This document shows positions 1 to 64,000 of a DNA stretch of 64,000 nucleotides, in pieces. This DNA comes from Phycisphaerae bacterium (GTDB lineage Bacteria; Planctomycetota; Phycisphaerae; SM23-33), in contig DRGC01000055.1 in NCBI GenBank assembly GCA_011050235.1, forward strand, positions 62,001 through 126,000. Reading direction: 5' to 3'. Position 1 is the stretch's first letter. Every line of letters starts with the position of its first letter. The position numbers were made by a program, and so were the translations under genes. The notes below the pieces were generated by a model. That model ran no database searches and had not been told where the DNA came from. It worked only from the letters and a program-made list of their open reading frames with translations.

Positions 1-8
1 CAGACGGG

Positions 9-1331
9 TTACAACTCGACCAGCCGAAGCGCATCGCCGGCCAGGCTCGCCCACCAGCGGAGTTCATCGCCCACACACCCATAGCCCGCCATCCAGTGAT
101 GGCCGATGCCTTCGTCGTGAATCCAATCGATCACCTGGACCGTCGGCTGGCGGAACTGCACGCGCAGCGGGTTGCCGGGGAAGACCATCTCCGTCGACAG
201 CGCCTGGCCCTCCAGCAGCGCCAACTGGTAGCCGCCCTCGCGCGGGATCAGGTTGATCAGCGTCACCGGCCCGGGCCTGGCCGGGAACAGCGCGCAGACG
301 CCCTGGCCCATCAGCCGCACCGAATCGAGTGTGATGTCCTCGGCCCGCTCGGCCAGTTGAAACGAGCCCGACCCGCAGTGCGTGAAGACCACCGTCCCGT
401 CGTCCAGCGGTTCGAGCCAATCGGTGTTGTGCGTCGGCTCGCCCGTCAGCCGCGTCAGCATCAGTTGCCCGACCGCGCCGTTGACGTCGCCCTCGCAGCC
501 CAGCGGGATGCCCTCACCGGCCAGCAGGCTCGACGCCAGGCACACCCGCCCCATCAGGTGCGGATAGCAGCCGATCGTCAGCGCCGCCAATCCATGTTGC
601 TCGACCAATTCCCGCACGGCGAGGTAGACCTTCATCGAATCGATGCCCGTGGCGTCGTCGACTTTGCACGCCGCAGCGCGCCCCGTCACATCGGCCCAGG
701 CAGCCCGGGCGGGGGCGTCGTCGATCTGGCCCGCGCGGTCCAGCAGGTGCGGAAGATCAAGCGGCACGACGCGGGGCCCGACGGAGTTTTTCAGCGCGAA
801 CTCGCTGACGGCGACCTCGGTCATGCCCGCGACACGATGGCCCGCGATGCCGACCCGCGCTCGCCGCAACTGAAGCTTCAGGGCCGTCGCCCGCAAAAAC
901 GCCATTGCCCGATCCAGCTCGCCGCCGGCCGCCAGCGGCGCGAACACGCACGCAACCGGATGGCCCAACTGCTTGAGATAGCTCGTCAACTGCTGCGAGC
1001 CGCACAGCGCACCCGTCTCCATCCCCGGAAGCGACCAGAGCAACACCGGCGCCGAGCAGTACTCCAGCAGATCCAGCGCCAGGTAGTCTTCGTACCAACT
1101 GACCGCCGCGAAGGCCACGGCGTCGACGTGCGACTCGGCCAGCTTCCGTCCGGCCGCGACGGCATGGTCCGGGTCGCCGATGGGTCCCAGTTCGACGACC
1201 TCGCAGCCGGCCGACACCAGCAGCGCAGCCAGGTCGGCGGCCGCCGCCGGGGCGCGATCGGCGCCGATCTCCAACGGGCTGGACAGCGCGGCGACCCCGA
1301 CTCTCGGAATGAATGATCGTGCTGGATTCAT
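9..1331 (-). CDS. L-fucose/L-arabinose isomerase-like protein
   Basis: Predicted 440-residue cytosolic sugar-isomerase-fold protein. The C-terminal third carries the stretch CEGDVNGAVGQLMLTRLTGE followed by a histidine-containing segment (FTHCGSGSF), which I recognise from L-fucose isomerase-like proteins of polysaccharide degraders. In that family the glutamate, aspartate and histidine of this region bind the metal. I chose the start at 1331 because a GAGAGGT-like ribosome binding site lies about 8 bases upstream; the frame stays open further upstream but runs into repeat DNA. It is the last gene of the group DegT aminotransferase - URO-D protein - this gene, separated from the URO-D gene by periodic islet A. 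The real substrate is unknown; aldose-ketose isomerisation of a deoxysugar is the natural guess, but many members of this family have no assigned reaction. Confidence 0.7.
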   Translation of the reverse strand: MNPARSFIPRVGVAALSSPLEIGADRAPAAAADLAALLVSAGCEVVELGPIGDPDHAVAAGRKLAESHVDAVAFAAVSWYEDYLALDLLEYCSAPVLLWSLPGMETGALCGSQQLTSYLKQLGHPVACVFAPLAAGGELDRAMAFLRATALKLQLRRARVGIAGHRVAGMTEVAVSEFALKNSVGPRVVPLDLPHLLDRAGQIDDAPARAAWADVTGRAAACKVDDATGIDSMKVYLAVRELVEQHGLAALTIGCYPHLMGRVCLASSLLAGEGIPLGCEGDVNGAVGQLMLTRLTGEPTHNTDWLEPLDDGTVVFTHCGSGSFQLAERAEDITLDSVRLMGQGVCALFPARPGPVTLINLIPREGGYQLALLEGQALSTEMVFPGNPLRVQFRQPTVQVIDWIHDEGIGHHWMAGYGCVGDELRWWASLAGDALRLVEL

Positions 1332-1381
1332 GTTTCCGGACCTCTCAAGTGCATCTTCACGGGTTCGACTCAAAGCTGAGG

Positions 1382-1473
1382 AATGACCAATGACCAAATC
1401 CCAATGACCAAACACCCCCAGATCGCGCCGCCATCGGACATTGGACATTGGTCATTGGACATTGGTCATTTCC
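1382..1473 (-). repeat. Periodic stem-loop islet A (7-nt units)
   Basis: An inverted repeat with two arms made of degenerate 7-nt units. The right arm (about 1433-1473) reads as repeats of CATTGGA/CATTGGT. The left arm (about 1382-1414) is its complement, built on ATGACCA/ATCCCAA. The loop is roughly 18-20 nt and GC-rich. It lies between the stop of the URO-D gene (about 60 nt away, TAA) and the start of the isomerase-like gene, so it would be transcribed as a hairpin in the intercistronic RNA. It belongs to the same class as islets B-F but has its own unit sequence. Confidence 0.8.
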
Positions 1474-1534
1474 CTGCATGTCTGAAGCCCTTCTACTGCT
1501 CAGCAAGCTGTCCGATTGTCAAATGCCGTCCCTC

Positions 1535-2776
1535 TTACAACCCGCTCGCTTCGCGCCAGGCGTCGATCATGCATTCGACGCTGTCCCACGGCGTATCGGG
1601 GAAGACGGCATCCACCGCGTGCAGGATGAAGCGATTGGTCGGGGCGAGCGCATCGACCGCCTTGCGGACCTCATCGCGAATGCGCCCGGGGTCGCCGCTT
1701 TGCAGCGTCAGGGCATTCGTGCCGCCCACGACCGTAATGCGCTCGGCGAGTTTGGCGGCCGCTTCCAGCGAGACGTGGTCCTGCACGGGATCGATGAAGT
1801 ACAGCACGTCCACGCCCGCATCAGCCAGCCGCGGACCGAGCAGTTCCACACCGGTCGTCATCGCGTAAGCGAACAGCTTGCCGCTGCGATGGGCGATCTC
1901 GGTCAGCCTCTCCAGGTGCGGAAACACGTACTGATCGAACAGCCCCGGCGACCAGAAGTCGGTCGACGAATACCAGCCGCGCTGACAGACCATGTCCACC
2001 CCGTCGGTGGCGGCGGCCAATTCGGTGCGGGCGGCGTCGGTATCGTTGATCAGTTCGATCAATCGGCCGAACGCCGCGGGCGTTTCGAACGACATCATCA
2101 CCGCGCCTTCACCGCCGGTCAGCCATACCGCCGCGTCCATGCCGAACGCGCTCCAGGCCTGCGTGAACACGCCCTTCTCGTCGGCGAACGCCTTCATAGC
2201 CGCCATTCGCTCGGCGAACCACTGTGTCTCGGCCTCGCCCGGCGGGGCGAACAGGTGGGCGATGGCGTCGACGTGTCGGGGCTCGGTGACGGCGTGCTGG
2301 ACGGCCCGCGGGATGTTGTAGTCCTCGAACAGCGGAGCGCAATCCGGCTGCATGGGCCAGCCCGGCCCTTCCGGATCGGTCTTCTTGATCGCGTGACGAA
2401 TCGGCCCCGAAGGGGTCTGGTACTCGCGCACCAGGACCGGGTAGTTCGGATCGCCGCCGGCAGCGCCGGGTGCGAGCGTGCTATCGGCGACACTCACCTC
2501 CGGATCGGTCGACCAGGGCACGGAGACTTCCAGCAGATCGTCGATGCCCACCAACAGCCACGCCTCGGCCCGCTTGAAATCATCCTCAAGTTCCCACGGC
2601 TGGGGCAGCGTGTGAATGTGCTCCAGCCGCTTGGTGTACCAGTAGTCGACGGGTCGGCCGTTGGTCTCCCACTTGAGGTGTTCGGGAGCGGGGAAACCGA
2701 AACACCACGCCGTCATGGGCGTGTGATCGGCGGGCTTGCCGGTGCAGGCCGCCAGGATACGCTGCTTCGACGTCAT
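1535..2776 (-). CDS. Uroporphyrinogen decarboxylase (URO-D) family protein
   Basis: 413-residue protein of the URO-D/MtaA/CmuA fold. The N-terminus (MTSKQRILAACTGKPADHTP) is the usual 'R(V/I)xAxxGKxxDRxP'-like opening of the family. The C-terminal half has the typical barrel strands around 'FAYAMTTGVELLGPRLADAG' and a conserved terminal 'NRFILHAVDAV' region. Members outside haem synthesis are usually methyltransferases acting on corrinoid proteins or other methylated compounds. Haem synthesis is unlikely here, since the N-terminal region and the context are catabolic. The start codon overlaps the stop of the upstream DegT gene (ATGA at 2773-2776), so the two are translationally coupled. At least two more clear URO-D proteins occur in the window (50805-51917, 55103-56191). 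Exact substrate unknown. Confidence 0.8.
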   Translation of the reverse strand: MTSKQRILAACTGKPADHTPMTAWCFGFPAPEHLKWETNGRPVDYWYTKRLEHIHTLPQPWELEDDFKRAEAWLLVGIDDLLEVSVPWSTDPEVSVADSTLAPGAAGGDPNYPVLVREYQTPSGPIRHAIKKTDPEGPGWPMQPDCAPLFEDYNIPRAVQHAVTEPRHVDAIAHLFAPPGEAETQWFAERMAAMKAFADEKGVFTQAWSAFGMDAAVWLTGGEGAVMMSFETPAAFGRLIELINDTDAARTELAAATDGVDMVCQRGWYSSTDFWSPGLFDQYVFPHLERLTEIAHRSGKLFAYAMTTGVELLGPRLADAGVDVLYFIDPVQDHVSLEAAAKLAERITVVGGTNALTLQSGDPGRIRDEVRKAVDALAPTNRFILHAVDAVFPDTPWDSVECMIDAWREASGL

Positions 2777-3993
2777 GAAAGGCCCTCACGAATCCTGTCG
2801 ATCATGGTCTGTTCCTGCTCGGCCGTGAGCTTCGACGGAATGTTGATAACGATGGTGCGTTCGAGCAGGTCGTCGGTGACCGGACAGGCGCCCTTGTTGT
2901 AGTCGGGCACGAACTCGGCGTTCTGCGGCATCGACCAGGGATTGCCCGCCGGCGACAGCGGCGTCTTGTTCACCAGTTGCGGCACGTTGAAGTAGCAGTG
3001 CAGGCCGTAATCGGCCAGCCGCCACAGATCGGTCAGCCCGGTCGCCTTGAGCTTGTCGACGGCCGCCAGGGCGGTGTCGGCGTCGGTGAGCATCACGCCC
3101 AGGAACGGCCCGGTATCGCCGGCGGGGTCGTTGAGCTTGCGGAGCGTGACGCCCGGGAGGTCCTTGACGGCCTTCTGAATGCGCCGGTTGCTGGCCCGCA
3201 TGTGCTCGACAATGGTGGGGAGCTTTTCGAGCTGGACATTGGCGACGGCGGCGCACAGCTCGCCCATTCGCCGGCCGGCGCCCCAGAGATAATCAGCGGG
3301 CTGACTGTCGGGCTCGGCCCCGCGCCAGGGCACGCCGAGGTCGTGGGCGGCGTTCATCTTCCAGTAGAGGTGCTCGTCGTCGGTGATCAGAAGCCCGCCC
3401 TCGCCGGATGTGATGTTCTTGTTGAGCTGATAGCTGAACATGCCCACGCGACCGAACGTGCCGACGGGCTTGCCCTTGAACGATCCACCGTTGCACTGGG
3501 CGCAGTCTTCCATGACGTCGACGCCGCGGGCGTCGGCGACGGCCATGATCGCATCCATGTCGCACGGGGCGCCGCACATGTGGATGGGGATGATGAGCTT
3601 CGTCCGCGGCGTAATCTTCTTTTCCAGGTCCTTGGGGTCGAGGGTGAGGCTCTCGTCGACTTCGCAAAGGATGGGAATCGCGTTGCAATGGACAATGGTT
3701 CCGACCGAGGCCACCCAGAAGAACGCCGGCACGATGACCTCGTCGCCCGGGCCGATGCCCATGGCGATCATCGCGCAGGACAGCGCCCCCGTGCCGCTGT
3801 TGACGGCCAGGGCGAACGTCTTACCGAACACCTCGCGGGCCCGGGCCTCGAAGGCCAGCGCGTGGGTGGGCTCGTTGGGCCCGTAGAAACGGAACGGCGC
3901 GCGGTTCTTGACGACGTCGAGAACCGCCTGCTGCTCGACCTCGTCCATCCAGTTAGCGCCCGGAAACGCAGAGGGAAAATCACCGGTGGTCAT
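2773..3993 (-). CDS. DegT/DnrJ/EryC1/StrS-family PLP aminotransferase
   Basis: 406-residue fold-type I PLP enzyme of the sugar aminotransferase family. Visible hallmarks are the PLP phosphate region 'VNSGTGAL' (about residues 64-71), the aspartate that pairs with the pyridine nitrogen in 'MEDCAQ' (D163), and the Schiff-base lysine in 'SYQLNKNITSGEGG' (K192). The start at 3993 is supported by AAAGGA about 9 bases upstream; the longer open frame upstream is not needed. Family members transaminate nucleotide-linked or free keto-sugars, and some divergent ones act as dehydratases or regulators. Its translational coupling to a URO-D protein, and its proximity to an isomerase-like gene, suggest a catabolic sugar locus rather than surface polysaccharide synthesis, because no nucleotide-sugar genes are next to it. 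That role is inferred. Confidence 0.87.
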   Translation of the reverse strand: MTTGDFPSAFPGANWMDEVEQQAVLDVVKNRAPFRFYGPNEPTHALAFEARAREVFGKTFALAVNSGTGALSCAMIAMGIGPGDEVIVPAFFWVASVGTIVHCNAIPILCEVDESLTLDPKDLEKKITPRTKLIIPIHMCGAPCDMDAIMAVADARGVDVMEDCAQCNGGSFKGKPVGTFGRVGMFSYQLNKNITSGEGGLLITDDEHLYWKMNAAHDLGVPWRGAEPDSQPADYLWGAGRRMGELCAAVANVQLEKLPTIVEHMRASNRRIQKAVKDLPGVTLRKLNDPAGDTGPFLGVMLTDADTALAAVDKLKATGLTDLWRLADYGLHCYFNVPQLVNKTPLSPAGNPWSMPQNAEFVPDYNKGACPVTDDLLERTIVINIPSKLTAEQEQTMIDRIREGLS

Positions 3994-4238
3994 GATCGCT
4001 GTCCTTTCACTGCCGCCCTCCATCGCGGGCGGGCGCAGGGGCCGCCCATCGCAGTGCTTGGTTGGCGGCTTGCGGAGGGGCATTCTACCGTAGCGGTGGG
4101 CGGTGTCACAGAGCCGTCTGCGCGGTTCCACCATCGGCGTCGGCCGGCGGAACTGCCCCACCCGGCGGCCGGATGCACCCAGACCGCAAGCTTTCCCCCC
4201 GATCGACCTGGCGCACGCGCCCCCCCCGGCGCGGGCGG

Positions 4239-4637
4239 CTACAGCCGGACCAGGGCCTTGGAGGCGGCGTTTAGATTCGCCGCGCCGACGACCACGAACG
4301 TCTTGGCACGACCTCGCCCGGTGCTGCCGTAGATGTAGTTGGCGTTGACCCGCTTGGACCGCAGACGATCGGCCGCCTTCGCCAGTGCGCCAACGGTGTT
4401 GGGCAGCTCGATCAGCAGCACGTCGGTCTCGGCGACGGTGACCGGACAGTCCTTGAGCAGCTTGGCTGCCTCGCCGGGCTTATCCACCACCAGCCGCAGC
4501 AGGCACTGCTCGGCGGTGTCGGCGACGGACAAGGCCATGATGTTGATCTTCGCGTCGGCCAGGCACCGGGTTACCTGGGACAGTTGCCCGGACTTGTTCG
4601 CCAGACTAATCGAAAATTGCTTGGTCTTCTTCTTCAT
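4239..4637 (-). CDS. Tandem ACT-domain protein
   Basis: 132-residue protein that appears to be nothing but two ACT-type beta-alpha-beta-beta-alpha-beta units. The first (about 5-65) contains 'KSGQLSQVTRCLADAKINI' and the second (about 68-132) contains 'ELPNTVGALAKAADRLRS'. Both carry the Gly-containing ligand loop after strand 1. Such proteins bind amino acids and regulate metabolism, although stand-alone small ACT proteins are mostly uncharacterised. The start at 4637 is the ATG before a lysine-rich N-terminus (MKKKTK); a longer frame upstream is judged spurious. It is divergent from the membrane protein gene starting near 4774, and the gap holds an A-run at about 4675-4683 but no convincing promoter that I can name. 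Confidence 0.8.
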   Translation of the reverse strand: MKKKTKQFSISLANKSGQLSQVTRCLADAKINIMALSVADTAEQCLLRLVVDKPGEAAKLLKDCPVTVAETDVLLIELPNTVGALAKAADRLRSKRVNANYIYGSTGRGRAKTFVVVGAANLNAASKALVRL

Positions 4638-4773
4638 CGCTGGTTCTCCACCCCCCGCAGGTGATCGGGTGAACAAAAAAAAACCAACAATCCATCGGCG
4701 ACGACCGCGCCGACGATCAAGTATCCAGCGCCGGCCCGGCCGATGCCAGCACAAACATGCCGCCCGATGCCGT

Positions 4774-5550
4774 ATGATACCGCCCGTGGTAGAGGCGATA
4801 GTCCATCCTATGCTGGCGCTGCTGGCGAAGGCGGAATATGTGCGATCGCGCATCCCCGGAGGCGGGCCGAGGTATCTCGAAACCGACCTGACCCGCACCA
4901 TCGTCGAGCCGGTCAATGCGGCGTCGGCCCTGGCCTTCCTGATCGTCGCGGGCGTGTGGATCGTCCGTCTCCGCGGCCGCTGGCGAACGCGACCGTTCAT
5001 CACGTGCTGCCTGCCGCTGATGATCGTCGGCGGCGTCGGCGGGACGGTCTACCACGCCTTCCGCGCACACCGCGTATGGCTGATGCTGGATTGGGTGCCG
5101 ATCCTCGTCCTCTGCATCACGGCGGGCGTCTACCTGTGGGCCAAGCTGCTGCGGCAGCGGTGGGCCTACGCCCTGCTGCTGATCCCGGCGGTCGTCATCG
5201 TCCTAACGCTAAACTTCGGCCTGATCTTCCACCGCAACTTCCGCGTCGCCATCCCCGTGACGTACGCGCTGCTGGGCATGGTGATCCTGGTGCCCGCGGC
5301 GGGCGTCCTGATCAAAACGCGCGGGCGCAATGGTCTCTTCACGCTGGCGGCCGTCGTGTGTTTCGCGCTGGCGCTGCTGGCCCGGACGACCGATAGCCGG
5401 TGGCCGGAGGCGATACCGATGGGGACGCACTTTCTGTGGCACCTGTTCGGCGCGCTGGCGGCCTATCTGATGATCGCCTATATCTACCGCCTGCCGGACG
5501 TGTTGGCCGAGATCAGATCCGCCGGGCGAGGACCTAGCGGCGGCGTTTGA
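4774..5550 (+). CDS. Ceramidase-like (CREST-type) membrane protein
   Basis: About 258 residues with seven likely membrane helices. The pattern fits the alkaline ceramidase/CREST superfamily: 'EPVNAASALAFLI' in the first helix, a His in 'GGTVYHAFRAHR' of the second, an Asp in 'LMLDWVPI' of the third, and a His-x4-His pair in the last helix ('GTHFLWHLFG'). In the family these His and Asp residues bind a metal and hydrolyse amide or related bonds in the membrane. The usual Ser near the first His is not clearly present. The start is uncertain: ATG 4774 is the longest reasonable choice, GTG 4786 and ATG 4810 are alternatives, and none has a strong ribosome binding site. Its 3' end overlaps, on the opposite strand, the possible extension of the PEP-CTERM protein gene. 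Confidence 0.6.
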   Translation: MIPPVVEAIVHPMLALLAKAEYVRSRIPGGGPRYLETDLTRTIVEPVNAASALAFLIVAGVWIVRLRGRWRTRPFITCCLPLMIVGGVGGTVYHAFRAHRVWLMLDWVPILVLCITAGVYLWAKLLRQRWAYALLLIPAVVIVLTLNFGLIFHRNFRVAIPVTYALLGMVILVPAAGVLIKTRGRNGLFTLAAVVCFALALLARTTDSRWPEAIPMGTHFLWHLFGALAAYLMIAYIYRLPDVLAEIRSAGRGPSGGV

Positions 5551-5620
5551 AAATCACTGTCGCCCCGACGAGCAGGATCGTCAGCGTCATCGGGCTTGCC
5601 CCGCCGTAGCCGCGCGATCT
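5534..5620 (-). other. In-frame second C-terminal sorting-like tail after a TAG stop
   Basis: Directly after the TAG stop of the PEP-CTERM protein (5621-5623) the same frame stays open for 28 codons, to a second TAG at 5534-5536. It encodes a Gly-Gly/Ala-Ser-Pro motif, a hydrophobic stretch (MTLTILLVGATVIF) and a terminal KRRR. This is the architecture of an exosortase/rhombosortase-type C-terminal signal. It may be a remnant of an older gene end, or reachable by readthrough. The last 17 bases overlap the 3' end of the opposite-strand membrane protein gene. Confidence 0.5.
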
Positions 5621-6847
5621 CTATTCCGTGCGGCGACGCCTTCGAACCAGCGCCGCCGAGCCGCCCAACACGAGCAAGGCGGCGGAGGCGGGCTCGGGAA
5701 CGTCTGGGGGGGGCTCTGTCGTACCAGAGCTGCCGGCAGCGTCGAAGCCCATGTTGACTTTCAGGATGGCCAGGTCGGTCCCGTCGACCAGACTGTCGGT
5801 GTTGAGATTGCCGTTCGCCCAGCGGCCTCCGTAGCCGAACTTCATCAGCGTCAGGTCGTCGCCGTTGACGTGGCCGTCACGGTTGAGGTCGCCCAAGGCC
5901 GTGCCCTCGCCCGCGCCGGGATTATCGTTGTACCATTCGAGAAGATTCTCGACCAGGTAGACCAGGTCGTCCCCATCGGCATCGCCGTCGCCGTCGAGGT
6001 CATACTGGCCGTCGCCGAGGTTGTCGCGCAGCAGATCGACATCGTCATCGTCAACGTCGCCGTCAGTGTCAAAGTCGCCGGGCAGCGGCGCGCCGGCGCT
6101 CCCTTCGGCGGCGAGGACAATCGCATCGAGACCGGGCGCCCACTCACGGTCGCCAATCAGAACACTCGTCACAAGGACACTAAACGAGGCATCGGCCCCA
6201 GGATCGATGCCGCTCCACATCGCCAGGTCGTCGTCCAAGAACGATATGTACATCGTGTCGCCGGCAGAACTAGCCGTCATCGAATTCCCGCGCCACGACA
6301 ACGTCGGGTTAGCTGTAATAACGCTCTCGTTAACCGCGGCGTCCGCCCCCTGAATGACGACCGTCGAGAGACTGTTGTGGTAGCGGCTGGGGGCGGTCGC
6401 CACACCGGCGAAGGTGTAGGTCACGCTGGGATCCAAGCCCGCGAACGTCAGCAACTGGGTCGAGCCGAGGTTGTGGGCGATCACGTTGCCCGTGTAGCTG
6501 GCGCCCAGAGCATCTGAGAAGATGAGCCCCGGATTCTGCGCTGCGGTGGTGTCAACCCAAAGGTACTGGGGTACTGGGTTCACTTCGCTGACGGTCAGTG
6601 TCACGCCGGTCCCCGCACCCGAAGCGTAAGCAACCAATTCCCCGGAAGGGACCTCCAACGACGTGCGGTCATTGTCGACGGTAAAGCCGGTGGTATTGGC
6701 GGGCAAGGTCTGGCCCAAGGTGGCCGTCATGTTGTTGTAGGCGACCCAACTGTAGCTCTCGCCGGTCACGTCGGATAGTTCCGCCCGCGCTGCCCCGGCA
6801 AACAGGAAACATAAAGTCGTCACAATGATCCGACTTGTCATCCTCAT
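5621..6847 (-). CDS. Exported dockerin-like protein with PEP-CTERM sorting signal
   Basis: 408-residue secreted protein. The N-terminus is a signal peptide (MRMTSRIIVTTLCFLFAGAA, cleavage expected after ARA). The middle, to about residue 265, is beta-rich with no family I recognise. Residues about 270-375 contain dockerin-type calcium-binding repeats of the 'DTDGDVDDDDVDLL' and 'DLNRDGHVNGDDLTLMK' type. The end is PEP-CTERM: a VPEP motif, a hydrophobic helix and a run of arginines. PEP-CTERM proteins are exported, processed by an exosortase and anchored or released at the surface. The start at 6847 is preceded by AGGTGA; two upstream ATGs are possible but less well placed. An in-frame tail after the stop is listed separately. 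Ligand and function of the N-terminal domain are unknown. Confidence 0.85.
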   Translation of the reverse strand: MRMTSRIIVTTLCFLFAGAARAELSDVTGESYSWVAYNNMTATLGQTLPANTTGFTVDNDRTSLEVPSGELVAYASGAGTGVTLTVSEVNPVPQYLWVDTTAAQNPGLIFSDALGASYTGNVIAHNLGSTQLLTFAGLDPSVTYTFAGVATAPSRYHNSLSTVVIQGADAAVNESVITANPTLSWRGNSMTASSAGDTMYISFLDDDLAMWSGIDPGADASFSVLVTSVLIGDREWAPGLDAIVLAAEGSAGAPLPGDFDTDGDVDDDDVDLLRDNLGDGQYDLDGDGDADGDDLVYLVENLLEWYNDNPGAGEGTALGDLNRDGHVNGDDLTLMKFGYGGRWANGNLNTDSLVDGTDLAILKVNMGFDAAGSSGTTEPPPDVPEPASAALLVLGGSAALVRRRRRTE

Positions 6848-6957
6848 CGCAGTCACCTGCATGTTTGAGAACTGCACCGGCTATCGGCCGGGCCCCTCGG
6901 TCGATGATCATTCTACCCCTTCACCGGCGCGATAGGGAGCGCAAATTGAAATGATCG

Positions 6958-8112
6958 TCACCGCCGCCGCTTCGCCCATTTCTTCTTCATCCGCTTCATC
7001 TCATCGGTGAGGCGGACGGGCTTGCCCGGGCATTGGTTCTTGGGGTCGATGATCCAGTTGCCCTGGCTGTCCTTGAGGATGGGCATGCGTTTGGCGACGG
7101 CCGGCGGGCGGGCGACGCGGGTGGGCTTGGCCGCGTACCAGTAGGCGACCGAGGACATCTCGTTTTGCAGGTGGTTGCCGTGGCCGTGCTCGATGGTGAC
7201 TTTGACTTCCTTGGTGAACCGCACGGGGTTTTCCGGGTGCAGGACGTAGCTGGTCTGGTAGCCGCCGGTGTAGCCGGCTGTGGGGGGAAGCGTGTTGGGC
7301 TCGTAGATGCTCGAGCCGTTGCGCAGGAAGGCGTTGTCCTGCATGCCCCAGGCCTGGTTGAGGTAGTCCTCGCTGCCCGTGCCGTGCAGGTCGGGCGGCC
7401 ACTTGTAGCCGTCCACCCAGATCATGTCGTCGCCCTCGCCCCACCATGTGCCCTGGAGATTGGTGACCGACAGATTGCAGCCGATGTAATGGCCGCGGCC
7501 CTTGGTCTCGAGGATCACGTAGTTGTTGTCCCAGGCGACGCGGCCCTTGTTGACCACGTTGGCCTCGGCGGTGTTGACCGTCACCTCATGGCCCCACCCG
7601 CCGAAGGGATTGGTCCGGCGAAACTCGGCGTGGAAATAGCCCAGATCGGCCGGCGGCTGATCGAACGTCTCGTAGTCGACGTAGAAGTACTGCATGTGGT
7701 CGGTCTTGCCTTCGTTGACCAGCTCGACCTTGGCTCGTTTGGCGAATGGCATCGGCGCGTAGCAATTCAGCGCCGCCCCGGCCTCGAACTGGTTGTTGCT
7801 GTTGGTCGAGGCCGTGAACAGCAGCGACTGGAAGCTGTTGACGATCCCATGGCCCAGACAGAAGAAATCGCCCAACGGCACGTTGACCGAGGGGCTCTTT
7901 GCATCGTCCCACGTGATCCGCAGCAGGCACTCCCGATACCCACACGCCTGCGTCAGCCACAAGTGCGTGATCTGCCCCGGCCCCTCAATATCCGCCAACA
8001 CCCGAGACTCCCCCGCCGGAACAGTCCAGTTATCCCAATTCCGCCCATTCGTCTCCCAAGACGACCGCCGGGCTGTCTTGCCATTTGTTATTCGAGCAAT
8101 ATTGTCGAGCAT
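6958..8112 (-). CDS. GH172-like (DUF2961) glycoside hydrolase
   Basis: 384-residue protein of the DUF2961 family, now known to include GH172 enzymes such as difructose-anhydride synthase and alpha-arabinofuranosidases. Typical stretches are 'ITHLWLTQACGYRECLLRI', 'NVPLGDFFCLGHG', 'NCYAPMPFAKRAKVELVNEG' and 'GTGSEDYLNQAWGM'; the last contains the conserved Glu-Asp of the family. The protein forms a double jelly roll and normally assembles as trimers. No signal peptide is visible, so it is probably cytosolic. The start at 8112 is chosen because AAAGGGA lies 6 bases upstream, while the first possible ATG 30 bases earlier has none. It is followed by the PEP-CTERM protein gene and preceded by the two URO-D-like paralogs, all on the same strand. 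Confidence 0.85.
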   Translation of the reverse strand: MLDNIARITNGKTARRSSWETNGRNWDNWTVPAGESRVLADIEGPGQITHLWLTQACGYRECLLRITWDDAKSPSVNVPLGDFFCLGHGIVNSFQSLLFTASTNSNNQFEAGAALNCYAPMPFAKRAKVELVNEGKTDHMQYFYVDYETFDQPPADLGYFHAEFRRTNPFGGWGHEVTVNTAEANVVNKGRVAWDNNYVILETKGRGHYIGCNLSVTNLQGTWWGEGDDMIWVDGYKWPPDLHGTGSEDYLNQAWGMQDNAFLRNGSSIYEPNTLPPTAGYTGGYQTSYVLHPENPVRFTKEVKVTIEHGHGNHLQNEMSSVAYWYAAKPTRVARPPAVAKRMPILKDSQGNWIIDPKNQCPGKPVRLTDEMKRMKKKWAKRRR

Positions 8113-8180
8113 ACCGATCCCTTTCAAAGCACGAGGGGACAATTAGAACACTCCGTGTGCAGGTATGCACGCTCTATAGC

Positions 8181-9437
8181 CTATGCATATTCCTGCGTGA
8201 GCTGCTGGACCATGTCGGTCCATTCGTCGTAGCGGCTGGGCTCGCCGCAGCAGGTGAGTGTGCCGTTTAGGACGAACTCGAGTTGGCAGTCGTTAGCGCG
8301 CGCAGCGTCTAAGATGGTGACGATCTCCCGGCGGGCGATGTCGACGTCCCAGCCGACGCCCTGCAGGAATGCCGGGTTGGGCTTGGCCGAGTAGATGAAC
8401 TCCCGGCCGAGGTTTTCCGCGCCGACTGCCCAGTCGACCCACGGACTCATGGACACGCGCCGCATGCGGGGTAGCTTGCGGACGATGTGAATCTTGTTGT
8501 GCAACGGCTCGCAGCAGCCGTAATGCGTCAGGCCGAACAGATCGAGGTAGCGCGCCTCGTAGGGCGTGGCGAACTCCTCGTGCATCGCGGGGGAGACTTC
8601 CGAGAATGTCTGGGCCGCGCCGAGCGCCCACATGTCCATCAGCCGCGGGTGCTGGCCGTCGAAGCCTGCGCCCGGCAACTCGTCGGTGAAGTTCTCCGGC
8701 CCGCCCGCCAGGCCGCGCTGGCCGCTATTGAGGTCGACGGCGCCCGCTTGCTCCGCGCGCCTGGCGTAGTGGATGTCGCTTTCGGTCATGCGGTCGAGCA
8801 GCGCGTGGACCCACTTGGGATCGTCCAGCATGTCCACGAAGAACTGCTCCAGCCCTCGCAGCATCGCCAATGTATCCACCGGCGTGAACCAGAACCCCTG
8901 CTTGCCCCGAGTACTGACCGGCATGATGTCGCCCAGCACGTCCCTCATCAGGTCAGCTTCGGCCTGCGTGCCCTGGCGGTCGATGATCAGCTCTCGATCC
9001 CGGATCCATTCGTCCGGGTCGGCGCCGTCGGGGAGGACCTTGCAGTACTTCGCGCCGGTCCGGCCATGCCCGTCGGGGGCGAGCTGCCGGCAGTCCTCGG
9101 CAAACCCATAGCCCGGGTCGGCCACCTTCAAGTAAACGTCCCACCCGCCGTCGACCGGCGTGTCGTCGCGGATATGCTCGGCCATGTAGAGCCGCTGCCG
9201 AAGAATCCGCTCGGCCTCGCGCAACTGCTCATTCTCGCACGCCAGCGATGCCGCGGGAACGAACTCGTCCCACACATCCTCCAGGCGGACAACCAGCAAC
9301 GCCCTGCCGCGCTCAAAACGATTGTGCCGCTTCCATTCGGCGATCTTGGCCGCTTCGGTCGGCCGAGCCGCCAACTCCGCAACCTGTTTGGCCAACTCGC
9401 GAATGATGCTGCGGTCATGCTGCGAAACGGACGTCAT
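8181..9437 (-). CDS. URO-D/CIMS-superfamily protein, paralog 1
   Basis: 418-residue protein closely similar over its whole length to the next gene upstream (9476-10729). Shared landmarks are 'LYMAEHIRDD', 'LMDMWALGAAQTFSEVSPAM', 'GLTHYGCCEPLHNKI' and the end 'YDEWTDMVQ'. I recognise it as the divergent uroporphyrinogen-decarboxylase/cobalamin-independent methionine synthase-like group common in polysaccharide-degrading Planctomycetes and Lentisphaerae. The GCCEPL motif places two cysteines where zinc-binding methyltransferases of this fold carry ligands, so methyl transfer is possible but unproven. The start at 9437 is the first ATG after periodic islet B. No signal peptide. Substrate unknown. 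Confidence 0.65.
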   Translation of the reverse strand: MTSVSQHDRSIIRELAKQVAELAARPTEAAKIAEWKRHNRFERGRALLVVRLEDVWDEFVPAASLACENEQLREAERILRQRLYMAEHIRDDTPVDGGWDVYLKVADPGYGFAEDCRQLAPDGHGRTGAKYCKVLPDGADPDEWIRDRELIIDRQGTQAEADLMRDVLGDIMPVSTRGKQGFWFTPVDTLAMLRGLEQFFVDMLDDPKWVHALLDRMTESDIHYARRAEQAGAVDLNSGQRGLAGGPENFTDELPGAGFDGQHPRLMDMWALGAAQTFSEVSPAMHEEFATPYEARYLDLFGLTHYGCCEPLHNKIHIVRKLPRMRRVSMSPWVDWAVGAENLGREFIYSAKPNPAFLQGVGWDVDIARREIVTILDAARANDCQLEFVLNGTLTCCGEPSRYDEWTDMVQQLTQEYA

Positions 9438-9445
9438 CTCTGTTT

Positions 9446-9475
9446 CCCGGCTCCTGGTTCCTAGCTCCCGGTTCC
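9446..9475 (-). repeat. Periodic islet B (7-nt units, single arm)
   Basis: Four successive degenerate heptamers: CCCGGCT, CCTGGTT, CCTAGCT, CCCGGTT (plus-strand reading, 9446-9473). They fill the space between the TAG stop of the upstream paralog (9476-9478) and the start of the downstream one (9437). No complementary second arm is seen, so it may be a half or eroded islet. Period and position match islets A and C-F. Confidence 0.75.
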
Positions 9476-10729
9476 CTACGCGTAGCGTGACACTTCTTCC
9501 TGCACCATGTCGGTCCATTCGTCGTAGCGCCAGGGCTCGTTGCGGCTGGTGAGGGTGGAGTTGAGGACGAACTCGACGGTGCAGCCGTTGGCTTTGCAGG
9601 CGTCGAGGATGGTGACGATCTCGCCGCGGCAGAGATCGATGTCCCAGACATCGCTGGCCAGCCATGACGGCTGCGGCTTGGCGGAGTAGATGAAGTCGCC
9701 GCCGATGGCCTCGGCCCCGACAACCCAATCCACGAACGGGCTCATTGATAGCCTTCGGATGCGCGGCAGCTTGCGGACCAGGTCCACCTTCTTATCCAGC
9801 GGCTCGCAGCAGCCGTAGCAGTTCAGGCCGAACAGGTCCAGGAACTTGGCCTCGTAGGTAATGGCGAACTCATCGTGCATCGCGGGCGAGACTTCCGAGA
9901 AGATCTGCGAGGTCGAGAAGCCCCACATATCGCGCAGCCGCACGTGCTCCCCGTCGAAGCCCGGCCCCGGCAATTCATCCGTCGCGCCCAGGCCGCCCGA
10001 GCCCACGCCATTGTTGCCGTTATTGCACTCCAGCACGCCCAAGGCCTCGAACTGCCGGGCGGCGTCGATCTCGCTTTCGGTCATCAGTTCGAAGAACCGG
10101 TGCAGCCATTGGGGGCGATCGATCATATCCCACATCATCTTCTCGATGCCCCGCCACTGGATAAACACGTCGACCACCGCGATCCCAAAGCCCCTGACCC
10201 CGTGGGTCCGCACGTTGAGAATATCGCCGAACAACTCGCTCCTCTCGTCGAACTCACGCTGCGTCGCCTCGTGGTCGACGGTGACGGTCCGGTTGTGCAC
10301 GATCTGGTCCGGGTCGGCATCGTCGGCAATGACCGACTGGAACTCCTCGGTGCGTCGGCCGCCGTCGACGTCATGGCGGGAGTAGTTCCACGCCAACCCG
10401 CATCCGGGATCGTCAATGACCAACTCGACATCCCAATCAGCCGACACAGGCCGGTCGTCGCGAATGTGCTCCGCCATGTACAACCGCGACCGAAGCCCCC
10501 ACTCCTTCGACCGGGCGGCCTCGCCCTCGCACTGCATCTCACTACGGGGCAGGAACTCATCCCACACATCCTCCGGATAGACCAACACCAAGGGCTTGCC
10601 GGGCCTCATACTGTTATGCCGCCGCCACTCGGCGAGCTTCGCCTCCTGCGCCGGGTCGGCCGCGATCTCAGCGACCTGCTTGGCTGCGTCGCGAAGTACT
10701 TGACGGTCGTTGTCTGATAGACAAGTCAT
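9476..10729 (-). CDS. URO-D/CIMS-superfamily protein, paralog 2
   Basis: 417-residue paralog of the 8181-9437 protein, sharing 'LYMAEHIRDDRPV', 'QIFSEVSPAMHDEF', 'FGLNCYGCCEPLDKKVDLVRK' and 'RYDEWTDMVQEE'. The double Cys followed by Glu-Pro is kept in both copies, which argues that it matters for function (zinc or substrate binding, by analogy with methionine-synthase-like methyltransferases). The ATG at 10729 has no good ribosome binding site; a TTG at 10747 is an alternative. The pair probably arose by tandem duplication. One interesting feature is that the space between the copies is taken entirely by repeat islet B. Function unknown beyond the fold. Confidence 0.65.
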   Translation of the reverse strand: MTCLSDNDRQVLRDAAKQVAEIAADPAQEAKLAEWRRHNSMRPGKPLVLVYPEDVWDEFLPRSEMQCEGEAARSKEWGLRSRLYMAEHIRDDRPVSADWDVELVIDDPGCGLAWNYSRHDVDGGRRTEEFQSVIADDADPDQIVHNRTVTVDHEATQREFDERSELFGDILNVRTHGVRGFGIAVVDVFIQWRGIEKMMWDMIDRPQWLHRFFELMTESEIDAARQFEALGVLECNNGNNGVGSGGLGATDELPGPGFDGEHVRLRDMWGFSTSQIFSEVSPAMHDEFAITYEAKFLDLFGLNCYGCCEPLDKKVDLVRKLPRIRRLSMSPFVDWVVGAEAIGGDFIYSAKPQPSWLASDVWDIDLCRGEIVTILDACKANGCTVEFVLNSTLTSRNEPWRYDEWTDMVQEEVSRYA

Positions 10730-10806
10730 GGGCGGATTGTCGCCCAAGAAGGCTCTGCCTGCAAGCCACCCAAGGAGTTGCCGGGCCTTGCCTCGTCGCT
10801 GCCCGA

Positions 10807-11964
10807 TCAGTCTTGAGGTGACCAGTTCTCTCTGATTGTGGGCTTGAGAGAGACCCAGTAGTAGTGCTCTTGAATCACGATGGGCGGGCCATCGATAACC
10901 GTGCCATTAAAGGGGCGCCCATATCCAATGGGGACCTTTTGAGCCGCGCTCGCCAGCAACCACATTACACCTTTCGAGTCTATTCGGAACTGGACGATGC
11001 TGTCGGTCAGCGGGGTGTTGATGCTCTCCCTCTGCAGGAGTCGGTTGTCCCGGTCAAAGCGGAAGAAACAGATGGCGTTCGCGTCGGTGGGTACGTTGAC
11101 GGGCTTCTCGTTAGGCCCTTTCCAATAGGCCATGGCCAGCCAGATGTGGCCGTCGGGGGTCATAGCCATGTGAACAGAGGGAGGCATCTCAAAGTCGATG
11201 GGGGTGTAGAGGAGTTCCTTGCCTGTGGCGGCGTCTATCCGCAACAACCACGCCGGCGTTGGCCTAGCCTGGAACGTTCGTTCTACGAACACCGTTAGGA
11301 TCCCGTCGCCGCTGAGAGCAATCCCCTGCGGAGCACATCTTGGATGATGGCCGTATCGATGATCCCACAGCAATTCACCATCGCGATCATACTTCGCCAC
11401 CCACACGCCCACGTTACTGTCGGTGCGATTCTTCAAAGGAGGCATGCCCCAGCCCGTGAGGTAGGCGTTACCCTCGGCGTCACTGATGACGCGCGTCATG
11501 CGTATGAAGAACGTGCCCGAGTAGTGCGAGTAGTGACGTCGCTCCCACAGAACGGTCCCTCCCGCCGGGTCGACTCGGCGGATGAAGCTCTCTTTGGGGT
11601 TCTTGTTCTCGCTTCCTTCACGGCCGAGCTGCCATTCTCCGGCAAGATACTGTCCGCCCGTCCCGTCCGAAGCGTAAGACGTAACGATCTCAATCGCGTC
11701 AGGCGTCTCCACAAGAAGACCCATGCCTCTGAGGCCGGGAAAATGCTCTGGCAGTTCAGCAGGGAAGATGTGTCCCCACGAAGGCCCCGCGGTTACGTCG
11801 CCAGAAGTGATCGTGAGGCCATCGCTGGCAACAGGATAGTCTTTCAGAAACGTCCCTACCGAGATGGGCTTGGGGAGTGGCTTTCGCCCCAAGCATCCTC
11901 CGACGGCCGCCAGCATCACCAGCCACACGCTCATCGTGTGTCGCCACGAGTTCGCTCCGCACAT
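10807..11964 (-). CDS. Secreted lipoprotein with repeat-blade (propeller-like) body
   Basis: 385 residues. The N-terminus has a signal peptide ending in a lipobox-like 'LAAVGGC', so a lipid-anchored exported protein is expected. The body has repeated segments of the type 'SDAEGNAYLTGWG', 'YDRDGELLWDHRYG' and 'LRIDAATGKELLYT'. These look like blades of a PQQ/SBBP-type beta-propeller that reports journey-like sequence repeats, but I cannot name a family. The start at 11964 has AAAGGG about 10 bases upstream. It sits between the glycosidase-like tandem array and the URO-D-like pair on the same strand. Possibly glycan binding at the surface, which is inferred only. Confidence 0.6.
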   Translation of the reverse strand: MCGANSWRHTMSVWLVMLAAVGGCLGRKPLPKPISVGTFLKDYPVASDGLTITSGDVTAGPSWGHIFPAELPEHFPGLRGMGLLVETPDAIEIVTSYASDGTGGQYLAGEWQLGREGSENKNPKESFIRRVDPAGGTVLWERRHYSHYSGTFFIRMTRVISDAEGNAYLTGWGMPPLKNRTDSNVGVWVAKYDRDGELLWDHRYGHHPRCAPQGIALSGDGILTVFVERTFQARPTPAWLLRIDAATGKELLYTPIDFEMPPSVHMAMTPDGHIWLAMAYWKGPNEKPVNVPTDANAICFFRFDRDNRLLQRESINTPLTDSIVQFRIDSKGVMWLLASAAQKVPIGYGRPFNGTVIDGPPIVIQEHYYWVSLKPTIRENWSPQD

Positions 11965-12120
11965 GATTGCCTGCCCTTTCAATACATTGTCCCGCACGAG
12001 GATCCATCGCCTGCGCGTCTCTCGTAAACGGCTCGGCTTGGCCGGGCTTCTTCCGTCAGAGCTTTGGACGCCCAAGGGCTCCAAGGGTTCACGAGAACTT
12101 CATTTCTCTGTGGCGCGCCG

Positions 12121-13395
12121 CTACAAGCGTTCCGGCGCGTCGGATTCTACGCGGAATAGTTCCATCTGGCCTGGCGCCAACGGCACGCACGTTTGCAGTG
12201 AGGGGTTTTCGGGCCAGTCGTCGTCGAAGTAGACGCGGGGCTTGTACTCGTCTCCGTCCCAGCCGATCTGGAACAGGTCCGGCTTGCCGTGCCAGGTGAT
12301 CAGGGCGTTGCCCATCTTGTCGCCGGAGTTGTTGACGATCGAGACGTAGTCGCGCCCGTCGGCGTCCTTGAACTCCGAGATGATAATGGGGTATTCGTTC
12401 TCGAAGACCTTGGCGGCCTTGACCAGTTCGCTGTCGAGCGTGCTGGGCCAGCCGCCATACGCGCCGCCAATGAAGCTCGCCTCTTTGAACGTCAGCTTGG
12501 CCAGTGTGCTGCCGTGCATGTGGTTAAACTCCCGCTGCTGGTCGGAGAGGATCCAATACATGTCGGTCTTGCGGCCGTGGATGTTGTAGGGGGCGTTGCG
12601 GTAGTTCTGGAATCGGGACATGTAGAGCAAGTACCACGCGATGCCCTTGAACCCGCAGGCGGCTGCGGCGTTGATCTGCCAGCGAATGTCGTCGCAGTTC
12701 AGGTCCGGGATGTACCCATGCGGCACGCAGCACAGTGTCACCCACGTCCAGATATCGCCAAGCTGGCGGGCCTTGTCGGCGTACATCTTGAGCGTCAGGA
12801 AGAAGCTGTCTACGTGATTCTCGCCGTCCTTGGCAGCCAGGGCGTAGTTGTTGTGGAAGAACACGCGCGATTTGCCAACCTCGGCCAGCTCTTCCAGATA
12901 CCGCCCGTAGCTGCGAATCTGCATCCACTCCAGCGCCCCGGCCGAATAGCCGCCGATGCTCAGAAACGGCGTCAGGTGCGGGGCCATCTCCCGCTGAATG
13001 CCGTGTGTGCCGAAAACGGCTGTGATCTTCTGCTGGGCGGGCTCATCGCCGACCTCGAACCCCATCAGGGCCGGGTGGTCGCCGTAGTCTTTCAGTGCCG
13101 CCTCGATGCCGCGGCGAAGGTCATCCTCGCTGCCGCCGCCCAGCATCACGTGCCCGGCGCAGCGGCTGTCGTTGACGAAGCACATCATCCCCAACTCCGC
13201 GCAACGGTCGAGCATCGCCCGCACCAGCGGCACGGCCTCCCCGCCGGACTGCGCAGGCGTCTTGCCCACCGTAATCCCCAACTCATGCCAGTCGTCAACG
13301 GTCTGAACCGTTCCGCCATTATCACCCAAGCCGACGTAGTTATGCAGCGTGACCGGGTACCGGCCGTCGCGTGCGCATTGATCGAGTGTGTCCAT
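12121..13395 (-). CDS. Glycosidase-like TIM-barrel protein, tandem paralog 1
   Basis: 424 residues; the last transcribed and most divergent of four tandem paralogs (also 13506-14792, 14907-16187, 16693-17973). Shared marks are an opening 'G(V/R)xPVTxHNY', the motif 'GFEVGDEPA' (about 140), 'REMAPHLTPFLSxGGY', 'DSELVKAAKV', and 'IISEFKDADGRDYV' before a C-terminal beta-rich domain ending in 'APGQMELFRVESDAPERL'. The Glu of GDEP and the Glu of ISEFKD are spaced like the acid/base and nucleophile of clan GH-A barrels, but this assignment is inference. No signal peptide. The start at 13395 follows AGAAGG; the frame continues upstream into islet C, which is repeat DNA and not coding. Confidence 0.6.
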   Translation of the reverse strand: MDTLDQCARDGRYPVTLHNYVGLGDNGGTVQTVDDWHELGITVGKTPAQSGGEAVPLVRAMLDRCAELGMMCFVNDSRCAGHVMLGGGSEDDLRRGIEAALKDYGDHPALMGFEVGDEPAQQKITAVFGTHGIQREMAPHLTPFLSIGGYSAGALEWMQIRSYGRYLEELAEVGKSRVFFHNNYALAAKDGENHVDSFFLTLKMYADKARQLGDIWTWVTLCCVPHGYIPDLNCDDIRWQINAAAACGFKGIAWYLLYMSRFQNYRNAPYNIHGRKTDMYWILSDQQREFNHMHGSTLAKLTFKEASFIGGAYGGWPSTLDSELVKAAKVFENEYPIIISEFKDADGRDYVSIVNNSGDKMGNALITWHGKPDLFQIGWDGDEYKPRVYFDDDWPENPSLQTCVPLAPGQMELFRVESDAPERL

Positions 13396-13415
13396 CACAT
13401 TCGCCTTCTTTCTTT

Positions 13416-13497
13416 CACCACAAAGAACACAAAGATCACGAAGGCAAAGAAGAAACTTTGCTGTTGGCTCTTTGTGTCCTTTGTGACCTTTGTGGTG
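13416..13497 (-). repeat. Periodic stem-loop islet C (9-nt units)
   Basis: 82-bp inverted repeat with CACCACAAAG at 13416-13425 and its complement CTTTGTGGTG at 13488-13497. Each arm consists of degenerate 9-nt units: CACAAAGAA, CACAAAGAT, CACGAAGGC in the left arm, and TTTGTGTCC, TTTGTGACC, TTTGTGGTG in the right. The islet starts 8 nt after the TAG stop of paralog 2 (13506-13508) and ends about 20 nt before the start of paralog 1. It makes long spurious reading frames with His-Lys-rich or Phe-Val-rich repeats. Confidence 0.85.
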
Positions 13498-13505
13498 AGC
13501 TGTTT

Positions 13506-14792
13506 CTACAACCTCTCCGCCGCGTCGGGTTCGATGCGGTAGAGCTCCATCTGGCCCGGCGCCATCCATGGACCGGTTTCCATCGTCGCGTTCTTGGGAT
13601 TGTTGTGGTCGAAGTACTTGCGGTGAGGGGTCTCTTCGCCTTGCCAGCCGATCTTGTAGACCTTTGGCTGGCCGTGCCAACTGATGACGACCTGACCGTA
13701 GCCTTCGCGGGAGTTATTCAGCACGCCCACGTACGGCCGGCCATCGGCGTCTTCGAACTCCGAGACCAGCAGCGGGAATTTGTCGCACTCCTGCACGCGG
13801 ACGCCCTTGACGTATTCGCTGTCGATGGTGTTGGGGAAGCCGCCCCATCGCGGCGCGCCGATGTGGTAGGCCTGCTGCCAGTCGAGCTTCAGCAGCGTCG
13901 GGCCGAACGTGTTCTGCAGCCGTCGCAGGTGGTAGCTGAGCCACTCGAACGTGTGCGTCCGCTCGCCGAACTCGTTGATCGGCGGCCAGCGGTAGTTCTC
14001 TTCCTGCCGATGGGTGTAGACGTTGAACCACGCCAGGCCCTTCTGGCCGAGGCAGGCGGAGATGTTGATCTGCCAGCCCAACTCGTCGGCCGTCGGGCAG
14101 GAGTAGGTGTAATGGCCCGTGCACAGCAGCGTCGTCCACAGCGGCAGGTGGTTGTGACGCAGCATGGCGTCATTGTACATCTTGTAGGTGAGGAAGTGCA
14201 TGTCGATCGCTTCCGGCTCGTTGGCGCAGATCGCGTAGGACCCGTGGAACAGCAGCAGCGGATCGGACCCCTCGACGAGCCGATCGATGTAGCGCCGGTA
14301 ACTCCGCAGGCCCATCCACGCGGCGCCGGCCGGCGAATAGCCCGCACAACTCATAAACGGCGTCAGGTGCGGGGCCATCTCGCGCTGGATGGCGTAGGTG
14401 CGGTAGGCCATCTGGACCTTGTCGTGGGCGGGTTCGTCGCCCGCGTCGTAGCCGAACAGCGCAGGATGATCCCCAAAATCCTTCAGCGACCGCTCCAGCC
14501 CGCGGCGGTACGCATCCTCATCCCCGTTGAGCTCGAACATCCGCCCCATCGAGCACGTCCGGTCGGTCACAAAGCACATGATGCCGGCCTCGGCGCACGC
14601 GTCGAGGATCGCCAGCACATCTTCCTTCTTATCCTTCTCGGGATCGTAGCCCGGCATCCGGCCAACGGTGATACCCAGGTCCACCCAGTCCTTCACCGCC
14701 CAAGGCCCACCAGCCGGCGAACCCCACGGACTGTAGTTATGGAACGTAACCGGGAAAACGCCCCGGTCCATGATAGCTTGAAGAGTATTCAT
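13506..14792 (-). CDS. Glycosidase-like TIM-barrel protein, tandem paralog 2
   Basis: 428 residues. It is very close to paralog 3, and the first 30 residues are nearly identical (MNTLQAIMDRGVFPVTFHNY). It keeps the GDEPA motif, REMAPHLTPF, the late 'VSEFEDADGRPYV' (Asp/Glu-rich active-site candidate) and the C-terminal 'APGQMELYRIEPDAAERL'. The mid-part contains 'ENYRWPPINEFGERTHTFEWLSY', shared with paralog 3. Unusually, the ATG at 14792 lies only 8 bases from islet D and has no recognisable ribosome binding site, because that position is occupied by repeat DNA. Translation may depend on coupling to paralog 3 or on the RNA structure. Substrate unknown. Confidence 0.6.
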   Translation of the reverse strand: MNTLQAIMDRGVFPVTFHNYSPWGSPAGGPWAVKDWVDLGITVGRMPGYDPEKDKKEDVLAILDACAEAGIMCFVTDRTCSMGRMFELNGDEDAYRRGLERSLKDFGDHPALFGYDAGDEPAHDKVQMAYRTYAIQREMAPHLTPFMSCAGYSPAGAAWMGLRSYRRYIDRLVEGSDPLLLFHGSYAICANEPEAIDMHFLTYKMYNDAMLRHNHLPLWTTLLCTGHYTYSCPTADELGWQINISACLGQKGLAWFNVYTHRQEENYRWPPINEFGERTHTFEWLSYHLRRLQNTFGPTLLKLDWQQAYHIGAPRWGGFPNTIDSEYVKGVRVQECDKFPLLVSEFEDADGRPYVGVLNNSREGYGQVVISWHGQPKVYKIGWQGEETPHRKYFDHNNPKNATMETGPWMAPGQMELYRIEPDAAERL

Positions 14793-14799
14793 GTGTAGT

Positions 14800-14906
14800 T
14801 ACTTCGTTGACTCGTTAGTTCGTTAACTCGTCGACTCGTCAATCCAGCCCTCGTCTCGCGGCAAAACCACGAATTGACGAGTTAACGGATTAACGAATCC
14901 ACGAAT
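14800..14906 (-). repeat. Periodic stem-loop islet D (8-nt units)
   Basis: Inverted repeat with degenerate 8-nt units. The left arm (about 14802-14843) reads TTCGTTGA, CTCGTTAG, TTCGTTAA, CTCGTCGA, CTCGTCAA. The right arm (about 14867-14906) is the complement, built on CACGAATT, GACGAGTT, AACGGATT, AACGAATC. The loop is about 23 nt and GC-rich. It begins immediately after the TAG stop of paralog 3 (14907-14909) and ends 8 nt before the start of paralog 2. Confidence 0.85.
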
Positions 14907-16187
14907 CTATAGTCGTTTCGGCGCGTCGGATTCCACGCGGTAGAGCGTCACCTGTCCGGGACCCATCCACGGGCCGGTTTGCTTGGTGGGGTTCTCGGGC
15001 CATTTGTCGTCGAAGTAGACGCGGTATTCGCTTTCCGTGCCTTCCCAGCCGATCTTGTAGACCGTGGGCTTTCCGTGCCAGGTGATGACGCACTGGCCGT
15101 AGCCCGTCTTGGTGTTGGCCAGCAGAGCGACGTAGTCGTTGCCTTCGGCGTCTTTGAACTCCGAGATCATCAGCGGGAACTTCATCGTGCGGGCTTCGAC
15201 GGCCTTGACCAGTTCGCTGTCGATGGTGTTGGGGTACCCGCCCAGGCGCTCGTTGTCGATGTGGTAGGCCTTCTGGAAGTCCAGCTTCAGCAGCGTCGGG
15301 CCGTGGGTCTTCTGGAGGCGTCGCAGTTCGTAGCTGAGATATTCGAACGTGTGCGTCCGCTCGCCGAACTCGTTGATCGGCGCCCAGCGGTAGTTCTCCT
15401 CCGGCCGGTGGGTGTACACGTTGAACCACGCCAGGCCCTTGTGACCCAGGGCGGTCGAGATGCCGATCTGCCAGGCGATGTCCTCCTGGTCGGGGCATCG
15501 GAGCGTGTAATGGCCCGTGCAGCACAGCGTCAGCCAGACCGGCAGGCGGTGACGAATCATCGCGTCGGTGAACATCTTGTGGGTGAGGAAGTGCTTCTCG
15601 ATCGCGTCGGGCTGTTCGTGCAGCATGTAGTAGCTGCCGTGGAACAGCAGCAGCGGGTCGGATGTTTCGACCAACTCGTCGATGTATCGCTGGTAGCTCC
15701 GCAGGCCCATCCACGATGCGCCTTCGGGCGTGTAGCCGGCCGTGCTCATAAACGGCGTCAGGTGCGGGGCCATCTCGCGATGGATCGCATAGGCGCGGTA
15801 GGTCCGCGTGATCGCGTCCTGGGCCGGTTCGTCGGCGACGTCGTAGCCGAAGTTGGCCGGGTGATCGCCGAAATCCTTTAAGGACGCCTCGTACCCGCGA
15901 CGGTACACGTCTTCATCGCAGTTGGCCTTGGCCATCGCACTGACCGAGCAGCGGGCATCGTTGACAAACAGCATGATGCCGGCCTCCGCGCACGCATCCA
16001 GCAGCGCCAGCATGTCTTCCTTCTTATGGCGCTCGGGATCGTAGCCGGGCGATCGGCCGATGGTGATGCCCAGGTCCACCCAGTCCTTGACCGCCCAAGG
16101 CCCACCGGCCGGCGAACCCCACGAGCTGTAATTGTGGAACGTAACGGGGAAAACGCCCCGATCCATGATGGCTTGAAGAGTATTCAT
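14907..16187 (-). CDS. Glycosidase-like TIM-barrel protein, tandem paralog 3
   Basis: 426 residues, closest to paralog 2. It shows the family marks: HNYSSWGSPAGG near the N-terminus, 'GYDVADEPAQD' (here Ala replaces the Gly of GDEP), 'REMAPHLTPFMSTAGY', 'LCCTGHYTLRCPDQEDIAWQ' with a Cys pair shared by the array, 'ISEFKDAEGNDYV' and the C-terminal 'GPGQVTLYRVESDAPKRL'. The start at 16187 has a clear GAGGT six bases upstream, lying just before the end of the neighbouring IVS-like element. Probably cytosolic. It likely acts on an oligosaccharide or glycoside with its paralogs, but no substrate can be read from the sequence. Confidence 0.6.
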   Translation of the reverse strand: MNTLQAIMDRGVFPVTFHNYSSWGSPAGGPWAVKDWVDLGITIGRSPGYDPERHKKEDMLALLDACAEAGIMLFVNDARCSVSAMAKANCDEDVYRRGYEASLKDFGDHPANFGYDVADEPAQDAITRTYRAYAIHREMAPHLTPFMSTAGYTPEGASWMGLRSYQRYIDELVETSDPLLLFHGSYYMLHEQPDAIEKHFLTHKMFTDAMIRHRLPVWLTLCCTGHYTLRCPDQEDIAWQIGISTALGHKGLAWFNVYTHRPEENYRWAPINEFGERTHTFEYLSYELRRLQKTHGPTLLKLDFQKAYHIDNERLGGYPNTIDSELVKAVEARTMKFPLMISEFKDAEGNDYVALLANTKTGYGQCVITWHGKPTVYKIGWEGTESEYRVYFDDKWPENPTKQTGPWMGPGQVTLYRVESDAPKRL

Positions 16188-16198
16188 GCTTACCTCAG

Positions 16199-16691
16199 CA
16201 GGCTTGGGGCCTGGGGCTTGGGGCTTGAGAAGCGGCGACATTAGCCGTTCTCTCGAAAGCTGGACACCAGGCCGGACAAGACCCGAGCGCAGTGATCGTA
16301 TTGTGCAAGCAGATCCTTGGTCGCAGCTGGCTCCAAGTACGCCAGCTTACCCGCTAACTCAATGAAGTAGCCGGCTTCCCGCAAGGACGCAAAAGCGATT
16401 CCAAGGAACTTCACGTAGTCTTTCTCGCTGCTCCGTGCAGAGCCTTCCACGATGTTTGCCGCCACGGATACCACCGCTCGCCGAAGCTGGCTCGTCAGGC
16501 CGAACTGCTCGGTTCGAGGAAACGCCTTGGTGGCCTTGTAGACAGCCAAGACGAATGCGTCAGCCAACTGGAACGCCGTCAGTTTCCGATGGTCTCGCAT
16601 ATCCATTCCTCAGGCCTGTGCAGGGGCTTGGGGCTTGGGGGGCGGCAACGCCATCCTCTTTGCAAGCCTCAAGCCCCACGCCCCAAGCCTG
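16199..16691 (-). mobile_element. IVS-like element with 30-bp terminal inverted repeats and S23-type gene
   Basis: 493-bp unit. The left end (16199-16228) and the complement of the right end (16662-16691) match at 27 of 30 positions by my count. Both are built from degenerate heptamers such as GGCTTGG, GGCCTGG, GGCTTGA. An extra pair of GGGGCTT units at about 16623-16637 makes the right side a compact stem-loop by itself (16622-16691), similar in size to islets A, C and D. Between the ends is a four-helix-bundle gene. The unit sits between the TAG stop of paralog 4 (16693-16695) and the ribosome binding site of paralog 3. Build and protein family match intervening sequences of bacterial 23S rRNA genes (terminal inverted repeats plus an S23-family gene), but the host transcript here is an mRNA. 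Confidence 0.7.
16241..16600 (-). CDS. Four-helix-bundle protein (S23/23S-IVS, Avd-like family)
   Basis: 119-residue small basic helical protein. It has the family signature in its first half: 'RKLTAFQLADAFVLAVYKAT' then 'FPRTEQFGLTSQLRRAVVSV' and 'AANIVEGSARSSEKDYVKFL', followed by 'ASLREAGYFIELA'. These four helices are typical of the S23 family encoded inside 23S rRNA intervening sequences. They are related to Avd, the accessory protein of diversity-generating retroelements. Members form pentameric barrels that bind nucleic acid. GAGGA lies 7 bases before the second Met (16600) but directly abuts the first ATG (16606), so I prefer the second. The gene is flanked on both sides by its own heptamer repeats. 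No reverse transcriptase or rRNA is nearby. Confidence 0.88.
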   Translation of the reverse strand: MRDHRKLTAFQLADAFVLAVYKATKAFPRTEQFGLTSQLRRAVVSVAANIVEGSARSSEKDYVKFLGIAFASLREAGYFIELAGKLAYLEPAATKDLLAQYDHCARVLSGLVSSFRENG

Positions 16692-16692
16692 T

Positions 16693-17973
16693 CTATAGCC
16701 GCTGCGGCGCATCGGATTCGACGCGGTATAGTTCCATTTGTCCCGGCGCGAGCCACGGGCCGGTTTCCAGGTAGGGGTTCTCGGGCCAGTCGTCGTCGAA
16801 GAATGCGCGGACTTCGGACTGCTTGCCCTCCCAGCCGACGTGGAAGACCTTCGGCTTGCCGTGCCAGCGAAGGATGGCCTGGCCCGAGCCGGTCAGCGAC
16901 CGGTTAACGATGGCGACGTAGTCGCGGCCATCGGCGTCTTTGAACTCGGAGATCAGGACCTCGAACTTGTCGTCCCGCACCCGCACGCCTTTGACCAGTT
17001 CGCTGTCGATGGTCGTCGGATAGCCGCCCGTCGGGCCGCCGCCGAGGCAGAAGAAGGCCTTCTGGAACGTCAACTTCATCAGCGTCGGCCCGTGCCATTT
17101 CTGGAACGTCCGCAGCTGGCGGCTCAGCCAACTGAACGTCTCGGTCCGCTCCCAGTGCTCGTCGATGGGGTTGAGGCGGTAGTTCATATGCGGCTCGGTG
17201 ACATAGACCAGGAACCACGCGAAGCCTTTCGCCCCCAGGGCGGCCGACGTGTTGATCTGCCAGCGCAGGTCGTCCTCGGACGGACACCGCATGTTCATGT
17301 GGCCCGAGCAGCACAGCGTGACCCAATAGGGGATGTCGCCGTTTCGCTTGCAGGAGTCGGTGAACATCTTGTGGCTGCGGAAGTAGGAGTCCTGGGCGTA
17401 GTCGCCTTCGTGCAGCGCGTAGTAGTTGTTCTGGAACAGCATGCGGGGTTGGGCGATCTGGCAGTACTCGTCCAGATATCGGCCGTAGCTGCGAATGCCC
17501 ATCCACTCGACCGCCCCGGGGTCATAGCCGCCCATCGACAGGAACGACGTCAGGTGCGGGGCCATCTCGCGATGAAGCGCCGCCGTGCGAAACGCCGGCG
17601 TGATGTGCTGGCGGGCGGGCTCGTCGCCGACGTCGAATCCGAACGCGGCCGGGTGGCTGCCGAAATCCTTCAGCGCCTCCTCGAAGCTGCGGCGGAAGCT
17701 GTCTTCATCGGCATCGCGCAGCGACCCCGTGCCGGCCCGGCGGTCGGGCACGAAGCACTTGATGCCGGCCTCGGCGCACGCGTCGAGAATCGCCAGCATA
17801 TCGGCCTTGTCGACCTTGCCCGAGTCGTACCCAGGCGTACGGCCGACCGTCAGGCCCAAGTCCGTCCAAGTCTTAACCGCCTCCGGCACAGCCGCGGGCG
17901 AACCCCACGAGCTGTAGTTGTGGAAGGTAATCGGGAAGACACCATCAGCGATACATTTCTCCAATGTGTTCAT
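16693..17973 (-). CDS. Glycosidase-like TIM-barrel protein, tandem paralog 4
   Basis: 426 residues, first transcribed of the four-gene tandem family. It shows 'HNYSSWGSPAAVPEAVKTW', 'GFDVGDEPARQ', 'REMAPHLTSFLSMGGYDPGA', 'LCCSGHMNMRCPSEDDLRWQ', 'DSELVKGVRVRDDKF', 'ISEFKDADGRDYV' and an 'APGQMELYRVESDAPQRL' terminus. Its ATG at 17973 overlaps the stop of the upstream lipoprotein gene as ATGA, with an AGAGGC ribosome binding site, so the two are coupled. The TAG stop is followed within 2 nt by the IVS-like element. Position and spacing of the two conserved Glu residues fit a retaining glycosidase barrel, unproven. Confidence 0.6.
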   Translation of the reverse strand: MNTLEKCIADGVFPITFHNYSSWGSPAAVPEAVKTWTDLGLTVGRTPGYDSGKVDKADMLAILDACAEAGIKCFVPDRRAGTGSLRDADEDSFRRSFEEALKDFGSHPAAFGFDVGDEPARQHITPAFRTAALHREMAPHLTSFLSMGGYDPGAVEWMGIRSYGRYLDEYCQIAQPRMLFQNNYYALHEGDYAQDSYFRSHKMFTDSCKRNGDIPYWVTLCCSGHMNMRCPSEDDLRWQINTSAALGAKGFAWFLVYVTEPHMNYRLNPIDEHWERTETFSWLSRQLRTFQKWHGPTLMKLTFQKAFFCLGGGPTGGYPTTIDSELVKGVRVRDDKFEVLISEFKDADGRDYVAIVNRSLTGSGQAILRWHGKPKVFHVGWEGKQSEVRAFFDDDWPENPYLETGPWLAPGQMELYRVESDAPQRL

Positions 17974-18674
17974 TCTGCCTCTTGCGTCGCCGGGGCGGCG
18001 CCCTTTCTCCTCAACCATTCGATGCGGACCGGACGGTAATATCCCGCCTGTTCGCGTCTGAGTTTCACGACCGTGATCTCAGGTCCTCGTAGACTGACGA
18101 TCACGGGGTTTTCCGGATTGCGGTCCGCCACGCCGCCGGCGGGCGGCGCCAGGGCAGCCAAGTAACTGCGCTTTGCTAGGTCTCCCAGCGGCTGGGCGGA
18201 AGAGAGGTACCAGCCTTGGGCCATCCCAGCAACACGGAAAGGATCGTAGAAACCGAACACAAGAACGTCCTCTTCCGAAAGGTCTCCCCCACCCTCATCA
18301 CTGGCGCCGGTCATCTGTGAGAGCCACCGCCTGACTAGGTCCCCATCTGTGAACTCAATGGGTTCAATGACATTCTCCCAATCGCTTCGGTCGCCCAGAT
18401 CGACAAGATGAGGGAACTCGGCAAGACGTCGCTGGGCGTCGGCAATGAGCAAGGCCTTATGCGGAACGAGCTTGTCCCGGGCGATTCGCTTCGCAATCGA
18501 AACAATCTCCTGCTCGCCGAGATCGTGCATATGCGGAACGACCTCCTCATGCACCGCTTGGCTATACTCCCGCAGCACCTTCCGGACCTGTTCGCGACTA
18601 TCGTCCTTCGTGTCGCGACACCCAACGAGCGCCACAGCCGCGAGTACCGCAAGCAAGATCGCCAATCGTTTCAT
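17970..18674 (-). CDS. Putative lipoprotein of unknown function
   Basis: 234 residues. Clear lipoprotein signal: MKRLAILLAVLAAVALVGC, with the lipidated Cys at 19. The mature part begins charged and helical ('REQVRKVLREYSQAVHEEVV'), followed by a mixed domain with no motif I recognise. The C-terminus is basic (about 205-227). A ribosome binding site GGAAGGTG precedes the ATG at 18674. It is translationally coupled to glycosidase-like paralog 4 downstream and is preceded by islet F and a PHP-domain gene. It may be an outer-surface partner of the locus; that is a guess from position only. Confidence 0.6.
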   Translation of the reverse strand: MKRLAILLAVLAAVALVGCRDTKDDSREQVRKVLREYSQAVHEEVVPHMHDLGEQEIVSIAKRIARDKLVPHKALLIADAQRRLAEFPHLVDLGDRSDWENVIEPIEFTDGDLVRRWLSQMTGASDEGGGDLSEEDVLVFGFYDPFRVAGMAQGWYLSSAQPLGDLAKRSYLAALAPPAGGVADRNPENPVIVSLRGPEITVVKLRREQAGYYRPVRIEWLRRKGAAPATQEAE

Positions 18675-18710
18675 GATCCACCTTCCCTATTGATAGTCTC
18701 TTTTGCTACG

Positions 18711-18738
18711 CCTCAAACCGCAAACCTCAGACCTAATC
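18711..18738 (-). repeat. Periodic islet F (7-nt units, single arm)
   Basis: Four degenerate heptamers in plus-strand reading: CCTCAAA, CCGCAAA, CCTCAGA, CCTAATC. They directly abut the TAG stop (18739-18741) of the PHP-domain gene. No second complementary arm is visible. Same period and placement as islet B. Confidence 0.65.
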
Positions 18739-19770
18739 CTACCAGTTCACATAGATTGGCGCCGAGAAGGCGCGGAGGTCGTCGTTGGCGGTGCATTCCA
18801 GACGGAAGTAGGTGCGTTTGCCGGCAGCTTTGCGGGTGAGGGCGTCTTCAACCAACTGGGCGCCCTTGGCGTCGACTTCCTTGATGACTTTGCCGTCGGA
18901 GATCAGGCGGACGCTGCTTAGGCCGAAGGAATCAGCGGCGCGGAAGCGGAGCTTCAGGGCCGAGCCCCTCTTGGGTTTGAGCTTCGAGCCCATCGGTTTG
19001 CCGTTGCACCGCAGTTCCAGCAGCGGCGCTTCGGAGGCGAAGCATCGGCCTTCCTGCAGGCCCTTGATGATCGAAGCCGGGCTCTTGGTCGCGGCGAGCA
19101 CGCCCGTCCAACTGTTGCCGATCTCGACCAGGAAGTGTGCGTCGCTGACGCCGACAGGCGTCACCGAGCGGCCTGCACACAGCAGCGCATCCATCATCCG
19201 CACACCCCAGATGCCCGTGCGGAAGTACGACCGCATGGCATTGAAGCCGTTGAGCACCTCCATCGCCAGATCGTCGATCGAGCAGAGGCCGTTGAACATG
19301 CGTTTGAACCACACCTTGTTGACCGGGCTGAAGCCCACCGGATGAGCCGCCCAGACGAACGGCGCCAGCGTACGCCCTTGGGCGAAACCGTCGGCGGCGC
19401 TTTGGTTTGGCGAGTATTTGTGGGCGCGCTTCGGCTGGAGCAGGCCCATGTCGAACCCGCCGGCGTGGGATTCCTCGCCCCAGGTGGCGTTAGGGAGCTT
19501 GGCGGTGTCGCGTTTCTGGGTGATCCGGCCGTGATCGGTGGCGAACAAAAGATCGACACCCACCAGCTTGGCCCGCGCGGCGTTCTCGGCGACGGAGCTT
19601 TGCCCGTCGGAGTACTTCGAGTGGCTGTGCAGATCGGCTGTAGCGAGTTTCATCTTGAACAACTTCCGGCTGGCGGCGATGCGCAAGCCCTTGTCGCGCT
19701 TGTCCCTGCCGGTTAACTCCTCCAGGTAGTTGCGGCGCTGCTGCTGAAGCTGCTTGAGTGACTTGGCCAT
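18739..19770 (-). CDS. PHP-domain metal-dependent phosphoesterase
   Basis: 343 residues. The PHP metal-binding signature is plain: 'ADLHSHSKYSDG' (H48 and H50), 'LLFATDHG' (H80), a later 'AAHPVGF' and the C-terminal 'GVSDAHF'. These proteins hydrolyse phosphoester bonds using two or three metal ions; substrates range from DNA ends to nucleotides and sugar phosphates. After the PHP core (to about residue 245) there is a beta-sandwich-like extension with 'GSALKLRFRAADS' resembling a carbohydrate- or surface-associated module, which suggests a non-housekeeping role. The start at 19770 has AGGAGA 6 bases upstream. No signal peptide is seen. Confidence 0.8.
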   Translation of the reverse strand: MAKSLKQLQQQRRNYLEELTGRDKRDKGLRIAASRKLFKMKLATADLHSHSKYSDGQSSVAENAARAKLVGVDLLFATDHGRITQKRDTAKLPNATWGEESHAGGFDMGLLQPKRAHKYSPNQSAADGFAQGRTLAPFVWAAHPVGFSPVNKVWFKRMFNGLCSIDDLAMEVLNGFNAMRSYFRTGIWGVRMMDALLCAGRSVTPVGVSDAHFLVEIGNSWTGVLAATKSPASIIKGLQEGRCFASEAPLLELRCNGKPMGSKLKPKRGSALKLRFRAADSFGLSSVRLISDGKVIKEVDAKGAQLVEDALTRKAAGKRTYFRLECTANDDLRAFSAPIYVNW

Positions 19771-19923
19771 GATGTCTCCTGTTGTCGGCGCCTGGGGCGG
19801 GACGGCCCGTGGCGACAAATACGCCGCCGCCGGAAAGGGGGCATTAGACCATCCCCCGCGCCCGGATGCACGCCTGAGGTGTCTGGGGAATTCGCGCCGG
19901 TCCGGAGGTCGCCCGTCGGACCC

Positions 19924-21459
19924 CTACTGCATATCCGGGTGGGCCTGGGAGAGATGCTCGATTTTCACCGACACGACACGGCCGTCGATGACTGTGGCTG
20001 TGGCGCGGATGTCGAGAGTGACCTTGCCCAGCTTCACCCGGGCGGCCGGCACGCCGTCGACGTATTCAAGGACCATCTCGAACGGCCCGTCCCCACGGGC
20101 TACATAGCCCTTGCCGAACATGTTGATGTACCGCACGCATTCGCCCATGATCGATCGTGGTAGCCACGTGTCGCTGCCGATGGGCCCGAGCTGCAGCTTG
20201 CCGGCCTTGGCCGCGGTCAGGAACTCATCGATCGACTCAAACGTCTGCCCGTTGATCTGTGCGCGGGCGAGGTGGCCGGTCAGCGTGGCGGCGATCGCCT
20301 CGAAGAACTTCACGTGCGTGGCGGTCGGCTTAAACGAGTTAAGCCACCCCATCCAGCGATCCTGCAGGGCGACGATCGCCCCGAGCGATGCGCTCGTGTC
20401 GGCCCCGGCGGCGACGTCGGCAATGTACTGCCGCAGCAGCGGCTCGTGCTGCCCGCCGTCTGCGTGCTTGAGGAAATAGATGATCGACCAGACTTCCATA
20501 TACGGCGGCCAGAACCCCACCTGCCTCTGCCAGAACTGCCAGGATGTGTCGTTGAGGCCCACCAGATCGCCGACAGGCATGAAGTTGGACGTGGCGGCCG
20601 AGAGGTTGCGGTACACAGACGGATTGATGCCGCCGTGGATCGTCAGGTCGCCGGTCCAGATGGCGTTGCTGTAGTAGTAGCCCAGGCCCTCGTCCACCCA
20701 GATCGGGGCGCGTTGGCGGATGTGGTCCCAACAGAACTGGTGCCACCCCTCGTGCTGCACGAGCTGGGTGATCTCGATGTACATGTTGTCGCCGCCGTGG
20801 CGGACCAGCAGCCGCGGGCCGACCGAATCGCCGATGACGCGGAACGCCCCCGGCGGGCCCGGCACGCCGCCGGCGGCCTCAAAGGCGTCCTTGTTGCCGA
20901 TGAAGAACGCCTTCGCCCTGGTATCGGACGGCTCGTACACGTCGGCGAAATCGCGGCGGAACTCGGCGTACATGTTCTCCAGGCGCGCGGCGGCATCGGC
21001 GACGCCCTCGGCTGACGCGTTGCTGTAGATCAGGAAGTGCTCGCTCGCATAGGCGGGCAGGCCGAAGATTGGCTCGTGGACCGGCGCAGGGGGCGCGGCC
21101 GGCTTGGCCGCACGCAGCTCGACCGCAGGCGATGTGGTCACCGGCGCGGCGGCAGTCGACGCGACCACCGGCCCGATTGCCGGAGAGGTGGTCACCAACT
21201 CGACGGCGGGAGATGTCGCTGCCGGCTTGGTCGCAGGCGGCGCAACCGGCGCAGGCCGGGTCGCGGGCTTGGTCGCAGCCGCCACCTCCGGCGGCAGCGA
21301 CGGCTCGGGCGATGTCGCCACGGGCGATTCGAACGGCTCATCCGTCCGGCCGCGCAGATGCACAACGATCGCCACCATGGCCACCAAAGCAGCCGTAACG
21401 ATAATCCCAGCCACCCACCCCGTGTTCGACCTCTTCGGCCTCGCGCGATATCTACTCAA
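19924..21459 (-). CDS. Membrane-anchored HExxH protein (DUF1570/peptidase MA-like)
   Basis: 511 residues. A basic N-terminus is followed by one membrane helix (about 16-34). A Pro/Ala/Thr-rich linker (about 42-128) with repeats of the type TSPAVEL/TSPAIGP leads to an outside domain. That domain has a zinc-metallopeptidase pattern: 'LVQHEGWHQF' (H236, E237, H240) and 'WVDEGLGYYY' with the third ligand candidate E257. This fits the peptidase-MA-like families common in Planctomycetes. The start is TTG at 21459, supported by AGAGGAG seven bases upstream; no ATG is nearby in frame. The target is unknown. Confidence 0.72.
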   Translation of the reverse strand: MSRYRARPKRSNTGWVAGIIVTAALVAMVAIVVHLRGRTDEPFESPVATSPEPSLPPEVAAATKPATRPAPVAPPATKPAATSPAVELVTTSPAIGPVVASTAAAPVTTSPAVELRAAKPAAPPAPVHEPIFGLPAYASEHFLIYSNASAEGVADAAARLENMYAEFRRDFADVYEPSDTRAKAFFIGNKDAFEAAGGVPGPPGAFRVIGDSVGPRLLVRHGGDNMYIEITQLVQHEGWHQFCWDHIRQRAPIWVDEGLGYYYSNAIWTGDLTIHGGINPSVYRNLSAATSNFMPVGDLVGLNDTSWQFWQRQVGFWPPYMEVWSIIYFLKHADGGQHEPLLRQYIADVAAGADTSASLGAIVALQDRWMGWLNSFKPTATHVKFFEAIAATLTGHLARAQINGQTFESIDEFLTAAKAGKLQLGPIGSDTWLPRSIMGECVRYINMFGKGYVARGDGPFEMVLEYVDGVPAARVKLGKVTLDIRATATVIDGRVVSVKIEHLSQAHPDMQ

Positions 21460-21600
21460 ATCTCAACTCCTCTAGGCAAGACGCAAACTCTACTTCGCCC
21501 ACACCGGACCTTCAAGGCAACTTGGATGCGACCGGCCCGCTAGCGCCGCCGCACCCACACCGGGCTAGACCACGCATCGGGGCCGTAGGCGGGCGAAATG

Positions 21601-22278
21601 TCACTGGGTCCGCTCGTCGGGGGGGAGGTCGAGTTTTTCCTCCAGGCGGGCGACGTCGTAGTCCTGCTGGAACCATTTCTCGAAACTTCTGCCGGCGGCT
21701 TCGTCTCGATAGGCGTCGAACAGTTTGTCCAACGGCGTGCGTCGTTGGATGTGGCCATACCATATCGAGAAGCTCTCCAACGCCGCTTCGAGCGGGTCGT
21801 CCAATACGACCAGCCGGTAGACGACCGCGGCGAATCCGGTGCGGTCCGACCCGCTCTGACAGTGCATCAACAGTGGGTACTCGACTGTCTTGAATATCTC
21901 GATCAGGTCGCCGAGCTGCTGCCGCGTTGGCAGCCTTCCCTTGCTCAGCCTGACCGAGCGGAATTCGAGATCGTTTTCCTGCGCAAAGGCAAACTCCGTG
22001 TCGTACCAGTCCTTTCCCGCGTTCTCACCGCGCAGGTTCACAATGGTCTTGATCTTGTCTTGTTCAAGGGCTTCTTCGAGGCCGCTCTCGCGAGGCTGGG
22101 CCATGCGAATCACGTTGGGCCCGACGTAGCCCTTGTTGTCGAACGGGCCGTACCCGCATCCCCCTGCGACAAGTAACAAAGGCAACCCGCACAGCAGGTG
22201 ATGTCTTAGACGTGATGTCATGTCAGAGCTGTCTACGGGATCTTGCCGCGGCCGGGATTGCGGCGACGTGGTTGTCAT
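21601..22278 (-). CDS. Dual-specificity/tyrosine phosphatase-like lipoprotein
   Basis: 225 residues. The phosphatase P-loop is intact: 'LLMHCQSGSDRTG' (C140 to R146, CX5R). Upstream is 'IKTIVNLRGE', typical of DSP-like enzymes of the fold. The N-terminus has a hydrophobic segment ending in 'LLVAGGC', a lipobox, so the enzyme is probably exported and lipid-anchored. The ATG at 22278 has a good GAGGA 6 bases upstream, but it gives a long 20-residue leader before the second Met (22221), from which a standard lipoprotein signal would start. Which start is used is open. An exported phosphatase may act on phosphorylated sugars, inositol phosphates or peptides. Confidence 0.78.
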   Translation of the reverse strand: MTTTSPQSRPRQDPVDSSDMTSRLRHHLLCGLPLLLVAGGCGYGPFDNKGYVGPNVIRMAQPRESGLEEALEQDKIKTIVNLRGENAGKDWYDTEFAFAQENDLEFRSVRLSKGRLPTRQQLGDLIEIFKTVEYPLLMHCQSGSDRTGFAAVVYRLVVLDDPLEAALESFSIWYGHIQRRTPLDKLFDAYRDEAAGRSFEKWFQQDYDVARLEEKLDLPPDERTQ

Positions 22279-22468
22279 GGAATGTCCTCATTCAATGTCC
22301 GGCCAGGCGCGTGGCGCCCAATATCCGTAAGGTGAGCATGCGCGCCGCCCATGTCAAGATCGGTGGTCGTGGAACATAAGGGTGGCTTGCCGCGTGCCTC
22401 CGCGCCGACTATCCTGCCTGAGACTGAAACCGCCGCCCGGGTCAGAGGCGGCAGACCAGAGGTGACTG

Positions 22469-23818
22469 ATGAAAGCAGGCGCAGCCGAACGAGACGTTAC
22501 GCCGCCGGTGGGGTTGGAGATCACCCACCCCGTCCGAGCCAACGTGGGCGCCCACGATCCGCTGTTCGTCAAAGCGCTGGTGCTGCAGGACGATTCCGGA
22601 ACCACATTGGCCATCGTCTGCACCGATCTGATCGGCACCGACTTCGGCCCCGCTGACGAAATTCGCAAGCGAATTGCAGATGAGCTCGGCATCGAGAACG
22701 TGTTGCTGAACTTCGCCCACCCGCATTCGTCCCGCGGCTTTGGCGGCTATGGGGATTTACCCGAGGAATCCGCAGAGGCCGTCGCCTGGGCACAGGGCGC
22801 GCGCGATGCCTTTGTAGCCGTCATCGCAGAAGCGCTCGGCAAGCTCGCGCCCGTCACGATCAAGGCCGGGCGCGCTGCGGTGCAGGTAGGCTTCAATCGC
22901 CGCGTGACGGCTGAAAACGGCTACGTCTATATGGACGACAACCCCGACGGCCCGGTCGTGCCGTGGGTCAACGTCCTCGAGGTTGATAACGCCGACGGTA
23001 AGCCCCTCGACGGGGCTCGGGATAAACCCCTGGCGATCCTGTTTGAACACGCCGCCCATCCCGTGATCGTCCCCAACGGAACCGCCCTGGTCAGCGCCGA
23101 TTTTCCCGGAGCGGCGGTGGTGCGAGTCCGCGAAGCCCTCGGCCCCGACGTCATAGCCATGTTCGCCCAGGGCTGCCAGGGCAACATCAACGGCCATCCG
23201 CTGCGATCAACCCACGAGAACGCCGACGCCGCCGGTGTGAAGCTTGGCGATGCGGTTTTGCAGGCAATTGAATCGGCCGAGCCCATCACCGCCGACACGC
23301 TCCGCATCCGCACCGGCCGAACCGAAATGCCAACGTGCGAGCTGCCTCCGTGGGACGTCATCCGCCAGCCGGTCGAGAAGTTCAAGGCCGACTTCGTCGC
23401 CGGCGACAGCCCCTATTGGCGACAGGAAGAGATCGACAACTTCATCGCCCACTTCGACAAGCTCGAGGCGATGCTCGCACGGGGCGAATCTCCTCCGCCG
23501 TGGCGGATGGAGGCGACGGTGGTTTCCTTGGGCGACCAGTGGGGTCTGGTAGCCTATTCCAACGAGATGTTCTGCCAGTACGAGCTGTGGGTCGATGAGG
23601 TCGCCCCCTTCAAACATAACATGACGTTCGGCCTGACCAACGGCGCCACCGGCTATGTCGCCGACGACGCGGCCCTGGCCCTGGGCACCAACGGCGGCTA
23701 CGAAGCCGGCTGCCTGCCTAACCTCGGCTCGTGCGACGTGATGACCCGCCACTACAACCCCCCAGCCGTCGGCGCCGAGAAAATCATCCACGACCTCGTC
23801 ACCAGCCTCTGGGCCTGA
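22469..23818 (+). CDS. Neutral/alkaline non-lysosomal ceramidase-like protein (paralog 1)
   Basis: 449 residues. It starts with 'MKAGAAERDVTPPVG', the N-terminal signature of the neutral ceramidase-like domain, and shows the metal-site motifs 'NFAHPHS', 'EHAAHPVIVP', 'SADFPGAAV' and 'FAQGCQGNINGHP'. About 45% of positions look shared with the product of 56301-57749. Many bacterial proteins with this domain are not true ceramidases and belong to glycan-degradation loci, so lipid amide hydrolysis is uncertain. No signal peptide: cytosolic, unlike its paralog. It is preceded by a 190-nt divergent region shared with the phosphatase gene. Confidence 0.75.
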   Translation: MKAGAAERDVTPPVGLEITHPVRANVGAHDPLFVKALVLQDDSGTTLAIVCTDLIGTDFGPADEIRKRIADELGIENVLLNFAHPHSSRGFGGYGDLPEESAEAVAWAQGARDAFVAVIAEALGKLAPVTIKAGRAAVQVGFNRRVTAENGYVYMDDNPDGPVVPWVNVLEVDNADGKPLDGARDKPLAILFEHAAHPVIVPNGTALVSADFPGAAVVRVREALGPDVIAMFAQGCQGNINGHPLRSTHENADAAGVKLGDAVLQAIESAEPITADTLRIRTGRTEMPTCELPPWDVIRQPVEKFKADFVAGDSPYWRQEEIDNFIAHFDKLEAMLARGESPPPWRMEATVVSLGDQWGLVAYSNEMFCQYELWVDEVAPFKHNMTFGLTNGATGYVADDAALALGTNGGYEAGCLPNLGSCDVMTRHYNPPAVGAEKIIHDLVTSLWA

Positions 23819-24139
23819 CCCCGGCGCACGCCTTCCGGGCCAGCGCAAGAAAGATACGCCCGGCGGGACCTGCCTTCGCCCTGTGGGCTACAGCAGGCAG
23901 GCCTACTTTCGTCCTGGCGCGCCGGGACTACGGCAGGCAGCCTCGCACCCACGAAGTTCTTGTGAGTGATCGAGAGCGTCCCCTTGGCATTCGACAATCC
24001 TGCGTAACTGCCGAGAAACAATAATCTCAGGAGCCATCACAAAGGCTTCCTAGGTTGCGTTCTAGCCATGTCTTCGAAAAAGCCCTGGATCTGTCCGCAA
24101 CGGAGCGTTATACTATACTGAGCGCAGAGTTATGGTGAG
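23819..24139. repeat. Intergenic region with two near-identical direct repeats
   Basis: 321 bases without a gene. It holds a direct repeat, GGGCTACAGCAGGCAGGCC at 23885-23903 and GGGACTACGGCAGGCAGCC at 23924-23942. These look like copies of a dispersed intergenic repeat. Near the right end, two overlapping TATACT boxes (24109-24119) lie about 20-30 bases before the methyltransferase start and may be its -10 element, but I see no good -35. Confidence 0.5.
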
Positions 24140-25186
24140 ATGAGCAAGAAGATCAAACCCAGAAGTGGCGACCGGAAAGGCAAGCTGACCGCTCGAAGTT
24201 CAGCTTCGAAACAGACTGGTATCGTACGGCTACGAATGGCCGCCCGTTACAACCACCGCAACCACGTGACACTCAAATGCTCAGACGCGCTGCCCTTCCT
24301 CAGGCGCCTTCCCCCGAACTCAACTCAACTGGTCATAACTTCGCCTGCATACCAAATCGGAAAAGAGTACGAAAGGAACGTCGACTGGAACCAGTACCTG
24401 GCGTTTCAGGCTGAGGCCATTTCTGAGTGTGTCCGCGCGTTGAAGCCAGGAGGAAGCATCTGCTGGCAGGTTGGCAATCACGTCCGTACCAAAGGCCGGA
24501 TTCTGCCCCTGGACATTGCGTTGCACCCTCTGTTTGACGCGCACCGCCGCACAGATGGCATTCAACTGCGCAATAGGATCATCTGGCATTTCGAGCACGG
24601 CCTCAACTGCAAGAGGAGATTCTCCGGCCGATACGAGACGATTCTCTGGTACACCAAGGGAGACGACTACCTTTTCAATCTCGATGATGTCCGCATCCCT
24701 CAGAAGTATCCGGGAAAGAAAGCTTACAACGGGCAGAATCGGGGCAAGTACTCGGGCAACCCTCTAGGTAAGAACCCCGGTGATTTCTGGGCATTCCCGA
24801 CCAATGAAGTTTCGGGAGACGTATGGGTCTTCCCCAACGTCAAGGCAAACCATGCCGAGAAGACTGGCCACCCCTGCCAATTCCCGATCGAACTCCCAGC
24901 TCGCCTTATTCTAGCCCTCAGCAACCCCGGCGACTTGGTCCTGGATCCGTTTATGGGCGCAGGAACAACGCCCGTTGCGGCTATTCTCCTTGGCAGGCGG
25001 GCAGCTGGAGTCGATTACGTCAAGGAGTACGTCGCCACTGCCCGCAAACGGGTCAAGGCCGCCGCTTCAGGGGGCCTAAAGATCCGACCGATTGGCAAAC
25101 CAGTTTACCAGCCACCCGAGAACACTCCGCTCACAACGCCGCCTGCCGGTTATGTTCGGCAATCCCTAGCCAAGAGACTGGGATAA
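24140..25186 (+). CDS. Site-specific DNA methyltransferase, beta class (m4C or m6A)
   Basis: 348 residues. Motif IV is 'ITSPAYQ' (SPAY at 68-71) and motif I is 'DPFMGAGTT' (269-277). The order IV before I defines the beta class, and SPxY rather than DPPY favours N4-cytosine methylation, though N6-adenine is possible. The segment 'KPGGSICWQVGNH' is typical of the family. A basic N-terminal extension of about 35 residues precedes the core. The gene runs convergently into the GHKL ATPase gene, with only 23 bases between the stops, and the region is AT-richer than the rest of the window, suggesting transfer as a cassette. It probably protects host DNA for the neighbouring effector genes. Confidence 0.87.
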   Translation: MSKKIKPRSGDRKGKLTARSSASKQTGIVRLRMAARYNHRNHVTLKCSDALPFLRRLPPNSTQLVITSPAYQIGKEYERNVDWNQYLAFQAEAISECVRALKPGGSICWQVGNHVRTKGRILPLDIALHPLFDAHRRTDGIQLRNRIIWHFEHGLNCKRRFSGRYETILWYTKGDDYLFNLDDVRIPQKYPGKKAYNGQNRGKYSGNPLGKNPGDFWAFPTNEVSGDVWVFPNVKANHAEKTGHPCQFPIELPARLILALSNPGDLVLDPFMGAGTTPVAAILLGRRAAGVDYVKEYVATARKRVKAAASGGLKIRPIGKPVYQPPENTPLTTPPAGYVRQSLAKRLG

Positions 25187-25209
25187 CTCGCCCGCGCGGA
25201 TGCCGCTAG

Positions 25210-27555
25210 CTAGTCCTTCGAAATAGCCGCCGCTGCCAATGCCTGTATCACACGCGGCTCAAGCTTCATCCGTCGCTCTTCAATATACGTCCGAGTCGAC
25301 CCGATAGGATCGTCCATATCTATTAACATGCCACCAGTTGCCCTTAATTTTACTGCCGCTGCGTCATAAACGGCCGCCTCGACGACAATCTGGGCTGTTC
25401 GCAGTTGGGCAATGGGATTCTCCTCAAGAGCTTTGTCGAAATCCTCCTGGGATCTGCCAAATATCTTGTGATGCAAAGGGTACTTGCCGTTGACGTAGAT
25501 CTTGTCTCGGGCAACATCGGCAAGAACATTCCGATCCAATTCCTCATACAGGAAATCAGTGAACTTCTCATCCCCTGGCGGCCGCTGAAAGACCAGGCGG
25601 CATTTCGCTTCCGCGATCTTGCCATCGGAAAGCTTTGCCTTTGCCCTAAGGATCCCCGACTGGCCCCAGGCTGTCCCGTAGAACGGCGCAGACACCTGCG
25701 CTACTCGATGGTCAGGAACAACTATGTGTGCCGATTCAACTTTGACCTCATACCGATCTTCGCGCGCTTCCCCAAGACTGACGCTAGCTTGGTGCTTCTC
25801 CAGCCAGAAGATGATCTTTGGCATCCCGGTGAACTTGTCGAGGTTCACTCGAAGTGTTGCTCGCTGTACCTTGTTGGGGGTGCCGGAGAAACGCGGAGCG
25901 GAGAACTCGATGTCTTCGGGGGGAACATATACGGGCGGCTCTTCAACGTTGAGTATCTTCAGCCCAGCCGACACCTCATTGCCGTCCTTGTCGAGCGTCT
26001 CGGCCTTGACCGTCCCGGATTGGCCACTGAGACTACAGTTCAACGTGACTGGTATCTTCTGCCGAGTTGAATTCTTCCGACCTTTGACCTCCTCCGAATC
26101 AGGATCAACCTTGATTTCGTCGTTGTCCGTCATGAAGAATACGCCCTCTCCCTTCTTGACCTTCTTCAGATTGACATAGAGCGTGACCTTTCTGGGTCGA
26201 TCAACGTGTAGCCTCGTCTTGTCCATGCCGAAGTAAATGGCGTCATTCTTCTCAGCCGGCTCCGGGCCTACCCCATCGTCTTCCCCCGTTTCCTCAGTCG
26301 TGAAGTCGTTGATCGCCTTCAAGGCGTCTTTCACTCGTTTCGCCAACTCTTCGGACCTGTTGCCCAGTCCCCGCTTCTGCCTCTTCTCCTCCTTTTCATA
26401 AACAGGCCCAACATGCTTCTCCACAAGCTTGAATAATCGCTTCGTGAATTCTTTTGTGGTAACAAACCCATCACGGGTCGCTGCGAGAACTGCCTCAGGC
26501 GGACTCGCCTCAAGCTTGTCCTCCAATATCTTTCTGATGCCCGTAATCCTGACTACGCCATAAATGTGCTTGAGGTAGGGAACGTTGTCATAGCCCGGCA
26601 TCAGCGTCAGATCTAATACGGCATCATTTTCATCAACGAACAGCAAACCGTTCTGTCGCTTCTCCCTGGAGCTGGGATGGCTGGGCAGTGGATCTTCTGC
26701 CCGGGCCACCAACATATCTACGGCTAGCACCGAACCGTCCTCACAATGGAGTCTATCCTTAGCTCTGAGGACGACCTGGCCGACCGGGAAGTCATACACC
26801 AATCGGTCAGCCTGATGGCCGCTCGTACGGTACTGCTCGACAATCACCTCGGTATTGGGGTCGGCGGCAATCAACCGAAGCATGTAGAACGAAGACGCCT
26901 TGGCTGATAGCTCGGCCTGCTGAGGTATACGCGCAACTTTATCCCGTACCCGAAATTGGGCCACCGTGCCGGAGAGCTTCAGATAGTCAGGAAGACGATA
27001 CTTCTTGAGGAGTTTCTCGTTCACCGGGCCTATCTCCATTGGGTCACATTCACAGGAATCCCTGTAAAACTGACAGCGAGACAAGACACCATTGGCCACG
27101 GAGAGTATCTCCGCTTCGTCGTGAAAAAGGAATACATCCAGCGCGCCTCTACCAAAGAGGCTTCGCGTCTGCTTGCCCTTGGCCTTCGCCGATGCATACT
27201 CACCGAACTTCTGGTCAAGCTCTTGCTCCGTCATGCCCGGACCCGCGTCTATGACCCTACAGGTCCGTCCCGGCATGCCGTGCGTGCTTGTTGCGTAGAC
27301 CTGTATCACGATCTTTCGCGTGGACGCGTGCGGGATCTTCTTCTTCAGTTGAGAGGTCTCGACGAAATCCCCCACCTTTAGGTCGAGCAACAGCTCGACA
27401 AGGCCAGAAGCATGGGCAACACAAGCCTGGTCCTTGAGCGCCGAATCCGCATTGGTTGTCAGTTCCGTTATTGTCTTCAGGAAACTCTTACCAACACCTT
27501 CATTGGCTAGTCTCAAGACCTCACGGGTTGCTGTCTGTATCTTCCTTCTGGCCAT
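25210..27555 (-). CDS. GHKL (Hsp90/MutL/MORC-type) ATPase, putative defence effector
   Basis: 781 residues. The ATP-binding Bergerat fold is at the N-terminus: N-box 'ELTTNADSA' (E31, N35, D37), G1 box 'DAGPGM' (103-108) and G2 box 'FGRGALD' (134-140). After about residue 380 there is a charged linker (EEKRQKRGLGNRSEEL) and then a long beta-rich part with Ig-like segments ('KVTLYVNLKKVKKGEGVFFM', 'RATLRVNLDKFTGMPKI'). No nuclease motif is recognised. GHKL ATPases of the MutL/MORC group are known from predicted restriction-modification-like operons, which matches the facing DNA methyltransferase. It is third in an operon with 27594-28313 and 28328-29467, with GGAAGGGG before the ATG at 27555. 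Confidence 0.82.
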   Translation of the reverse strand: MARRKIQTATREVLRLANEGVGKSFLKTITELTTNADSALKDQACVAHASGLVELLLDLKVGDFVETSQLKKKIPHASTRKIVIQVYATSTHGMPGRTCRVIDAGPGMTEQELDQKFGEYASAKAKGKQTRSLFGRGALDVFLFHDEAEILSVANGVLSRCQFYRDSCECDPMEIGPVNEKLLKKYRLPDYLKLSGTVAQFRVRDKVARIPQQAELSAKASSFYMLRLIAADPNTEVIVEQYRTSGHQADRLVYDFPVGQVVLRAKDRLHCEDGSVLAVDMLVARAEDPLPSHPSSREKRQNGLLFVDENDAVLDLTLMPGYDNVPYLKHIYGVVRITGIRKILEDKLEASPPEAVLAATRDGFVTTKEFTKRLFKLVEKHVGPVYEKEEKRQKRGLGNRSEELAKRVKDALKAINDFTTEETGEDDGVGPEPAEKNDAIYFGMDKTRLHVDRPRKVTLYVNLKKVKKGEGVFFMTDNDEIKVDPDSEEVKGRKNSTRQKIPVTLNCSLSGQSGTVKAETLDKDGNEVSAGLKILNVEEPPVYVPPEDIEFSAPRFSGTPNKVQRATLRVNLDKFTGMPKIIFWLEKHQASVSLGEAREDRYEVKVESAHIVVPDHRVAQVSAPFYGTAWGQSGILRAKAKLSDGKIAEAKCRLVFQRPPGDEKFTDFLYEELDRNVLADVARDKIYVNGKYPLHHKIFGRSQEDFDKALEENPIAQLRTAQIVVEAAVYDAAAVKLRATGGMLIDMDDPIGSTRTYIEERRMKLEPRVIQALAAAAISKD

Positions 27556-27593
27556 GTCTAAACCCCTTCCTTCGGCTAGCGGTCTAATCGGAT

Positions 27594-28313
27594 CTATTTC
27601 TCAAATATCTCTGGGAACTCCCCTTGTATCTCTTCGAGAAACCTCCCAACCTCTTCGTCACCCGCGTCCTTGGCATGCTTGATTATGTCTGTGAGCTTTC
27701 GGTCTATTACGTCTGCGGGGGTATGATCGAATATGTCGAGAAGCGAATGCACATGTATAATGTCTCTTTCACCGAGCGCTTGTGATTGCCATTTCTTGAA
27801 CAACATGCCCTGTCGTATCTTCGCCACTACTCGCCGAGGCTCCACTGTCCTTGCTCGCCCCAATAAGGGCTTTCGTGTCGCGGGACGACGGACCTGCACT
27901 TGGCTACCATCGCAAAGAGACGGCGGGCCTAACCTCGAAATAAGGCCTTCGGCGAGCTGCATGCCCCGAGCATTGAGGTTATAGCCCTTCTTCGCCGAGC
28001 CGGTCAACCAGTTCCGATACTTCGGCTGTCCCTGTAGCAATGACCTATTTGTCCGAAACGCATCCGGGAAGTGCTCAAAGCCCACCATGCCGAATTTCGC
28101 CGGGAATAGTCGCCAGTTCAGCACAGCCACCGCTTCGATGGTGCGCCGCAATTCCCAAGCGTGCAACCAATAGAGACTGTAGACCGTCAGCGCTGCCAAC
28201 GACTCATCCTGATAGGCTTCCGGATCCTTCGAGGACACCTCCGTCAAGCGTTGTTCGTGATCAAGTGTGACCGTCTTGCCTGGAGCTTTGTTCTTATCTG
28301 TCTTATCAGTCAT
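27594..28313 (-). CDS. Unknown protein of the GHKL/methyltransferase cassette
   Basis: 239 residues, not recognised. The central stretch 'WRLFPAKFGMVGFEHFPDAF' and 'YRNWLTGSAKKGYNLNARGM' has the look of a DNA-binding helical domain with a 'L-x-x-x-G' turn. The C-terminal third is helical and acidic (ending EFPEIFEK). It lies 14 bases after the stop of 28328-29467 and 38 bases before the GHKL ATPase gene, so the three are almost certainly one transcript. In a restriction-like system it could be a nuclease or target-recognition subunit, but I see no catalytic motif. Confidence 0.6.
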   Translation of the reverse strand: MTDKTDKNKAPGKTVTLDHEQRLTEVSSKDPEAYQDESLAALTVYSLYWLHAWELRRTIEAVAVLNWRLFPAKFGMVGFEHFPDAFRTNRSLLQGQPKYRNWLTGSAKKGYNLNARGMQLAEGLISRLGPPSLCDGSQVQVRRPATRKPLLGRARTVEPRRVVAKIRQGMLFKKWQSQALGERDIIHVHSLLDIFDHTPADVIDRKLTDIIKHAKDAGDEEVGRFLEEIQGEFPEIFEK

Positions 28314-28327
28314 GTTCCCAGCCTCAA

Positions 28328-29467
28328 CTAGGGCGCAAGCAATTCCTGTCCTTTGTCAGTCACCTGGTAGCGAACGTGTGGCCCTTCGTGCGATCTGACC
28401 AACAGACCTAGGTCGATCATGCGAGACACAGCACCTGCCTTCTGCGACCCGAGATAGGCTTCGCTCGGGGGACTACCGTCGCCGAGAGGAACGCTCTGGG
28501 CGAGCCAATGCTTGAGAGACTCAGGAGCATCCGCGTCCTCGAGGACCCCACGGGCCACCATCTTGTAGGCGTAGTACTCGACGGCGACGTTTTCTCTGAT
28601 ATGGTTTACGAGGAACTCTCGCTCTTCGTCCGAGAACTTCCCTTCCGGCGCTTCGCGCCCAGCCGCGTCGAGCAGAGGGTTGGCGAGCCGGGCAAAAGCC
28701 AGACCTGCGCGGGTCAACCCAAGCATATAGGCCCCATCCGCCTCTGACACTTTGTCGGCCAACTTCAGGCCCACGAGTATCCCAGACAGTGCGCCACTCT
28801 TGTTGACGCTGCCAACGAATTGATCGGCATACCTGCGGATTGACTTCTCGTTACCTTCCTTGGGGAAGGCTGTCGCTAGGGATTCCCCCTTGCCCCGCCC
28901 ATGCCGCTCATCCAGCCAAGCCAGGTAGGTACAGAGCCTGGCCGCTTCCGCCGAGACCCTGTCTCTTGCGCGCTCCAATTCCACACCATCAGGGCTGTCT
29001 TGGAGAAGACTCACCAGCCCCCGACAACTAGCCTTTGCGGGTAAGAGCTTGTTGTATTGGCCAAAGAGCCACTCGCGCATTGGTACGCTCCCGCCCGCAG
29101 GCAGTTGATCCGCCACCAGCGGGGCCAGCGAAATGTCCTCAGTCACCAACTCGGGCATTGTGAAGAACGTTGGTACTGACCTAGGCCCCTCAACATCGGC
29201 GCGCTCCTTCTTACCGTTGGATCCACTGATCCACGGCCTAGTCTTTGCCTCAGTACCGAACGATTCGGGGCTGGTCGCTTGAGAACTGCCGCCGGCATTC
29301 CCCTCTGACAGAACGACCGACCCTGAATCGCCCATTCTGTTCCTCAAGACGTAAAGGTTATGGACAGCAGAAACTATAATCTCGTCATAGGCACTATAAT
29401 CATCGCCATCCAAGATATCATCCAGTAGTGTTTTTGTCTTCTTGTCGCAGTCAAAGCATATAATCAT
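28328..29467 (-). CDS. Unknown protein with N-terminal CxxC and C-terminal winged helix
   Basis: 379 residues. The N-terminus has a single CxxC ('CFDCDKK', residues 4-10) in a segment followed by 'DEIIVSAVHNLYVLRNRM'. The middle is helical and low in motifs. The C-terminal 50 residues look like a winged helix: 'GAVSRMIDLGLLVRSHEG' followed by 'VRYQVTDKGQELL'. It is the first gene of the cassette operon. The ATG at 29467 has GAGGTGA 5 bases upstream and a strong sigma70-type promoter 34-62 bases upstream. A DNA-sensing or autoregulatory role would fit the winged helix. No homolog is recognised. Confidence 0.6.
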   Translation of the reverse strand: MIICFDCDKKTKTLLDDILDGDDYSAYDEIIVSAVHNLYVLRNRMGDSGSVVLSEGNAGGSSQATSPESFGTEAKTRPWISGSNGKKERADVEGPRSVPTFFTMPELVTEDISLAPLVADQLPAGGSVPMREWLFGQYNKLLPAKASCRGLVSLLQDSPDGVELERARDRVSAEAARLCTYLAWLDERHGRGKGESLATAFPKEGNEKSIRRYADQFVGSVNKSGALSGILVGLKLADKVSEADGAYMLGLTRAGLAFARLANPLLDAAGREAPEGKFSDEEREFLVNHIRENVAVEYYAYKMVARGVLEDADAPESLKHWLAQSVPLGDGSPPSEAYLGSQKAGAVSRMIDLGLLVRSHEGPHVRYQVTDKGQELLAP

Positions 29468-29500
29468 AGCATCACCTCTTCATTCTCAACCAATTGCCGC

Positions 29501-29529
29501 ATTATACTAGCTATAATTACCGCGGTCAA
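29501..29529 (-). promoter_or_regulatory. Sigma70-type promoter of the GHKL cassette operon
   Basis: On the minus strand, TTGACC (29524-29529) and TATAAT (29501-29506) are separated by exactly 17 bases, in an AT-rich stretch, 34 bases before the ATG of 28328-29467. It is the best promoter in the window. The -10 lies inside a CATTATAC box that recurs further upstream. Confidence 0.8.
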
Positions 29530-29572
29530 GACATAATATAAAAAATACTCCGTTATTCTTTATGTTCTGCGG

Positions 29573-29605
29573 CATTATACCGGATTCTGCAACATTATAC
29601 CGGAT
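29573..29605. promoter_or_regulatory. Two exact 13-bp direct repeats, possible operators
   Basis: CATTATACCGGAT occurs at 29573-29585 and again at 29593-29605, start-to-start distance 20 bases (about two helix turns). A third partial copy, CATTATAC at 29500-29507, overlaps the -10 of the cassette promoter. On the minus strand each copy also reads as a TATAAT box. They could be binding sites for a regulator, such as the winged-helix protein at 28328-29467, or tandem promoters. Confidence 0.55.
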
Positions 29606-29714
29606 AATGTCTTGGGATCGAAGGTGGGTCCCATACAAGGAATCCCTTCTTGGAGAAAATGGGACCCAATTCCTGCAACCCCAATGGGACAGGCGCAGTT
29701 GCCCTCCCTACGAT

Positions 29715-31157
29715 TCACTTTTCGCACATGCAGGCTTCCACGCGGGCCCAGCACTTGGTGCAGCTTTCGACGTTGTCGCCGGCGGCGAAGCCTTGGGCCT
29801 CGCCCGGGCCGAGGAGGGTGAAGTCGATGGAAGCGCCATCGACCGTGACCGTAATCGTGTTCCGGTCGGGCACGTTGTCGGGCCCCATGATTCGGAACCG
29901 CGTCGGGCCCAAGCGCTCACAGCCCCAGTCGTCCGGGACGGTCAGTTCTACTTCCGACGCCGATTCCGGCACCGTGGTCACTTCGACATCCCTGGCGATA
30001 CCGGGCCGAGCGACGGGCTCGCCGCCGTAGTGGAGCCACACTTCCCGCTCGCCGGCTAGCTCCACCGCTGCGTGGATATCCTGCCCGCCGGCGCTGCGGG
30101 CCACCTCACTGCGGAACAGACGGCTGAGCAGGTCATCGGGAAGCTTCTGCGCGTCGCCGAATGCGATATCATCCTTGGTCGCCAGCGATACCTCCGCCAG
30201 CTTGACGGTCCGGTCGGTCAGTTCGCCGATGGTCTTCGGCGCGTCACACTCGCCGGTGAATTGGCACAGCACGATGCCGTCGCCAACCGGCTTGGTCCAC
30301 TTGGCCGGGATGCCGGCCGTGCCTTCCAAGATGCCCAACAGTGCGCCCAGCGTCGCCCCGGTGCAATCGGTATCGAAGCCGCAGTTGACGGCCTGGCAGA
30401 GGCGGTCGCCGAAATCCTTGCCGTACAGCCACCCGATAATGGTGAATCCGTGGTTGGGCACGGCGTTGCACGACTGGATGTGGCCGAAGCGGGTGGCGAT
30501 TCGCTGGCGGGCCTCGCCCCAGGTCTTGCCGTTCTGGTGAGACCACACGGCCTCGCGGATCGACCGGGCGATGTGGCTGCTCAGCGGAATCATGTTCAGC
30601 CCGATCCTAATCAGCGTCATCGGATCGCTTTCCACAAACGCCGCCGCCTGCAACGCCGACCAGAACATCTCCCCGTGCATGCCTTCCCCGCCGGCGTGGT
30701 CGAGGGCCGAGTCTTTCCAGGCCATCCGCGCCGCAGCCTGCGGGTCCCCCGGGTGCAGGCAGGCCCAGATTTCGCTGCGAATGGGTGAGCCCATCTCGTC
30801 GACGTAATAGTTCTCGAAGCACCCCGCCACCGGCGGCCGCAACCCCCGTCCGAAGTTCCGCATGAAGAACCCGTACTCGTTCCACGGGTACCGCTCGGCG
30901 TACATGCTCCAGTACTCGGCGAAGGTCCGCACCGACGGGTCGGTCCCGCAGTCCTCGAGCATCTTCAGCCAGACCAGTTGCAGGTCCAGGTCATCGTTGG
31001 GGGCGGCCTCATCCGGCACGGGCTCATAGAACGTGAAGGAATGGGTGTGCTGCTTATCTTCCCACGGCCCGCCCAGCGTGCCACCGATGTTCTTGCCCAT
31101 CCAGCAGGCATAGACCTTGTCCCGGAAAACGGCTCGATCGATTATCAATTGGCTCAT
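29715..31157 (-). CDS. ADP-ribosylglycohydrolase family protein
   Basis: 480 residues. N-terminal ADP-ribosylglycohydrolase domain with 'GGTLGGPWE', 'PNDDLDLQLVWLKMLED' (metal-binding Asp pair) and the late 'GFDTDCTGATLGALLGI' motif that supplies the second metal-binding Asp set. The family removes ADP-ribose from proteins or cleaves related N-glycosides. In polysaccharide loci such proteins may act on other sugar conjugates, and this one sits beside a rhamnose mutarotase and a sulfatase. Residues after about 340 form an added beta-rich C-terminal domain. The start has GAGGAA 5 bases upstream. No signal peptide. Confidence 0.85.
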   Translation of the reverse strand: MSQLIIDRAVFRDKVYACWMGKNIGGTLGGPWEDKQHTHSFTFYEPVPDEAAPNDDLDLQLVWLKMLEDCGTDPSVRTFAEYWSMYAERYPWNEYGFFMRNFGRGLRPPVAGCFENYYVDEMGSPIRSEIWACLHPGDPQAAARMAWKDSALDHAGGEGMHGEMFWSALQAAAFVESDPMTLIRIGLNMIPLSSHIARSIREAVWSHQNGKTWGEARQRIATRFGHIQSCNAVPNHGFTIIGWLYGKDFGDRLCQAVNCGFDTDCTGATLGALLGILEGTAGIPAKWTKPVGDGIVLCQFTGECDAPKTIGELTDRTVKLAEVSLATKDDIAFGDAQKLPDDLLSRLFRSEVARSAGGQDIHAAVELAGEREVWLHYGGEPVARPGIARDVEVTTVPESASEVELTVPDDWGCERLGPTRFRIMGPDNVPDRNTITVTVDGASIDFTLLGPGEAQGFAAGDNVESCTKCWARVEACMCEK

Positions 31158-31177
31158 GGGTTCCTCGCTGCTGTTAT

Positions 31178-31197
31178 GGCCGACGCCACCGTCGGCC
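31178..31197. repeat. Perfect short hairpin between two cistrons
   Basis: GGCCGACG (31178-31185), loop CCAC, then CGTCGGCC (31190-31197): an eight-base perfect stem with a four-base loop. It lies between the mutarotase gene and the ADP-ribosylglycohydrolase gene on the same transcript. No T-run follows on the minus strand, so a processing or stabilising hairpin, or a copy of a dispersed repeat, is more likely than a terminator. Confidence 0.55.
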
Positions 31198-31212
31198 GTT
31201 GCTGATAGGGTT

Positions 31213-31602
31213 CTACTCCATCAGGAACACGGGGTCCATCTCGCCGCAGTCGATGCCGGGCATCTCGCAGGGCCCCAGCGCCTGCCACCAGCGGTGTGTT
31301 TCGGGGTCTTCGGCCATCGCCTGCTGGTCGGCTTCGAAATCGCTGCCAATGTATTCGTAGTAGCTCACGACATACTTCCGCCCGGCCAACTCGGTGATGA
31401 AGATCGAGAAGTTGCGAATGTTGGATTTGTGAAGCTGCTCGACGATTCCGGGCCAGGCGTTGGCGTGCAGGTCGCGATAGAGCTGTTCGTGTTCCGGATC
31501 GAGCGCAAAGACCGAGCCCATGCGTTTTACGCCCGATGCCTCGACCTGCCCGGGGGTCGGGTTGGTCGTACCGTATACGGGCTTGGCGGCATTCGATGTC
31601 AT
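31213..31602 (-). CDS. rhaM: L-rhamnose mutarotase
   Basis: 129 residues of the RhaM/DUF718 family, which interconverts alpha and beta anomers of L-rhamnose (some members act on L-fucose). Diagnostic stretches are 'KRMGSVFALDPEHEQLYRDL', 'HANAWPGIVEQLHKSNIRNF' and 'YYEYIGSDFEADQQAMAEDP', with the catalytic-site His near 'HANAW' and the 'RWW' near the C-terminus. The N-terminal 20 residues are an extra tail compared with the usual length of about 104. The ATG is preceded by GAGGAG and lies 2 bases after the stop of the VCBS-like gene, so the two are cotranscribed. It links this operon to rhamnose-containing glycans. Confidence 0.85.
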   Translation of the reverse strand: MTSNAAKPVYGTTNPTPGQVEASGVKRMGSVFALDPEHEQLYRDLHANAWPGIVEQLHKSNIRNFSIFITELAGRKYVVSYYEYIGSDFEADQQAMAEDPETHRWWQALGPCEMPGIDCGEMDPVFLME

Positions 31603-31603
31603 G

Positions 31604-33436
31604 TCATCTCCTCGTGTGCGGTAGGTAACCGGAAAAGAACGTCCCTACCGGCGAGGCGCGCCGGACGTGATCGTCGTCCGGCCGCCAGATGTCGATCCGG
31701 TCCGGAAACAACTGCACCAGCCGGCTCGGACCCGCGCCGGGCCAATCGACCACCCACTGGGCGAGGAGTTCATCGGCCAGTGGCCAAGGATCGACGCCAT
31801 CGAAGAACCGCCCTGTCAGCGGATCGACCAGGCCGTCGCCGCTGGCCAGCAGGTCTCGCTCACCCCAGGGCAAGATGCTGGGCCCCTCGCTGCTCGTGCC
31901 GAAGTCGAGTTCCCATCGGGCGACTTCGCGGAGTTGGTCGTCGAGCAGATAGTAGATGTTGTTCTCGCACCACAGCGTGACGACCAGGACCTGCTTCGAT
32001 TGGCCGTCGATGAACTGGCCGAACCAGCCGTGCTGGACGTGGCCGAGCTGAAGTCGTTCAAGAATCTCCCCGGTGGTTGGGTCCAGGCACACCAGCCCGG
32101 CTTCACCGGCCGTCAGGTAGAGCAGCGGCGGGCCGCCCTCGATCAGGCTCAGGTAGCCCGCGCCATCGGTGTGGTCGGGCAGGTCGACTTTCCAGATGAC
32201 GTTGCCATCGATATCCAACAGCGTGTGGCCGCAGACTATTTCCTCGCGGCCGTCACCGTCGACATCGACCGGAAAGGGGAAATGGCCCGTGTTGATCGCC
32301 TTGTGCCACAGATGCCGCAGACCGGAATCGTAAAAGTGGATATTCCAGTACCGGTCCTTGATGTAGAAGCCCATGTCGCCATGCACATTGAGACGGACCG
32401 GGCAGAGGGAGTCGTTGACGCAAGTCGCCTCGGGGTCGTTCGCGCCTTCGCCGTAAGGGTTGGGCGGCGGGAGGTCGCATGAGGCCAGTTGCTCGCCCGC
32501 AAGGTCGTAGACCCGAATCTGGCCGCCCGCGATCAGGACGACCTCATCGCAGGCGTCGCTATTTAGATCGAACACCTGCACCGGTAGGTGGCCCACACGA
32601 CCCAGCGTTTCGTCCCACGGGCCGATCGAGCACAGCTCGGCGCCGTCGGGCCCGACCAAGCGCAGCTCCCTGCCTTCATTGAGTCGCAGGATGATCAAAG
32701 GCTGTCCGTCCAGTTGACACAGCATCGGCCGAAGCGTGCTACTTGCATCGTGCGCTGGAATGGGGATGGATAGCTGCTTGCGCGGCACAACCCGGCCCGG
32801 CAACTTATGAGCCCGCGTCGGGCGCCGCAGACCGTCTATCTTCAGCCACTCGTAAGCGGCCGGGCATTCGGCCACCAACGCCACGCCGCCGGTCGGGAAC
32901 TGATCGTCCGTCACTTCCAGCGTCGGCCCATCATCGACGGAGCAGATCAGCGATTCGCCGTGCGCCTCCACCTTCAACGTGTAGAACGCCTCAGCCGAAT
33001 GGACAAACGCTGCCCGCGCCAACTCCACCAACTCATCCTGCAGCCGACGATAGACTGCTACCTCGCAGCCATTCTCCAGAAAAACGTAATAGCAGTGTCG
33101 CCCATCTTCCCAGCGAACAGCCAACCCCGCCCTGCCGCCGGCGACAACGCGCACCCGCGCCGCAGCCGTATAGTCCGTCCACTCCACCCCGCCGGTCACC
33201 AGCGCCGGGAAGGGCGCTCGGGGGATTTTGATCCACGACGGCCCGTCGCCGTAGTGCTCCTTTCGGTAGGCCAGCCGCTCGTCGAGCTCAGCGATCCGGC
33301 TCCGCCGCTGCCACAGCAAGCCGCCCTCGATCTCCCACGTCCCATCAGCCCAATTCGACAACCGAAACCCCGGCCGCATCCCGTGGTCGACGCCATCTCG
33401 AAACGCAATGTCCAGGTGGAACGGCTCCATGCTCAC
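31604..33436 (-). CDS. Lectin-like plus rhamnogalacturonan-lyase-type propeller protein
   Basis: 610 residues in two parts. Residues about 20-210 look like a jelly-roll, concanavalin-type domain ('RAGLAVRWEDGRHCYYVFLE', 'SAEAFYTLKVEAHGESLICS'), as in keto-disaccharide-hydrolase or LamG modules. Residues about 230-600 form repeated blades with the FG-GAP/VCBS calcium motif, for example 'VDVDGDGREEIVCGHTLLD' and 'VFDLNSDACDEVVL', as seen in PL11-type rhamnogalacturonan lyases. No signal peptide is visible, which is unusual for such modules. GTG at 33436 has GGAG 5 bases upstream; ATG at 33430 is the alternative. Binding or lysis of rhamnogalacturonan-like glycan fits the rhamnose mutarotase next door. 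Confidence 0.6.
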   Translation of the reverse strand: MSMEPFHLDIAFRDGVDHGMRPGFRLSNWADGTWEIEGGLLWQRRSRIAELDERLAYRKEHYGDGPSWIKIPRAPFPALVTGGVEWTDYTAAARVRVVAGGRAGLAVRWEDGRHCYYVFLENGCEVAVYRRLQDELVELARAAFVHSAEAFYTLKVEAHGESLICSVDDGPTLEVTDDQFPTGGVALVAECPAAYEWLKIDGLRRPTRAHKLPGRVVPRKQLSIPIPAHDASSTLRPMLCQLDGQPLIILRLNEGRELRLVGPDGAELCSIGPWDETLGRVGHLPVQVFDLNSDACDEVVLIAGGQIRVYDLAGEQLASCDLPPPNPYGEGANDPEATCVNDSLCPVRLNVHGDMGFYIKDRYWNIHFYDSGLRHLWHKAINTGHFPFPVDVDGDGREEIVCGHTLLDIDGNVIWKVDLPDHTDGAGYLSLIEGGPPLLYLTAGEAGLVCLDPTTGEILERLQLGHVQHGWFGQFIDGQSKQVLVVTLWCENNIYYLLDDQLREVARWELDFGTSSEGPSILPWGERDLLASGDGLVDPLTGRFFDGVDPWPLADELLAQWVVDWPGAGPSRLVQLFPDRIDIWRPDDDHVRRASPVGTFFSGYLPHTRR

Positions 33437-33482
33437 TTGGGCTCCGTATCTTGGCTTTCGGCGTTTTCTGGCCGGTCCCCGC

Positions 33483-34910
33483 CTATTCCAACGCGCGGCC
33501 CATGCCGCCCCAGCCTAGGGGGTTGTAACGGCGGAGGGCTTGGGCATTCTTTTCCGTGTAGCCGTCGTTACGGAGGGCACCGTTGGTTAGGTCGGGGCTG
33601 TTGATCGACTTTAGCCGGTCGATGAGGGATTGTCGCATGGTTGCGACGATGCTCTCATTTGACGAGGCGATGTCGTTGAGGTCGTTGGGGTCGGCGTTGT
33701 GGTCGAAGAGTTGCTCTCGGCCGTCGGCTGTGAAGTAGAGGTACTTGTGGGTTCCGTCGTGGACCATGTGTTGATCGTCAATGGCCCCGAACAGACGATC
33801 GCGCACGCTTGAGGTCTGACCCGCGATCAGCGCGGATAGATCGACGCCGTCGACATCATCCGGAACGTCGGCGCCGGCCAGGTTGCAGAAGGTGGGTAGC
33901 AGGTCGGCCAGTTCCACCAGGGCGTCTGAGACCCATCCGCCCTTTTCGCTCTGCAGGGCTCGCGGAGGGCGGACGATCAGCGGCAGCCGGGCGGCTGAAT
34001 TGTAGAAGCTGGACTTGGCAATGTCGTAGTGGTCGCCGAGGTGCTCGCCGTGGTCGGTGGTGTAGACGATCCACACGTCATCCCAGAGGCCCTGCGTCAT
34101 CAGGTAGCCGAACAGTCGGCCGAGCTGGTGGTCGATGTTGGTGATCATGCCGTAGTAGACGCCGCGGGCCTTGCGAAGTTCATCCCAGCCCATAGGCTTG
34201 CTGTTGTAGGCGGTGCGATGGCCGAACTGCTGGACGGGGCAATCGTCGGCGTCTTCCCAGGTGCCGATCGCGGGCTCGGGGATCGGGCTGTTGTCGTACA
34301 TGCTGTAGTACGGCTCGTGGATCGCCAGCGGCGGGTGCGGGTCGTCCATTGAGCACCACAGGAAAAACGGCTGATCCTTTTCGCGCTCCCGATGAATCTC
34401 GATGCAGCGGTCGACGATCCAGTCCGTGCTGTAAAGCTCCGGCGGCAGCGGCGACAGCGTCGGGTGCAGCTCGTTAGCGCCCGTGCCGAACACCCAGCCG
34501 TCGCGGCCGAGGTGCAACTGCTGTTGGCGGTTGCAGCGTTCGGTCGGGATCACGGTCTCAAACCCAGCCCGGAAGTCCTCAGCCGTGTGCCAGTGGCGCT
34601 TGCCGACCAGGGCGGTCTGGTAGCCGGCGCGGGTCATCAGGCTGCCCAGGAACTGCGACCGGTCGCGCTGGATGCGAAACTCCTCGCCATAGTACGGACA
34701 GCCGTACGTGGAACTCTTGACGCCCGTGATCAGGGTCGTTCGGGCCGGAATGCAGACGGGACAATCGACATACGCGTTTTCAAACCGCACGCCCTCGTAG
34801 GCGAGCTGATCGAGGTGAGGCGTCCGCACGCACGGATGGCCCGCGCAGCCTAAGCTGTCCCAGCGATGCTGGTCTGATGTGATGAACAGGATGTTCGGTT
34901 GATTAGCCAT
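33483..34910 (-). CDS. Cys-type sulfatase 1
   Basis: 475 residues of the formylglycine-dependent sulfatase family. It has 'NILFITSDQHRWDSLGCAG' at the N-terminus (metal-binding DQ), the CxPxR maturation motif 'CIPAR' (Cys53) and 'YTTDHGEHLGDH' with the second metal-binding Asp-His pair. No signal peptide is seen, so the enzyme appears cytosolic. The Cys must be oxidised to formylglycine by an anSME-type or FGE-type enzyme, neither of which is in the window. It is first in the minus-strand operon with 31604-33436, rhaM and the ADP-ribosylglycohydrolase. The exact sulfate ester is unknown; a sulfated rhamnose or fucose glycan would fit its neighbours. Confidence 0.92.
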   Translation of the reverse strand: MANQPNILFITSDQHRWDSLGCAGHPCVRTPHLDQLAYEGVRFENAYVDCPVCIPARTTLITGVKSSTYGCPYYGEEFRIQRDRSQFLGSLMTRAGYQTALVGKRHWHTAEDFRAGFETVIPTERCNRQQQLHLGRDGWVFGTGANELHPTLSPLPPELYSTDWIVDRCIEIHREREKDQPFFLWCSMDDPHPPLAIHEPYYSMYDNSPIPEPAIGTWEDADDCPVQQFGHRTAYNSKPMGWDELRKARGVYYGMITNIDHQLGRLFGYLMTQGLWDDVWIVYTTDHGEHLGDHYDIAKSSFYNSAARLPLIVRPPRALQSEKGGWVSDALVELADLLPTFCNLAGADVPDDVDGVDLSALIAGQTSSVRDRLFGAIDDQHMVHDGTHKYLYFTADGREQLFDHNADPNDLNDIASSNESIVATMRQSLIDRLKSINSPDLTNGALRNDGYTEKNAQALRRYNPLGWGGMGRALE

Positions 34911-34980
34911 AGCCTATTCTTTTACTGCTTCCGAGCACTAACGATTGGGGCCCTAGGATAAGGTTCCTGTTGGTTGTTGT

Positions 34981-35180
34981 TGAGCCCAAAGGGCTCAGAT
35001 GCGCTAGCCTGGGGCGAAGCCCCAGGATGAAAGCAAGCGAACGATTGAGCCCTGTAGGGGCGTAATGATCGATTGCTGAGCACCCGCCTCTCTCATTCCG
35101 CCCCGTCAGGGCTCACCGATTTGGGTCGTTCCTTTCCTGGGGCTGCGCCCCAGGCTGATACATACGAGGCCGTTGGCCTC
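34981..35180. repeat. Cluster of tri-loop hairpins arranged as a larger palindrome
   Basis: Within the 333-base gap 34911-35243, five inverted repeats lie in quasi-symmetric order. They are TGAGCCC-AAA-GGGCTCA (34981-34997); CCTGGGGC-GAA-GCCCCAGG (35008-35026); GAGCCCTG (35047-35054) paired at distance with CAGGGCTC (35107-35114); CCTGGGGC-TGC-GCCCCAGG (35136-35154); and GAGGCC-GTT-GGCCTC (35166-35180). All local hairpins have 3-base loops, and the second and fourth share the same stem. It resembles a clustered REP/BIME-type element. No transposase is adjacent. The rest of the gap shows nothing clear. Confidence 0.75.
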
Positions 35181-35243
35181 AAGGAATCTTAGGGCGGGGC
35201 CGCCAATTGCTTAACTAAGAGCCATTGGACCCGGCCCTTTCTT

Positions 35244-36308
35244 CTAGCGCTCGCCTTCATTGAAGAACACCCACAGCCCGCCCTTGCCCGGCGCGACGAT
35301 GTCGAGTCGGCCGTCGCCGGTCAGGTCGGCGATGGCGAAGTGGATGCCGCATCCGGTGGCGCTGCCGGCCGCGCCGTAGTCGATCACCTGCTTGCTGAAG
35401 CCCTCGCCCGTCCACTTGAAGTAATAGATGCCGACCGGGTCGTCCGCCCCGGGGTCGTTGCCGCAATGGGCGCGGTATCGCTTGCCGGTAACGAGCTCGC
35501 ATTGGCCGTCGCCGTCGATGTCGATCCACTGCATGTCGTGGTACTGGCTGTTGAACGGGTCGATGGCGTGGCGGGTCCACGTCCGCTTGTCGCCTTCACG
35601 CTGCTGCCGCCACCAGTGCAGGCCGTACTCGTGCGCCTGGCCGACGATCAGATCGTTCAGGCCGTCACCGTTGACGTCGGCGACGAGAATCGGCACGGAT
35701 GCGCTACCGAGGTCGAACTCCTCGTGCAGCGTCCAAGGCTCTTCCAGAGGCCTTTCGGGACATTCCAGCCAACCATGCCGCAGCACGATGTCCATTCGGC
35801 CGTTGCCGGCAATATCGCCGCAGCCCAGGCCGTGGCCTTGCTCGCCTTCCCACAGCACGTATCGCTTGAACTCACCACCGGCGAGCTTGAACGCCAGTAA
35901 CGGGCCTCCGGGCAGGTTGGGGATGATTTCGATCTGGCCGTCGCCATCGATATCCCACGCGCGGGTGGTTTCGATGTTGCCGCACTTGTCGATCTCGTGG
36001 AGTTCCCACGCCTGATCGCGCTGGCCCTTGGGATTCTCGCGCCACTGGAGGGCGGCCCCGAAGAAACCGCCCGTAATGAAGTCCGGCCGGCCGTCGCCGG
36101 TGACGTCCAGCGGGATCGTGGAGAAGTCGTCGTAGTAATCGCCGGCCGCCATCACCTCGCCGATGGGGCATCTCTGTCGAAAGTCCGGCCCTGGATACCA
36201 GTAGCCGCCGCTGACGATATCCAGATGGCCGTCGCCGTCGACATCGAACACGCCGGCGGACTCGAACCGTTCCTCAGAGATGAACTGCTTCCTGAAATGC
36301 AGTGGCAT
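35244..36308 (-). CDS. FG-GAP/VCBS repeat beta-propeller protein
   Basis: 354 residues made almost wholly of FG-GAP/VCBS blades. The calcium loops are seen in 'VFDVDGDGHLDIVSGGYWY', 'PLDVTGDGRPDFITGGF', 'AWDIDGDGQIEIIPNLPGG', 'VADVNGDGLNDLIVGQAHEY', 'WIDIDGDGQCELVTGKRY' and 'IADLTGDGRLDIVAPGKGG'. That is about seven blades, so a complete seven-bladed propeller is likely. No signal peptide. GGAGG stands 5-9 bases before the ATG at 36308. Proteins of this type occur in sulfatase and rhamnogalacturonan loci, where they may bind or cleave uronic-acid-containing glycans; no catalytic residues can be assigned. Confidence 0.8.
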   Translation of the reverse strand: MPLHFRKQFISEERFESAGVFDVDGDGHLDIVSGGYWYPGPDFRQRCPIGEVMAAGDYYDDFSTIPLDVTGDGRPDFITGGFFGAALQWRENPKGQRDQAWELHEIDKCGNIETTRAWDIDGDGQIEIIPNLPGGPLLAFKLAGGEFKRYVLWEGEQGHGLGCGDIAGNGRMDIVLRHGWLECPERPLEEPWTLHEEFDLGSASVPILVADVNGDGLNDLIVGQAHEYGLHWWRQQREGDKRTWTRHAIDPFNSQYHDMQWIDIDGDGQCELVTGKRYRAHCGNDPGADDPVGIYYFKWTGEGFSKQVIDYGAAGSATGCGIHFAIADLTGDGRLDIVAPGKGGLWVFFNEGER

Positions 36309-36422
36309 CAGTATGCCTCCTTACGAAGCTGGAAATCCCTGCGGCCGCACCGCAGGCGGACGTTGATAATGCGCTCACGCTACCGACTGGCCGCCGGTTA
36401 CGCAAGAACAGGTAGCTCTCCC

Positions 36423-36443
36423 GTGGGCAAGCAAGTTGCCCAC
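36423..36443. repeat. Perfect 8-bp hairpin in intergenic DNA
   Basis: GTGGGCAA (36423-36430), loop GCAAG, TTGCCCAC (36436-36443). It lies between the GH127 gene and the VCBS protein gene, both on the minus strand, and looks like a dispersed REP-type hairpin rather than a terminator (no T-run). Confidence 0.6.
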
Positions 36444-36469
36444 CCTACGACGGCCGCGCCAGCCGAGAC

Positions 36470-38377
36470 TCAGCGCTTCACGACCGGGAACTCCGTCACG
36501 CGCAGATTCGTGCAGCCGTACGGGATTAGCGTCAGTTCCTCGACTTGGTCCGCACATTCCACTGGGCCGGCGGGCACGTCCTGGGCCGAGCCGTTCTCCA
36601 TCTGCCAGGTTGGCACTCGCCTGCCCTTGACCGTCGCGCGAACCGGCGCCTGGTCCGGCGAGAAAGGCATATCGCCAACCGGTGATTCGGCGAATGTCAC
36701 GTCGCTGGCAATGGAACTCTCATCCACCTCCAGCGCGTAGTTCCACGGCGTCGTGGGGAGCACCTCCCAGTCCGCGTGCGGCAGCTCACGGTAGGGCTTG
36801 TCCTCGTTGATGCGCTTCCAGGTTTCGCCCATCTTCAGCGAGTAGATGAGCGGGCCGCGTTCGACGGCCACGGCGTTGTTGGGCCGGCGCGTCAGTTTCG
36901 CCGCCATCGGCAAGGTCAACAGCACCTCCGTCGATCCGCTCCACTCCCTCTCAATGCGGTGGAACGTGCCCGGCGTTGCGACCGCAGCTTCGCCGCCGGC
37001 CACCTGAACGGTCGCACCCGCAGCCCATGCCGGAATGCGAAGCACCAGCGGGAAGCTGGTGGGCTTCTCGGCTGTGACCGTAAACCGCAGCGAATCGCGG
37101 AACGGGTACTCCGTGTCGAGCACCACCGTCACCGGCGTGCCGGCCAGGTCCGTCGTGACACGGCTCGGCCCATAGGCGACCGCCGCCAGGCCGTCGTCAT
37201 CGGTCTTCATCCAAAGGTTCATCGCAAACTTCGGCCAGCCCTGGCTGAGGTTGGCTGTGCAGCATCCGTAGTTGGGCTCCACGCCGAAAGTATTGGCGTC
37301 CGCGCCGTTGGTGTTCCATCGCCGGTTCTCGACCACACTGCATTCCACCTGGTTGACCTGCTGGTCATATTGGTGCGACCACATGTCCGGGGAGAACGTA
37401 GCCGGCAGGGCGTTGAACGTGATCTTCTCAAGGCGGTCGCCGAACGCCGGATCGCCCATCACCGACAGCAGCACTTCCAGTGAGAACTGGTACTCCACCA
37501 CCGCGCACAGTTCGGTGCCCTGGGACGGGCTCGTGCCGGCGATACACTCGTCGCCGCTCATCACGCCCGTGACCATCCCGTGGAAATCATCCAGCTTGTC
37601 GATGATGTCATAGACCGCCGCTCGGTCGCCCTCATCGCCACTGACCCGCCACCACAGGCCGGGCGCCTTGATGGCCATGGCGCAGTTCACGACGTGGCCC
37701 ATGTAGTTCCAGCGATCCTTCCTGGTGGGCTTGGTTTCGTGAAAGCGTGCAAAGAAGGAACGCCAATCGAATCCCTGGGCGTGGATGGTTACTGCCAGAT
37801 CGAGTAGCCATTGCTCGCCGGTCTCTTCGAACAGCAGGTAGATGGCCAGGAGCGTTTCGAACCACCTGAACGCCCCCCAGTTCCACAGGGGCGATGTGTC
37901 GATGTGGGCTTCGATTTTGCGAAGGTTGACCTCCAGGGCGCGGAGCACACGGTCATCGTCGACGACCTCGTGGTACAGTGCTAGCACCTTCGTGGCCAGC
38001 AATTGACCCCATACATCGTAGTTAGAGTTTGTCTGGTCGCCGTCGCTGGCTTTCATGTCACGCGGGCCGAGCCAGCCATCCTCTTGCTGGTGCTCGAGGA
38101 TGTACTCCATGTACTTGATGACTTTGGCCTTCAGCGCTTCATCGTCCAGCAGGAACGCCAAGGGGATGGCGCCGTCCAGCCAGTAAGGGGCCCGCTCCCA
38201 TCCTTCCGACTCGCCGCCGAACCACTGGCTGTTCATCACGTCCGGCCAGAACTCATCGAGCTTGCCGCTGATCCCATTGGCCTGGATGCGCAGTTGGCGT
38301 TTCAACCAACCCTCAGGCCGCACGCTGCCAAGCGGCAGTGGGGCGAACGTGGTCGGATTCAGTTTCAGTTCGCTCAT
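36470..38377 (-). CDS. GH127-like (DUF1680) beta-L-arabinofuranosidase family protein
   Basis: 635 residues. An (alpha/alpha)6 barrel is indicated by '[20 protein letters not shown]', '[20 protein letters not shown]', '[15 protein letters not shown]' and '[20 protein letters not shown]' (with the conserved TEL(C)A-V-E). The CC motif '[18 protein letters not shown]' contains the cysteine nucleophile/zinc site of the family, and the C-terminal part is beta-sandwich. GH127 and close relatives cleave beta-L-arabinofuranosides; the DUF1680 group is wider, so the true substrate may differ. The start at 38377 was chosen at MSELKLNPT with GAGAGG upstream. It is divergent from the alcohol dehydrogenase gene, with about 200 bases between starts. 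Confidence 0.85.
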
Positions 38378-38578
38378 CGTGGTGGATTCCTCTCCATAGC
38401 AAAGCGACAAGTATACGCACCCCTCGCCCAAACGAAAGACACGAATAGCACCTTGGAGGCCACAGAGCGGGTCACTCATTCAACCTGGAACAGGTCTTGG
38501 GGGCACGTCAGCGCCCGCTTACAATACGCGCGGATCCATGCCAACGATTTGAGCAGCTCACATGAAGGAAACAACGGT

Positions 38579-39622
38579 ATGAAGGCGGTCGTCTACGAAG
38601 CGTTCCAGGCAACGCCCGCGATCCAGACTGTTGCTGATCCGAGCCCAAGTGACGGCGGTGTGGTCATCAAGGTTGAAGCGACGGGTGTGTGCAGAAGCGA
38701 CTGGCACGGATGGATGGGACATGATCCCGACATCACGCTGCCGCACGTGCCCGGGCATGAACTGGCCGGTGTGATCGAGGCAACAGGCAAGGATGTCCGC
38801 CAGTGGCAGGTCGGAGATCGGGTGACGATGCCGTTCGTAGCCGGGTGCGGCACGTGCGCGGAATGCGTATCGGGCAATCAGCAGGTCTGCCCGGACCAGT
38901 TCCAGCCGGGGTTCACGAACTGGGGATCGTTCGCTGAATATGTCGCCATCAACTACGCGGACACGAACCTGGTGAGCTTGCCCGAGTCGATCGATTTCGT
39001 TACGGCTGCGAGCCTGGGGTGTCGCTTCGCCACCAGCTTCCGCGCGCTGGTCGCTCAGGGACGGGTGACGGCCGGCGAATGGGTGGCGGTCCACGGATGC
39101 GGCGGCGTGGGGCTGTCGGCCGTGATGATCGCTCATGCCCTGGAGGCAGGCGTGATCGCCATCGATATCGCGGACGACAAGCTGCAGTTCGCACAGACCA
39201 TCGGCGCGACAGCCACCATCAACGCAAGCTCCTGCGATGATGTCGTGGCGGAGATCAAGCAACTGACCGGTGGCGGCGCGCACGTGTCGATCGATGCCCT
39301 GGGCAGTCCGGAGACATGCTTCAATTCCATTTCCTGCCTGAGACCGCGCGGCAGGCATGTCCAGGTCGGCCTGATGCTGGGCGGCCACAACCATTCGCCC
39401 GTCCCCATGGATCTGATCATCGCGAAGGAACTCGAAGTCATCGGCAGTCACGGCATGCAGGCACACGCCTATCCGGACATGCTCCGCATGATCCAGCAGG
39501 GCACGCTGGCGCCCGAGAAGCTCATTGGCAACAGAATCACGCTGGAAGAATCCATCCCTGCCCTGATGGACATGAACACCTTTCGCGGTCTTGGCATCAC
39601 GGTGGTCGACCGCATAGAATAG
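38579..39622 (+). CDS. Zinc-dependent alcohol dehydrogenase (MDR family)
   Basis: 347 residues. Complete medium-chain dehydrogenase signature: catalytic zinc ligands C38 and 'GHE' (H60, E61), four structural-zinc cysteines C90, C93, C96 and C104, and a Rossmann loop '[15 protein letters not shown]'. It oxidises or reduces an alcohol/aldehyde or sugar hydroxyl using NAD(P). AAGGAA precedes the ATG at 38579. It is first in a plus-strand operon followed by a sulfatase, a GH116 protein and a GH43-like protein, so a sugar or sugar alcohol substrate is likely but not proven. Confidence 0.9.
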
Positions 39623-39662
39623 GCGATTGTCCCTATTCATTGTTGTCAGGAGTAAGTGACCG

Positions 39663-41048
39663 GTGTCCCGGAGACCGAACGTCGTCTTCATTTTCGGTGA
39701 CGAGTGGCGGATGCAGGCCACGGGCTATAACGGTGATCCCAACTGCCACACGCCCGTTCTGGATGCCCTCGCATCACGAAGCGTCAACATCACCCATGCC
39801 GTCGCGGGAGCGCCTGTTTGCTGTCCGTACCGCGCAAGCCTGCTGACCGGCCAGTACCCGCTCACGCACGGGGTCTACATCAACGACGTGGAGTTGGATC
39901 CGACGTGCGTCTCAATCGCGCGTGCGTTCAAGGCAGGCGATTACGACACGGCCTACATTGGCAAGTGGCATGTGCACGGAAGTCCGGACGGACAGTACTC
40001 GCGGCGCAGCACGTTCGTGCCTCGCGACTGCCAGATGGGTTTCGACTACTGGAAGGGGTTCGAGTGCACCCACGATTACAACAACTCAACGTACTTCTTC
40101 AACGACGACCCCACGCCGCGCGAGTGGGAGGGCTATGACGCACTTGCGCAAAGCCGCGATGCGGCCGCCTATATCAAAGCCCGCACCGATGGGGATTCTC
40201 CATTCCTGCTGATGCTCTCCTGGGGGCCGCCGCATTTTCCATTGGACTCAGCGCCCGAAGAATACCGACAGCGTTACGAGAATCGCCCCATCCAGTTGCG
40301 GCCCAACGTCCCTCCGGAGATGCGCGAACAGGCCACCGACAATCTGCGTGGGTACTACGCCCACATCGCCGCCCTCGACGATTGCCTGAACGTCGTGCTG
40401 GAGGCGATCGATGCTGCCAACATGGCCGAGAACACGATCGTCATTCTCACCTCGGACCATGGTGACATGATGGGTTCGCAGGGATTGGGCACAAAGCTAT
40501 TCCCGTGGGATGAGTCCATACGAGTTCCCTTCCTCCTTCGCTGGCCGGCCTTGCACGACACAGGCCGCCAGATGCCGCTGCCACTCGACGCGCCGGATAT
40601 CATGCCCACCTTGCTCGGTCTGTGCGACGTGCCGATACCGGAGACGGTCGAAGGCAAGGACTGGTCACCGTTCATTCGTGGCCAAGAAGCGCCCACCGGA
40701 GATGAGGCCGCGCTGTTGGTCATGCCGGCTGAGTTCCATGAGCTTCGTATCAACGGCATGAAAGCCTACCGCGGCCTGCGGACGGCGCGTTATACCTACG
40801 TTCGAGACCTTGATGGCCCCTGGTTGCTCTATGACAACGAGGCCGACCCGTACCAGATGTGCAATCTGATTGACCGGCCTGAGCAAAAGGAACTTCAGGC
40901 GGACCTAGAGCGACAGCTACAAGCCCGGCTCGACGCCCTCGGCGATGAGTTTCTCGATGGCCAGGCGTACCTTCAACGGGACGGCCTGGACCACTACTAC
41001 GAAGCCAACGACACGTGCGTCAACCAATGGTCCGACCCTTGGGCCTAG
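39663..41048 (+). CDS. Cys-type sulfatase 2
   Basis: 461 residues with 'NVVFIFGDEWRMQATGYNGD' (here D-E replaces the common D-Q), the maturation motif 'CCPYR' (Cys53) and 'ILTSDHGDMMGSQG' for the second metal site. It is a formylglycine-dependent sulfatase that needs Cys oxidation by an enzyme encoded elsewhere. GTG start at 39663 with AGGAGT about 9 bases upstream. No signal peptide. It lies 13 bases before the GH116 gene and 40 after the dehydrogenase, so it is part of one transcript for a sulfated glycan or glycoside. Confidence 0.92.
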   Translation: MSRRPNVVFIFGDEWRMQATGYNGDPNCHTPVLDALASRSVNITHAVAGAPVCCPYRASLLTGQYPLTHGVYINDVELDPTCVSIARAFKAGDYDTAYIGKWHVHGSPDGQYSRRSTFVPRDCQMGFDYWKGFECTHDYNNSTYFFNDDPTPREWEGYDALAQSRDAAAYIKARTDGDSPFLLMLSWGPPHFPLDSAPEEYRQRYENRPIQLRPNVPPEMREQATDNLRGYYAHIAALDDCLNVVLEAIDAANMAENTIVILTSDHGDMMGSQGLGTKLFPWDESIRVPFLLRWPALHDTGRQMPLPLDAPDIMPTLLGLCDVPIPETVEGKDWSPFIRGQEAPTGDEAALLVMPAEFHELRINGMKAYRGLRTARYTYVRDLDGPWLLYDNEADPYQMCNLIDRPEQKELQADLERQLQARLDALGDEFLDGQAYLQRDGLDHYYEANDTCVNQWSDPWA

Positions 41049-41060
41049 ACAGAGGATAGC

Positions 41061-43592
41061 ATGGCAAAACGACTGAACCCCGACTGGCCGGTACTGACGA
41101 GCTACGATCAAGACCATCTGACCCGAATCGCCCTGCCGCTGGGTGGGATCGGCACGGGCACGGTGTCGCTGGGCGGCCGCGGCGATCTCCGCGACTGGGA
41201 GATCATGAACCGCCCGGCCAAGGGCTACGCCCCGCGCGATTCCTTCTTTGCGCTATTCGCCAAGGAGCCCGGCAAGGCGCCCGTTACGTTCGGCCTGGAG
41301 GGCCTGCTCGAGCCGCAAGATTACGAGGGATTTCTCGGCAGCAACGCGCAGAACCACTACCTGCCGCGGTTCCGCAACTGCGAGTTCCATGCGGCCTATC
41401 CGTTCGGGCAGGTGCTGCTATCCGACCCGGACATGCCGGTCGACGTGCGGCTGGAGGGCTTCAATCCGTTCATTCCGGCCGATACCGACGCCAGCAGCAT
41501 CCCCGTGGCGGTCTTGCGCTTCGTGGTCCGCAACAAGACCCATCGCCCCATCCAAGCCGCGATCGCCGGCACGGTCCAGAACACCATCGGCACCGACGGC
41601 ACTAACGGCAAGGTCGGTGAGAACGTCAACACGTTCAAAGATGCCAACGGCCTTCGCGGCATCTACATGACCTCGCGCGAGGTGCCGGCCCAGTCGGAGT
41701 GCTTCGGCACCATGGCCCTGGCCACGCCCGCCAAGACCGGCGTTTCGCACCGCACCGCCTGGCTCGACCGCTGGTGGGGCCACGCGGTGATGGACTTCTT
41801 CGACGACTTCAGCGCCGACGGCAAGCTCACCCACCGCAAGCGCAGCCCCAACGTCTCCGGGCCGAGAGGATCGCTCGCCGTCAAGGGCACGATTCCCGCC
41901 AAAGGCGAAAAGACCTTCACCTTCCTGCTGACGTGGCACTTCCCCAACCGCATCGCCTGGCCCGGCGATCCGTACGGACCCAAGCACACCTGCTGCGATC
42001 CGCCGAATGATCAGATCGGCAACTACTACACGAAGCAGTACCGAAACGCCTGGGACGTGGCCGCCAAGACGCTTGCGGAACTACCGAAGCTGGAGGCCAA
42101 GACGCTCACCTTCGTCAAGAGCTTCTGCGATAGCGACCTGCCGGACGTCGTCAAAGAGGCCGCCCTCTACAATGCCAGCACGCTGCGGACACAGACCTGC
42201 TTTCGATTGTCCGATGGCAAGCTCTACGCCTGGGAAGGCTGCTTCGACAAGAGCGGCTGCTGCAACGGCACGTGCACGCACGTGTGGAACTACGAGCAGG
42301 CGACGGCCTACCTGTTCGGCGATCTGTCGCTGACCATGCGGGAAGTGGAGTTCATCGACGCCACGCGCGCCGACGGCCACATGGACTTCCGCCCGGGCCA
42401 TCTGCTGGCCGAGCCGGGTTGCTACAACTGGGCCGCCACCGACGGGCAGATGGGCTGCATCATGAAGCTCTACCGCGACTGGCAACTGTCCGGTGATGAG
42501 GCCGTGCTCCGCCGCTACTGGCCGGCTGCGAAGAAGGCCCTCGAGTTCTGCTGGATTCCCAAGGGTTGGGACGGCGACCAGGACGGCGTGATGGAAGGCG
42601 CCCAGCACCACACGTTGGACACCGAATACTTCGGCCCCAACCCGCTGTGCGAAGGCTGGTACCTCGGCGCGCTACGCGCGTGCGAGGAAATGGCCCGGTA
42701 CCTCGGCGAGGACGACTTCGCCGACAAATGTCGCTCCCTCTTCGAGCGCGGCCGCGAGTGGACCGATGAGAACCTTTTCAACGGCGAGTACTACGAACAG
42801 CAGATCGTCCCGCCGGGCAAAGCCTCGAACGTTGCGAAGGGTCTGCTCGCCTCCGCCGACATCGATCTCAAGGAGCCCTGGTTCCAGCTCGCCTCGGGCT
42901 GCCTGGTCGACCAGCTCGCCGGCCAGTTCATGGCCCACGTGTGCGGCCTGGGCTACCTGTTCAAGCCCAGCCACATCCGCAAGACGCTGCGGAGCATCTT
43001 CAAATACAACCGCCGCGAGAACATGTTCGGGCATCTCAACTACCGCAACTCGTTCGTCCTGAACGACGAGTCGGCCATGCTGATCGCCGTGTACCCCAAG
43101 GGCGATCGGCCGAAGATCCCCGTGCCGGGCCAGGCCGACGTGATGACGGGCTTCGAGTACGCCGCGGCCGTCCACATGCTGCAGGAGGGCCTGACCAAGC
43201 AGGGCTTAACGTGCATCAAGGATATCCGCGACCGGTACGACGGCAAGAAGCGCAGCCCATTCAACGAAGCCGAATGCGGCCATCACTACGGCCGGGCCAT
43301 GGCAAGCTGGGCGGCCGTCACCACACTGACCGGCTTCCAGTATTCGGGCGTGACCAAGACCATGGCCTTTACCGCCACGGACACCCCGTCCACGTTCTTC
43401 TGGTCCAACGGCTACGCCTGGGGCACCATCAAACAGCGACCCACGCGAAGCGGCACTCGCGTGGAGCTGAAGGTGCTGTTCGGCCAACTGGAGCTGAAGA
43501 CACTCGAACTGACCGGAAAAGGCGCCATCGAGTTCAGCCGCCCGCGCAGACTGACCGCGGGCCGTGGGAAGGACCTTGTCTGCAAGGTGTAG
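41061..43592 (+). CDS. GH116-like beta-glycosidase (glucosylceramidase family)
   Basis: 843 residues. N-terminal beta domain with 'IALPLGGIGTGTVSLGGRGD' and 'DWEIMNRP', then an (alpha/alpha)6 catalytic domain. Catalytic region candidates are the nucleophile Glu in 'THVWNYEQATAYLFG' and the acid/base Asp in 'MEGAQHHTLDTEYFGPNP'. GH116 includes human GBA2 and bacterial beta-glucosidases, beta-xylosidases and N-acetylglucosaminidases, so the name glucosylceramidase should not be read as a lipid substrate. No signal peptide. Fully within the plus-strand operon, with 12 bases to the preceding sulfatase. Confidence 0.88.
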   Translation: MAKRLNPDWPVLTSYDQDHLTRIALPLGGIGTGTVSLGGRGDLRDWEIMNRPAKGYAPRDSFFALFAKEPGKAPVTFGLEGLLEPQDYEGFLGSNAQNHYLPRFRNCEFHAAYPFGQVLLSDPDMPVDVRLEGFNPFIPADTDASSIPVAVLRFVVRNKTHRPIQAAIAGTVQNTIGTDGTNGKVGENVNTFKDANGLRGIYMTSREVPAQSECFGTMALATPAKTGVSHRTAWLDRWWGHAVMDFFDDFSADGKLTHRKRSPNVSGPRGSLAVKGTIPAKGEKTFTFLLTWHFPNRIAWPGDPYGPKHTCCDPPNDQIGNYYTKQYRNAWDVAAKTLAELPKLEAKTLTFVKSFCDSDLPDVVKEAALYNASTLRTQTCFRLSDGKLYAWEGCFDKSGCCNGTCTHVWNYEQATAYLFGDLSLTMREVEFIDATRADGHMDFRPGHLLAEPGCYNWAATDGQMGCIMKLYRDWQLSGDEAVLRRYWPAAKKALEFCWIPKGWDGDQDGVMEGAQHHTLDTEYFGPNPLCEGWYLGALRACEEMARYLGEDDFADKCRSLFERGREWTDENLFNGEYYEQQIVPPGKASNVAKGLLASADIDLKEPWFQLASGCLVDQLAGQFMAHVCGLGYLFKPSHIRKTLRSIFKYNRRENMFGHLNYRNSFVLNDESAMLIAVYPKGDRPKIPVPGQADVMTGFEYAAAVHMLQEGLTKQGLTCIKDIRDRYDGKKRSPFNEAECGHHYGRAMASWAAVTTLTGFQYSGVTKTMAFTATDTPSTFFWSNGYAWGTIKQRPTRSGTRVELKVLFGQLELKTLELTGKGAIEFSRPRRLTAGRGKDLVCKV

Positions 43593-43639
43593 TGACCCTG
43601 AGCGCGGGCGCAGGTGAACCTATCGGGCCAGGAGACGAA

Positions 43640-44602
43640 ATGAGAGGACCTATAAGGCCTGCAAAGAGAGAGATCCTTCCGTTCGAAGTGTTTGCGAGTT
43701 TCAAACGGATTGAGAAGGGCAATCCTATCATCGCCTGCGGGCCGCCCCAGTGGGCGGCTGCGACCCACGGCATTGTTGTGGGCGATACGCTGCATTACAT
43801 CTGGGCCAGAAATCAGAACAACCGGTGGGTGTTGATGCACAGCACGGCGCCTGTCAGCCGCCCCTGGGAGGTCGAGCACGATCCAAGGAACCCGATCCTG
43901 CAACCCTCGGCGGATGGGTTCGACGACAAGTCGGTCGAATACCCCTTCCCTTTCCGAAATCCTGCGGATGGGACCTTCTACATGTATTACCGCGGGGAAG
44001 GCCACAACGCGCCCGAGCAGACAGGCCTGTTGGTCAGCGATGGCGATCTCGGCAAATGGCGACGCGTCGGGACAACCCCCGTGATCCTGGCGGACACCGA
44101 TCATGAACGATGGGGGGCGACGCATCCGTCCGTGGCCGTCGTGGGCGATACGATCCACATCGTCTACACGGGCAGGCCAACGGGATCGTGTGAGGAAGGC
44201 GTCACAATCTGTCACGCGACAGCCCCGACAAGCGACCCGGCCAACGTCACGAAGAATCCCGCCAATCCTGTTTTCACGGGCACGGGTCAGCCATGGGACA
44301 GCTTTGGCGTTCGCGAGGCAGAGCTGTTCGTTGGGCCGGAATACATCCATATGCTTTACGGCGGCTGTGACGGCAAGACGTGTCGCATCGGGCATGTGCG
44401 GACCCGTGACTTCCGCGCCTTCGAGCCCAGCCCCCTCAATCCGGTATTCGTTCCCGACGAAGACCCCGACGCCTGGGATTGTGACGGCGTGCTGACGCCG
44501 CAGGTCATCAAGGTCGGCGACACTTACACGATGATCTACGCCGGCCGAAAGGGCAATGAATGGCAGACGGGTCTGGCTATAGCTCGGCCGTCCGCCGAAT
44601 GA
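43640..44602 (+). CDS. GH43/GH130-like five-bladed propeller protein
   Basis: 320 residues with the repeat pattern of glycoside hydrolase families with five-bladed propellers: 'FRNPADGTFYMYYRGEG', 'THPSVAVVGDTIHIVYTG', 'FGVREAELFVGPEYIHMLY' and 'CDGVLTPQVIKVGDTYTMIY'. Each blade carries an acidic residue of the kind used as base, modulator or acid. GH43 (arabinosidase/xylosidase) and GH130 (phosphorylase) share these features; I cannot choose. The longer frame upstream overlaps GH116 and is spurious; the ATG at 43640 has AGGAG 6 bases upstream. Its last 26 bases overlap the convergent MttB-like gene. Confidence 0.75.
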   Translation: MRGPIRPAKREILPFEVFASFKRIEKGNPIIACGPPQWAAATHGIVVGDTLHYIWARNQNNRWVLMHSTAPVSRPWEVEHDPRNPILQPSADGFDDKSVEYPFPFRNPADGTFYMYYRGEGHNAPEQTGLLVSDGDLGKWRRVGTTPVILADTDHERWGATHPSVAVVGDTIHIVYTGRPTGSCEEGVTICHATAPTSDPANVTKNPANPVFTGTGQPWDSFGVREAELFVGPEYIHMLYGGCDGKTCRIGHVRTRDFRAFEPSPLNPVFVPDEDPDAWDCDGVLTPQVIKVGDTYTMIYAGRKGNEWQTGLAIARPSAE

Positions 44603-45974
44603 TGGCTCGCAGGTCGCGTTCCTCGTCGGCTGAGATGAAGCTGGTTGGTTCGAAATTGCGCGCAAAGTCGACGGCCCGTTCTCGCGCCAGGTCGGCGTCG
44701 GCCTTGCCGCCAGCCGCCAGCCACGTCGCCACATTACCAGACGACCAGAGATCAGGCTGCCACAAACAGCGGCGGAAGTTCTCGGCCGTGAAGTCGGTCC
44801 CCATGTGATTGCCGTCAATACCGACGGCCTTGATCTCATCGAACGCGCACTCAATGTCATCGATGACGGGCTCGGCAAGCAGAGCGCGCAGGCCGTTGGC
44901 GATGTCGCAATCCAGGAACATCTGAATCGGCGAGCATATCTCATCCGTGCCGAGCAGGCCGGCTTCGATGCTGCCGTAACCCGTTGCCAGCGCAGTGACC
45001 AGCGCACCGACGGCCTTCTGTGCGCCGGCTTCGGCCGACGGCATCTTCGCGTCGGTCAATCCCGTGTGCCCGCTGCAACTACAGCCGTAGAACCGGGCGA
45101 TGTCCGCGAATAGCACATTGATCAGGTGTTGCTCAGGCCGGCCGTAGCAGAATCCGCCGCGCCGCATGTCGATGGTCGACACCGACGCATACAAGCTGAA
45201 GGTCGTCTCCGGGTCCAACGCTCGCCGCAGCAGGAAGATGAACATCTGCTCGGCCAGCGCCAGTGTGAGCGACCCGGCGATCGTCACCGGCGCTGTCCCG
45301 CCTTGGGTCGCCAGATGCCCGATGCCCATGGCGAATCCTCGCTCATGGAAGAACAGCAATCGTTCGCATTCCGACCGAGCCAGCTTGAGCGGCGAGACCA
45401 TGAACCCGAACACGCGCACGATGTCGGCCAGGTCCTGACCGGTGTAGCTCGCATGACACTCGAACATGTCCAGCACCGGCTGACACAGCCTGGTGGCCTG
45501 GACGCTCTGGCCCTGATGGCCGCCATATTTCCAGGCGTAGAGCTTCTCGGCCAGCGGGTGGAGATCCCGCGGAATATCGCTGTCGTTAAACGGGATGCCC
45601 AACAGGCTTGTGCAGCCGATGTCGGGCAGGCTGCGGGCCAGTGCGATGTAGAGAGCCAGTCGATGTTCGTCGAACTCGACGAGATCGTTGGTCTCGGGAT
45701 CGTGATAGAGGCATTGGCCCACGCCACACCCAAGAGCGATGTGCGTTCTGTCCTCCCACATCGGGTCCTTGTGAGCATCCTCGATCAATCGCTCGACGAT
45801 CGCGGGAGCGAACCGCACTCTCTCGGCGTGTTCATCGCGCTGGCCGCCGATGTCAGCCAGCCGCTCGCGCAGGGCCGTGTGCTCAACGCGAACACCGATC
45901 TCGGCCAGGACACGAAGCGCGTTGTGATGAATGCGCTCGACCTGCTCGACAGTCAGTTGCGGTCTGAGTCTCAT
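44577..45974 (-). CDS. MttB-like (non-pyrrolysine) methyltransferase
   Basis: 465 residues of the trimethylamine methyltransferase MttB superfamily: 'QLTVEQVERIHHNALRVLAE' N-terminal, 'GFAMGIGHLATQGGTAPVTI' and 'CSGHTGLTDAKMPSAEAGAQ' before the C-terminal helices. There is no in-frame amber codon, so it is of the non-Pyl type, whose members demethylate quaternary amines such as glycine betaine, proline betaine or carnitine. They normally need a corrinoid protein, which is not encoded here. The start at 45974 has GAGG 9 bases upstream. It is the last gene of a seven-gene operon, 23 bases after the glycyl radical enzyme. Confidence 0.85.
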   Translation of the reverse strand: MRLRPQLTVEQVERIHHNALRVLAEIGVRVEHTALRERLADIGGQRDEHAERVRFAPAIVERLIEDAHKDPMWEDRTHIALGCGVGQCLYHDPETNDLVEFDEHRLALYIALARSLPDIGCTSLLGIPFNDSDIPRDLHPLAEKLYAWKYGGHQGQSVQATRLCQPVLDMFECHASYTGQDLADIVRVFGFMVSPLKLARSECERLLFFHERGFAMGIGHLATQGGTAPVTIAGSLTLALAEQMFIFLLRRALDPETTFSLYASVSTIDMRRGGFCYGRPEQHLINVLFADIARFYGCSCSGHTGLTDAKMPSAEAGAQKAVGALVTALATGYGSIEAGLLGTDEICSPIQMFLDCDIANGLRALLAEPVIDDIECAFDEIKAVGIDGNHMGTDFTAENFRRCLWQPDLWSSGNVATWLAAGGKADADLARERAVDFARNFEPTSFISADEERDLRAIIRRTAEL

Positions 45975-45997
45975 GTATTGGGCCTCGCTTGCGCCTG

Positions 45998-48172
45998 TCA
46001 GGGGGTGAACTCGGTTCTGGCGATGACGTCTTCCTGCAGCGATTCCAAAAGGCTGGTGAAGTAGTTGGTGTACCCGGCAACGCGGACGAGCAAGTCGCGG
46101 TAGTCCTCCGGCCGCTCCTGGGCCGCACGCAAGGTGTCGGCCGAGACCACGTTCACCTGGATCTCGAAGCCGCCGCGTTGGAGATACGTCTCGATCACCC
46201 CGCGGGCGGCCTGTCTGTTGGCCGCAGTTGCGAACACCGAGTCGGAGAATCTCACGTTGTGCACGAGTCCGCCGAGCGTTTTGCGGTGTGACCACTTGGT
46301 GGTGGACAGCGCACTGGCGGTCGGGCCCGACAGCTCGCGCCCCTGGAACGCCCCTGCCCCGTTGGCAAGGGCCTTGTCCGCCAATCGGCCGTCGGGCGTG
46401 GCGGGTGTGTCGAACCCGAGCCATGCGTGGAATTGCGAGCAGAAGAAACCTGGAACGTAGCGATGGCCGGCGACCTCGCACGCCTCGGTCGTTGAGCACA
46501 GAAAGTCAGCCCATCGGCGAGCGATTGCGTCGACGCGCTCATCATCGTTGCCGTAGCTGGGAAGGTCGTTGACGATCCGCTGCCGGAGTGCTTCGCGGCC
46601 CTCGAAGTTGCTTTCGCACACGGCGTACAGTTCAGCCAGCGTCATCTCGCCGCTGGCGTACACCAACTCATCGATCGCCGCCAGGCCGTCGGCAAGATTC
46701 GCCAGGCCCACGAACGAGTTCTCCGCCCAGTTGTACCGGCAACCACCGCGGTCATGATCGAGGCCGCGCTGGAGGCAGTCGTCAATCAGGCAACTCGCGA
46801 ACGGCATGCTCCACGTTTCGGCGCGCTCGTTCCAAGTCCGGTCCAACTCCTTCGCCGTGTTGGATACCTGCTGTTGGATGATGTCCCGGAGGCGCTGTTC
46901 CAGTTGGTCCAGGTCAGCGGCTGGGGGGCACTCGCCCTGGACCTCGCGGCGCATCGCTTCCAATAGCGCCTTCGGACAGTTCACGTACTCCGTGGCGACC
47001 CATATATTGCTGCTGCCGGCGGTCTTGATCTCAACACAGGTTGAGTTCATGTAGTTGTGCGAGTCTTCAACTGAAACGCCGTGATCCTGCAGCCCGGCCG
47101 AGATGGTCTCATCGTTGAAGAAAGCGGGACAGCCAATGCCCGATCCCAGCATCTTGAACGCAAACTCCATCAGGTCATCGGGGACGCCCTCGTGCCAGGC
47201 AATGGCCAACGAAGGATTGCGGAGCCACGTCGCCCGGCGCGCCGCCAGACACAGGTAGGTCAACGTGTTGGTCGTGTCTCGGCCGGCAGCGTCTCGACCG
47301 CCCACCATCACGGCATCGGCCAGCCCGATCGGACATATCCGGTTGAGCTGGATGAACATGGCCGCGATGAGTTCCATCGCTCGTTGTGGGCCGATCCGAC
47401 CCGCGGCGACGTCGGCCTCGTAGAACCGCGCGAGCGTTCGGTCCATCCGGCCATAGCAGGTCATCACGTGATCTTCGCCGACCCAACTGGCAATGAGGAC
47501 GAAGTACATCAACTGGCAGGCTTCATGGAAGGTCGCCGGCGGGTCAATAGCTACTTTCTCACAGATCGTCGCCGTCTCCTCCCAATGCGCGGAGTCGTCA
47601 GCCTTGCTTCGGCAAGCAGCAGCCACGCGGCGGATGAAGGACTGGAACCCCCGCATCGCCATTTCGCAAGCGTCGTAGAAGATGCGCTTCTGCTCGTCAT
47701 CGCCAGCCGCATCGCGGCAAGCGACGATTGTCTCCAGCAGGCCGACGACGCCGAGGGGAAGGATTTTCTCGTAATTGGGGTGGAAGTGCCCGGCGTCCCC
47801 GCCAGGGCAAAACGGAATATCACCGCACGCCGAATTGATGCGATCGATCTGGGCTGTGTCTGCATCGGACAGGCCGCGGACGAGGGGCTTGCCCACGATG
47901 GTTTCACCCGTTTCGAGCTGGAGGGGAATGTGAGCCAGGCGGACAGCAAAACGCCGTGCGCACCAGAGCTGGCGGTCTTCGTTTCGCCCGTATCCCTGCC
48001 ATGCCTCGGCAACGGCAGCCACCACGGCCGGTGGCGACTCCCAATAAGGACCATCGTTCTTGTGAATACGGAGCGTTTCTTCCCGCAGCGCCTCGAGGTC
48101 CGGCGGCAGCGCCAGCGACAGCGGCTCGGCCAGGCCGGGAACACGGACCGTTCTCTGTCGCTGCTCAGTCAT
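45998..48172 (-). CDS. Glycyl radical enzyme (pyruvate-formate-lyase-like)
   Basis: 724 residues. The C-terminal glycyl-radical motif is intact: 'VRVAGYTNYF' with radical Gly700, followed by 'LQEDVIARTEF'. The active-site Cys is in 'MNSTCVEIK' (Cys379). Such enzymes carry out radical C-C, C-N, C-O or C-S cleavage or dehydration and work only without oxygen. They need a radical-SAM activating enzyme that is not found in this window. The Thr-Cys-Val-Glu context and the dehydratase-like length point to a diol-dehydratase or lyase-type GRE, not to pyruvate formate-lyase proper. It is cotranscribed with MttB and GH32, with 1 base between stop and start upstream. Confidence 0.9.
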   Translation of the reverse strand: MTEQRQRTVRVPGLAEPLSLALPPDLEALREETLRIHKNDGPYWESPPAVVAAVAEAWQGYGRNEDRQLWCARRFAVRLAHIPLQLETGETIVGKPLVRGLSDADTAQIDRINSACGDIPFCPGGDAGHFHPNYEKILPLGVVGLLETIVACRDAAGDDEQKRIFYDACEMAMRGFQSFIRRVAAACRSKADDSAHWEETATICEKVAIDPPATFHEACQLMYFVLIASWVGEDHVMTCYGRMDRTLARFYEADVAAGRIGPQRAMELIAAMFIQLNRICPIGLADAVMVGGRDAAGRDTTNTLTYLCLAARRATWLRNPSLAIAWHEGVPDDLMEFAFKMLGSGIGCPAFFNDETISAGLQDHGVSVEDSHNYMNSTCVEIKTAGSSNIWVATEYVNCPKALLEAMRREVQGECPPAADLDQLEQRLRDIIQQQVSNTAKELDRTWNERAETWSMPFASCLIDDCLQRGLDHDRGGCRYNWAENSFVGLANLADGLAAIDELVYASGEMTLAELYAVCESNFEGREALRQRIVNDLPSYGNDDERVDAIARRWADFLCSTTEACEVAGHRYVPGFFCSQFHAWLGFDTPATPDGRLADKALANGAGAFQGRELSGPTASALSTTKWSHRKTLGGLVHNVRFSDSVFATAANRQAARGVIETYLQRGGFEIQVNVVSADTLRAAQERPEDYRDLLVRVAGYTNYFTSLLESLQEDVIARTEFTP

Positions 48173-48173
48173 C

Positions 48174-49592
48174 TCACCAGATACTCCGCATGGGATAGAC
48201 GTTCATCTGATCTACGCGGACCGGGCCGCCGGTAACTCCGACGCTCAGCAGCGGCTTGGTTTCATCCTGATTCTCGAGGGTCTTCGGCGAGTAGACGCTG
48301 GACATCACCTTCAGGCCGCGGGGCCCGAAGACTTCCACGCAGTTGACGTCGAAAAGGATGCGGAGCGTCAATGTCCCATCCGATTCCAACGGCCAGGAGT
48401 GCTCTCGATCGAGGACCCGCATCGTTTGCGATGTGACATCGTAGCACACGATTTCCACCGCCTCAGCCCGAAATCTGATCGAGGTCGCCTTCCCAGGGTC
48501 GATCACGCACTCGATATCGAAGCTACGGCTATCGAGCCCCGCCACGGCGTGGTCACCGGGCGCAAGCTCACCGGCGGGCAGTTGCAGCGGCGCTTCTCGC
48601 AGTGTCGTCAATTCGTCAACCGGCTGCCGGGCCAGACGGAGACCCACGTCCGTTTCGACCAAGGACAATTCCCAGGGGACACGGTACTGGCCGTTGAATG
48701 GATTGCCGGGCAGAACACACGCCCCGCCGAAGGGCGTGGAGGACCAGCTCACGAAGATGCGTCGGCCGTCCGGCGCGTCGGAATAGGTCTGGGTGGAATA
48801 GTTCCACGCACCGTCCTCGATCGGGATAGGGCCGAACTCGGCCGTGAAGGTGACCCCGTCGAACGACCCGATCACGTACCGTGCGCAGTCGCCCTCACCC
48901 CATTGGCCGGCCCCGGATAGGAATATCCATTTGCGGCGCGATTCATCTCCGGCGACCGGCATTTCGAACAGGTCCGGGCACTCGCAGTTGCCGGGCACCT
49001 CGAAGCGGCTCAGTTCTTGCCAGGTCCGTGCATCGGGAGAACCGAACAGGCCGAACGTGTTGACGTCCAGGTAGAGGACCATGACCCATCGCTGGGTCGG
49101 CTCGTGCCAGAACACCTTCGGGTCGCGGTTGGCGCCGATGACGTTTTCCAGCACGGGGTTGCCGTCAAACTTCGCCCACGTGCGGCCGCTGTCGGTCGAG
49201 AAGGCCAGGGCCTGGGTGGTCGGCTTGGGCGGCTCGACGCAATCGCCCGCGGCCGTATAGAAGGCCAGCAACGGCGGACGCCCGTCAACGCCCAAACCGC
49301 TGGTGTTGTGCCAGTCCACCGCAGCTGAACCGGAGAAGCACGTGCCCAGTTCATCGGGAAACAGCGCGATGGGCTGTTCCTTCCAATGGACCAGATCGTC
49401 GCTCACCGCGTGGGACCAGTGCATCGGTCCCCACGTGGTGTCGTCGGGGTAATGTTGGCAGAAGAGGTGGTACAGGCCGTCATAGTAGACCAGACCGTTG
49501 GGATCGTTGATCCATCCTTGCCGCATGGAGAAGTGATACTGCGGCCGATAGCGCTCGCGCCGCGGCTTGGAGTTGGCCATTGTGTTCTCCAT
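48174..49592 (-). CDS. GH32 family beta-fructosidase-like protein
   Basis: 472 residues. All three GH32 catalytic signatures are present: 'WINDPNGLVYYDG' (nucleophile Asp), 'RDPKVFWHEP' (transition-state stabiliser) and 'ECPDLFEMP' (acid/base Glu). A five-bladed propeller is followed by a beta-sandwich. The family cleaves fructans, levan, inulin or sucrose. No signal peptide. Two starts are possible: ATG at 49592 with GAGGCGG, or ATG at 49580 with GGAG. It is followed by the glycyl radical enzyme with 1 base between, so it is strongly cotranscribed with it. Confidence 0.92.
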   Translation of the reverse strand: MENTMANSKPRRERYRPQYHFSMRQGWINDPNGLVYYDGLYHLFCQHYPDDTTWGPMHWSHAVSDDLVHWKEQPIALFPDELGTCFSGSAAVDWHNTSGLGVDGRPPLLAFYTAAGDCVEPPKPTTQALAFSTDSGRTWAKFDGNPVLENVIGANRDPKVFWHEPTQRWVMVLYLDVNTFGLFGSPDARTWQELSRFEVPGNCECPDLFEMPVAGDESRRKWIFLSGAGQWGEGDCARYVIGSFDGVTFTAEFGPIPIEDGAWNYSTQTYSDAPDGRRIFVSWSSTPFGGACVLPGNPFNGQYRVPWELSLVETDVGLRLARQPVDELTTLREAPLQLPAGELAPGDHAVAGLDSRSFDIECVIDPGKATSIRFRAEAVEIVCYDVTSQTMRVLDREHSWPLESDGTLTLRILFDVNCVEVFGPRGLKVMSSVYSPKTLENQDETKPLLSVGVTGGPVRVDQMNVYPMRSIW

Positions 49593-49602
49593 GGAATCCG
49601 CC

Positions 49603-50808
49603 TCAGACCGTAACGGCGTAGATGTCGGTCCTCTTGTCTTTGGCGACGTGATACGCGATCCATCGGCCAGTAGGGTCGGTTTGCGGATGCGGATCCGAAT
49701 ACTGGCCGGGAATGCTGCGCCATTGGGTGGCGTGGGTGGCGATCGTCTCCAGGCGCGGCTGGTCCCGGTCGTAGTAAAGCCAAGTGAGCTTATCTTCGGA
49801 CACATTGCCATCCAGGACGATCGCCGGCCGGTCCGGCGCCGCCGAGACGTGTCCATAAGCGCCCGCATCCGGGAGTTCATATTCCCTGAGGACCTGGCCG
49901 GACTTGTGAGTGATCCCAATGTAATACCCGCCCTCGCGCATGAAGGCGTGGTAGACGACGTGCTCGCCGTCCCAAGTCCAGGCCGCGTGTACGTGGAATC
50001 GCTGGTCGTTGCGGGGACACAGCTCGGTCAGCTCGCCGGTGGACAGGCGCAGCGTCCAGCACCGGGCGCTGATGCCATGATCGCCCCCGCACCAGAACAG
50101 GGGCGCGCGGTCGCGGTCGATGAGGACCAGGTCATCGTCGGTGGGGCAGTGAGGACAATGGGCGCAGCCCATGCCTTCATCTTCAAACACGATTTTGCTC
50201 TCGCCGCCATCGAGGGGGATTTCGACGTATCGCGTTCGCATGCCGCCGTCGGCGAAACTCTCCACATAGGTCTTGCTCGGACTCTTACCGGCCAGCACCT
50301 CCGGATGGGCCGGCATGAGCGGAAGCAATGCGTGGGTCTCGGCGGGATTGACGCTCATGGCGCCGTCGATCCAGTCGGCGCCGAAGTCATCGAGCAGCGT
50401 TGTCTCTTCAAGCGTGTCGAGGTGAACGCTTCGGATGCTTCTGCCAACGCCGAACACGGCTGTGCGGCTGCGGGGGGCGATACAGACTGTGATGCCGCTG
50501 ATCCCCTTCCCGTCGAAGTACTCGGACGTCCCAATCTTGTGCACTCCCCACGGACTGCCCACGCCGTCGACCGGATCGGTCAGTTGCGTCAATTCACCGG
50601 ACGGAACGTGGCATTTCATCATTGCGGTCCGACCTTCATGGGCACGTGCGAAGATCAGCCACTCGCCGTCAGCGGTGAAGGCGGTGTTGGTGTGGTAGGT
50701 GGGCTTCTCGTTCCACAGGCCCATTGTCGTGAGCCGTCTTACGGTTCGCCCGGTCTCAGCGTCCTTGTGGACGCTCGACTCGTTCCACGTGTCGCCTTTA
50801 TGTTTCAT
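49603..50808 (-). CDS. Oligogalacturonate-lyase-like (PL22/TolB-type) propeller protein
   Basis: 401 residues with a seven-bladed beta-propeller pattern. It shows 'HTNTAFTADGEWLIFARAHE', 'GVGSPWGVHK', 'CAHCPHCPTDDD', 'HVHAAWTWDGEHVVYHAF' and 'DPHPQTDPTGRWIAYHVAKD'. The His residues in 'CPHCP', 'HVHAAW' and 'DPHPQ' match the metal and catalytic histidines of oligogalacturonate lyase (PL22), which cleaves unsaturated digalacturonate. The TolB-like blades support a cytosolic enzyme. The start codon overlaps the stop of the URO-D gene (ATGA at 50805-50808), so translation is coupled. A pectin-derived oligosaccharide is the most likely substrate. Confidence 0.75.
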   Translation of the reverse strand: MKHKGDTWNESSVHKDAETGRTVRRLTTMGLWNEKPTYHTNTAFTADGEWLIFARAHEGRTAMMKCHVPSGELTQLTDPVDGVGSPWGVHKIGTSEYFDGKGISGITVCIAPRSRTAVFGVGRSIRSVHLDTLEETTLLDDFGADWIDGAMSVNPAETHALLPLMPAHPEVLAGKSPSKTYVESFADGGMRTRYVEIPLDGGESKIVFEDEGMGCAHCPHCPTDDDLVLIDRDRAPLFWCGGDHGISARCWTLRLSTGELTELCPRNDQRFHVHAAWTWDGEHVVYHAFMREGGYYIGITHKSGQVLREYELPDAGAYGHVSAAPDRPAIVLDGNVSEDKLTWLYYDRDQPRLETIATHATQWRSIPGQYSDPHPQTDPTGRWIAYHVAKDKRTDIYAVTV

Positions 50809-51917
50809 GAGCTCTCGTGGCTGCGGATGCGGGCAATGAGTTCGTTGCACTCGTCGCTGGTCTCAGCGTAACAGTGGACGATGAACCGGCCGTGCGACAT
50901 AGTCTCAAGCACGGCATCCAGGTCCTCCGCTTCGGTGAGATCCTGGCAGACATCAATCGGCACGCGCTTGGACGCCTCGATCCAATCGTCATCGAGAATC
51001 TCCAGCACTTTGGGCGCCTTCATGTCGTAGATGAAGTTCTGGACGATGATGCCTTCCATCTTGGCCACACTCGTCACCCGCGATACGCCCAGCGTATGAT
51101 GGTGGAAGAACACCGGCCCAGCCTCGCGGCCGATGCGGTCGATGTGGGGATGATTGAACCGCTCGCCCATCTCCACGGAAATGAGATCGACCGTATCGCC
51201 GTTGATGACGATGATGTCGGGTGAGCTGGTGGCCATGCCCCAAATGCCCGACGGCGCCTCGCGCAGCAGCGGTATCTCGTTTCTCAGGAAGGCGGCCGCC
51301 TCGATAGTCATGTCCGCACAGACCGTCATCAGACGGTCGACCTGCTCCGGCTCGTCGTGCATGTCGATGAAGAGCTGGTTGCCGCGCAGGTCGTTGGCCA
51401 GGTCAGGCGGGCTTCTAAAGAAGTGCGGACTAATGGCGAGCCCCGGCGTATAGGCCGACGAAAACCCGCGCCAGAACTCCAGGTCGTAGTGCACCCACCG
51501 GTTGTCCGGGTCGAACCGGAGTCGGTCAATGTCGTCCCATGTCTTCACAAAGGTATCCAATGAATAGCTCGTGCATTCGTGGAAGGACACCTCGCCACCG
51601 GTGAACAGTGACGCGGTCGACCCGACGCCGAAATCGATCGCGTGGCAGGGAAGAGCGTCGTCATCCAACTGCTCGCGCACCGCCAACTCGTGCGTCGCCC
51701 ACAGTGCGGTCTGGATTCCCAGGTCGTACGCGTGGTCCTTGAGGAACGGCTCGGACAGGAGTCCGTCGATCTGGCCTTCGATGTCGTGTGTCCTGGTCCG
51801 CTCGGGCTGACCCTCAGAGTAGCCGCCCAGTATCAGGAAGTTGCCCTTCCCCTCCTTGAAGTATCGGTCCTGCCTGGCCAGTCGGGCTTGCCATCCGCGT
51901 CCGTTGTCATTCGCCAT
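50805..51917 (-). CDS. URO-D family protein 2 (methyltransferase-like)
   Basis: 370 residues. The URO-D barrel is seen in 'WQARLARQDRYFKEGKGNFL', 'CHAIDFGVGSTASLFTGGEV', 'PPDLANDLRGNQLFIDMHDE', 'GDTVDLISVEMGERFNHPHI' and 'FFHHHTLGVSRVTSVAKMEG'. The fold supports methyl transfer or decarboxylation; the catabolic context argues against haem synthesis. The N-terminus overlaps the end of the upstream sulfatase gene by 11 bases (51907-51917), with AGGTGG as ribosome binding site. One in a chain of overlapping genes (sulfatase, URO-D, propeller lyase). Confidence 0.75.
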   Translation of the reverse strand: MANDNGRGWQARLARQDRYFKEGKGNFLILGGYSEGQPERTRTHDIEGQIDGLLSEPFLKDHAYDLGIQTALWATHELAVREQLDDDALPCHAIDFGVGSTASLFTGGEVSFHECTSYSLDTFVKTWDDIDRLRFDPDNRWVHYDLEFWRGFSSAYTPGLAISPHFFRSPPDLANDLRGNQLFIDMHDEPEQVDRLMTVCADMTIEAAAFLRNEIPLLREAPSGIWGMATSSPDIIVINGDTVDLISVEMGERFNHPHIDRIGREAGPVFFHHHTLGVSRVTSVAKMEGIIVQNFIYDMKAPKVLEILDDDWIEASKRVPIDVCQDLTEAEDLDAVLETMSHGRFIVHCYAETSDECNELIARIRSHESS

Positions 51918-53379
51918 CTAGCCACCTATTCACGATTGCCTCGTCGTCCTGATCATAGCCGGTGAAGCAGTTGGCCATGATTGTCCAATAGTCGCTCGAC
52001 GGATTGTCCGCCAGCGAGTAGCTGCCATCAACATGCTGCCCGTCGAGGGCCTCCTGCCGCCACTGCCGGAAAGCGTCCTTGCAGTATGCCGTCCAGTCGC
52101 GATGTGTCTGATCGTAGTCGACAAGAGACCGCAAGTCGGCATCGAGGCGCTCGACCACATCAGGATGGTGCCCGCTCAGGTCCGCCAGCTCCTGCGGGTC
52201 GCTGTCAATATCGAACAGTTGCGAAGGCAAGCCGGCATAGGCGACATATTTCCACCGGTCCTTGCGAAGCATGTAGGCGGAGGTGTTCAAGGTGCAGCCC
52301 GTGAAGCACGCATAGGCCCAATCACGACTGCTGGCAGTGCGCCCCGTCGCCAGAGGCAGCAGGCTTTCCCCGTCGAGGCCGCTTCGCGCCGGTATCCCAG
52401 CCATCTCCATGAACGTGGGGCACAGGTCGATGAGTGACACCAGGTTGGTCACGCGCCGGCCAGGTTGGACCCCCAGACCGGTCATTACAAGCGGCACACG
52501 AACGGAAGCCTCAACCATCGACATCTTGTACCAATCCTGATGTTCCATGGCCATCTCGCCGTGATCGCTCGAGAATACGAAATAGGTGTCGTCGCTCAGT
52601 CCCGCCTCCTGCATCGCATCGTAGAGCGCACCGACCATGGCGTCGGCCTCGGCGCACATGGCCATGTAGATTCTGCGCACCTGTCTGACGGTGGATTCAT
52701 CGAACCCGTACCGCCATGCCTTCGCCATCAGTTGGTACCGACGGGCAGGATGGTTCCCGCGATCGATCGGTGGAATATCCACCGCGTCTTCGAGGATCCT
52801 GCTGAGCCAGTAGTTGTTCGTATGGAAGGAGGCGTGAACGAGATTGGTGCTGACATAGAGAAACAGCGGCCTGTCCTCGCCGGCCTCCTGCTTGAGGAAC
52901 TCGATAGCCTGGTCGACCAACTCCCAGTCGCCCTTGTGACAGCGCACCTCGTCATCATCGGCAACGGTGAAGCATTGAGACGGATCCTCGTCGAAGACGG
53001 GCTTGCGGACACCCGACGGCCCAAGCCACGCGCTGAGACGGGCAAGTTGAGTGTGCCCGCCCGACATATAGTCCAATTTTCCGAACGTGCCGACGGTGTG
53101 CGTCTTGGGTAGTTCATCAAGCAGCGACCACATGCCCGGTTCCAAGCCCTTGTGGTTGTTCCAGCTCTCGCAGTTGTGGGTATACCGGCCGGACCACATG
53201 TTGGCGCGTGACGGACAGCAGATGGGATGAGAGCAGTAGGCGTCGTCGAACATCGCGCCGGCCTGGGCGATGCGATCGATGTTCGGCGTGGCTGCCTGGA
53301 GTGCGGGGTGGCCCATCGGGCCGATCATGCGGCCGTCCCAGCTTTCGGCGTGAAAGAAGATGATGTTGCGCTTTGCCAT
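51907..53379 (-). CDS. Cys-type sulfatase 3
   Basis: 490 residues with 'NIIFFHAESWDGRMIG', where the metal-binding DQ pair is replaced by E-S (a D-x-x variant). The maturation motif is 'CCPSR' (Cys54), and the second metal site is 'FSSDHGEMAMEH'. Because of the E-S substitution, calcium binding at the first site may differ from that of typical sulfatases. No signal peptide. It lies 15 bases after the next sulfatase of the operon and overlaps the URO-D gene. Substrate unknown; needs formylglycine maturation. Confidence 0.9.
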   Translation of the reverse strand: MAKRNIIFFHAESWDGRMIGPMGHPALQAATPNIDRIAQAGAMFDDAYCSHPICCPSRANMWSGRYTHNCESWNNHKGLEPGMWSLLDELPKTHTVGTFGKLDYMSGGHTQLARLSAWLGPSGVRKPVFDEDPSQCFTVADDDEVRCHKGDWELVDQAIEFLKQEAGEDRPLFLYVSTNLVHASFHTNNYWLSRILEDAVDIPPIDRGNHPARRYQLMAKAWRYGFDESTVRQVRRIYMAMCAEADAMVGALYDAMQEAGLSDDTYFVFSSDHGEMAMEHQDWYKMSMVEASVRVPLVMTGLGVQPGRRVTNLVSLIDLCPTFMEMAGIPARSGLDGESLLPLATGRTASSRDWAYACFTGCTLNTSAYMLRKDRWKYVAYAGLPSQLFDIDSDPQELADLSGHHPDVVERLDADLRSLVDYDQTHRDWTAYCKDAFRQWRQEALDGQHVDGSYSLADNPSSDYWTIMANCFTGYDQDDEAIVNRWLDGE

Positions 53380-53394
53380 GCTGTGTGGACGTTG

Positions 53395-54780
53395 CTAGAT
53401 ACTGAGATCCTCGCTGAGTTGAGTGACGATCCACTCGTTGCAGAGCGGATCGTTGGTCTGTCGCATCCAGTCGATGAGTCGGTGTCGCAGCCGCGTCAGC
53501 TCACCGGCACACGCGGGGTCGCCGGTGCGGTTGGTCAGCTCGTGCGGATCGCTGTCCAGATCATACAGCTCATCCTCGGCCGTTGCGTTCCACACGTACT
53601 TCCATCGCCGGTCCCGGACCATTCGCTGGCTGAACAGGCCGAACTGATTGCCGTGATAGGCGCTCAGGATGTCCTGCCGGTCGTTACGTCCGCCGCCCAT
53701 CAGCGGGATCAGGCTCTGGCCCTGGAACGTCTCCGGTACGGGCGCGCCGGCGACTTCACAGAACGTGGTCGCCAGGTCAATTTCGTGAGAGACGAAGCTG
53801 TCGCACCGCGAGCCGGGCTCGATTCGGCCTGGCCAGCGGGCGATGAGGGGCACGCGCACCAGTTCATCGTACATGACGAAGTGCTTGTCGATCATACCGT
53901 GTGATCCGCACTCATCCCCATGGTCGGTCGTGTAGATCACCAGCGTATTGTCAACCAGGCCAAGCTCCTCCAGCGCCGCCAACACTCGGCCGATCTGGGC
54001 ATCCATCAACGATATCTCTCCGAGGTATCGCCCGACGATGGGCGCCCAATCCTCCCACGTCCAGTCGTCGATCTTCCACGTTCGAAGCTGTTGCCGCTGG
54101 ACGATGGGCTTGCCGTCGAGCGGATCGTCGAAGTTCGGCCAAGGCGGGATGGTCTCCGGCGGGTACATGCTTGCGTAAGGCTCGGGCACAATGTTCGGCA
54201 GGTGCGGCTCGGGCGGATCCCATCGGATGAAGAACCCTCCCTCGTGGTCGGCGCCCTTGCGCAGGTAGTCGATGGTCTGGTCCGCACACCAAGCGAGATG
54301 CGTTTGCTCGGGCGTTCGGCCGCTGACGGTCTCGCCGAACCAGCCGTTGGCGTATTCAGCGGGCGGACAGCCCTGGGACTCGCGCCACTGGTCGTAGGCG
54401 TCGTGGGAGGGAAACTCGCAGAAGCCGTAGGCGTCCGGCCCGCGCGTGGTCGAGACGTGCCACTTGCCGACGTAGGCGAGGTAGTAGTCCTGGTCGCGGA
54501 GTTGCCGGCTGAAGCTGGGCAGGCCGACGGGCGGTTCGGCCGGGGCTTCGGAGTCGGCGTTCATGATGTTGCCGTGCTGAAAAGACCACTGGCCGTGCAG
54601 CAGGCAATTGCGCGCAGGCGTGCAAAGCGGTATCGGTGTGAAGGCGTGGGTGAAGTTCATGCCCTCGGCCGCCAGCCGGTCGAGATTCGCAGTTTCAATG
54701 AATGGATGGCCATTGACGCCGAGGCAGTCATAGCGGTGCTGGTCGGAGTGGATGAGAAGAATATTCGGTGATTTACTCAT
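53395..54780 (-). CDS. Cys-type sulfatase 4
   Basis: 461 residues. 'NILLIHSDQHRYDCLGVNGH' has the DQ metal ligands, the maturation motif is 'CTPAR' (Cys53), and 'YTTDHGDECGSHG' has the second metal-binding Asp-His. The start at MSKSPN (54780) is preferred; ATG at 54789 is possible, but neither has a strong ribosome binding site. The longer frame upstream is spurious. First gene of the seven-gene minus operon that also carries a second sulfatase, URO-D, propeller lyase, GH32, glycyl radical enzyme and MttB. Confidence 0.92.
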   Translation of the reverse strand: MSKSPNILLIHSDQHRYDCLGVNGHPFIETANLDRLAAEGMNFTHAFTPIPLCTPARNCLLHGQWSFQHGNIMNADSEAPAEPPVGLPSFSRQLRDQDYYLAYVGKWHVSTTRGPDAYGFCEFPSHDAYDQWRESQGCPPAEYANGWFGETVSGRTPEQTHLAWCADQTIDYLRKGADHEGGFFIRWDPPEPHLPNIVPEPYASMYPPETIPPWPNFDDPLDGKPIVQRQQLRTWKIDDWTWEDWAPIVGRYLGEISLMDAQIGRVLAALEELGLVDNTLVIYTTDHGDECGSHGMIDKHFVMYDELVRVPLIARWPGRIEPGSRCDSFVSHEIDLATTFCEVAGAPVPETFQGQSLIPLMGGGRNDRQDILSAYHGNQFGLFSQRMVRDRRWKYVWNATAEDELYDLDSDPHELTNRTGDPACAGELTRLRHRLIDWMRQTNDPLCNEWIVTQLSEDLSI

Positions 54781-55102
54781 GCTGCCCATTACTGTACGCC
54801 AATGCGCGACGTCAGAGAAAGGGCCTTGGGGGTCGCAATGGGATCTTTCACCAGAACTGTAAGTTCGGTCCGCGGTCAGTGTGTCAAGGGCGAGGGTGTG
54901 ACCCGGACCGGGCCCTGCACTGGCAACAGAGGCGAGCAGCTCGGCCCCGAGCGGCTCGACCCTTGGCGTCTGCAGTTGTAGACTGTTGCCCTGGATTTGC
55001 CAAACTCCTGCAGTGACGCTCCTATGGCAGACATGCGCGCTGCTGAACAGTGATGGCGGCGGCTGAAGAGGAAGCGAAGACAGGAATGGAAAGGAGATCG
55101 CG
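54781..55102. other. Divergent intergenic region between two operons
   Basis: 322 bases between the minus-strand sulfatase operon and the plus-strand URO-D operon. It must hold both promoters, but I could not identify a convincing -35/-10 pair or an operator. The only clear signal is AAAGGAGATC just before the GTG start at 55103, an excellent ribosome binding site. Confidence 0.6.
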
Positions 55103-56191
55103 GTGACCCGAAGAGAACGGTTCTTCTCGTGCATGGCGCGCGGCGGCTATGACCGCATCCCGGTCACGCACCACTACGGAACGCCGGAGTTTCACCGCAA
55201 GTTCTACGCGCGGCTGGGCGTGGACCACGAGCAGTTCCACGACATGGTCGAGGATGTCTTCGACGGCGTCGGTCCGACCCAGACGGTCTCGCCGACGACG
55301 CGCGGGAACGTGGACGACTATCCCGACGGCGCCCACATCGGCAATTGGGGGGAGATCTACGCCCCGCAGGCCTACGGCGAGGGAGACACCGCCGGCACCT
55401 ACGGCGAGGCCGCCTACCTGCCCTTTGCCGATGTCACCGACCCGGCCGAACTGGCGGACTACCCCTGGCCGACCGCCGACTGGTTCGACGTCTCGAACGT
55501 CCGCGCCGATTGCCAAGCCATCAAGGCCCGCGGCGGCGTGGCGATGTATACGCCCTACAGCTATGACTTCATGAACAACATTGCCCGCACGCGCGGCGTC
55601 ACGCAAACGATGCTCGATATCGGCCTGCGCGATCCGGTGTTCATGCTGCTGCTGGAAAAGCGTTTCGAGTGTCATTACGAAACGGACCGGCGAGTCTTCG
55701 AGGCCGCCGACGGCGAGATCGACGTGGTCCACTTCTGCGAGGACCTGGGCGGGCAGAACGGCCCTCTGATCAGCATGGCGACGTTCGATGAGTTGTTCGC
55801 TCCTTGCTTCAGCCGTGGGTTCGACCTGGCCCACAAGCATGGGGCGCTAACAATGATGCACGTCTGCGGCGGGGTGCGCCCGATGATCCCGCGCCTGATC
55901 GAGATCGGCCTGGACATCCTGGACGTCGTGCAGGTGGCTGCCAGGGGGATGGACATCGAGGGCCTTCACCGCGACTTCGCCGCGGATATCGCCTTTTGCG
56001 GGTCCATGTGCGTGCAATCCATCCTGGCCCAGGGCTCGCCCGATTCGGTTCGCCAGGAGGTCCGCACGCGGCTGCGGCTGTTCGCAAAAGGCGGGCTGAT
56101 CCTCGCCCCCAGCCACGACATCCAAGTTCACACGCCGGTCGATAACGTGCTGGCCATGTACCAGGCGGCCGGGTACTTGACCGACCTATAA
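55103..56191 (+). CDS. URO-D family protein 3 (methyltransferase-like)
   Basis: 362 residues. GTG start with a near-perfect AAAGGAG ribosome binding site. Family landmarks: 'MTRRERFFSCMARGGYDRIP' at the N-terminus, 'HFCEDLGGQNGPLIS', 'MHVCGGVRPMIPRLIEIGLD' with the barrel His/Cys, and 'LDVVQVAARGMDIEGL'. The HVCG motif is at the position where MtaA-like proteins bind zinc by His-x-Cys, which supports a methyltransferase-type rather than decarboxylase role. First gene of a seven-gene plus operon. Substrate unknown. Confidence 0.85.
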   Translation: MTRRERFFSCMARGGYDRIPVTHHYGTPEFHRKFYARLGVDHEQFHDMVEDVFDGVGPTQTVSPTTRGNVDDYPDGAHIGNWGEIYAPQAYGEGDTAGTYGEAAYLPFADVTDPAELADYPWPTADWFDVSNVRADCQAIKARGGVAMYTPYSYDFMNNIARTRGVTQTMLDIGLRDPVFMLLLEKRFECHYETDRRVFEAADGEIDVVHFCEDLGGQNGPLISMATFDELFAPCFSRGFDLAHKHGALTMMHVCGGVRPMIPRLIEIGLDILDVVQVAARGMDIEGLHRDFAADIAFCGSMCVQSILAQGSPDSVRQEVRTRLRLFAKGGLILAPSHDIQVHTPVDNVLAMYQAAGYLTDL

Positions 56192-56300
56192 GACGCCCGT
56201 GGCCGGACCGGCCGCCCACAGTTGCAGATTAGCGCGGAGGGACTACAATCAACGTCATCACAAGCGACTTGTTTCAGATTCACCCTCTCCTGGAGTGTTG

Positions 56301-57749
56301 ATGAAAACTCAAATCATAGCGGGCGCCTGCCTGCTTATTGTGGCGACTGCTGTGTGGGCGGTGCTGCAACGCTATCAGTCGGCCGCTGTTTCGGATAAGG
56401 GAATCGCCATGACGCAGTCCGAGAATACCGGCCCGACAATGAAGGCAGGTGCGAGTCAACGTGACATCACCCCGCCGGTGGGCGAAATCATCTATCAGCC
56501 GCCAAGGCCAAGTGTCGGCGTTAACGATCCGCTGCAGCTCGCCGTGCTGGTCATCGAGGATCGCCTTGGACAGCGCATCGGCATCATACGCTTTGACCTG
56601 CTGGGGATGAATCTCGAGCAGACCGAGGCCTGGCGGAAGACAGCCAAGGAGCGATTTGGCATCGATCACTTGCTGCTGAACTCCTCGCACCCTCACTCCG
56701 TGCCGTACTTCACGGGCCGTAGTGAGGAGGACACGCCCCATGGCCATTGGATCAACAGCGTGCAGGACAAGATCATGGAGGCATTGGCCGAGGCGGTCGA
56801 CTCGCTCGGCCCGGCTCGTCTGCGTGTTGGACGGGCCGAGACCCAGGTCGGGTACAACCGGCGCGTGATGGTCGCAGACGGTTCAGTCATCATGGCCCCC
56901 AATGCCGACGGCTCGCTCGTGCCGTGGGTGAACGTTCTCGTGGCCGAACGGGCCGACGGCTCGCCGCTGGCGGTGCTCTTCGAACATGCCGCGCACCCCG
57001 TGATCGTGCCCGACACGAGCGGCCTGATCAGCGCCGACTATCCCGGCGGGGCCGTGGTGCGAATCCGTGAATTGCTTGGCGAGGATGTCGTGCCCCTGTT
57101 CGTTCAGGGCTGCGGAGGCGACGTCAACGCCTATCCGCTGCGGACCACGCACGAAAATGCCGACAAGGTCGGCCGCACGCTCGGCGACGCCGTAGCCGAG
57201 GCCGTTCGAACGGCCGTCCTGATCACGGCCGATGAGTTCACGGTGCGCGAGGTCACCCACGTCGACCTACCCAGCGCCTCGCTGCCGTCCATGGAAGACC
57301 TGGCCAAGGTGCGCAAGCACCTGGAGCGCATTCAGTCGACCGAGCCAAGCGACGAGAACAAGGGCAGGCTCGACCGGCTCGCCGAAGCCGAGGACATGGT
57401 TCGCCGCGGCGTCGAACGCGGCAAGCCGCGTCGGCTCGACGTGACCGCCATCATGCTCGGCAAGGAATGGATCCTGGTCGCCCTGCCGCACGAGATGTTC
57501 AGCGAATACGAGTTGTGGGTTGATGCCAACGCCCCATTCGAACACAACATGACGCTGGCCTACACCAACTTCGGCCAGGGCTACATTGCCGACGACGCGT
57601 CGCTGGCGATGGGCCCCAAGGGCGGCTACGAAGCGGGCAAGCTGCCGCTCTGGTGGGCGTGCGGCGCGCTGAGCGAATGGTTCGGCCCGCCGGAAGTCGG
57701 CGCCGAAATCATCATCAAGAAAGCCATCGCCTCGCTGTGGGAAGAATAA
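56301..57749 (+). CDS. Neutral ceramidase-like protein with N-terminal membrane anchor (paralog 2)
   Basis: 482 residues. The first 24 residues (MKTQIIAGACLLIVATAVWA...) are a hydrophobic signal or anchor, then comes the domain start 'MKAGASQRDITPPVG'. Shared motifs with the 22469-23818 protein are 'NSSHPHS', 'EHAAHPVIVP', 'SADYPGGAV', 'FVQGCGGDVN' and a C-terminal 'FEHNMTLAYTNFGQGYIADD'. So one paralog appears exported and the other cytosolic. The His/Asn/Asp motifs are those that bind zinc in the family; a lipid amidase role is not certain for bacterial members. GGAG lies 7 bases before the ATG. Confidence 0.75.
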   Translation: MKTQIIAGACLLIVATAVWAVLQRYQSAAVSDKGIAMTQSENTGPTMKAGASQRDITPPVGEIIYQPPRPSVGVNDPLQLAVLVIEDRLGQRIGIIRFDLLGMNLEQTEAWRKTAKERFGIDHLLLNSSHPHSVPYFTGRSEEDTPHGHWINSVQDKIMEALAEAVDSLGPARLRVGRAETQVGYNRRVMVADGSVIMAPNADGSLVPWVNVLVAERADGSPLAVLFEHAAHPVIVPDTSGLISADYPGGAVVRIRELLGEDVVPLFVQGCGGDVNAYPLRTTHENADKVGRTLGDAVAEAVRTAVLITADEFTVREVTHVDLPSASLPSMEDLAKVRKHLERIQSTEPSDENKGRLDRLAEAEDMVRRGVERGKPRRLDVTAIMLGKEWILVALPHEMFSEYELWVDANAPFEHNMTLAYTNFGQGYIADDASLAMGPKGGYEAGKLPLWWACGALSEWFGPPEVGAEIIIKKAIASLWEE

Positions 57750-57782
57750 AGGACACGCCCACCTTACCGGCAGGAGCCTACT

Positions 57783-58511
57783 ATGGGACAACTCGCGGAC
57801 AAAATCGCGATCGTGACAGGAGCGGGACGGGGAATCGGACGGTCCGTGGCGGAGCACTTTGCGGCCGAAGGGGCCACCGTCATCGCCACGGCCCGAACGG
57901 CGAAAGAACTGGACGAGCTCGCAGCGGAAATGAAAGAGGCCTCCGGTGAGGCCATTCCGCTGCCCGGTGATATCACAGATGAGCCGTTCGTGGAGAAGTT
58001 GTTCGACGAGGTCCGCCAGCGCTTCGGCCGGTTGGACATCCTTGTCAATAACGCCGGGATTGCGCCGCATGGCCCCGTGGAGACGTTGGCGGTCGAGGAT
58101 GTCCGCAAATGCCTGGAACTCAACATTGTCGCCGCCTTCAACTGCATGAGTCATGCGGTGCGCTTCATGAAGGAAACCGGCGATGTCGGCAAGATCATCA
58201 ACATCGGCTCGGTGCGTTCCCACTGGACCGAAGGCGGCGACGGCGGGGCCTACAACGCCAGCAAGGCCGGCCTGCGCAGCATGACCGAATCGGTGGCGCG
58301 TCAGCTCCACGGGTCGGGCTCGCAGATCGCCGTCAGCCTCGTATGTCCGGGCGTGGTCGATACGACATTGACGAATCCGAAACGTGAAGACGCCACCGGC
58401 TGGCTGCGAGTGGAGCATATCGCGCGGTCCGTGCTGCACGTAGCCACAGCCCCGCCGGATGTGAACGTTTTCGATGTCGTCGTGATTCCGATGGCCCAGG
58501 CGCCTTGGTGA
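57783..58511 (+). CDS. Short-chain dehydrogenase/reductase
   Basis: 242 residues, classical SDR: 'TGAGRGIG' (12-19) for NAD(P), 'NNAG' (89-92), Ser143, Tyr157 and Lys161 as catalytic set (YNASK). AGGAG is close to the ATG. The cofactor cannot be decided from the residue after strand 2. It is located 33 bases after the ceramidase-like gene and 7 before the epimerase gene, in one operon. Likely oxidises or reduces a sugar or sugar acid. Confidence 0.93.
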   Translation: MGQLADKIAIVTGAGRGIGRSVAEHFAAEGATVIATARTAKELDELAAEMKEASGEAIPLPGDITDEPFVEKLFDEVRQRFGRLDILVNNAGIAPHGPVETLAVEDVRKCLELNIVAAFNCMSHAVRFMKETGDVGKIINIGSVRSHWTEGGDGGAYNASKAGLRSMTESVARQLHGSGSQIAVSLVCPGVVDTTLTNPKREDATGWLRVEHIARSVLHVATAPPDVNVFDVVVIPMAQAPW

Positions 58512-58518
58512 GATAACT

Positions 58519-59430
58519 ATGAGCAACAGCAACGCAACCACCGTTCTTGTAACAGGCGCGGCCGGGCATCTCGGCAGTCATCTTGTTCCGATGCTCGCGG
58601 GGGAAGGCTTCGATGTGCGCGGCCTGGACATGGCCCCGCCGGCTGCGCCGCTGCTCGACGAATGCGCCTTCACTCAGGCCGATTTGTCGGATCGCGATGC
58701 GCTGCGCGAAGCGCTGCGAGGCGTGGACCTTGTCGTGCACACGGCGTCTCTGCATCCGTGGAAGACCTACACGGACGACCAGTACATCGACGCCAACGTC
58801 AAAGGCACATGGAGCCTGTATGCCCTGGCCGCCGAGTTGGGCATCGGCCGCATCGCGCTGACCAGTAGCATCGCCGCGATCGGCTACGGCCAGATCTCGA
58901 TGGACGACTGGCCCATTCGTGAGGACTCCCTGTTCCCCCTTAGTGACATCTACAGCTACACCAAGTATACGCAGGAGACAATCGCCCGCTTGCGCGCGGG
59001 CGCCGGCGAGGTCCGCACCTTCGCGCTCCGCCCGCCCGCCTTCATGCCGAGAAACGAACTGGACACGTGCCTATCCATGATCGGATCGTTCTGCGTGGTC
59101 GACGACATCGCCAACGCCCACGTCGCGGCCGTACGCGTCCTGTGCGGCCGCCAAGAGCCCGGCGGGCCGGTGGAAGACTTCGAAGCGTTCAATACCGTCA
59201 ACCGACTGCCTTACACGGCCGAGATGTGTCGCGAAGCGGGCGGCGACCCAAATCGCCTGGCCCAGCAATGCTGGCCCGACGCCTACGACTGGCTGGTCGC
59301 CAATGGCTACTCGGGCGAGTGGATCGGTCCGGCCTACGACATCTCCAAGGCTAAGCGCATCCTCGGCTGGGAGCCGGCGTTCAACTTCGAGCAAGCCCAC
59401 GCCGCCTTGGCCGGGAGGTCTGATGCATAA
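58519..59430 (+). CDS. NAD-dependent epimerase/dehydratase family protein
   Basis: 303 residues, extended SDR: 'TGAAGHLGSHL' near the N-terminus (GxxGxxG), 'VVHTASLHPWKTYTD', Ser-rich 'LTSSIAAIGYG' and the catalytic 'YSYTKYTQE' (Tyr-x3-Lys). It epimerises, dehydrates or oxidises a nucleotide-sugar or free sugar; neighbouring catabolic genes favour the last two. GGTGAG precedes the ATG. Its stop overlaps the start of the next gene by 8 bases. Confidence 0.85.
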   Translation: MSNSNATTVLVTGAAGHLGSHLVPMLAGEGFDVRGLDMAPPAAPLLDECAFTQADLSDRDALREALRGVDLVVHTASLHPWKTYTDDQYIDANVKGTWSLYALAAELGIGRIALTSSIAAIGYGQISMDDWPIREDSLFPLSDIYSYTKYTQETIARLRAGAGEVRTFALRPPAFMPRNELDTCLSMIGSFCVVDDIANAHVAAVRVLCGRQEPGGPVEDFEAFNTVNRLPYTAEMCREAGGDPNRLAQQCWPDAYDWLVANGYSGEWIGPAYDISKAKRILGWEPAFNFEQAHAALAGRSDA

Positions 59431-60706
59431 AGACGGACAGACGATGACGCCCAGCCTGTTTGACGTGAGAGCCAACGACCTCTCCAGCGAAGGGGTCCCC
59501 GTGATCAGGCCCTGGAAGCGTATTGCGCTCGATCCCGATTACGCCGGGGCGTGGATTGTCGCCGGCGACGTGGACGGCGACGGCCAGGTGGAGATCGTCA
59601 GCGCGAAGAACTTTGATGCCGACGACGTTCACTACACCAGTTCGGTCATCGTCCACCGGCTGGATGGGAGCGTTCTGTGGCGATGGGGCGATCCCGCCGG
59701 GGGCCGCAACACACTGCACCACGACGTGGCCTGTCAAATCCACGATTGGGACGGCGACGGGCGGAACGAGGTCGTCGTCGCGACCAAGGACGCCGTCGTT
59801 GAACTGGACGGCGCGACCGGCCGGGAGAAGCATCGCTTTCCCATTCCCCCCGACTCAGCCGACTGCATCGTGTTCGCGAATCTGTCAGGCGGTGACCGGG
59901 CGAGCGAGGTGCTCGTCAAGACCCGCTATGGTCAGATATGGGCCTTCACCCGCGACGGGGAGCTGCTGTGGACCATCGAAGAGCCGGCCGGCTACGGCAC
60001 GGCCCACCAGCCGCGTCCGATGGATATCGACGGCGACGGGCGAGACGAGATCATGGCCGGCTACGCCATGCTCAACCCCGACGGCACGAGTCGCTGGGAC
60101 CTAGCCGTCGGCAAGCTGTCGATCGAGCCAGGCCACCTGGATTGCGTCCGCGTCTTTGAGATGGGCAAGACGCCAAGGGATTCCCGCCTGGCCCTGACGC
60201 TTTGCACGGGCTACTGCGTGGCCATGATCGATGGGGACGGCGGCCCAGTCTGGTCGGTGACCGGCCATCATTTTGAATCGATCGATGTCGGCAAGGTCTG
60301 CGCGGATGTGCCGGGCAAGCAGGTCGTGGTCGACATCGATCACCGCGAGGTAGGCTATAGTCCCTTGTGGGTGCTGGATGATCGGGGCAACCTGCTGGGC
60401 CAGATCATCACCGACGGCAGCCGGCATCATATGCTTGTCGACTGGTTCGGCGGCGGCCTCGACTCGATCGTGATGGGAACGGCCGCAGCGATGTTCGACG
60501 GCCACGGCCAAAAGGTCGGCGTCTTCGACGTGCCCGCGGCTGAAATCGGTAGGTGCGCCAAAGGCGACATGACGGGCGACGGCCGGGTGGACCTGGTTTT
60601 CTGGGCCGACCCCGCCTCGGAGGTCTGCATCTTCGCCAATAAAATGGGCGCCAAGCCCAACGCCCCGCTCCCCTTGGGAACCGGCACAAACTTCACGCTG
60701 TATTGA
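59423..60706 (+). CDS. Rhamnogalacturonan-lyase (PL11)-like beta-propeller protein
   Basis: 427 residues, with repeated calcium-binding blades: 'VAGDVDGDGQVEIVSAKNFD', 'IHDWDGDGRNEVVVATKDAV', 'PMDIDGDGRDEIMAGYAML' and 'MTGDGRVDLVFW'. The order and spacing resemble the eight-bladed propeller of PL11 rhamnogalacturonan lyases, but it is shorter and lacks a signal peptide, so it may be a binding or non-canonical protein. The ATG at 59423 has GGGAGG and overlaps the epimerase end. It has the same fold class as 31604-33436 and 35244-36308. Confidence 0.65.
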   Translation: MHKDGQTMTPSLFDVRANDLSSEGVPVIRPWKRIALDPDYAGAWIVAGDVDGDGQVEIVSAKNFDADDVHYTSSVIVHRLDGSVLWRWGDPAGGRNTLHHDVACQIHDWDGDGRNEVVVATKDAVVELDGATGREKHRFPIPPDSADCIVFANLSGGDRASEVLVKTRYGQIWAFTRDGELLWTIEEPAGYGTAHQPRPMDIDGDGRDEIMAGYAMLNPDGTSRWDLAVGKLSIEPGHLDCVRVFEMGKTPRDSRLALTLCTGYCVAMIDGDGGPVWSVTGHHFESIDVGKVCADVPGKQVVVDIDHREVGYSPLWVLDDRGNLLGQIITDGSRHHMLVDWFGGGLDSIVMGTAAAMFDGHGQKVGVFDVPAAEIGRCAKGDMTGDGRVDLVFWADPASEVCIFANKMGAKPNAPLPLGTGTNFTLY

Positions 60707-60733
60707 CCGCGACACGACACACGGACGCATTCC

Positions 60734-62131
60734 ATGACCAAGACACTGACAACGCTGCAAAGGGAAGCTCCCGTCCTGCTGGACTGCGACGTCCTCGTTC
60801 TCGGGGCCGGCATGAGCGGCTTCGCCGCGGCTGTCTCCGCAGCCCGTGCAGGCGTCGACACCGTTCTGGTCGAGAAGAACCACTTCCCCGGCGGCGTCTC
60901 GACAAGCGGTCTCATGTGCAGCATCGGCAACTACTTCGTTACCCGCGACGGCACGAAAGTCACGACCGGCCTGCCGGTGGAACTCATCGACCGCCTCGTC
61001 GCTGAGGGCGGGACCATGCCGGACTACCGCAGACCGACCCAGCCGCAGATCCCCAACGATCCCGAAGTTGTCAAACGCGTCATGATCAAGATGCTTCGGG
61101 AGTCCAACGTGAGAACCCTCTACGGGTCCCTCCTGTGCGATGTGCTCATGGCTGGCGGCGCGGTCGAGGCCGGCCTCTTCCATGCGCGCGACCAGCTCTT
61201 CGCGGTGACGGCCCGCCAATTCGTCGATGCCTCCGGCGATCTCAGCATCATCGGCAGGGCCGGCGGCCAGTATGACGAGAAGGACGACGGCTCGACGCTG
61301 CTGAATCGGATGGCGAACGTCGATCTCGATAAGACCATCGACTGGATCGAGCAGAACCCGGACAGCTACTTACCCCAATGCGATGTCCCCACGTCGCTGG
61401 CCGACACGATCCGGAACTGGCGGGAGTATGGCGTCTTCCATCTTCCTCACGGCGGCGGGAAAGCCATCGGCGTCGTCCGAGATGCGCTGGCATCCGGCGA
61501 GTACGCCGAGCAGTTCGGGACCCGCGCGGAGAACCTGGCCTGCTTCGGGCTCTTCTCCGCGCGCTGCAACAGAGGAACCGTGCTGATCAACTCCAACTGG
61601 TTCTATGGCGACTGCTACGATGTCATCGCCGAAAGCGAGCGCGAGGAAGAAGGCCGACTGCTGGCGGAGATGCAGGCTGAGTTCCTCATCAAGCACTTCC
61701 CCGGCTTCGAGAACGCCTACCTTCTGGAAACGGCATCGGAAATCGGACACCGGATCTCCAGGACCTTCGTCGGCAAGAGCAGGCTAAGCGCCGACGATTT
61801 CGAAGACGGCAAGCGTTTTCCGGACGTCGTCGGCCTGGTGACCGAGGTCGACCGAAGAACCAAGCCGTTCGGCCTGCTCCGCAAAGCGGGAAACATCCCC
61901 CTCAGCATCCTGCTCGGCGACAAGCCGCCCAATGTCATCGTCGGCTCGGCCAAGAACCCCTGCACGCAGCGCCCCGGCATGATCCGCGGCCAGGCCGGCT
62001 GCCTGGTGATCGGTCGCGCAGCCGGCATCGCCGCCGCCGAGGCGACAAAGCAAGCCGTCCCCGTTAATGCGGTCGATATCGGTCCGGTCCAGGCCGAGCT
62101 GCGGCGACAGGATGTGGTGCTGGAGATATGA
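60734..62131 (+). CDS. FAD-dependent oxidoreductase
   Basis: 465 residues. N-terminal FAD-binding motif 'VLVLGAGMSGFAAAVSAARA' with the downstream acidic-turn 'TVLVEKNHFPGGVSTSG'. This is typical of the FAD_oxidored family, which is frequent in glycan loci. 'DASGDLSIIGRAGGQYDEKD' is the ADGTGDG-like segment near the flavin. Substrate unknown. Its stop overlaps the start of the following gene (ATGA at 62128-62131). Confidence 0.85.
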   Translation: MTKTLTTLQREAPVLLDCDVLVLGAGMSGFAAAVSAARAGVDTVLVEKNHFPGGVSTSGLMCSIGNYFVTRDGTKVTTGLPVELIDRLVAEGGTMPDYRRPTQPQIPNDPEVVKRVMIKMLRESNVRTLYGSLLCDVLMAGGAVEAGLFHARDQLFAVTARQFVDASGDLSIIGRAGGQYDEKDDGSTLLNRMANVDLDKTIDWIEQNPDSYLPQCDVPTSLADTIRNWREYGVFHLPHGGGKAIGVVRDALASGEYAEQFGTRAENLACFGLFSARCNRGTVLINSNWFYGDCYDVIAESEREEEGRLLAEMQAEFLIKHFPGFENAYLLETASEIGHRISRTFVGKSRLSADDFEDGKRFPDVVGLVTEVDRRTKPFGLLRKAGNIPLSILLGDKPPNVIVGSAKNPCTQRPGMIRGQAGCLVIGRAAGIAAAEATKQAVPVNAVDIGPVQAELRRQDVVLEI

Positions 62132-63615
62132 CATCGATGCCCCATCAGGACCCCCACCGCTTCTCGACGTTGATCGAGGCCCAGGGGGTGCGGGATCTGC
62201 TGGCTACGGACGACGGTATCGACGCCGCCATCGACTGGTGCCGGCGACAGGCTGTGACCAAGGTGTACGTCGAGACTTTTCGTAGCGGCTATCTGGCGGA
62301 CCGTGAAACGCTGCGTCACGTAAGGGATCGATTCCGAGGCGCCGGCTTGGAAGTGTCCGGGTGCGTGACGACGACGGTGGTCGGCAAGCAGTCGACCGGT
62401 TGGAATATCATTGCCTGCTACACCGACCCGCAGACGCAGGACCGACTTGGCGAGATATTCGGGTTCACGGCCGAGCTGTTCGACGAGATCATGATCGACG
62501 ACTTCTGGTTCACGGACTGCGAGTGCGCCGAGTGCGACAGCGCGCGACAGTCCAAGACGGTCCGTATCGGCGACAAGAGCTATCCCGCGGCCGGCGATAC
62601 GTGGGCCGATTACCGTTGCGAGTTGATGGTCCATCTGGCGAGGGAGCGGATCCTGGCGCCCGCCAAGCGAGCCAACCCGAAGGTGAGATTGATCATTAAG
62701 TTCCCCGAATGGTATGACCGCTTTCGTGAGCAAGGCTACGAGGTCGTTCGCGAGACGGCAGACTTCGACCGCATCTGGGTGGGCACGGAAACACGCGACT
62801 ACGACGACGAGGAATGGGGAGGCCGGCCGCAATACCAGGCCTACTTCATCATGAAGTGGCTGGGCGGAATTGGCGGCCGGAAGTGTGGCGGCGGCTGGTA
62901 CGACCCCTATGGCACGAGGGAGTCAACGTACGTGGAGCAGGCCCGGCAAACAGTACTGGCCGGGGCGGCTGAGTCGCTCCTGTTCTGCTACGGTTCGCTT
63001 CTGAAGGGGACGGGGCCCGCCAACCTGGAGGCCCTTCGATCGTGCAGGCCCGAGTTGCTGCACGTTGCCGACCAGGTCAGCCGACGGCGAGCCGTTGGCG
63101 TCGCCGCCTACATGCCGCCCAACAGTCACTGCGAGAACGAACCGCACGTGTTCGACTTCGTGGGCATGATGGGCCTGCCATTGGCGCCGTGTCATGAGTT
63201 TCCCGAGGACGCTGAGGCGGCGCTGTTCTCCGCACACGCGCTGAAAGATCCTGAACTCCCTCAGCGGCTGTCGAAACTGATCGCTCGCGGCGCGGCCGTG
63301 CTTGTTACGGACGGCCTGGCTCAGCGGCTGGTCGGGCGGGCGGCCCTGGACGCTTCGAACGTCAGCGTCTTGCCGGTTAAGGGTGACCCCAAGTCACTCC
63401 TGGACCTGCCGCAGGCCGACCTGGATGCAATCCGCCAGCCGCTACTAGCGCCGCTGGGCCGAACGTTGCAGGCCCCTAATCGGGTATCGCTGTATCTGTT
63501 CGCCGATGGGAGCTGGGTCGTTGAGAACTTCAACGACCAGGCTGTGACCGTGGCGCTGGATGGCGTCGAAATGGCCGTGGCTGGCCGTGGCTGGCTTTAC
63601 GAATGGCAACCCTAG
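62128..63615 (+). CDS. Glycosidase-like TIM-barrel protein of unknown specificity
   Basis: 495 residues. 'FDEIMIDDFWFTDCECAECD' (residues about 125-144) is a strand ending in an acidic pair, as at the active site of clan GH-A or GH-D barrels. 'RLIIKFPEWYDRFREQGYEV' and 'FDRIWVGTETRDY' fit later strands. Four cysteines close together (CECAEC) may bind a metal. A C-terminal beta-sandwich ends in 'WVVENFNDQAVTVALDGVEM'. I do not recognise a named family. The position as last gene of the operon, translationally coupled to the FAD oxidoreductase, suggests a role in the same pathway. Confidence 0.55.
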   Translation: MTSMPHQDPHRFSTLIEAQGVRDLLATDDGIDAAIDWCRRQAVTKVYVETFRSGYLADRETLRHVRDRFRGAGLEVSGCVTTTVVGKQSTGWNIIACYTDPQTQDRLGEIFGFTAELFDEIMIDDFWFTDCECAECDSARQSKTVRIGDKSYPAAGDTWADYRCELMVHLARERILAPAKRANPKVRLIIKFPEWYDRFREQGYEVVRETADFDRIWVGTETRDYDDEEWGGRPQYQAYFIMKWLGGIGGRKCGGGWYDPYGTRESTYVEQARQTVLAGAAESLLFCYGSLLKGTGPANLEALRSCRPELLHVADQVSRRRAVGVAAYMPPNSHCENEPHVFDFVGMMGLPLAPCHEFPEDAEAALFSAHALKDPELPQRLSKLIARGAAVLVTDGLAQRLVGRAALDASNVSVLPVKGDPKSLLDLPQADLDAIRQPLLAPLGRTLQAPNRVSLYLFADGSWVVENFNDQAVTVALDGVEMAVAGRGWLYEWQP

Positions 63616-63649
63616 CGGGCGCTGCCAAACCCGTAGGGCGTGTCGTGAC

Positions 63650-64000
63650 CTACCGCCAAGCGCTGAGTAGGGCCTTGGCCTGGCTGGCGGCTTCGGTGTC
63701 GGGGTACTTCTCGAGGCAGGTCTTGAGCTTGGCGATGGCCTGATCGGTCATGTTGCGGCTGTGGTACATCTTGGCCAGTTGTACCAGGCCTCTGGCGCGG
63801 TCCTCGTCGGACGGAGGAGTCGGCTTCGGCGTCGAAGGGGTCTCGGCCGCGGCGGCATCATCCGTCTCTTCGGTCGCGGCGGCGTCGTCTGCCTTGTCAG
63901 CGGTGATGGCTTTGGTGTCGCCAGGGCGGAGGACGGCGACCTGGCCGGTGAACGTCTGGCCGGCAACGGTGTAGGTTCCGGGCCGTTCGGCGCTGATGAC
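63650..64000 (-). CDS. C-terminal part of a TPR-like protein (truncated by the window end)
   Basis: The minus strand is open from the window edge to a TAG at 63650-63652, giving the last 116 residues of a longer protein. They contain a segment 'VAGQTFTGQVAVLRPGDT', then an Ala/Thr/Pro-rich linker, then one or two TPR-like helical hairpins ('GLVQLAKMYHSRNMTDQAIA', 'KYPDTEAASQAKALLSAWR'). This is the layout of secretion- or assembly-related proteins with a flexible linker. Convergent with the plus-strand operon. Confidence 0.7.
   Translation of the reverse strand, partial: VISAERPGTYTVAGQTFTGQVAVLRPGDTKAITADKADDAAATEETDDAAAAETPSTPKPTPPSDEDRARGLVQLAKMYHSRNMTDQAIAKLKTCLEKYPDTEAASQAKALLSAWR

Follow-up and report, generated by a model that had tools for sequence, protein, structure and literature searches.

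Inverted heptamer arms around S23 genes in protein-coding operons: a candidate mobile intervening-sequence element

The S23 gene family has been known mainly from split ribosomal RNAs. REP and REPIN sequences are short palindromic islets that are mobilised in trans by RAYT (Y1) transposases, and the Rickettsia palindromic elements are in-frame insertions within protein-coding genes and carry no S23 gene. In the rRNA intervening sequence (IVS) of Coxiella, tandem GACAGAT heptamers precede S23p, the stem measures 28 bp, RNase III cuts at the first heptamer repeat, and S23 is decaying (PMC4990558). The same paper describes S23 as a pentamer, citing Lin 2006. Avd, the partner of diversity-generating reverse transcriptases, is homologous to S23 (PMC10053308). 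Moreover, heptanucleotide repeats have been described in several lineages (TAACTGA in Beggiatoaceae, GGGAATC in Xanthomonas, GGGGA(C/T)T or STRR in Nostoc); they are intergenic, lie near gene ends or behind stop codons and sometimes form inverted pairs, and their origin was not given (PMC4679880, PMC4692102). The texts of these two papers mention neither S23 or IVP nor a four-helix protein, and give no mechanism of spread, although MacGregor speculated that a repeat-binding protein might itself be a mobile element (PMC4679880). Our literature search found no paper joining S23 elements with heptanucleotide repeats; its coverage of subscription journals was thin, and an earlier description is not excluded.

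The S23 elements described here resemble the 23S rRNA IVSs of Coxiella and Leptospira in the protein family, in the layout of an ORF in a 0.4-0.5 kb unit with complementary ends, and in their sporadic distribution. They differ in that their host is an operon or a coding sequence (0 of about 100 loci in rRNA), the S23 ORF is constrained and not decaying, and arm-only derivatives are scattered. Since the Coxiella rRNA IVS also carries heptamers (PMC4990558), the rRNA and mRNA-type elements are probably one family, and since its S23 is decaying, the mRNA-type elements may be the living form. With the heptanucleotide repeats the S23 arms share the period of 7, the intergenic position near gene ends and the occasional inverted pairing; one S23 gene (L088) even has TAACTGA-type arms. 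The likeness to REP and REPIN lies in islets that would be dispersed in trans and in a lineage-specific motif tied to one protein family; however, S23 is a four-helix pentamer without a known catalytic site and not a Y1 enzyme, and its motif is a tandem word of 7-9 nt. Avd has a homologous fold (PMC10053308), and the bAvd and Avd models matched the S23 analysed here weakly, but the S23 element, unlike the diversity-generating retroelements, encodes no reverse transcriptase, template or variable repeat.

In our judgement it is likely, though not established, that the unit is a mobile S23 (IVP) intervening-sequence element, mainly of protein-coding transcription units, whose pentameric S23 recognises the heptamers in its own arms. 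What was observed, and what this reading rests on, are the arms and their orientation, the link between word and protein, and the insertions; binding, cutting by RNase III and the mobilising enzyme are inferred.

The element in the window and its surroundings

The window, that is the whole 64-kb stretch of DNA that was analysed, contains the following features in and around the element at 16199-16691.

16693-18018, minus strand: cistron upstream of the element; ORF with a product 58% identical to that of 14907-16187, function not identified
16655-16691, minus strand: upstream arm (in gene sense, CAGGCTTGGGGCGTGGGGCTTGAGGCTTG...) of GGGCTTG-type heptamers; inverted pair I1; period-7 array at 16663-16689, score 12.5
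16622-16691, minus strand: compact arm-to-arm hairpin 5' of the S23 gene; pair I3 (18 nt, 89%) between the array at 16623-16640 (score 11) and 16667-16684
16241-16606, minus strand: S23/IVP four-helix-bundle gene; 121 aa, 119 aa from the second ATG; PF05635, TIGR02436, 2gsc
16199-16235, minus strand: downstream arm, an inverted copy of the upstream arm; inverted pair I1; period-7 array at 16201-16227, score 15
14907-16187, minus strand: cistron downstream of the element; ORF, true start probably the ATG at 16187 (MNTLQ...)
14804-14907, minus strand: S23-less hairpin islet of period 8 with ACGAGTTA-type arms; arrays at 14804-14840 and 14869-14907, in the stop-to-ATG gap between cistrons
13419-13494, minus strand: S23-less hairpin islet of period 9 with CACAAAGxx arms; arrays at 13419-13443 and 13470-13494, in the next intercistronic junction

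The element fills the gap from the stop codon of one cistron to the ATG of the next. A first-pass annotation, made from the sequence alone, had described terminal inverted repeats with degenerate heptamers around an S23-family gene of 119 residues, and all of this was borne out. The arms at 16199-16235 and 16655-16691 are inverted, 37 nt long, 86% complementary and 419 nt apart, and the heptamers were recovered as period-7 arrays. At the same threshold, 9 of 10 Markov-resampled copies of the window had no period-7 array, and the remaining one had two. The 12-mer core of the arms occurred six times, always within the element (0.7 expected; 0 of 100 shuffles). The gene product matched PF05635 (23S_rRNA_IVP) over positions 1-106 of 106 with 1.4e-30 and 106.1 bits (cut-off 33.8), and TIGR02436 with 5e-30 and 103.9 bits (cut-off 24). 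Its closest solved structure was 2gsc, X. campestris XCC0516 (6e-20), an entry that has five chains, as has 2rld.

The transcript of the element folded more stably than its shuffles (z -4.1). The sub-hairpin that the annotation had placed ahead of the gene was found again as pair I3; it folded at -38.9 kcal/mol (z -2.4) and has the same architecture as an S23-less islet. The Rfam search of window positions 12000-19000 found no rRNA. The element thus meets the IVS criterion of an S23 ORF bounded by complementary, stem-forming ends and is an IVS-type element that fails the criterion of location in rRNA.

The product of 14907-16187 has paralogues at C55:75509-76792 (71% identity) and C55:78696-79973 (58%), and the cistrons of the window operon are paralogues with identities of 58-71%. 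Neither of the two cistrons that flank the element had a match in the Pfam and NCBIfam profile search; their position had been annotated correctly, but their description as glycosidase-like found no support. Both other junctions of this paralogous cistron run are occupied by arm-only hairpins (periods 8 and 9), which fold strongly, with z -6.2 for 14804-14907 and z -6.8 for 13419-13494. The proposal that the element is the autonomous member of a local islet family therefore holds for the presence of islets in neighbouring junctions; the window S23 was not shown to be their source, because their motifs differ from its arms. A further period-7 array (CATTGGACATTGGTC...) lies at 1432-1470 of the window, with no nearby gene among the listed S23 matches.

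Arms and arm words at S23 loci

The window's own genome (G000) has five S23 genes, and the words read by eye in their flanks were GGGCTTG, GGAGCCG/GGAACCC, GGATTGC, GCTGAAT and GGAACTT. Paired arms were confirmed by script for the first, second and fourth of these genes, and weakly for the fifth. S23 genes were present in 35 of 40 relatives, and 80 more S23 loci, from about 20 phyla, came from a scan in which each species was represented by one genome. For 109 usable loci, near flanks (within 160 bp) were compared with far flanks (500-900 bp away) at an array score of at least 10. Period-7 arrays were found in 50.5% of near flanks, compared to 2.9% of far flanks. The corresponding values were 9.2 and 0.5% for period 8, and 4.1 and 0.5% for period 9, while periods 3-6 and 10-13 showed no enrichment near S23 in these 109 loci. 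The arms of a locus paired with each other at an inverted-repeat score of at least 28 in 67 of the 109 loci, against 1.2% of pairs swapped between loci and 0 of 193 far controls; the median pairing score was 32 for own arms and 15 for swapped ones.

Most of 24 further loci and the cyanobacterial plasmid loci agreed with this survey. Exceptions to the inverted arms include L246, which has no arms, and L306, in which the arrays are direct and not inverted. Armed S23 loci came from 17 named phyla plus Cyanobacteriota, and an Rfam scan of about 100 loci placed none within rRNA. Periodic inverted arms at other S23 genes, which the annotation had named as a check, are present as a rule. The median element was 496 nt long and the median arm 32 nt. 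Arm lengths were broad (interquartile range 25-39 nt), and an arm of five heptamers was not claimed as proof of a pentamer.

The word in the arms follows the protein. The more alike two S23 proteins were, the more similar were their arms (Mantel r 0.22; the highest value in 2000 permutations was 0.11), with the reservation that the rows of this test are not independent. The similarity was found mainly in the same orientation relative to the S23 gene: a motif (12 of 14 positions, same orientation) was shared by 58% of pairs at protein identities of at least 70%, and by 1-2% of pairs below 40%. In addition, the period (7 versus 8 or 9) clustered on the S23 tree, with 12 changes compared to 17.1 after shuffling (0 of 300).

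When 101 period-7 words were aligned in gene sense, the consensus was NNNNAGN, with A in 88% and G in 74% at adjacent positions. This logo contained 2.76 bits, compared to at most 2.34 bits with random strands and at most 2.52 bits with shuffled positions. The AG was strand-specific, 58 loci being AG-only and 6 CT-only. Since the signal is one-stranded, it suggests that S23 recognises RNA or single-stranded DNA; this target is inferred, without binding data. Richness in AG 5' of a gene could also partly reflect translation signals.

Insertion sites, arm-only islets and rival explanations

Filled and empty sites were observed in several pairs of relatives. G038 has a 514-nt S23 element where the same-genus genome G029 has 61 nt, between flanks that are 87-88% identical. 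On plasmid pNe_5 of Nostoc edaphicum an S23 element lies between nrdB and nrdA, a junction that is plain in Calothrix NIES-4105. In Calothrix brevissima an element lies exactly between the stop codon (TAA) of an integrase gene and the next ATG, compared to only a few bases at this junction in four other plasmids. The junction 3' of a TraM-like gene is filled in Nostoc C052 and N. edaphicum, empty in two C057 plasmids, and occupied by GGGAACA-type arms without S23 in ATCC 53789 pNsp_c. An arm-only islet likewise measures 108 nt in G038 and 18 nt in its sister G029. The arms bound the insert at these junctions, and no target duplication was seen by eye at those compared. Apart from S23 the unit has no conserved ORF, and it encodes no transposase. 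The criterion of an insertion element is satisfied at four S23 sites and at one islet site, all outside the window; that of a transposon (transposase plus target duplication) was not fulfilled, and among trans-acting enzymes only reverse transcriptase and Y1 were checked. No S23 was found in phage records.

The idea of a mobile IVS-like element outside rRNA, raised by the annotation, is thus supported: S23 genes elsewhere have periodic inverted arms as a rule, and empty sites exist, so that neither of the two outcomes named by the annotation as refuting it came about. A move from rRNA to mRNA, as opposed to the reverse, was not shown. The annotation had also named the comparison of filled and empty sites. 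Empty sites were found at other loci; for the window site, the 40 relatives yielded no orthologous operon, and the search gave paralogues in G000 and distant homologues in G005 only.

Six S23 elements (L049, L050, L078, L088, L099 and L141) lie within a reading frame that is open throughout, with S23 on the same strand in another frame, and as in-frame insertions they resemble the Rickettsia palindromic elements. According to Pfam, a DNA polymerase III alpha gene contains one of them, close to where the finger domain begins; two lie in N6/N4 methylase genes, and a fourth lies just ahead of an N6-methylase domain. L049 is the in-gene case with an empty sister site, and its net gain of 453 nt is a multiple of three. 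The constant frame offset of the in-gene S23 ORFs (6 of 6) was not accepted as evidence, since, given the codon composition, that frame is more likely than any other to stay open. The host proteins of these six loci contain further in-frame heptamer islets, with peptides such as QLSVVSGQ and LTTDNRKL.

The S23 gene is under strong constraint, with dN/dS of 0.04-0.15 in five divergent pairs (no value was usable for pairs that were saturated or very similar, and these were left out). Moreover, 30 of 135 S23 loci have the same two neighbours as some other locus, which shows that a part of the sites is old or preferred. Both findings would also be expected if S23 were a host-domesticated regulator that binds heptamers in mRNAs, with selected placement and only rare, incidental mobility. 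The concentration of islets near gene ends in G008, and the S23 genes with mostly one-sided arms in conjugation operons of cyanobacterial plasmids, point the same way. We regard this explanation as unlikely. The empty sites between close relatives fit a parasite better, as does the presence inside unrelated genes, and at one junction common to five genera the words differ (L037, L043, L045, L046 and L193), which is again better explained by a parasite.

Arm words also occur without S23. The GGGACTA word had 166 matches in G008 and 36 in G022, which both have an S23 gene carrying it, and none in 35 of 40 genomes. For GGGCTTG there were 27 matches in G000, where the reversed control gave 2. G031 had 12; its S23 is the nearest to the window S23 and carries the same word. 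Arrays in G008 are often part of larger composite repeats, and since many of them ride in such repeats, the 166 matches were not accepted as independent insertions. In stretches of G008 that were chosen for holding GGGACTA arrays, non-coding DNA, 13% of the total, contained 76% of the arrays; of 68 intergenic arrays, 32 lay within 60 nt of a gene 3' end, compared to 16% of random intergenic points. The arrays meet the criterion of the heptanucleotide-repeat class (tandem 7-nt units, intergenic, dispersed in the genome), placement having been measured in G008. Composite intergenic repeats that join arrays of periods 7, 8 and about 10 were seen in L167 (5245-5935) and at similar places in G008.

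Cognate islets are not universal. In unbiased 400-kb samples, the own words of G000 were matched for three of its five S23 genes, and those of L004 and L005 only at their own genes; 400 kb of the G035 genome contained none of its own S23 words. G048 (Calditrichia) had 208 matches to TCAGTTR arrays (a TAACTGA-type triple heptamer), and for 32 of 53 sampled arrays a partner on the other strand lay no more than 700 nt away; the 20 stretches sampled (L286-L305) contained no matching S23 gene. G021 and G013 have GGGACTA arrays and no matching S23 among those seen. Dispersal of TAACTGA in the genome of L088 was not counted, all listed matches being in one contig stretch.

Such arrays could have arisen by polymerase slippage, with S23 genes merely inserting in or near existing arrays. 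According to a published hypothesis, a length of 7 nt fits the polymerase contact and favours slippage (PMC4679880, PMC4692102), and array lengths vary between strains of Coxiella. This is nevertheless quite improbable for the S23 arms: their orientation is inverted from one side of the gene to the other, whereas a gene inserted into a direct array would have direct repeats on both sides, the empty sites have no arrays, and the word follows S23 lineage and orientation.

A resident reverse transcriptase or Y1 (RAYT/IS200-like) transposase might move the element in trans, as the homology of S23 with Avd (PMC10053308), the weak bAvd/Avd model matches and the REP-like analogy could suggest. We give this very little weight. 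No PF00078 match was found in the incomplete genomes of G008, which has the heaviest array load, G022 and G038, and no PF01797 match in that of G038, despite the element and the islet gained there relative to G029. Within the limits of these two families and of incomplete genomes, neither enzyme is required in G038. An ordinary repeat or assembly artefact without biological meaning can be dismissed, for although most of the genomes are metagenome assemblies, complete plasmids from cultured cyanobacteria show this structure, empty sites included, and the far-flank and swapped controls disagree with it.

Proposed mechanism and significance

For the mobile S23 element with its own heptamer arms, we propose the following course. 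S23, a homopentameric ring in the solved homologue, would recognise the word repeated in its own arms, and this on one strand only, at about one word per subunit, the median arm measuring 32 nt. In RNA the arms would form a stem, as in rRNA IVSs, and this stem might serve as a substrate for host RNase III or other processing, by which the insert would be removed or the cistrons parted; an insertion just behind a stop codon could be tolerated because of such processing. S23 would further mark or synapse the arms, and host or unknown enzymes would copy them to new places in trans, so that arm-only islets would be non-autonomous derivatives, much as REPINs are of RAYTs. Against the S23-element reading it counts that no binding, processing or transposition was observed and that cognate islets are missing from some genomes.

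A broader formulation is more tentative, and we would put it at somewhat less than an even chance: that these units form a transposase-free element class in which each subunit of the pentameric ring reads one copy of a lineage-specific NNNNAGN word in single-stranded arms, that this pairing of protein and word both generates and spreads most bacterial heptanucleotide repeats, and that rRNA IVSs are a special case. S23 is a concrete candidate for MacGregor's repeat-binding mobile protein. Two old puzzles, the function of S23/IVP and the origin of the heptanucleotide repeats of cyanobacteria, Xanthomonas, Beggiatoaceae and others, become one testable question. If S23 does read heptamers and these can change, nature would already provide a modular ring for binding RNA or DNA.

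Some single loci deserve mention. In L003/L004, L188/L188b, L179 and L183, S23 elements of two different word families occupy two neighbouring junctions of one operon; other families of the class also have these junctions filled. In L271 (G038:C2:123050-124250), a 155-nt sequence at about 657-812 adjoins an arm-only islet and has about 40 copies in G029. The S23 genes of L248-L252, in conjugation operons of cyanobacterial plasmids, have their heptamers mainly on the upstream side and are perhaps domesticated. In L306 and L308, from cyanobacteria of different orders, S23 with heptamer arrays lies between cas6 and cas4 of a CRISPR operon.
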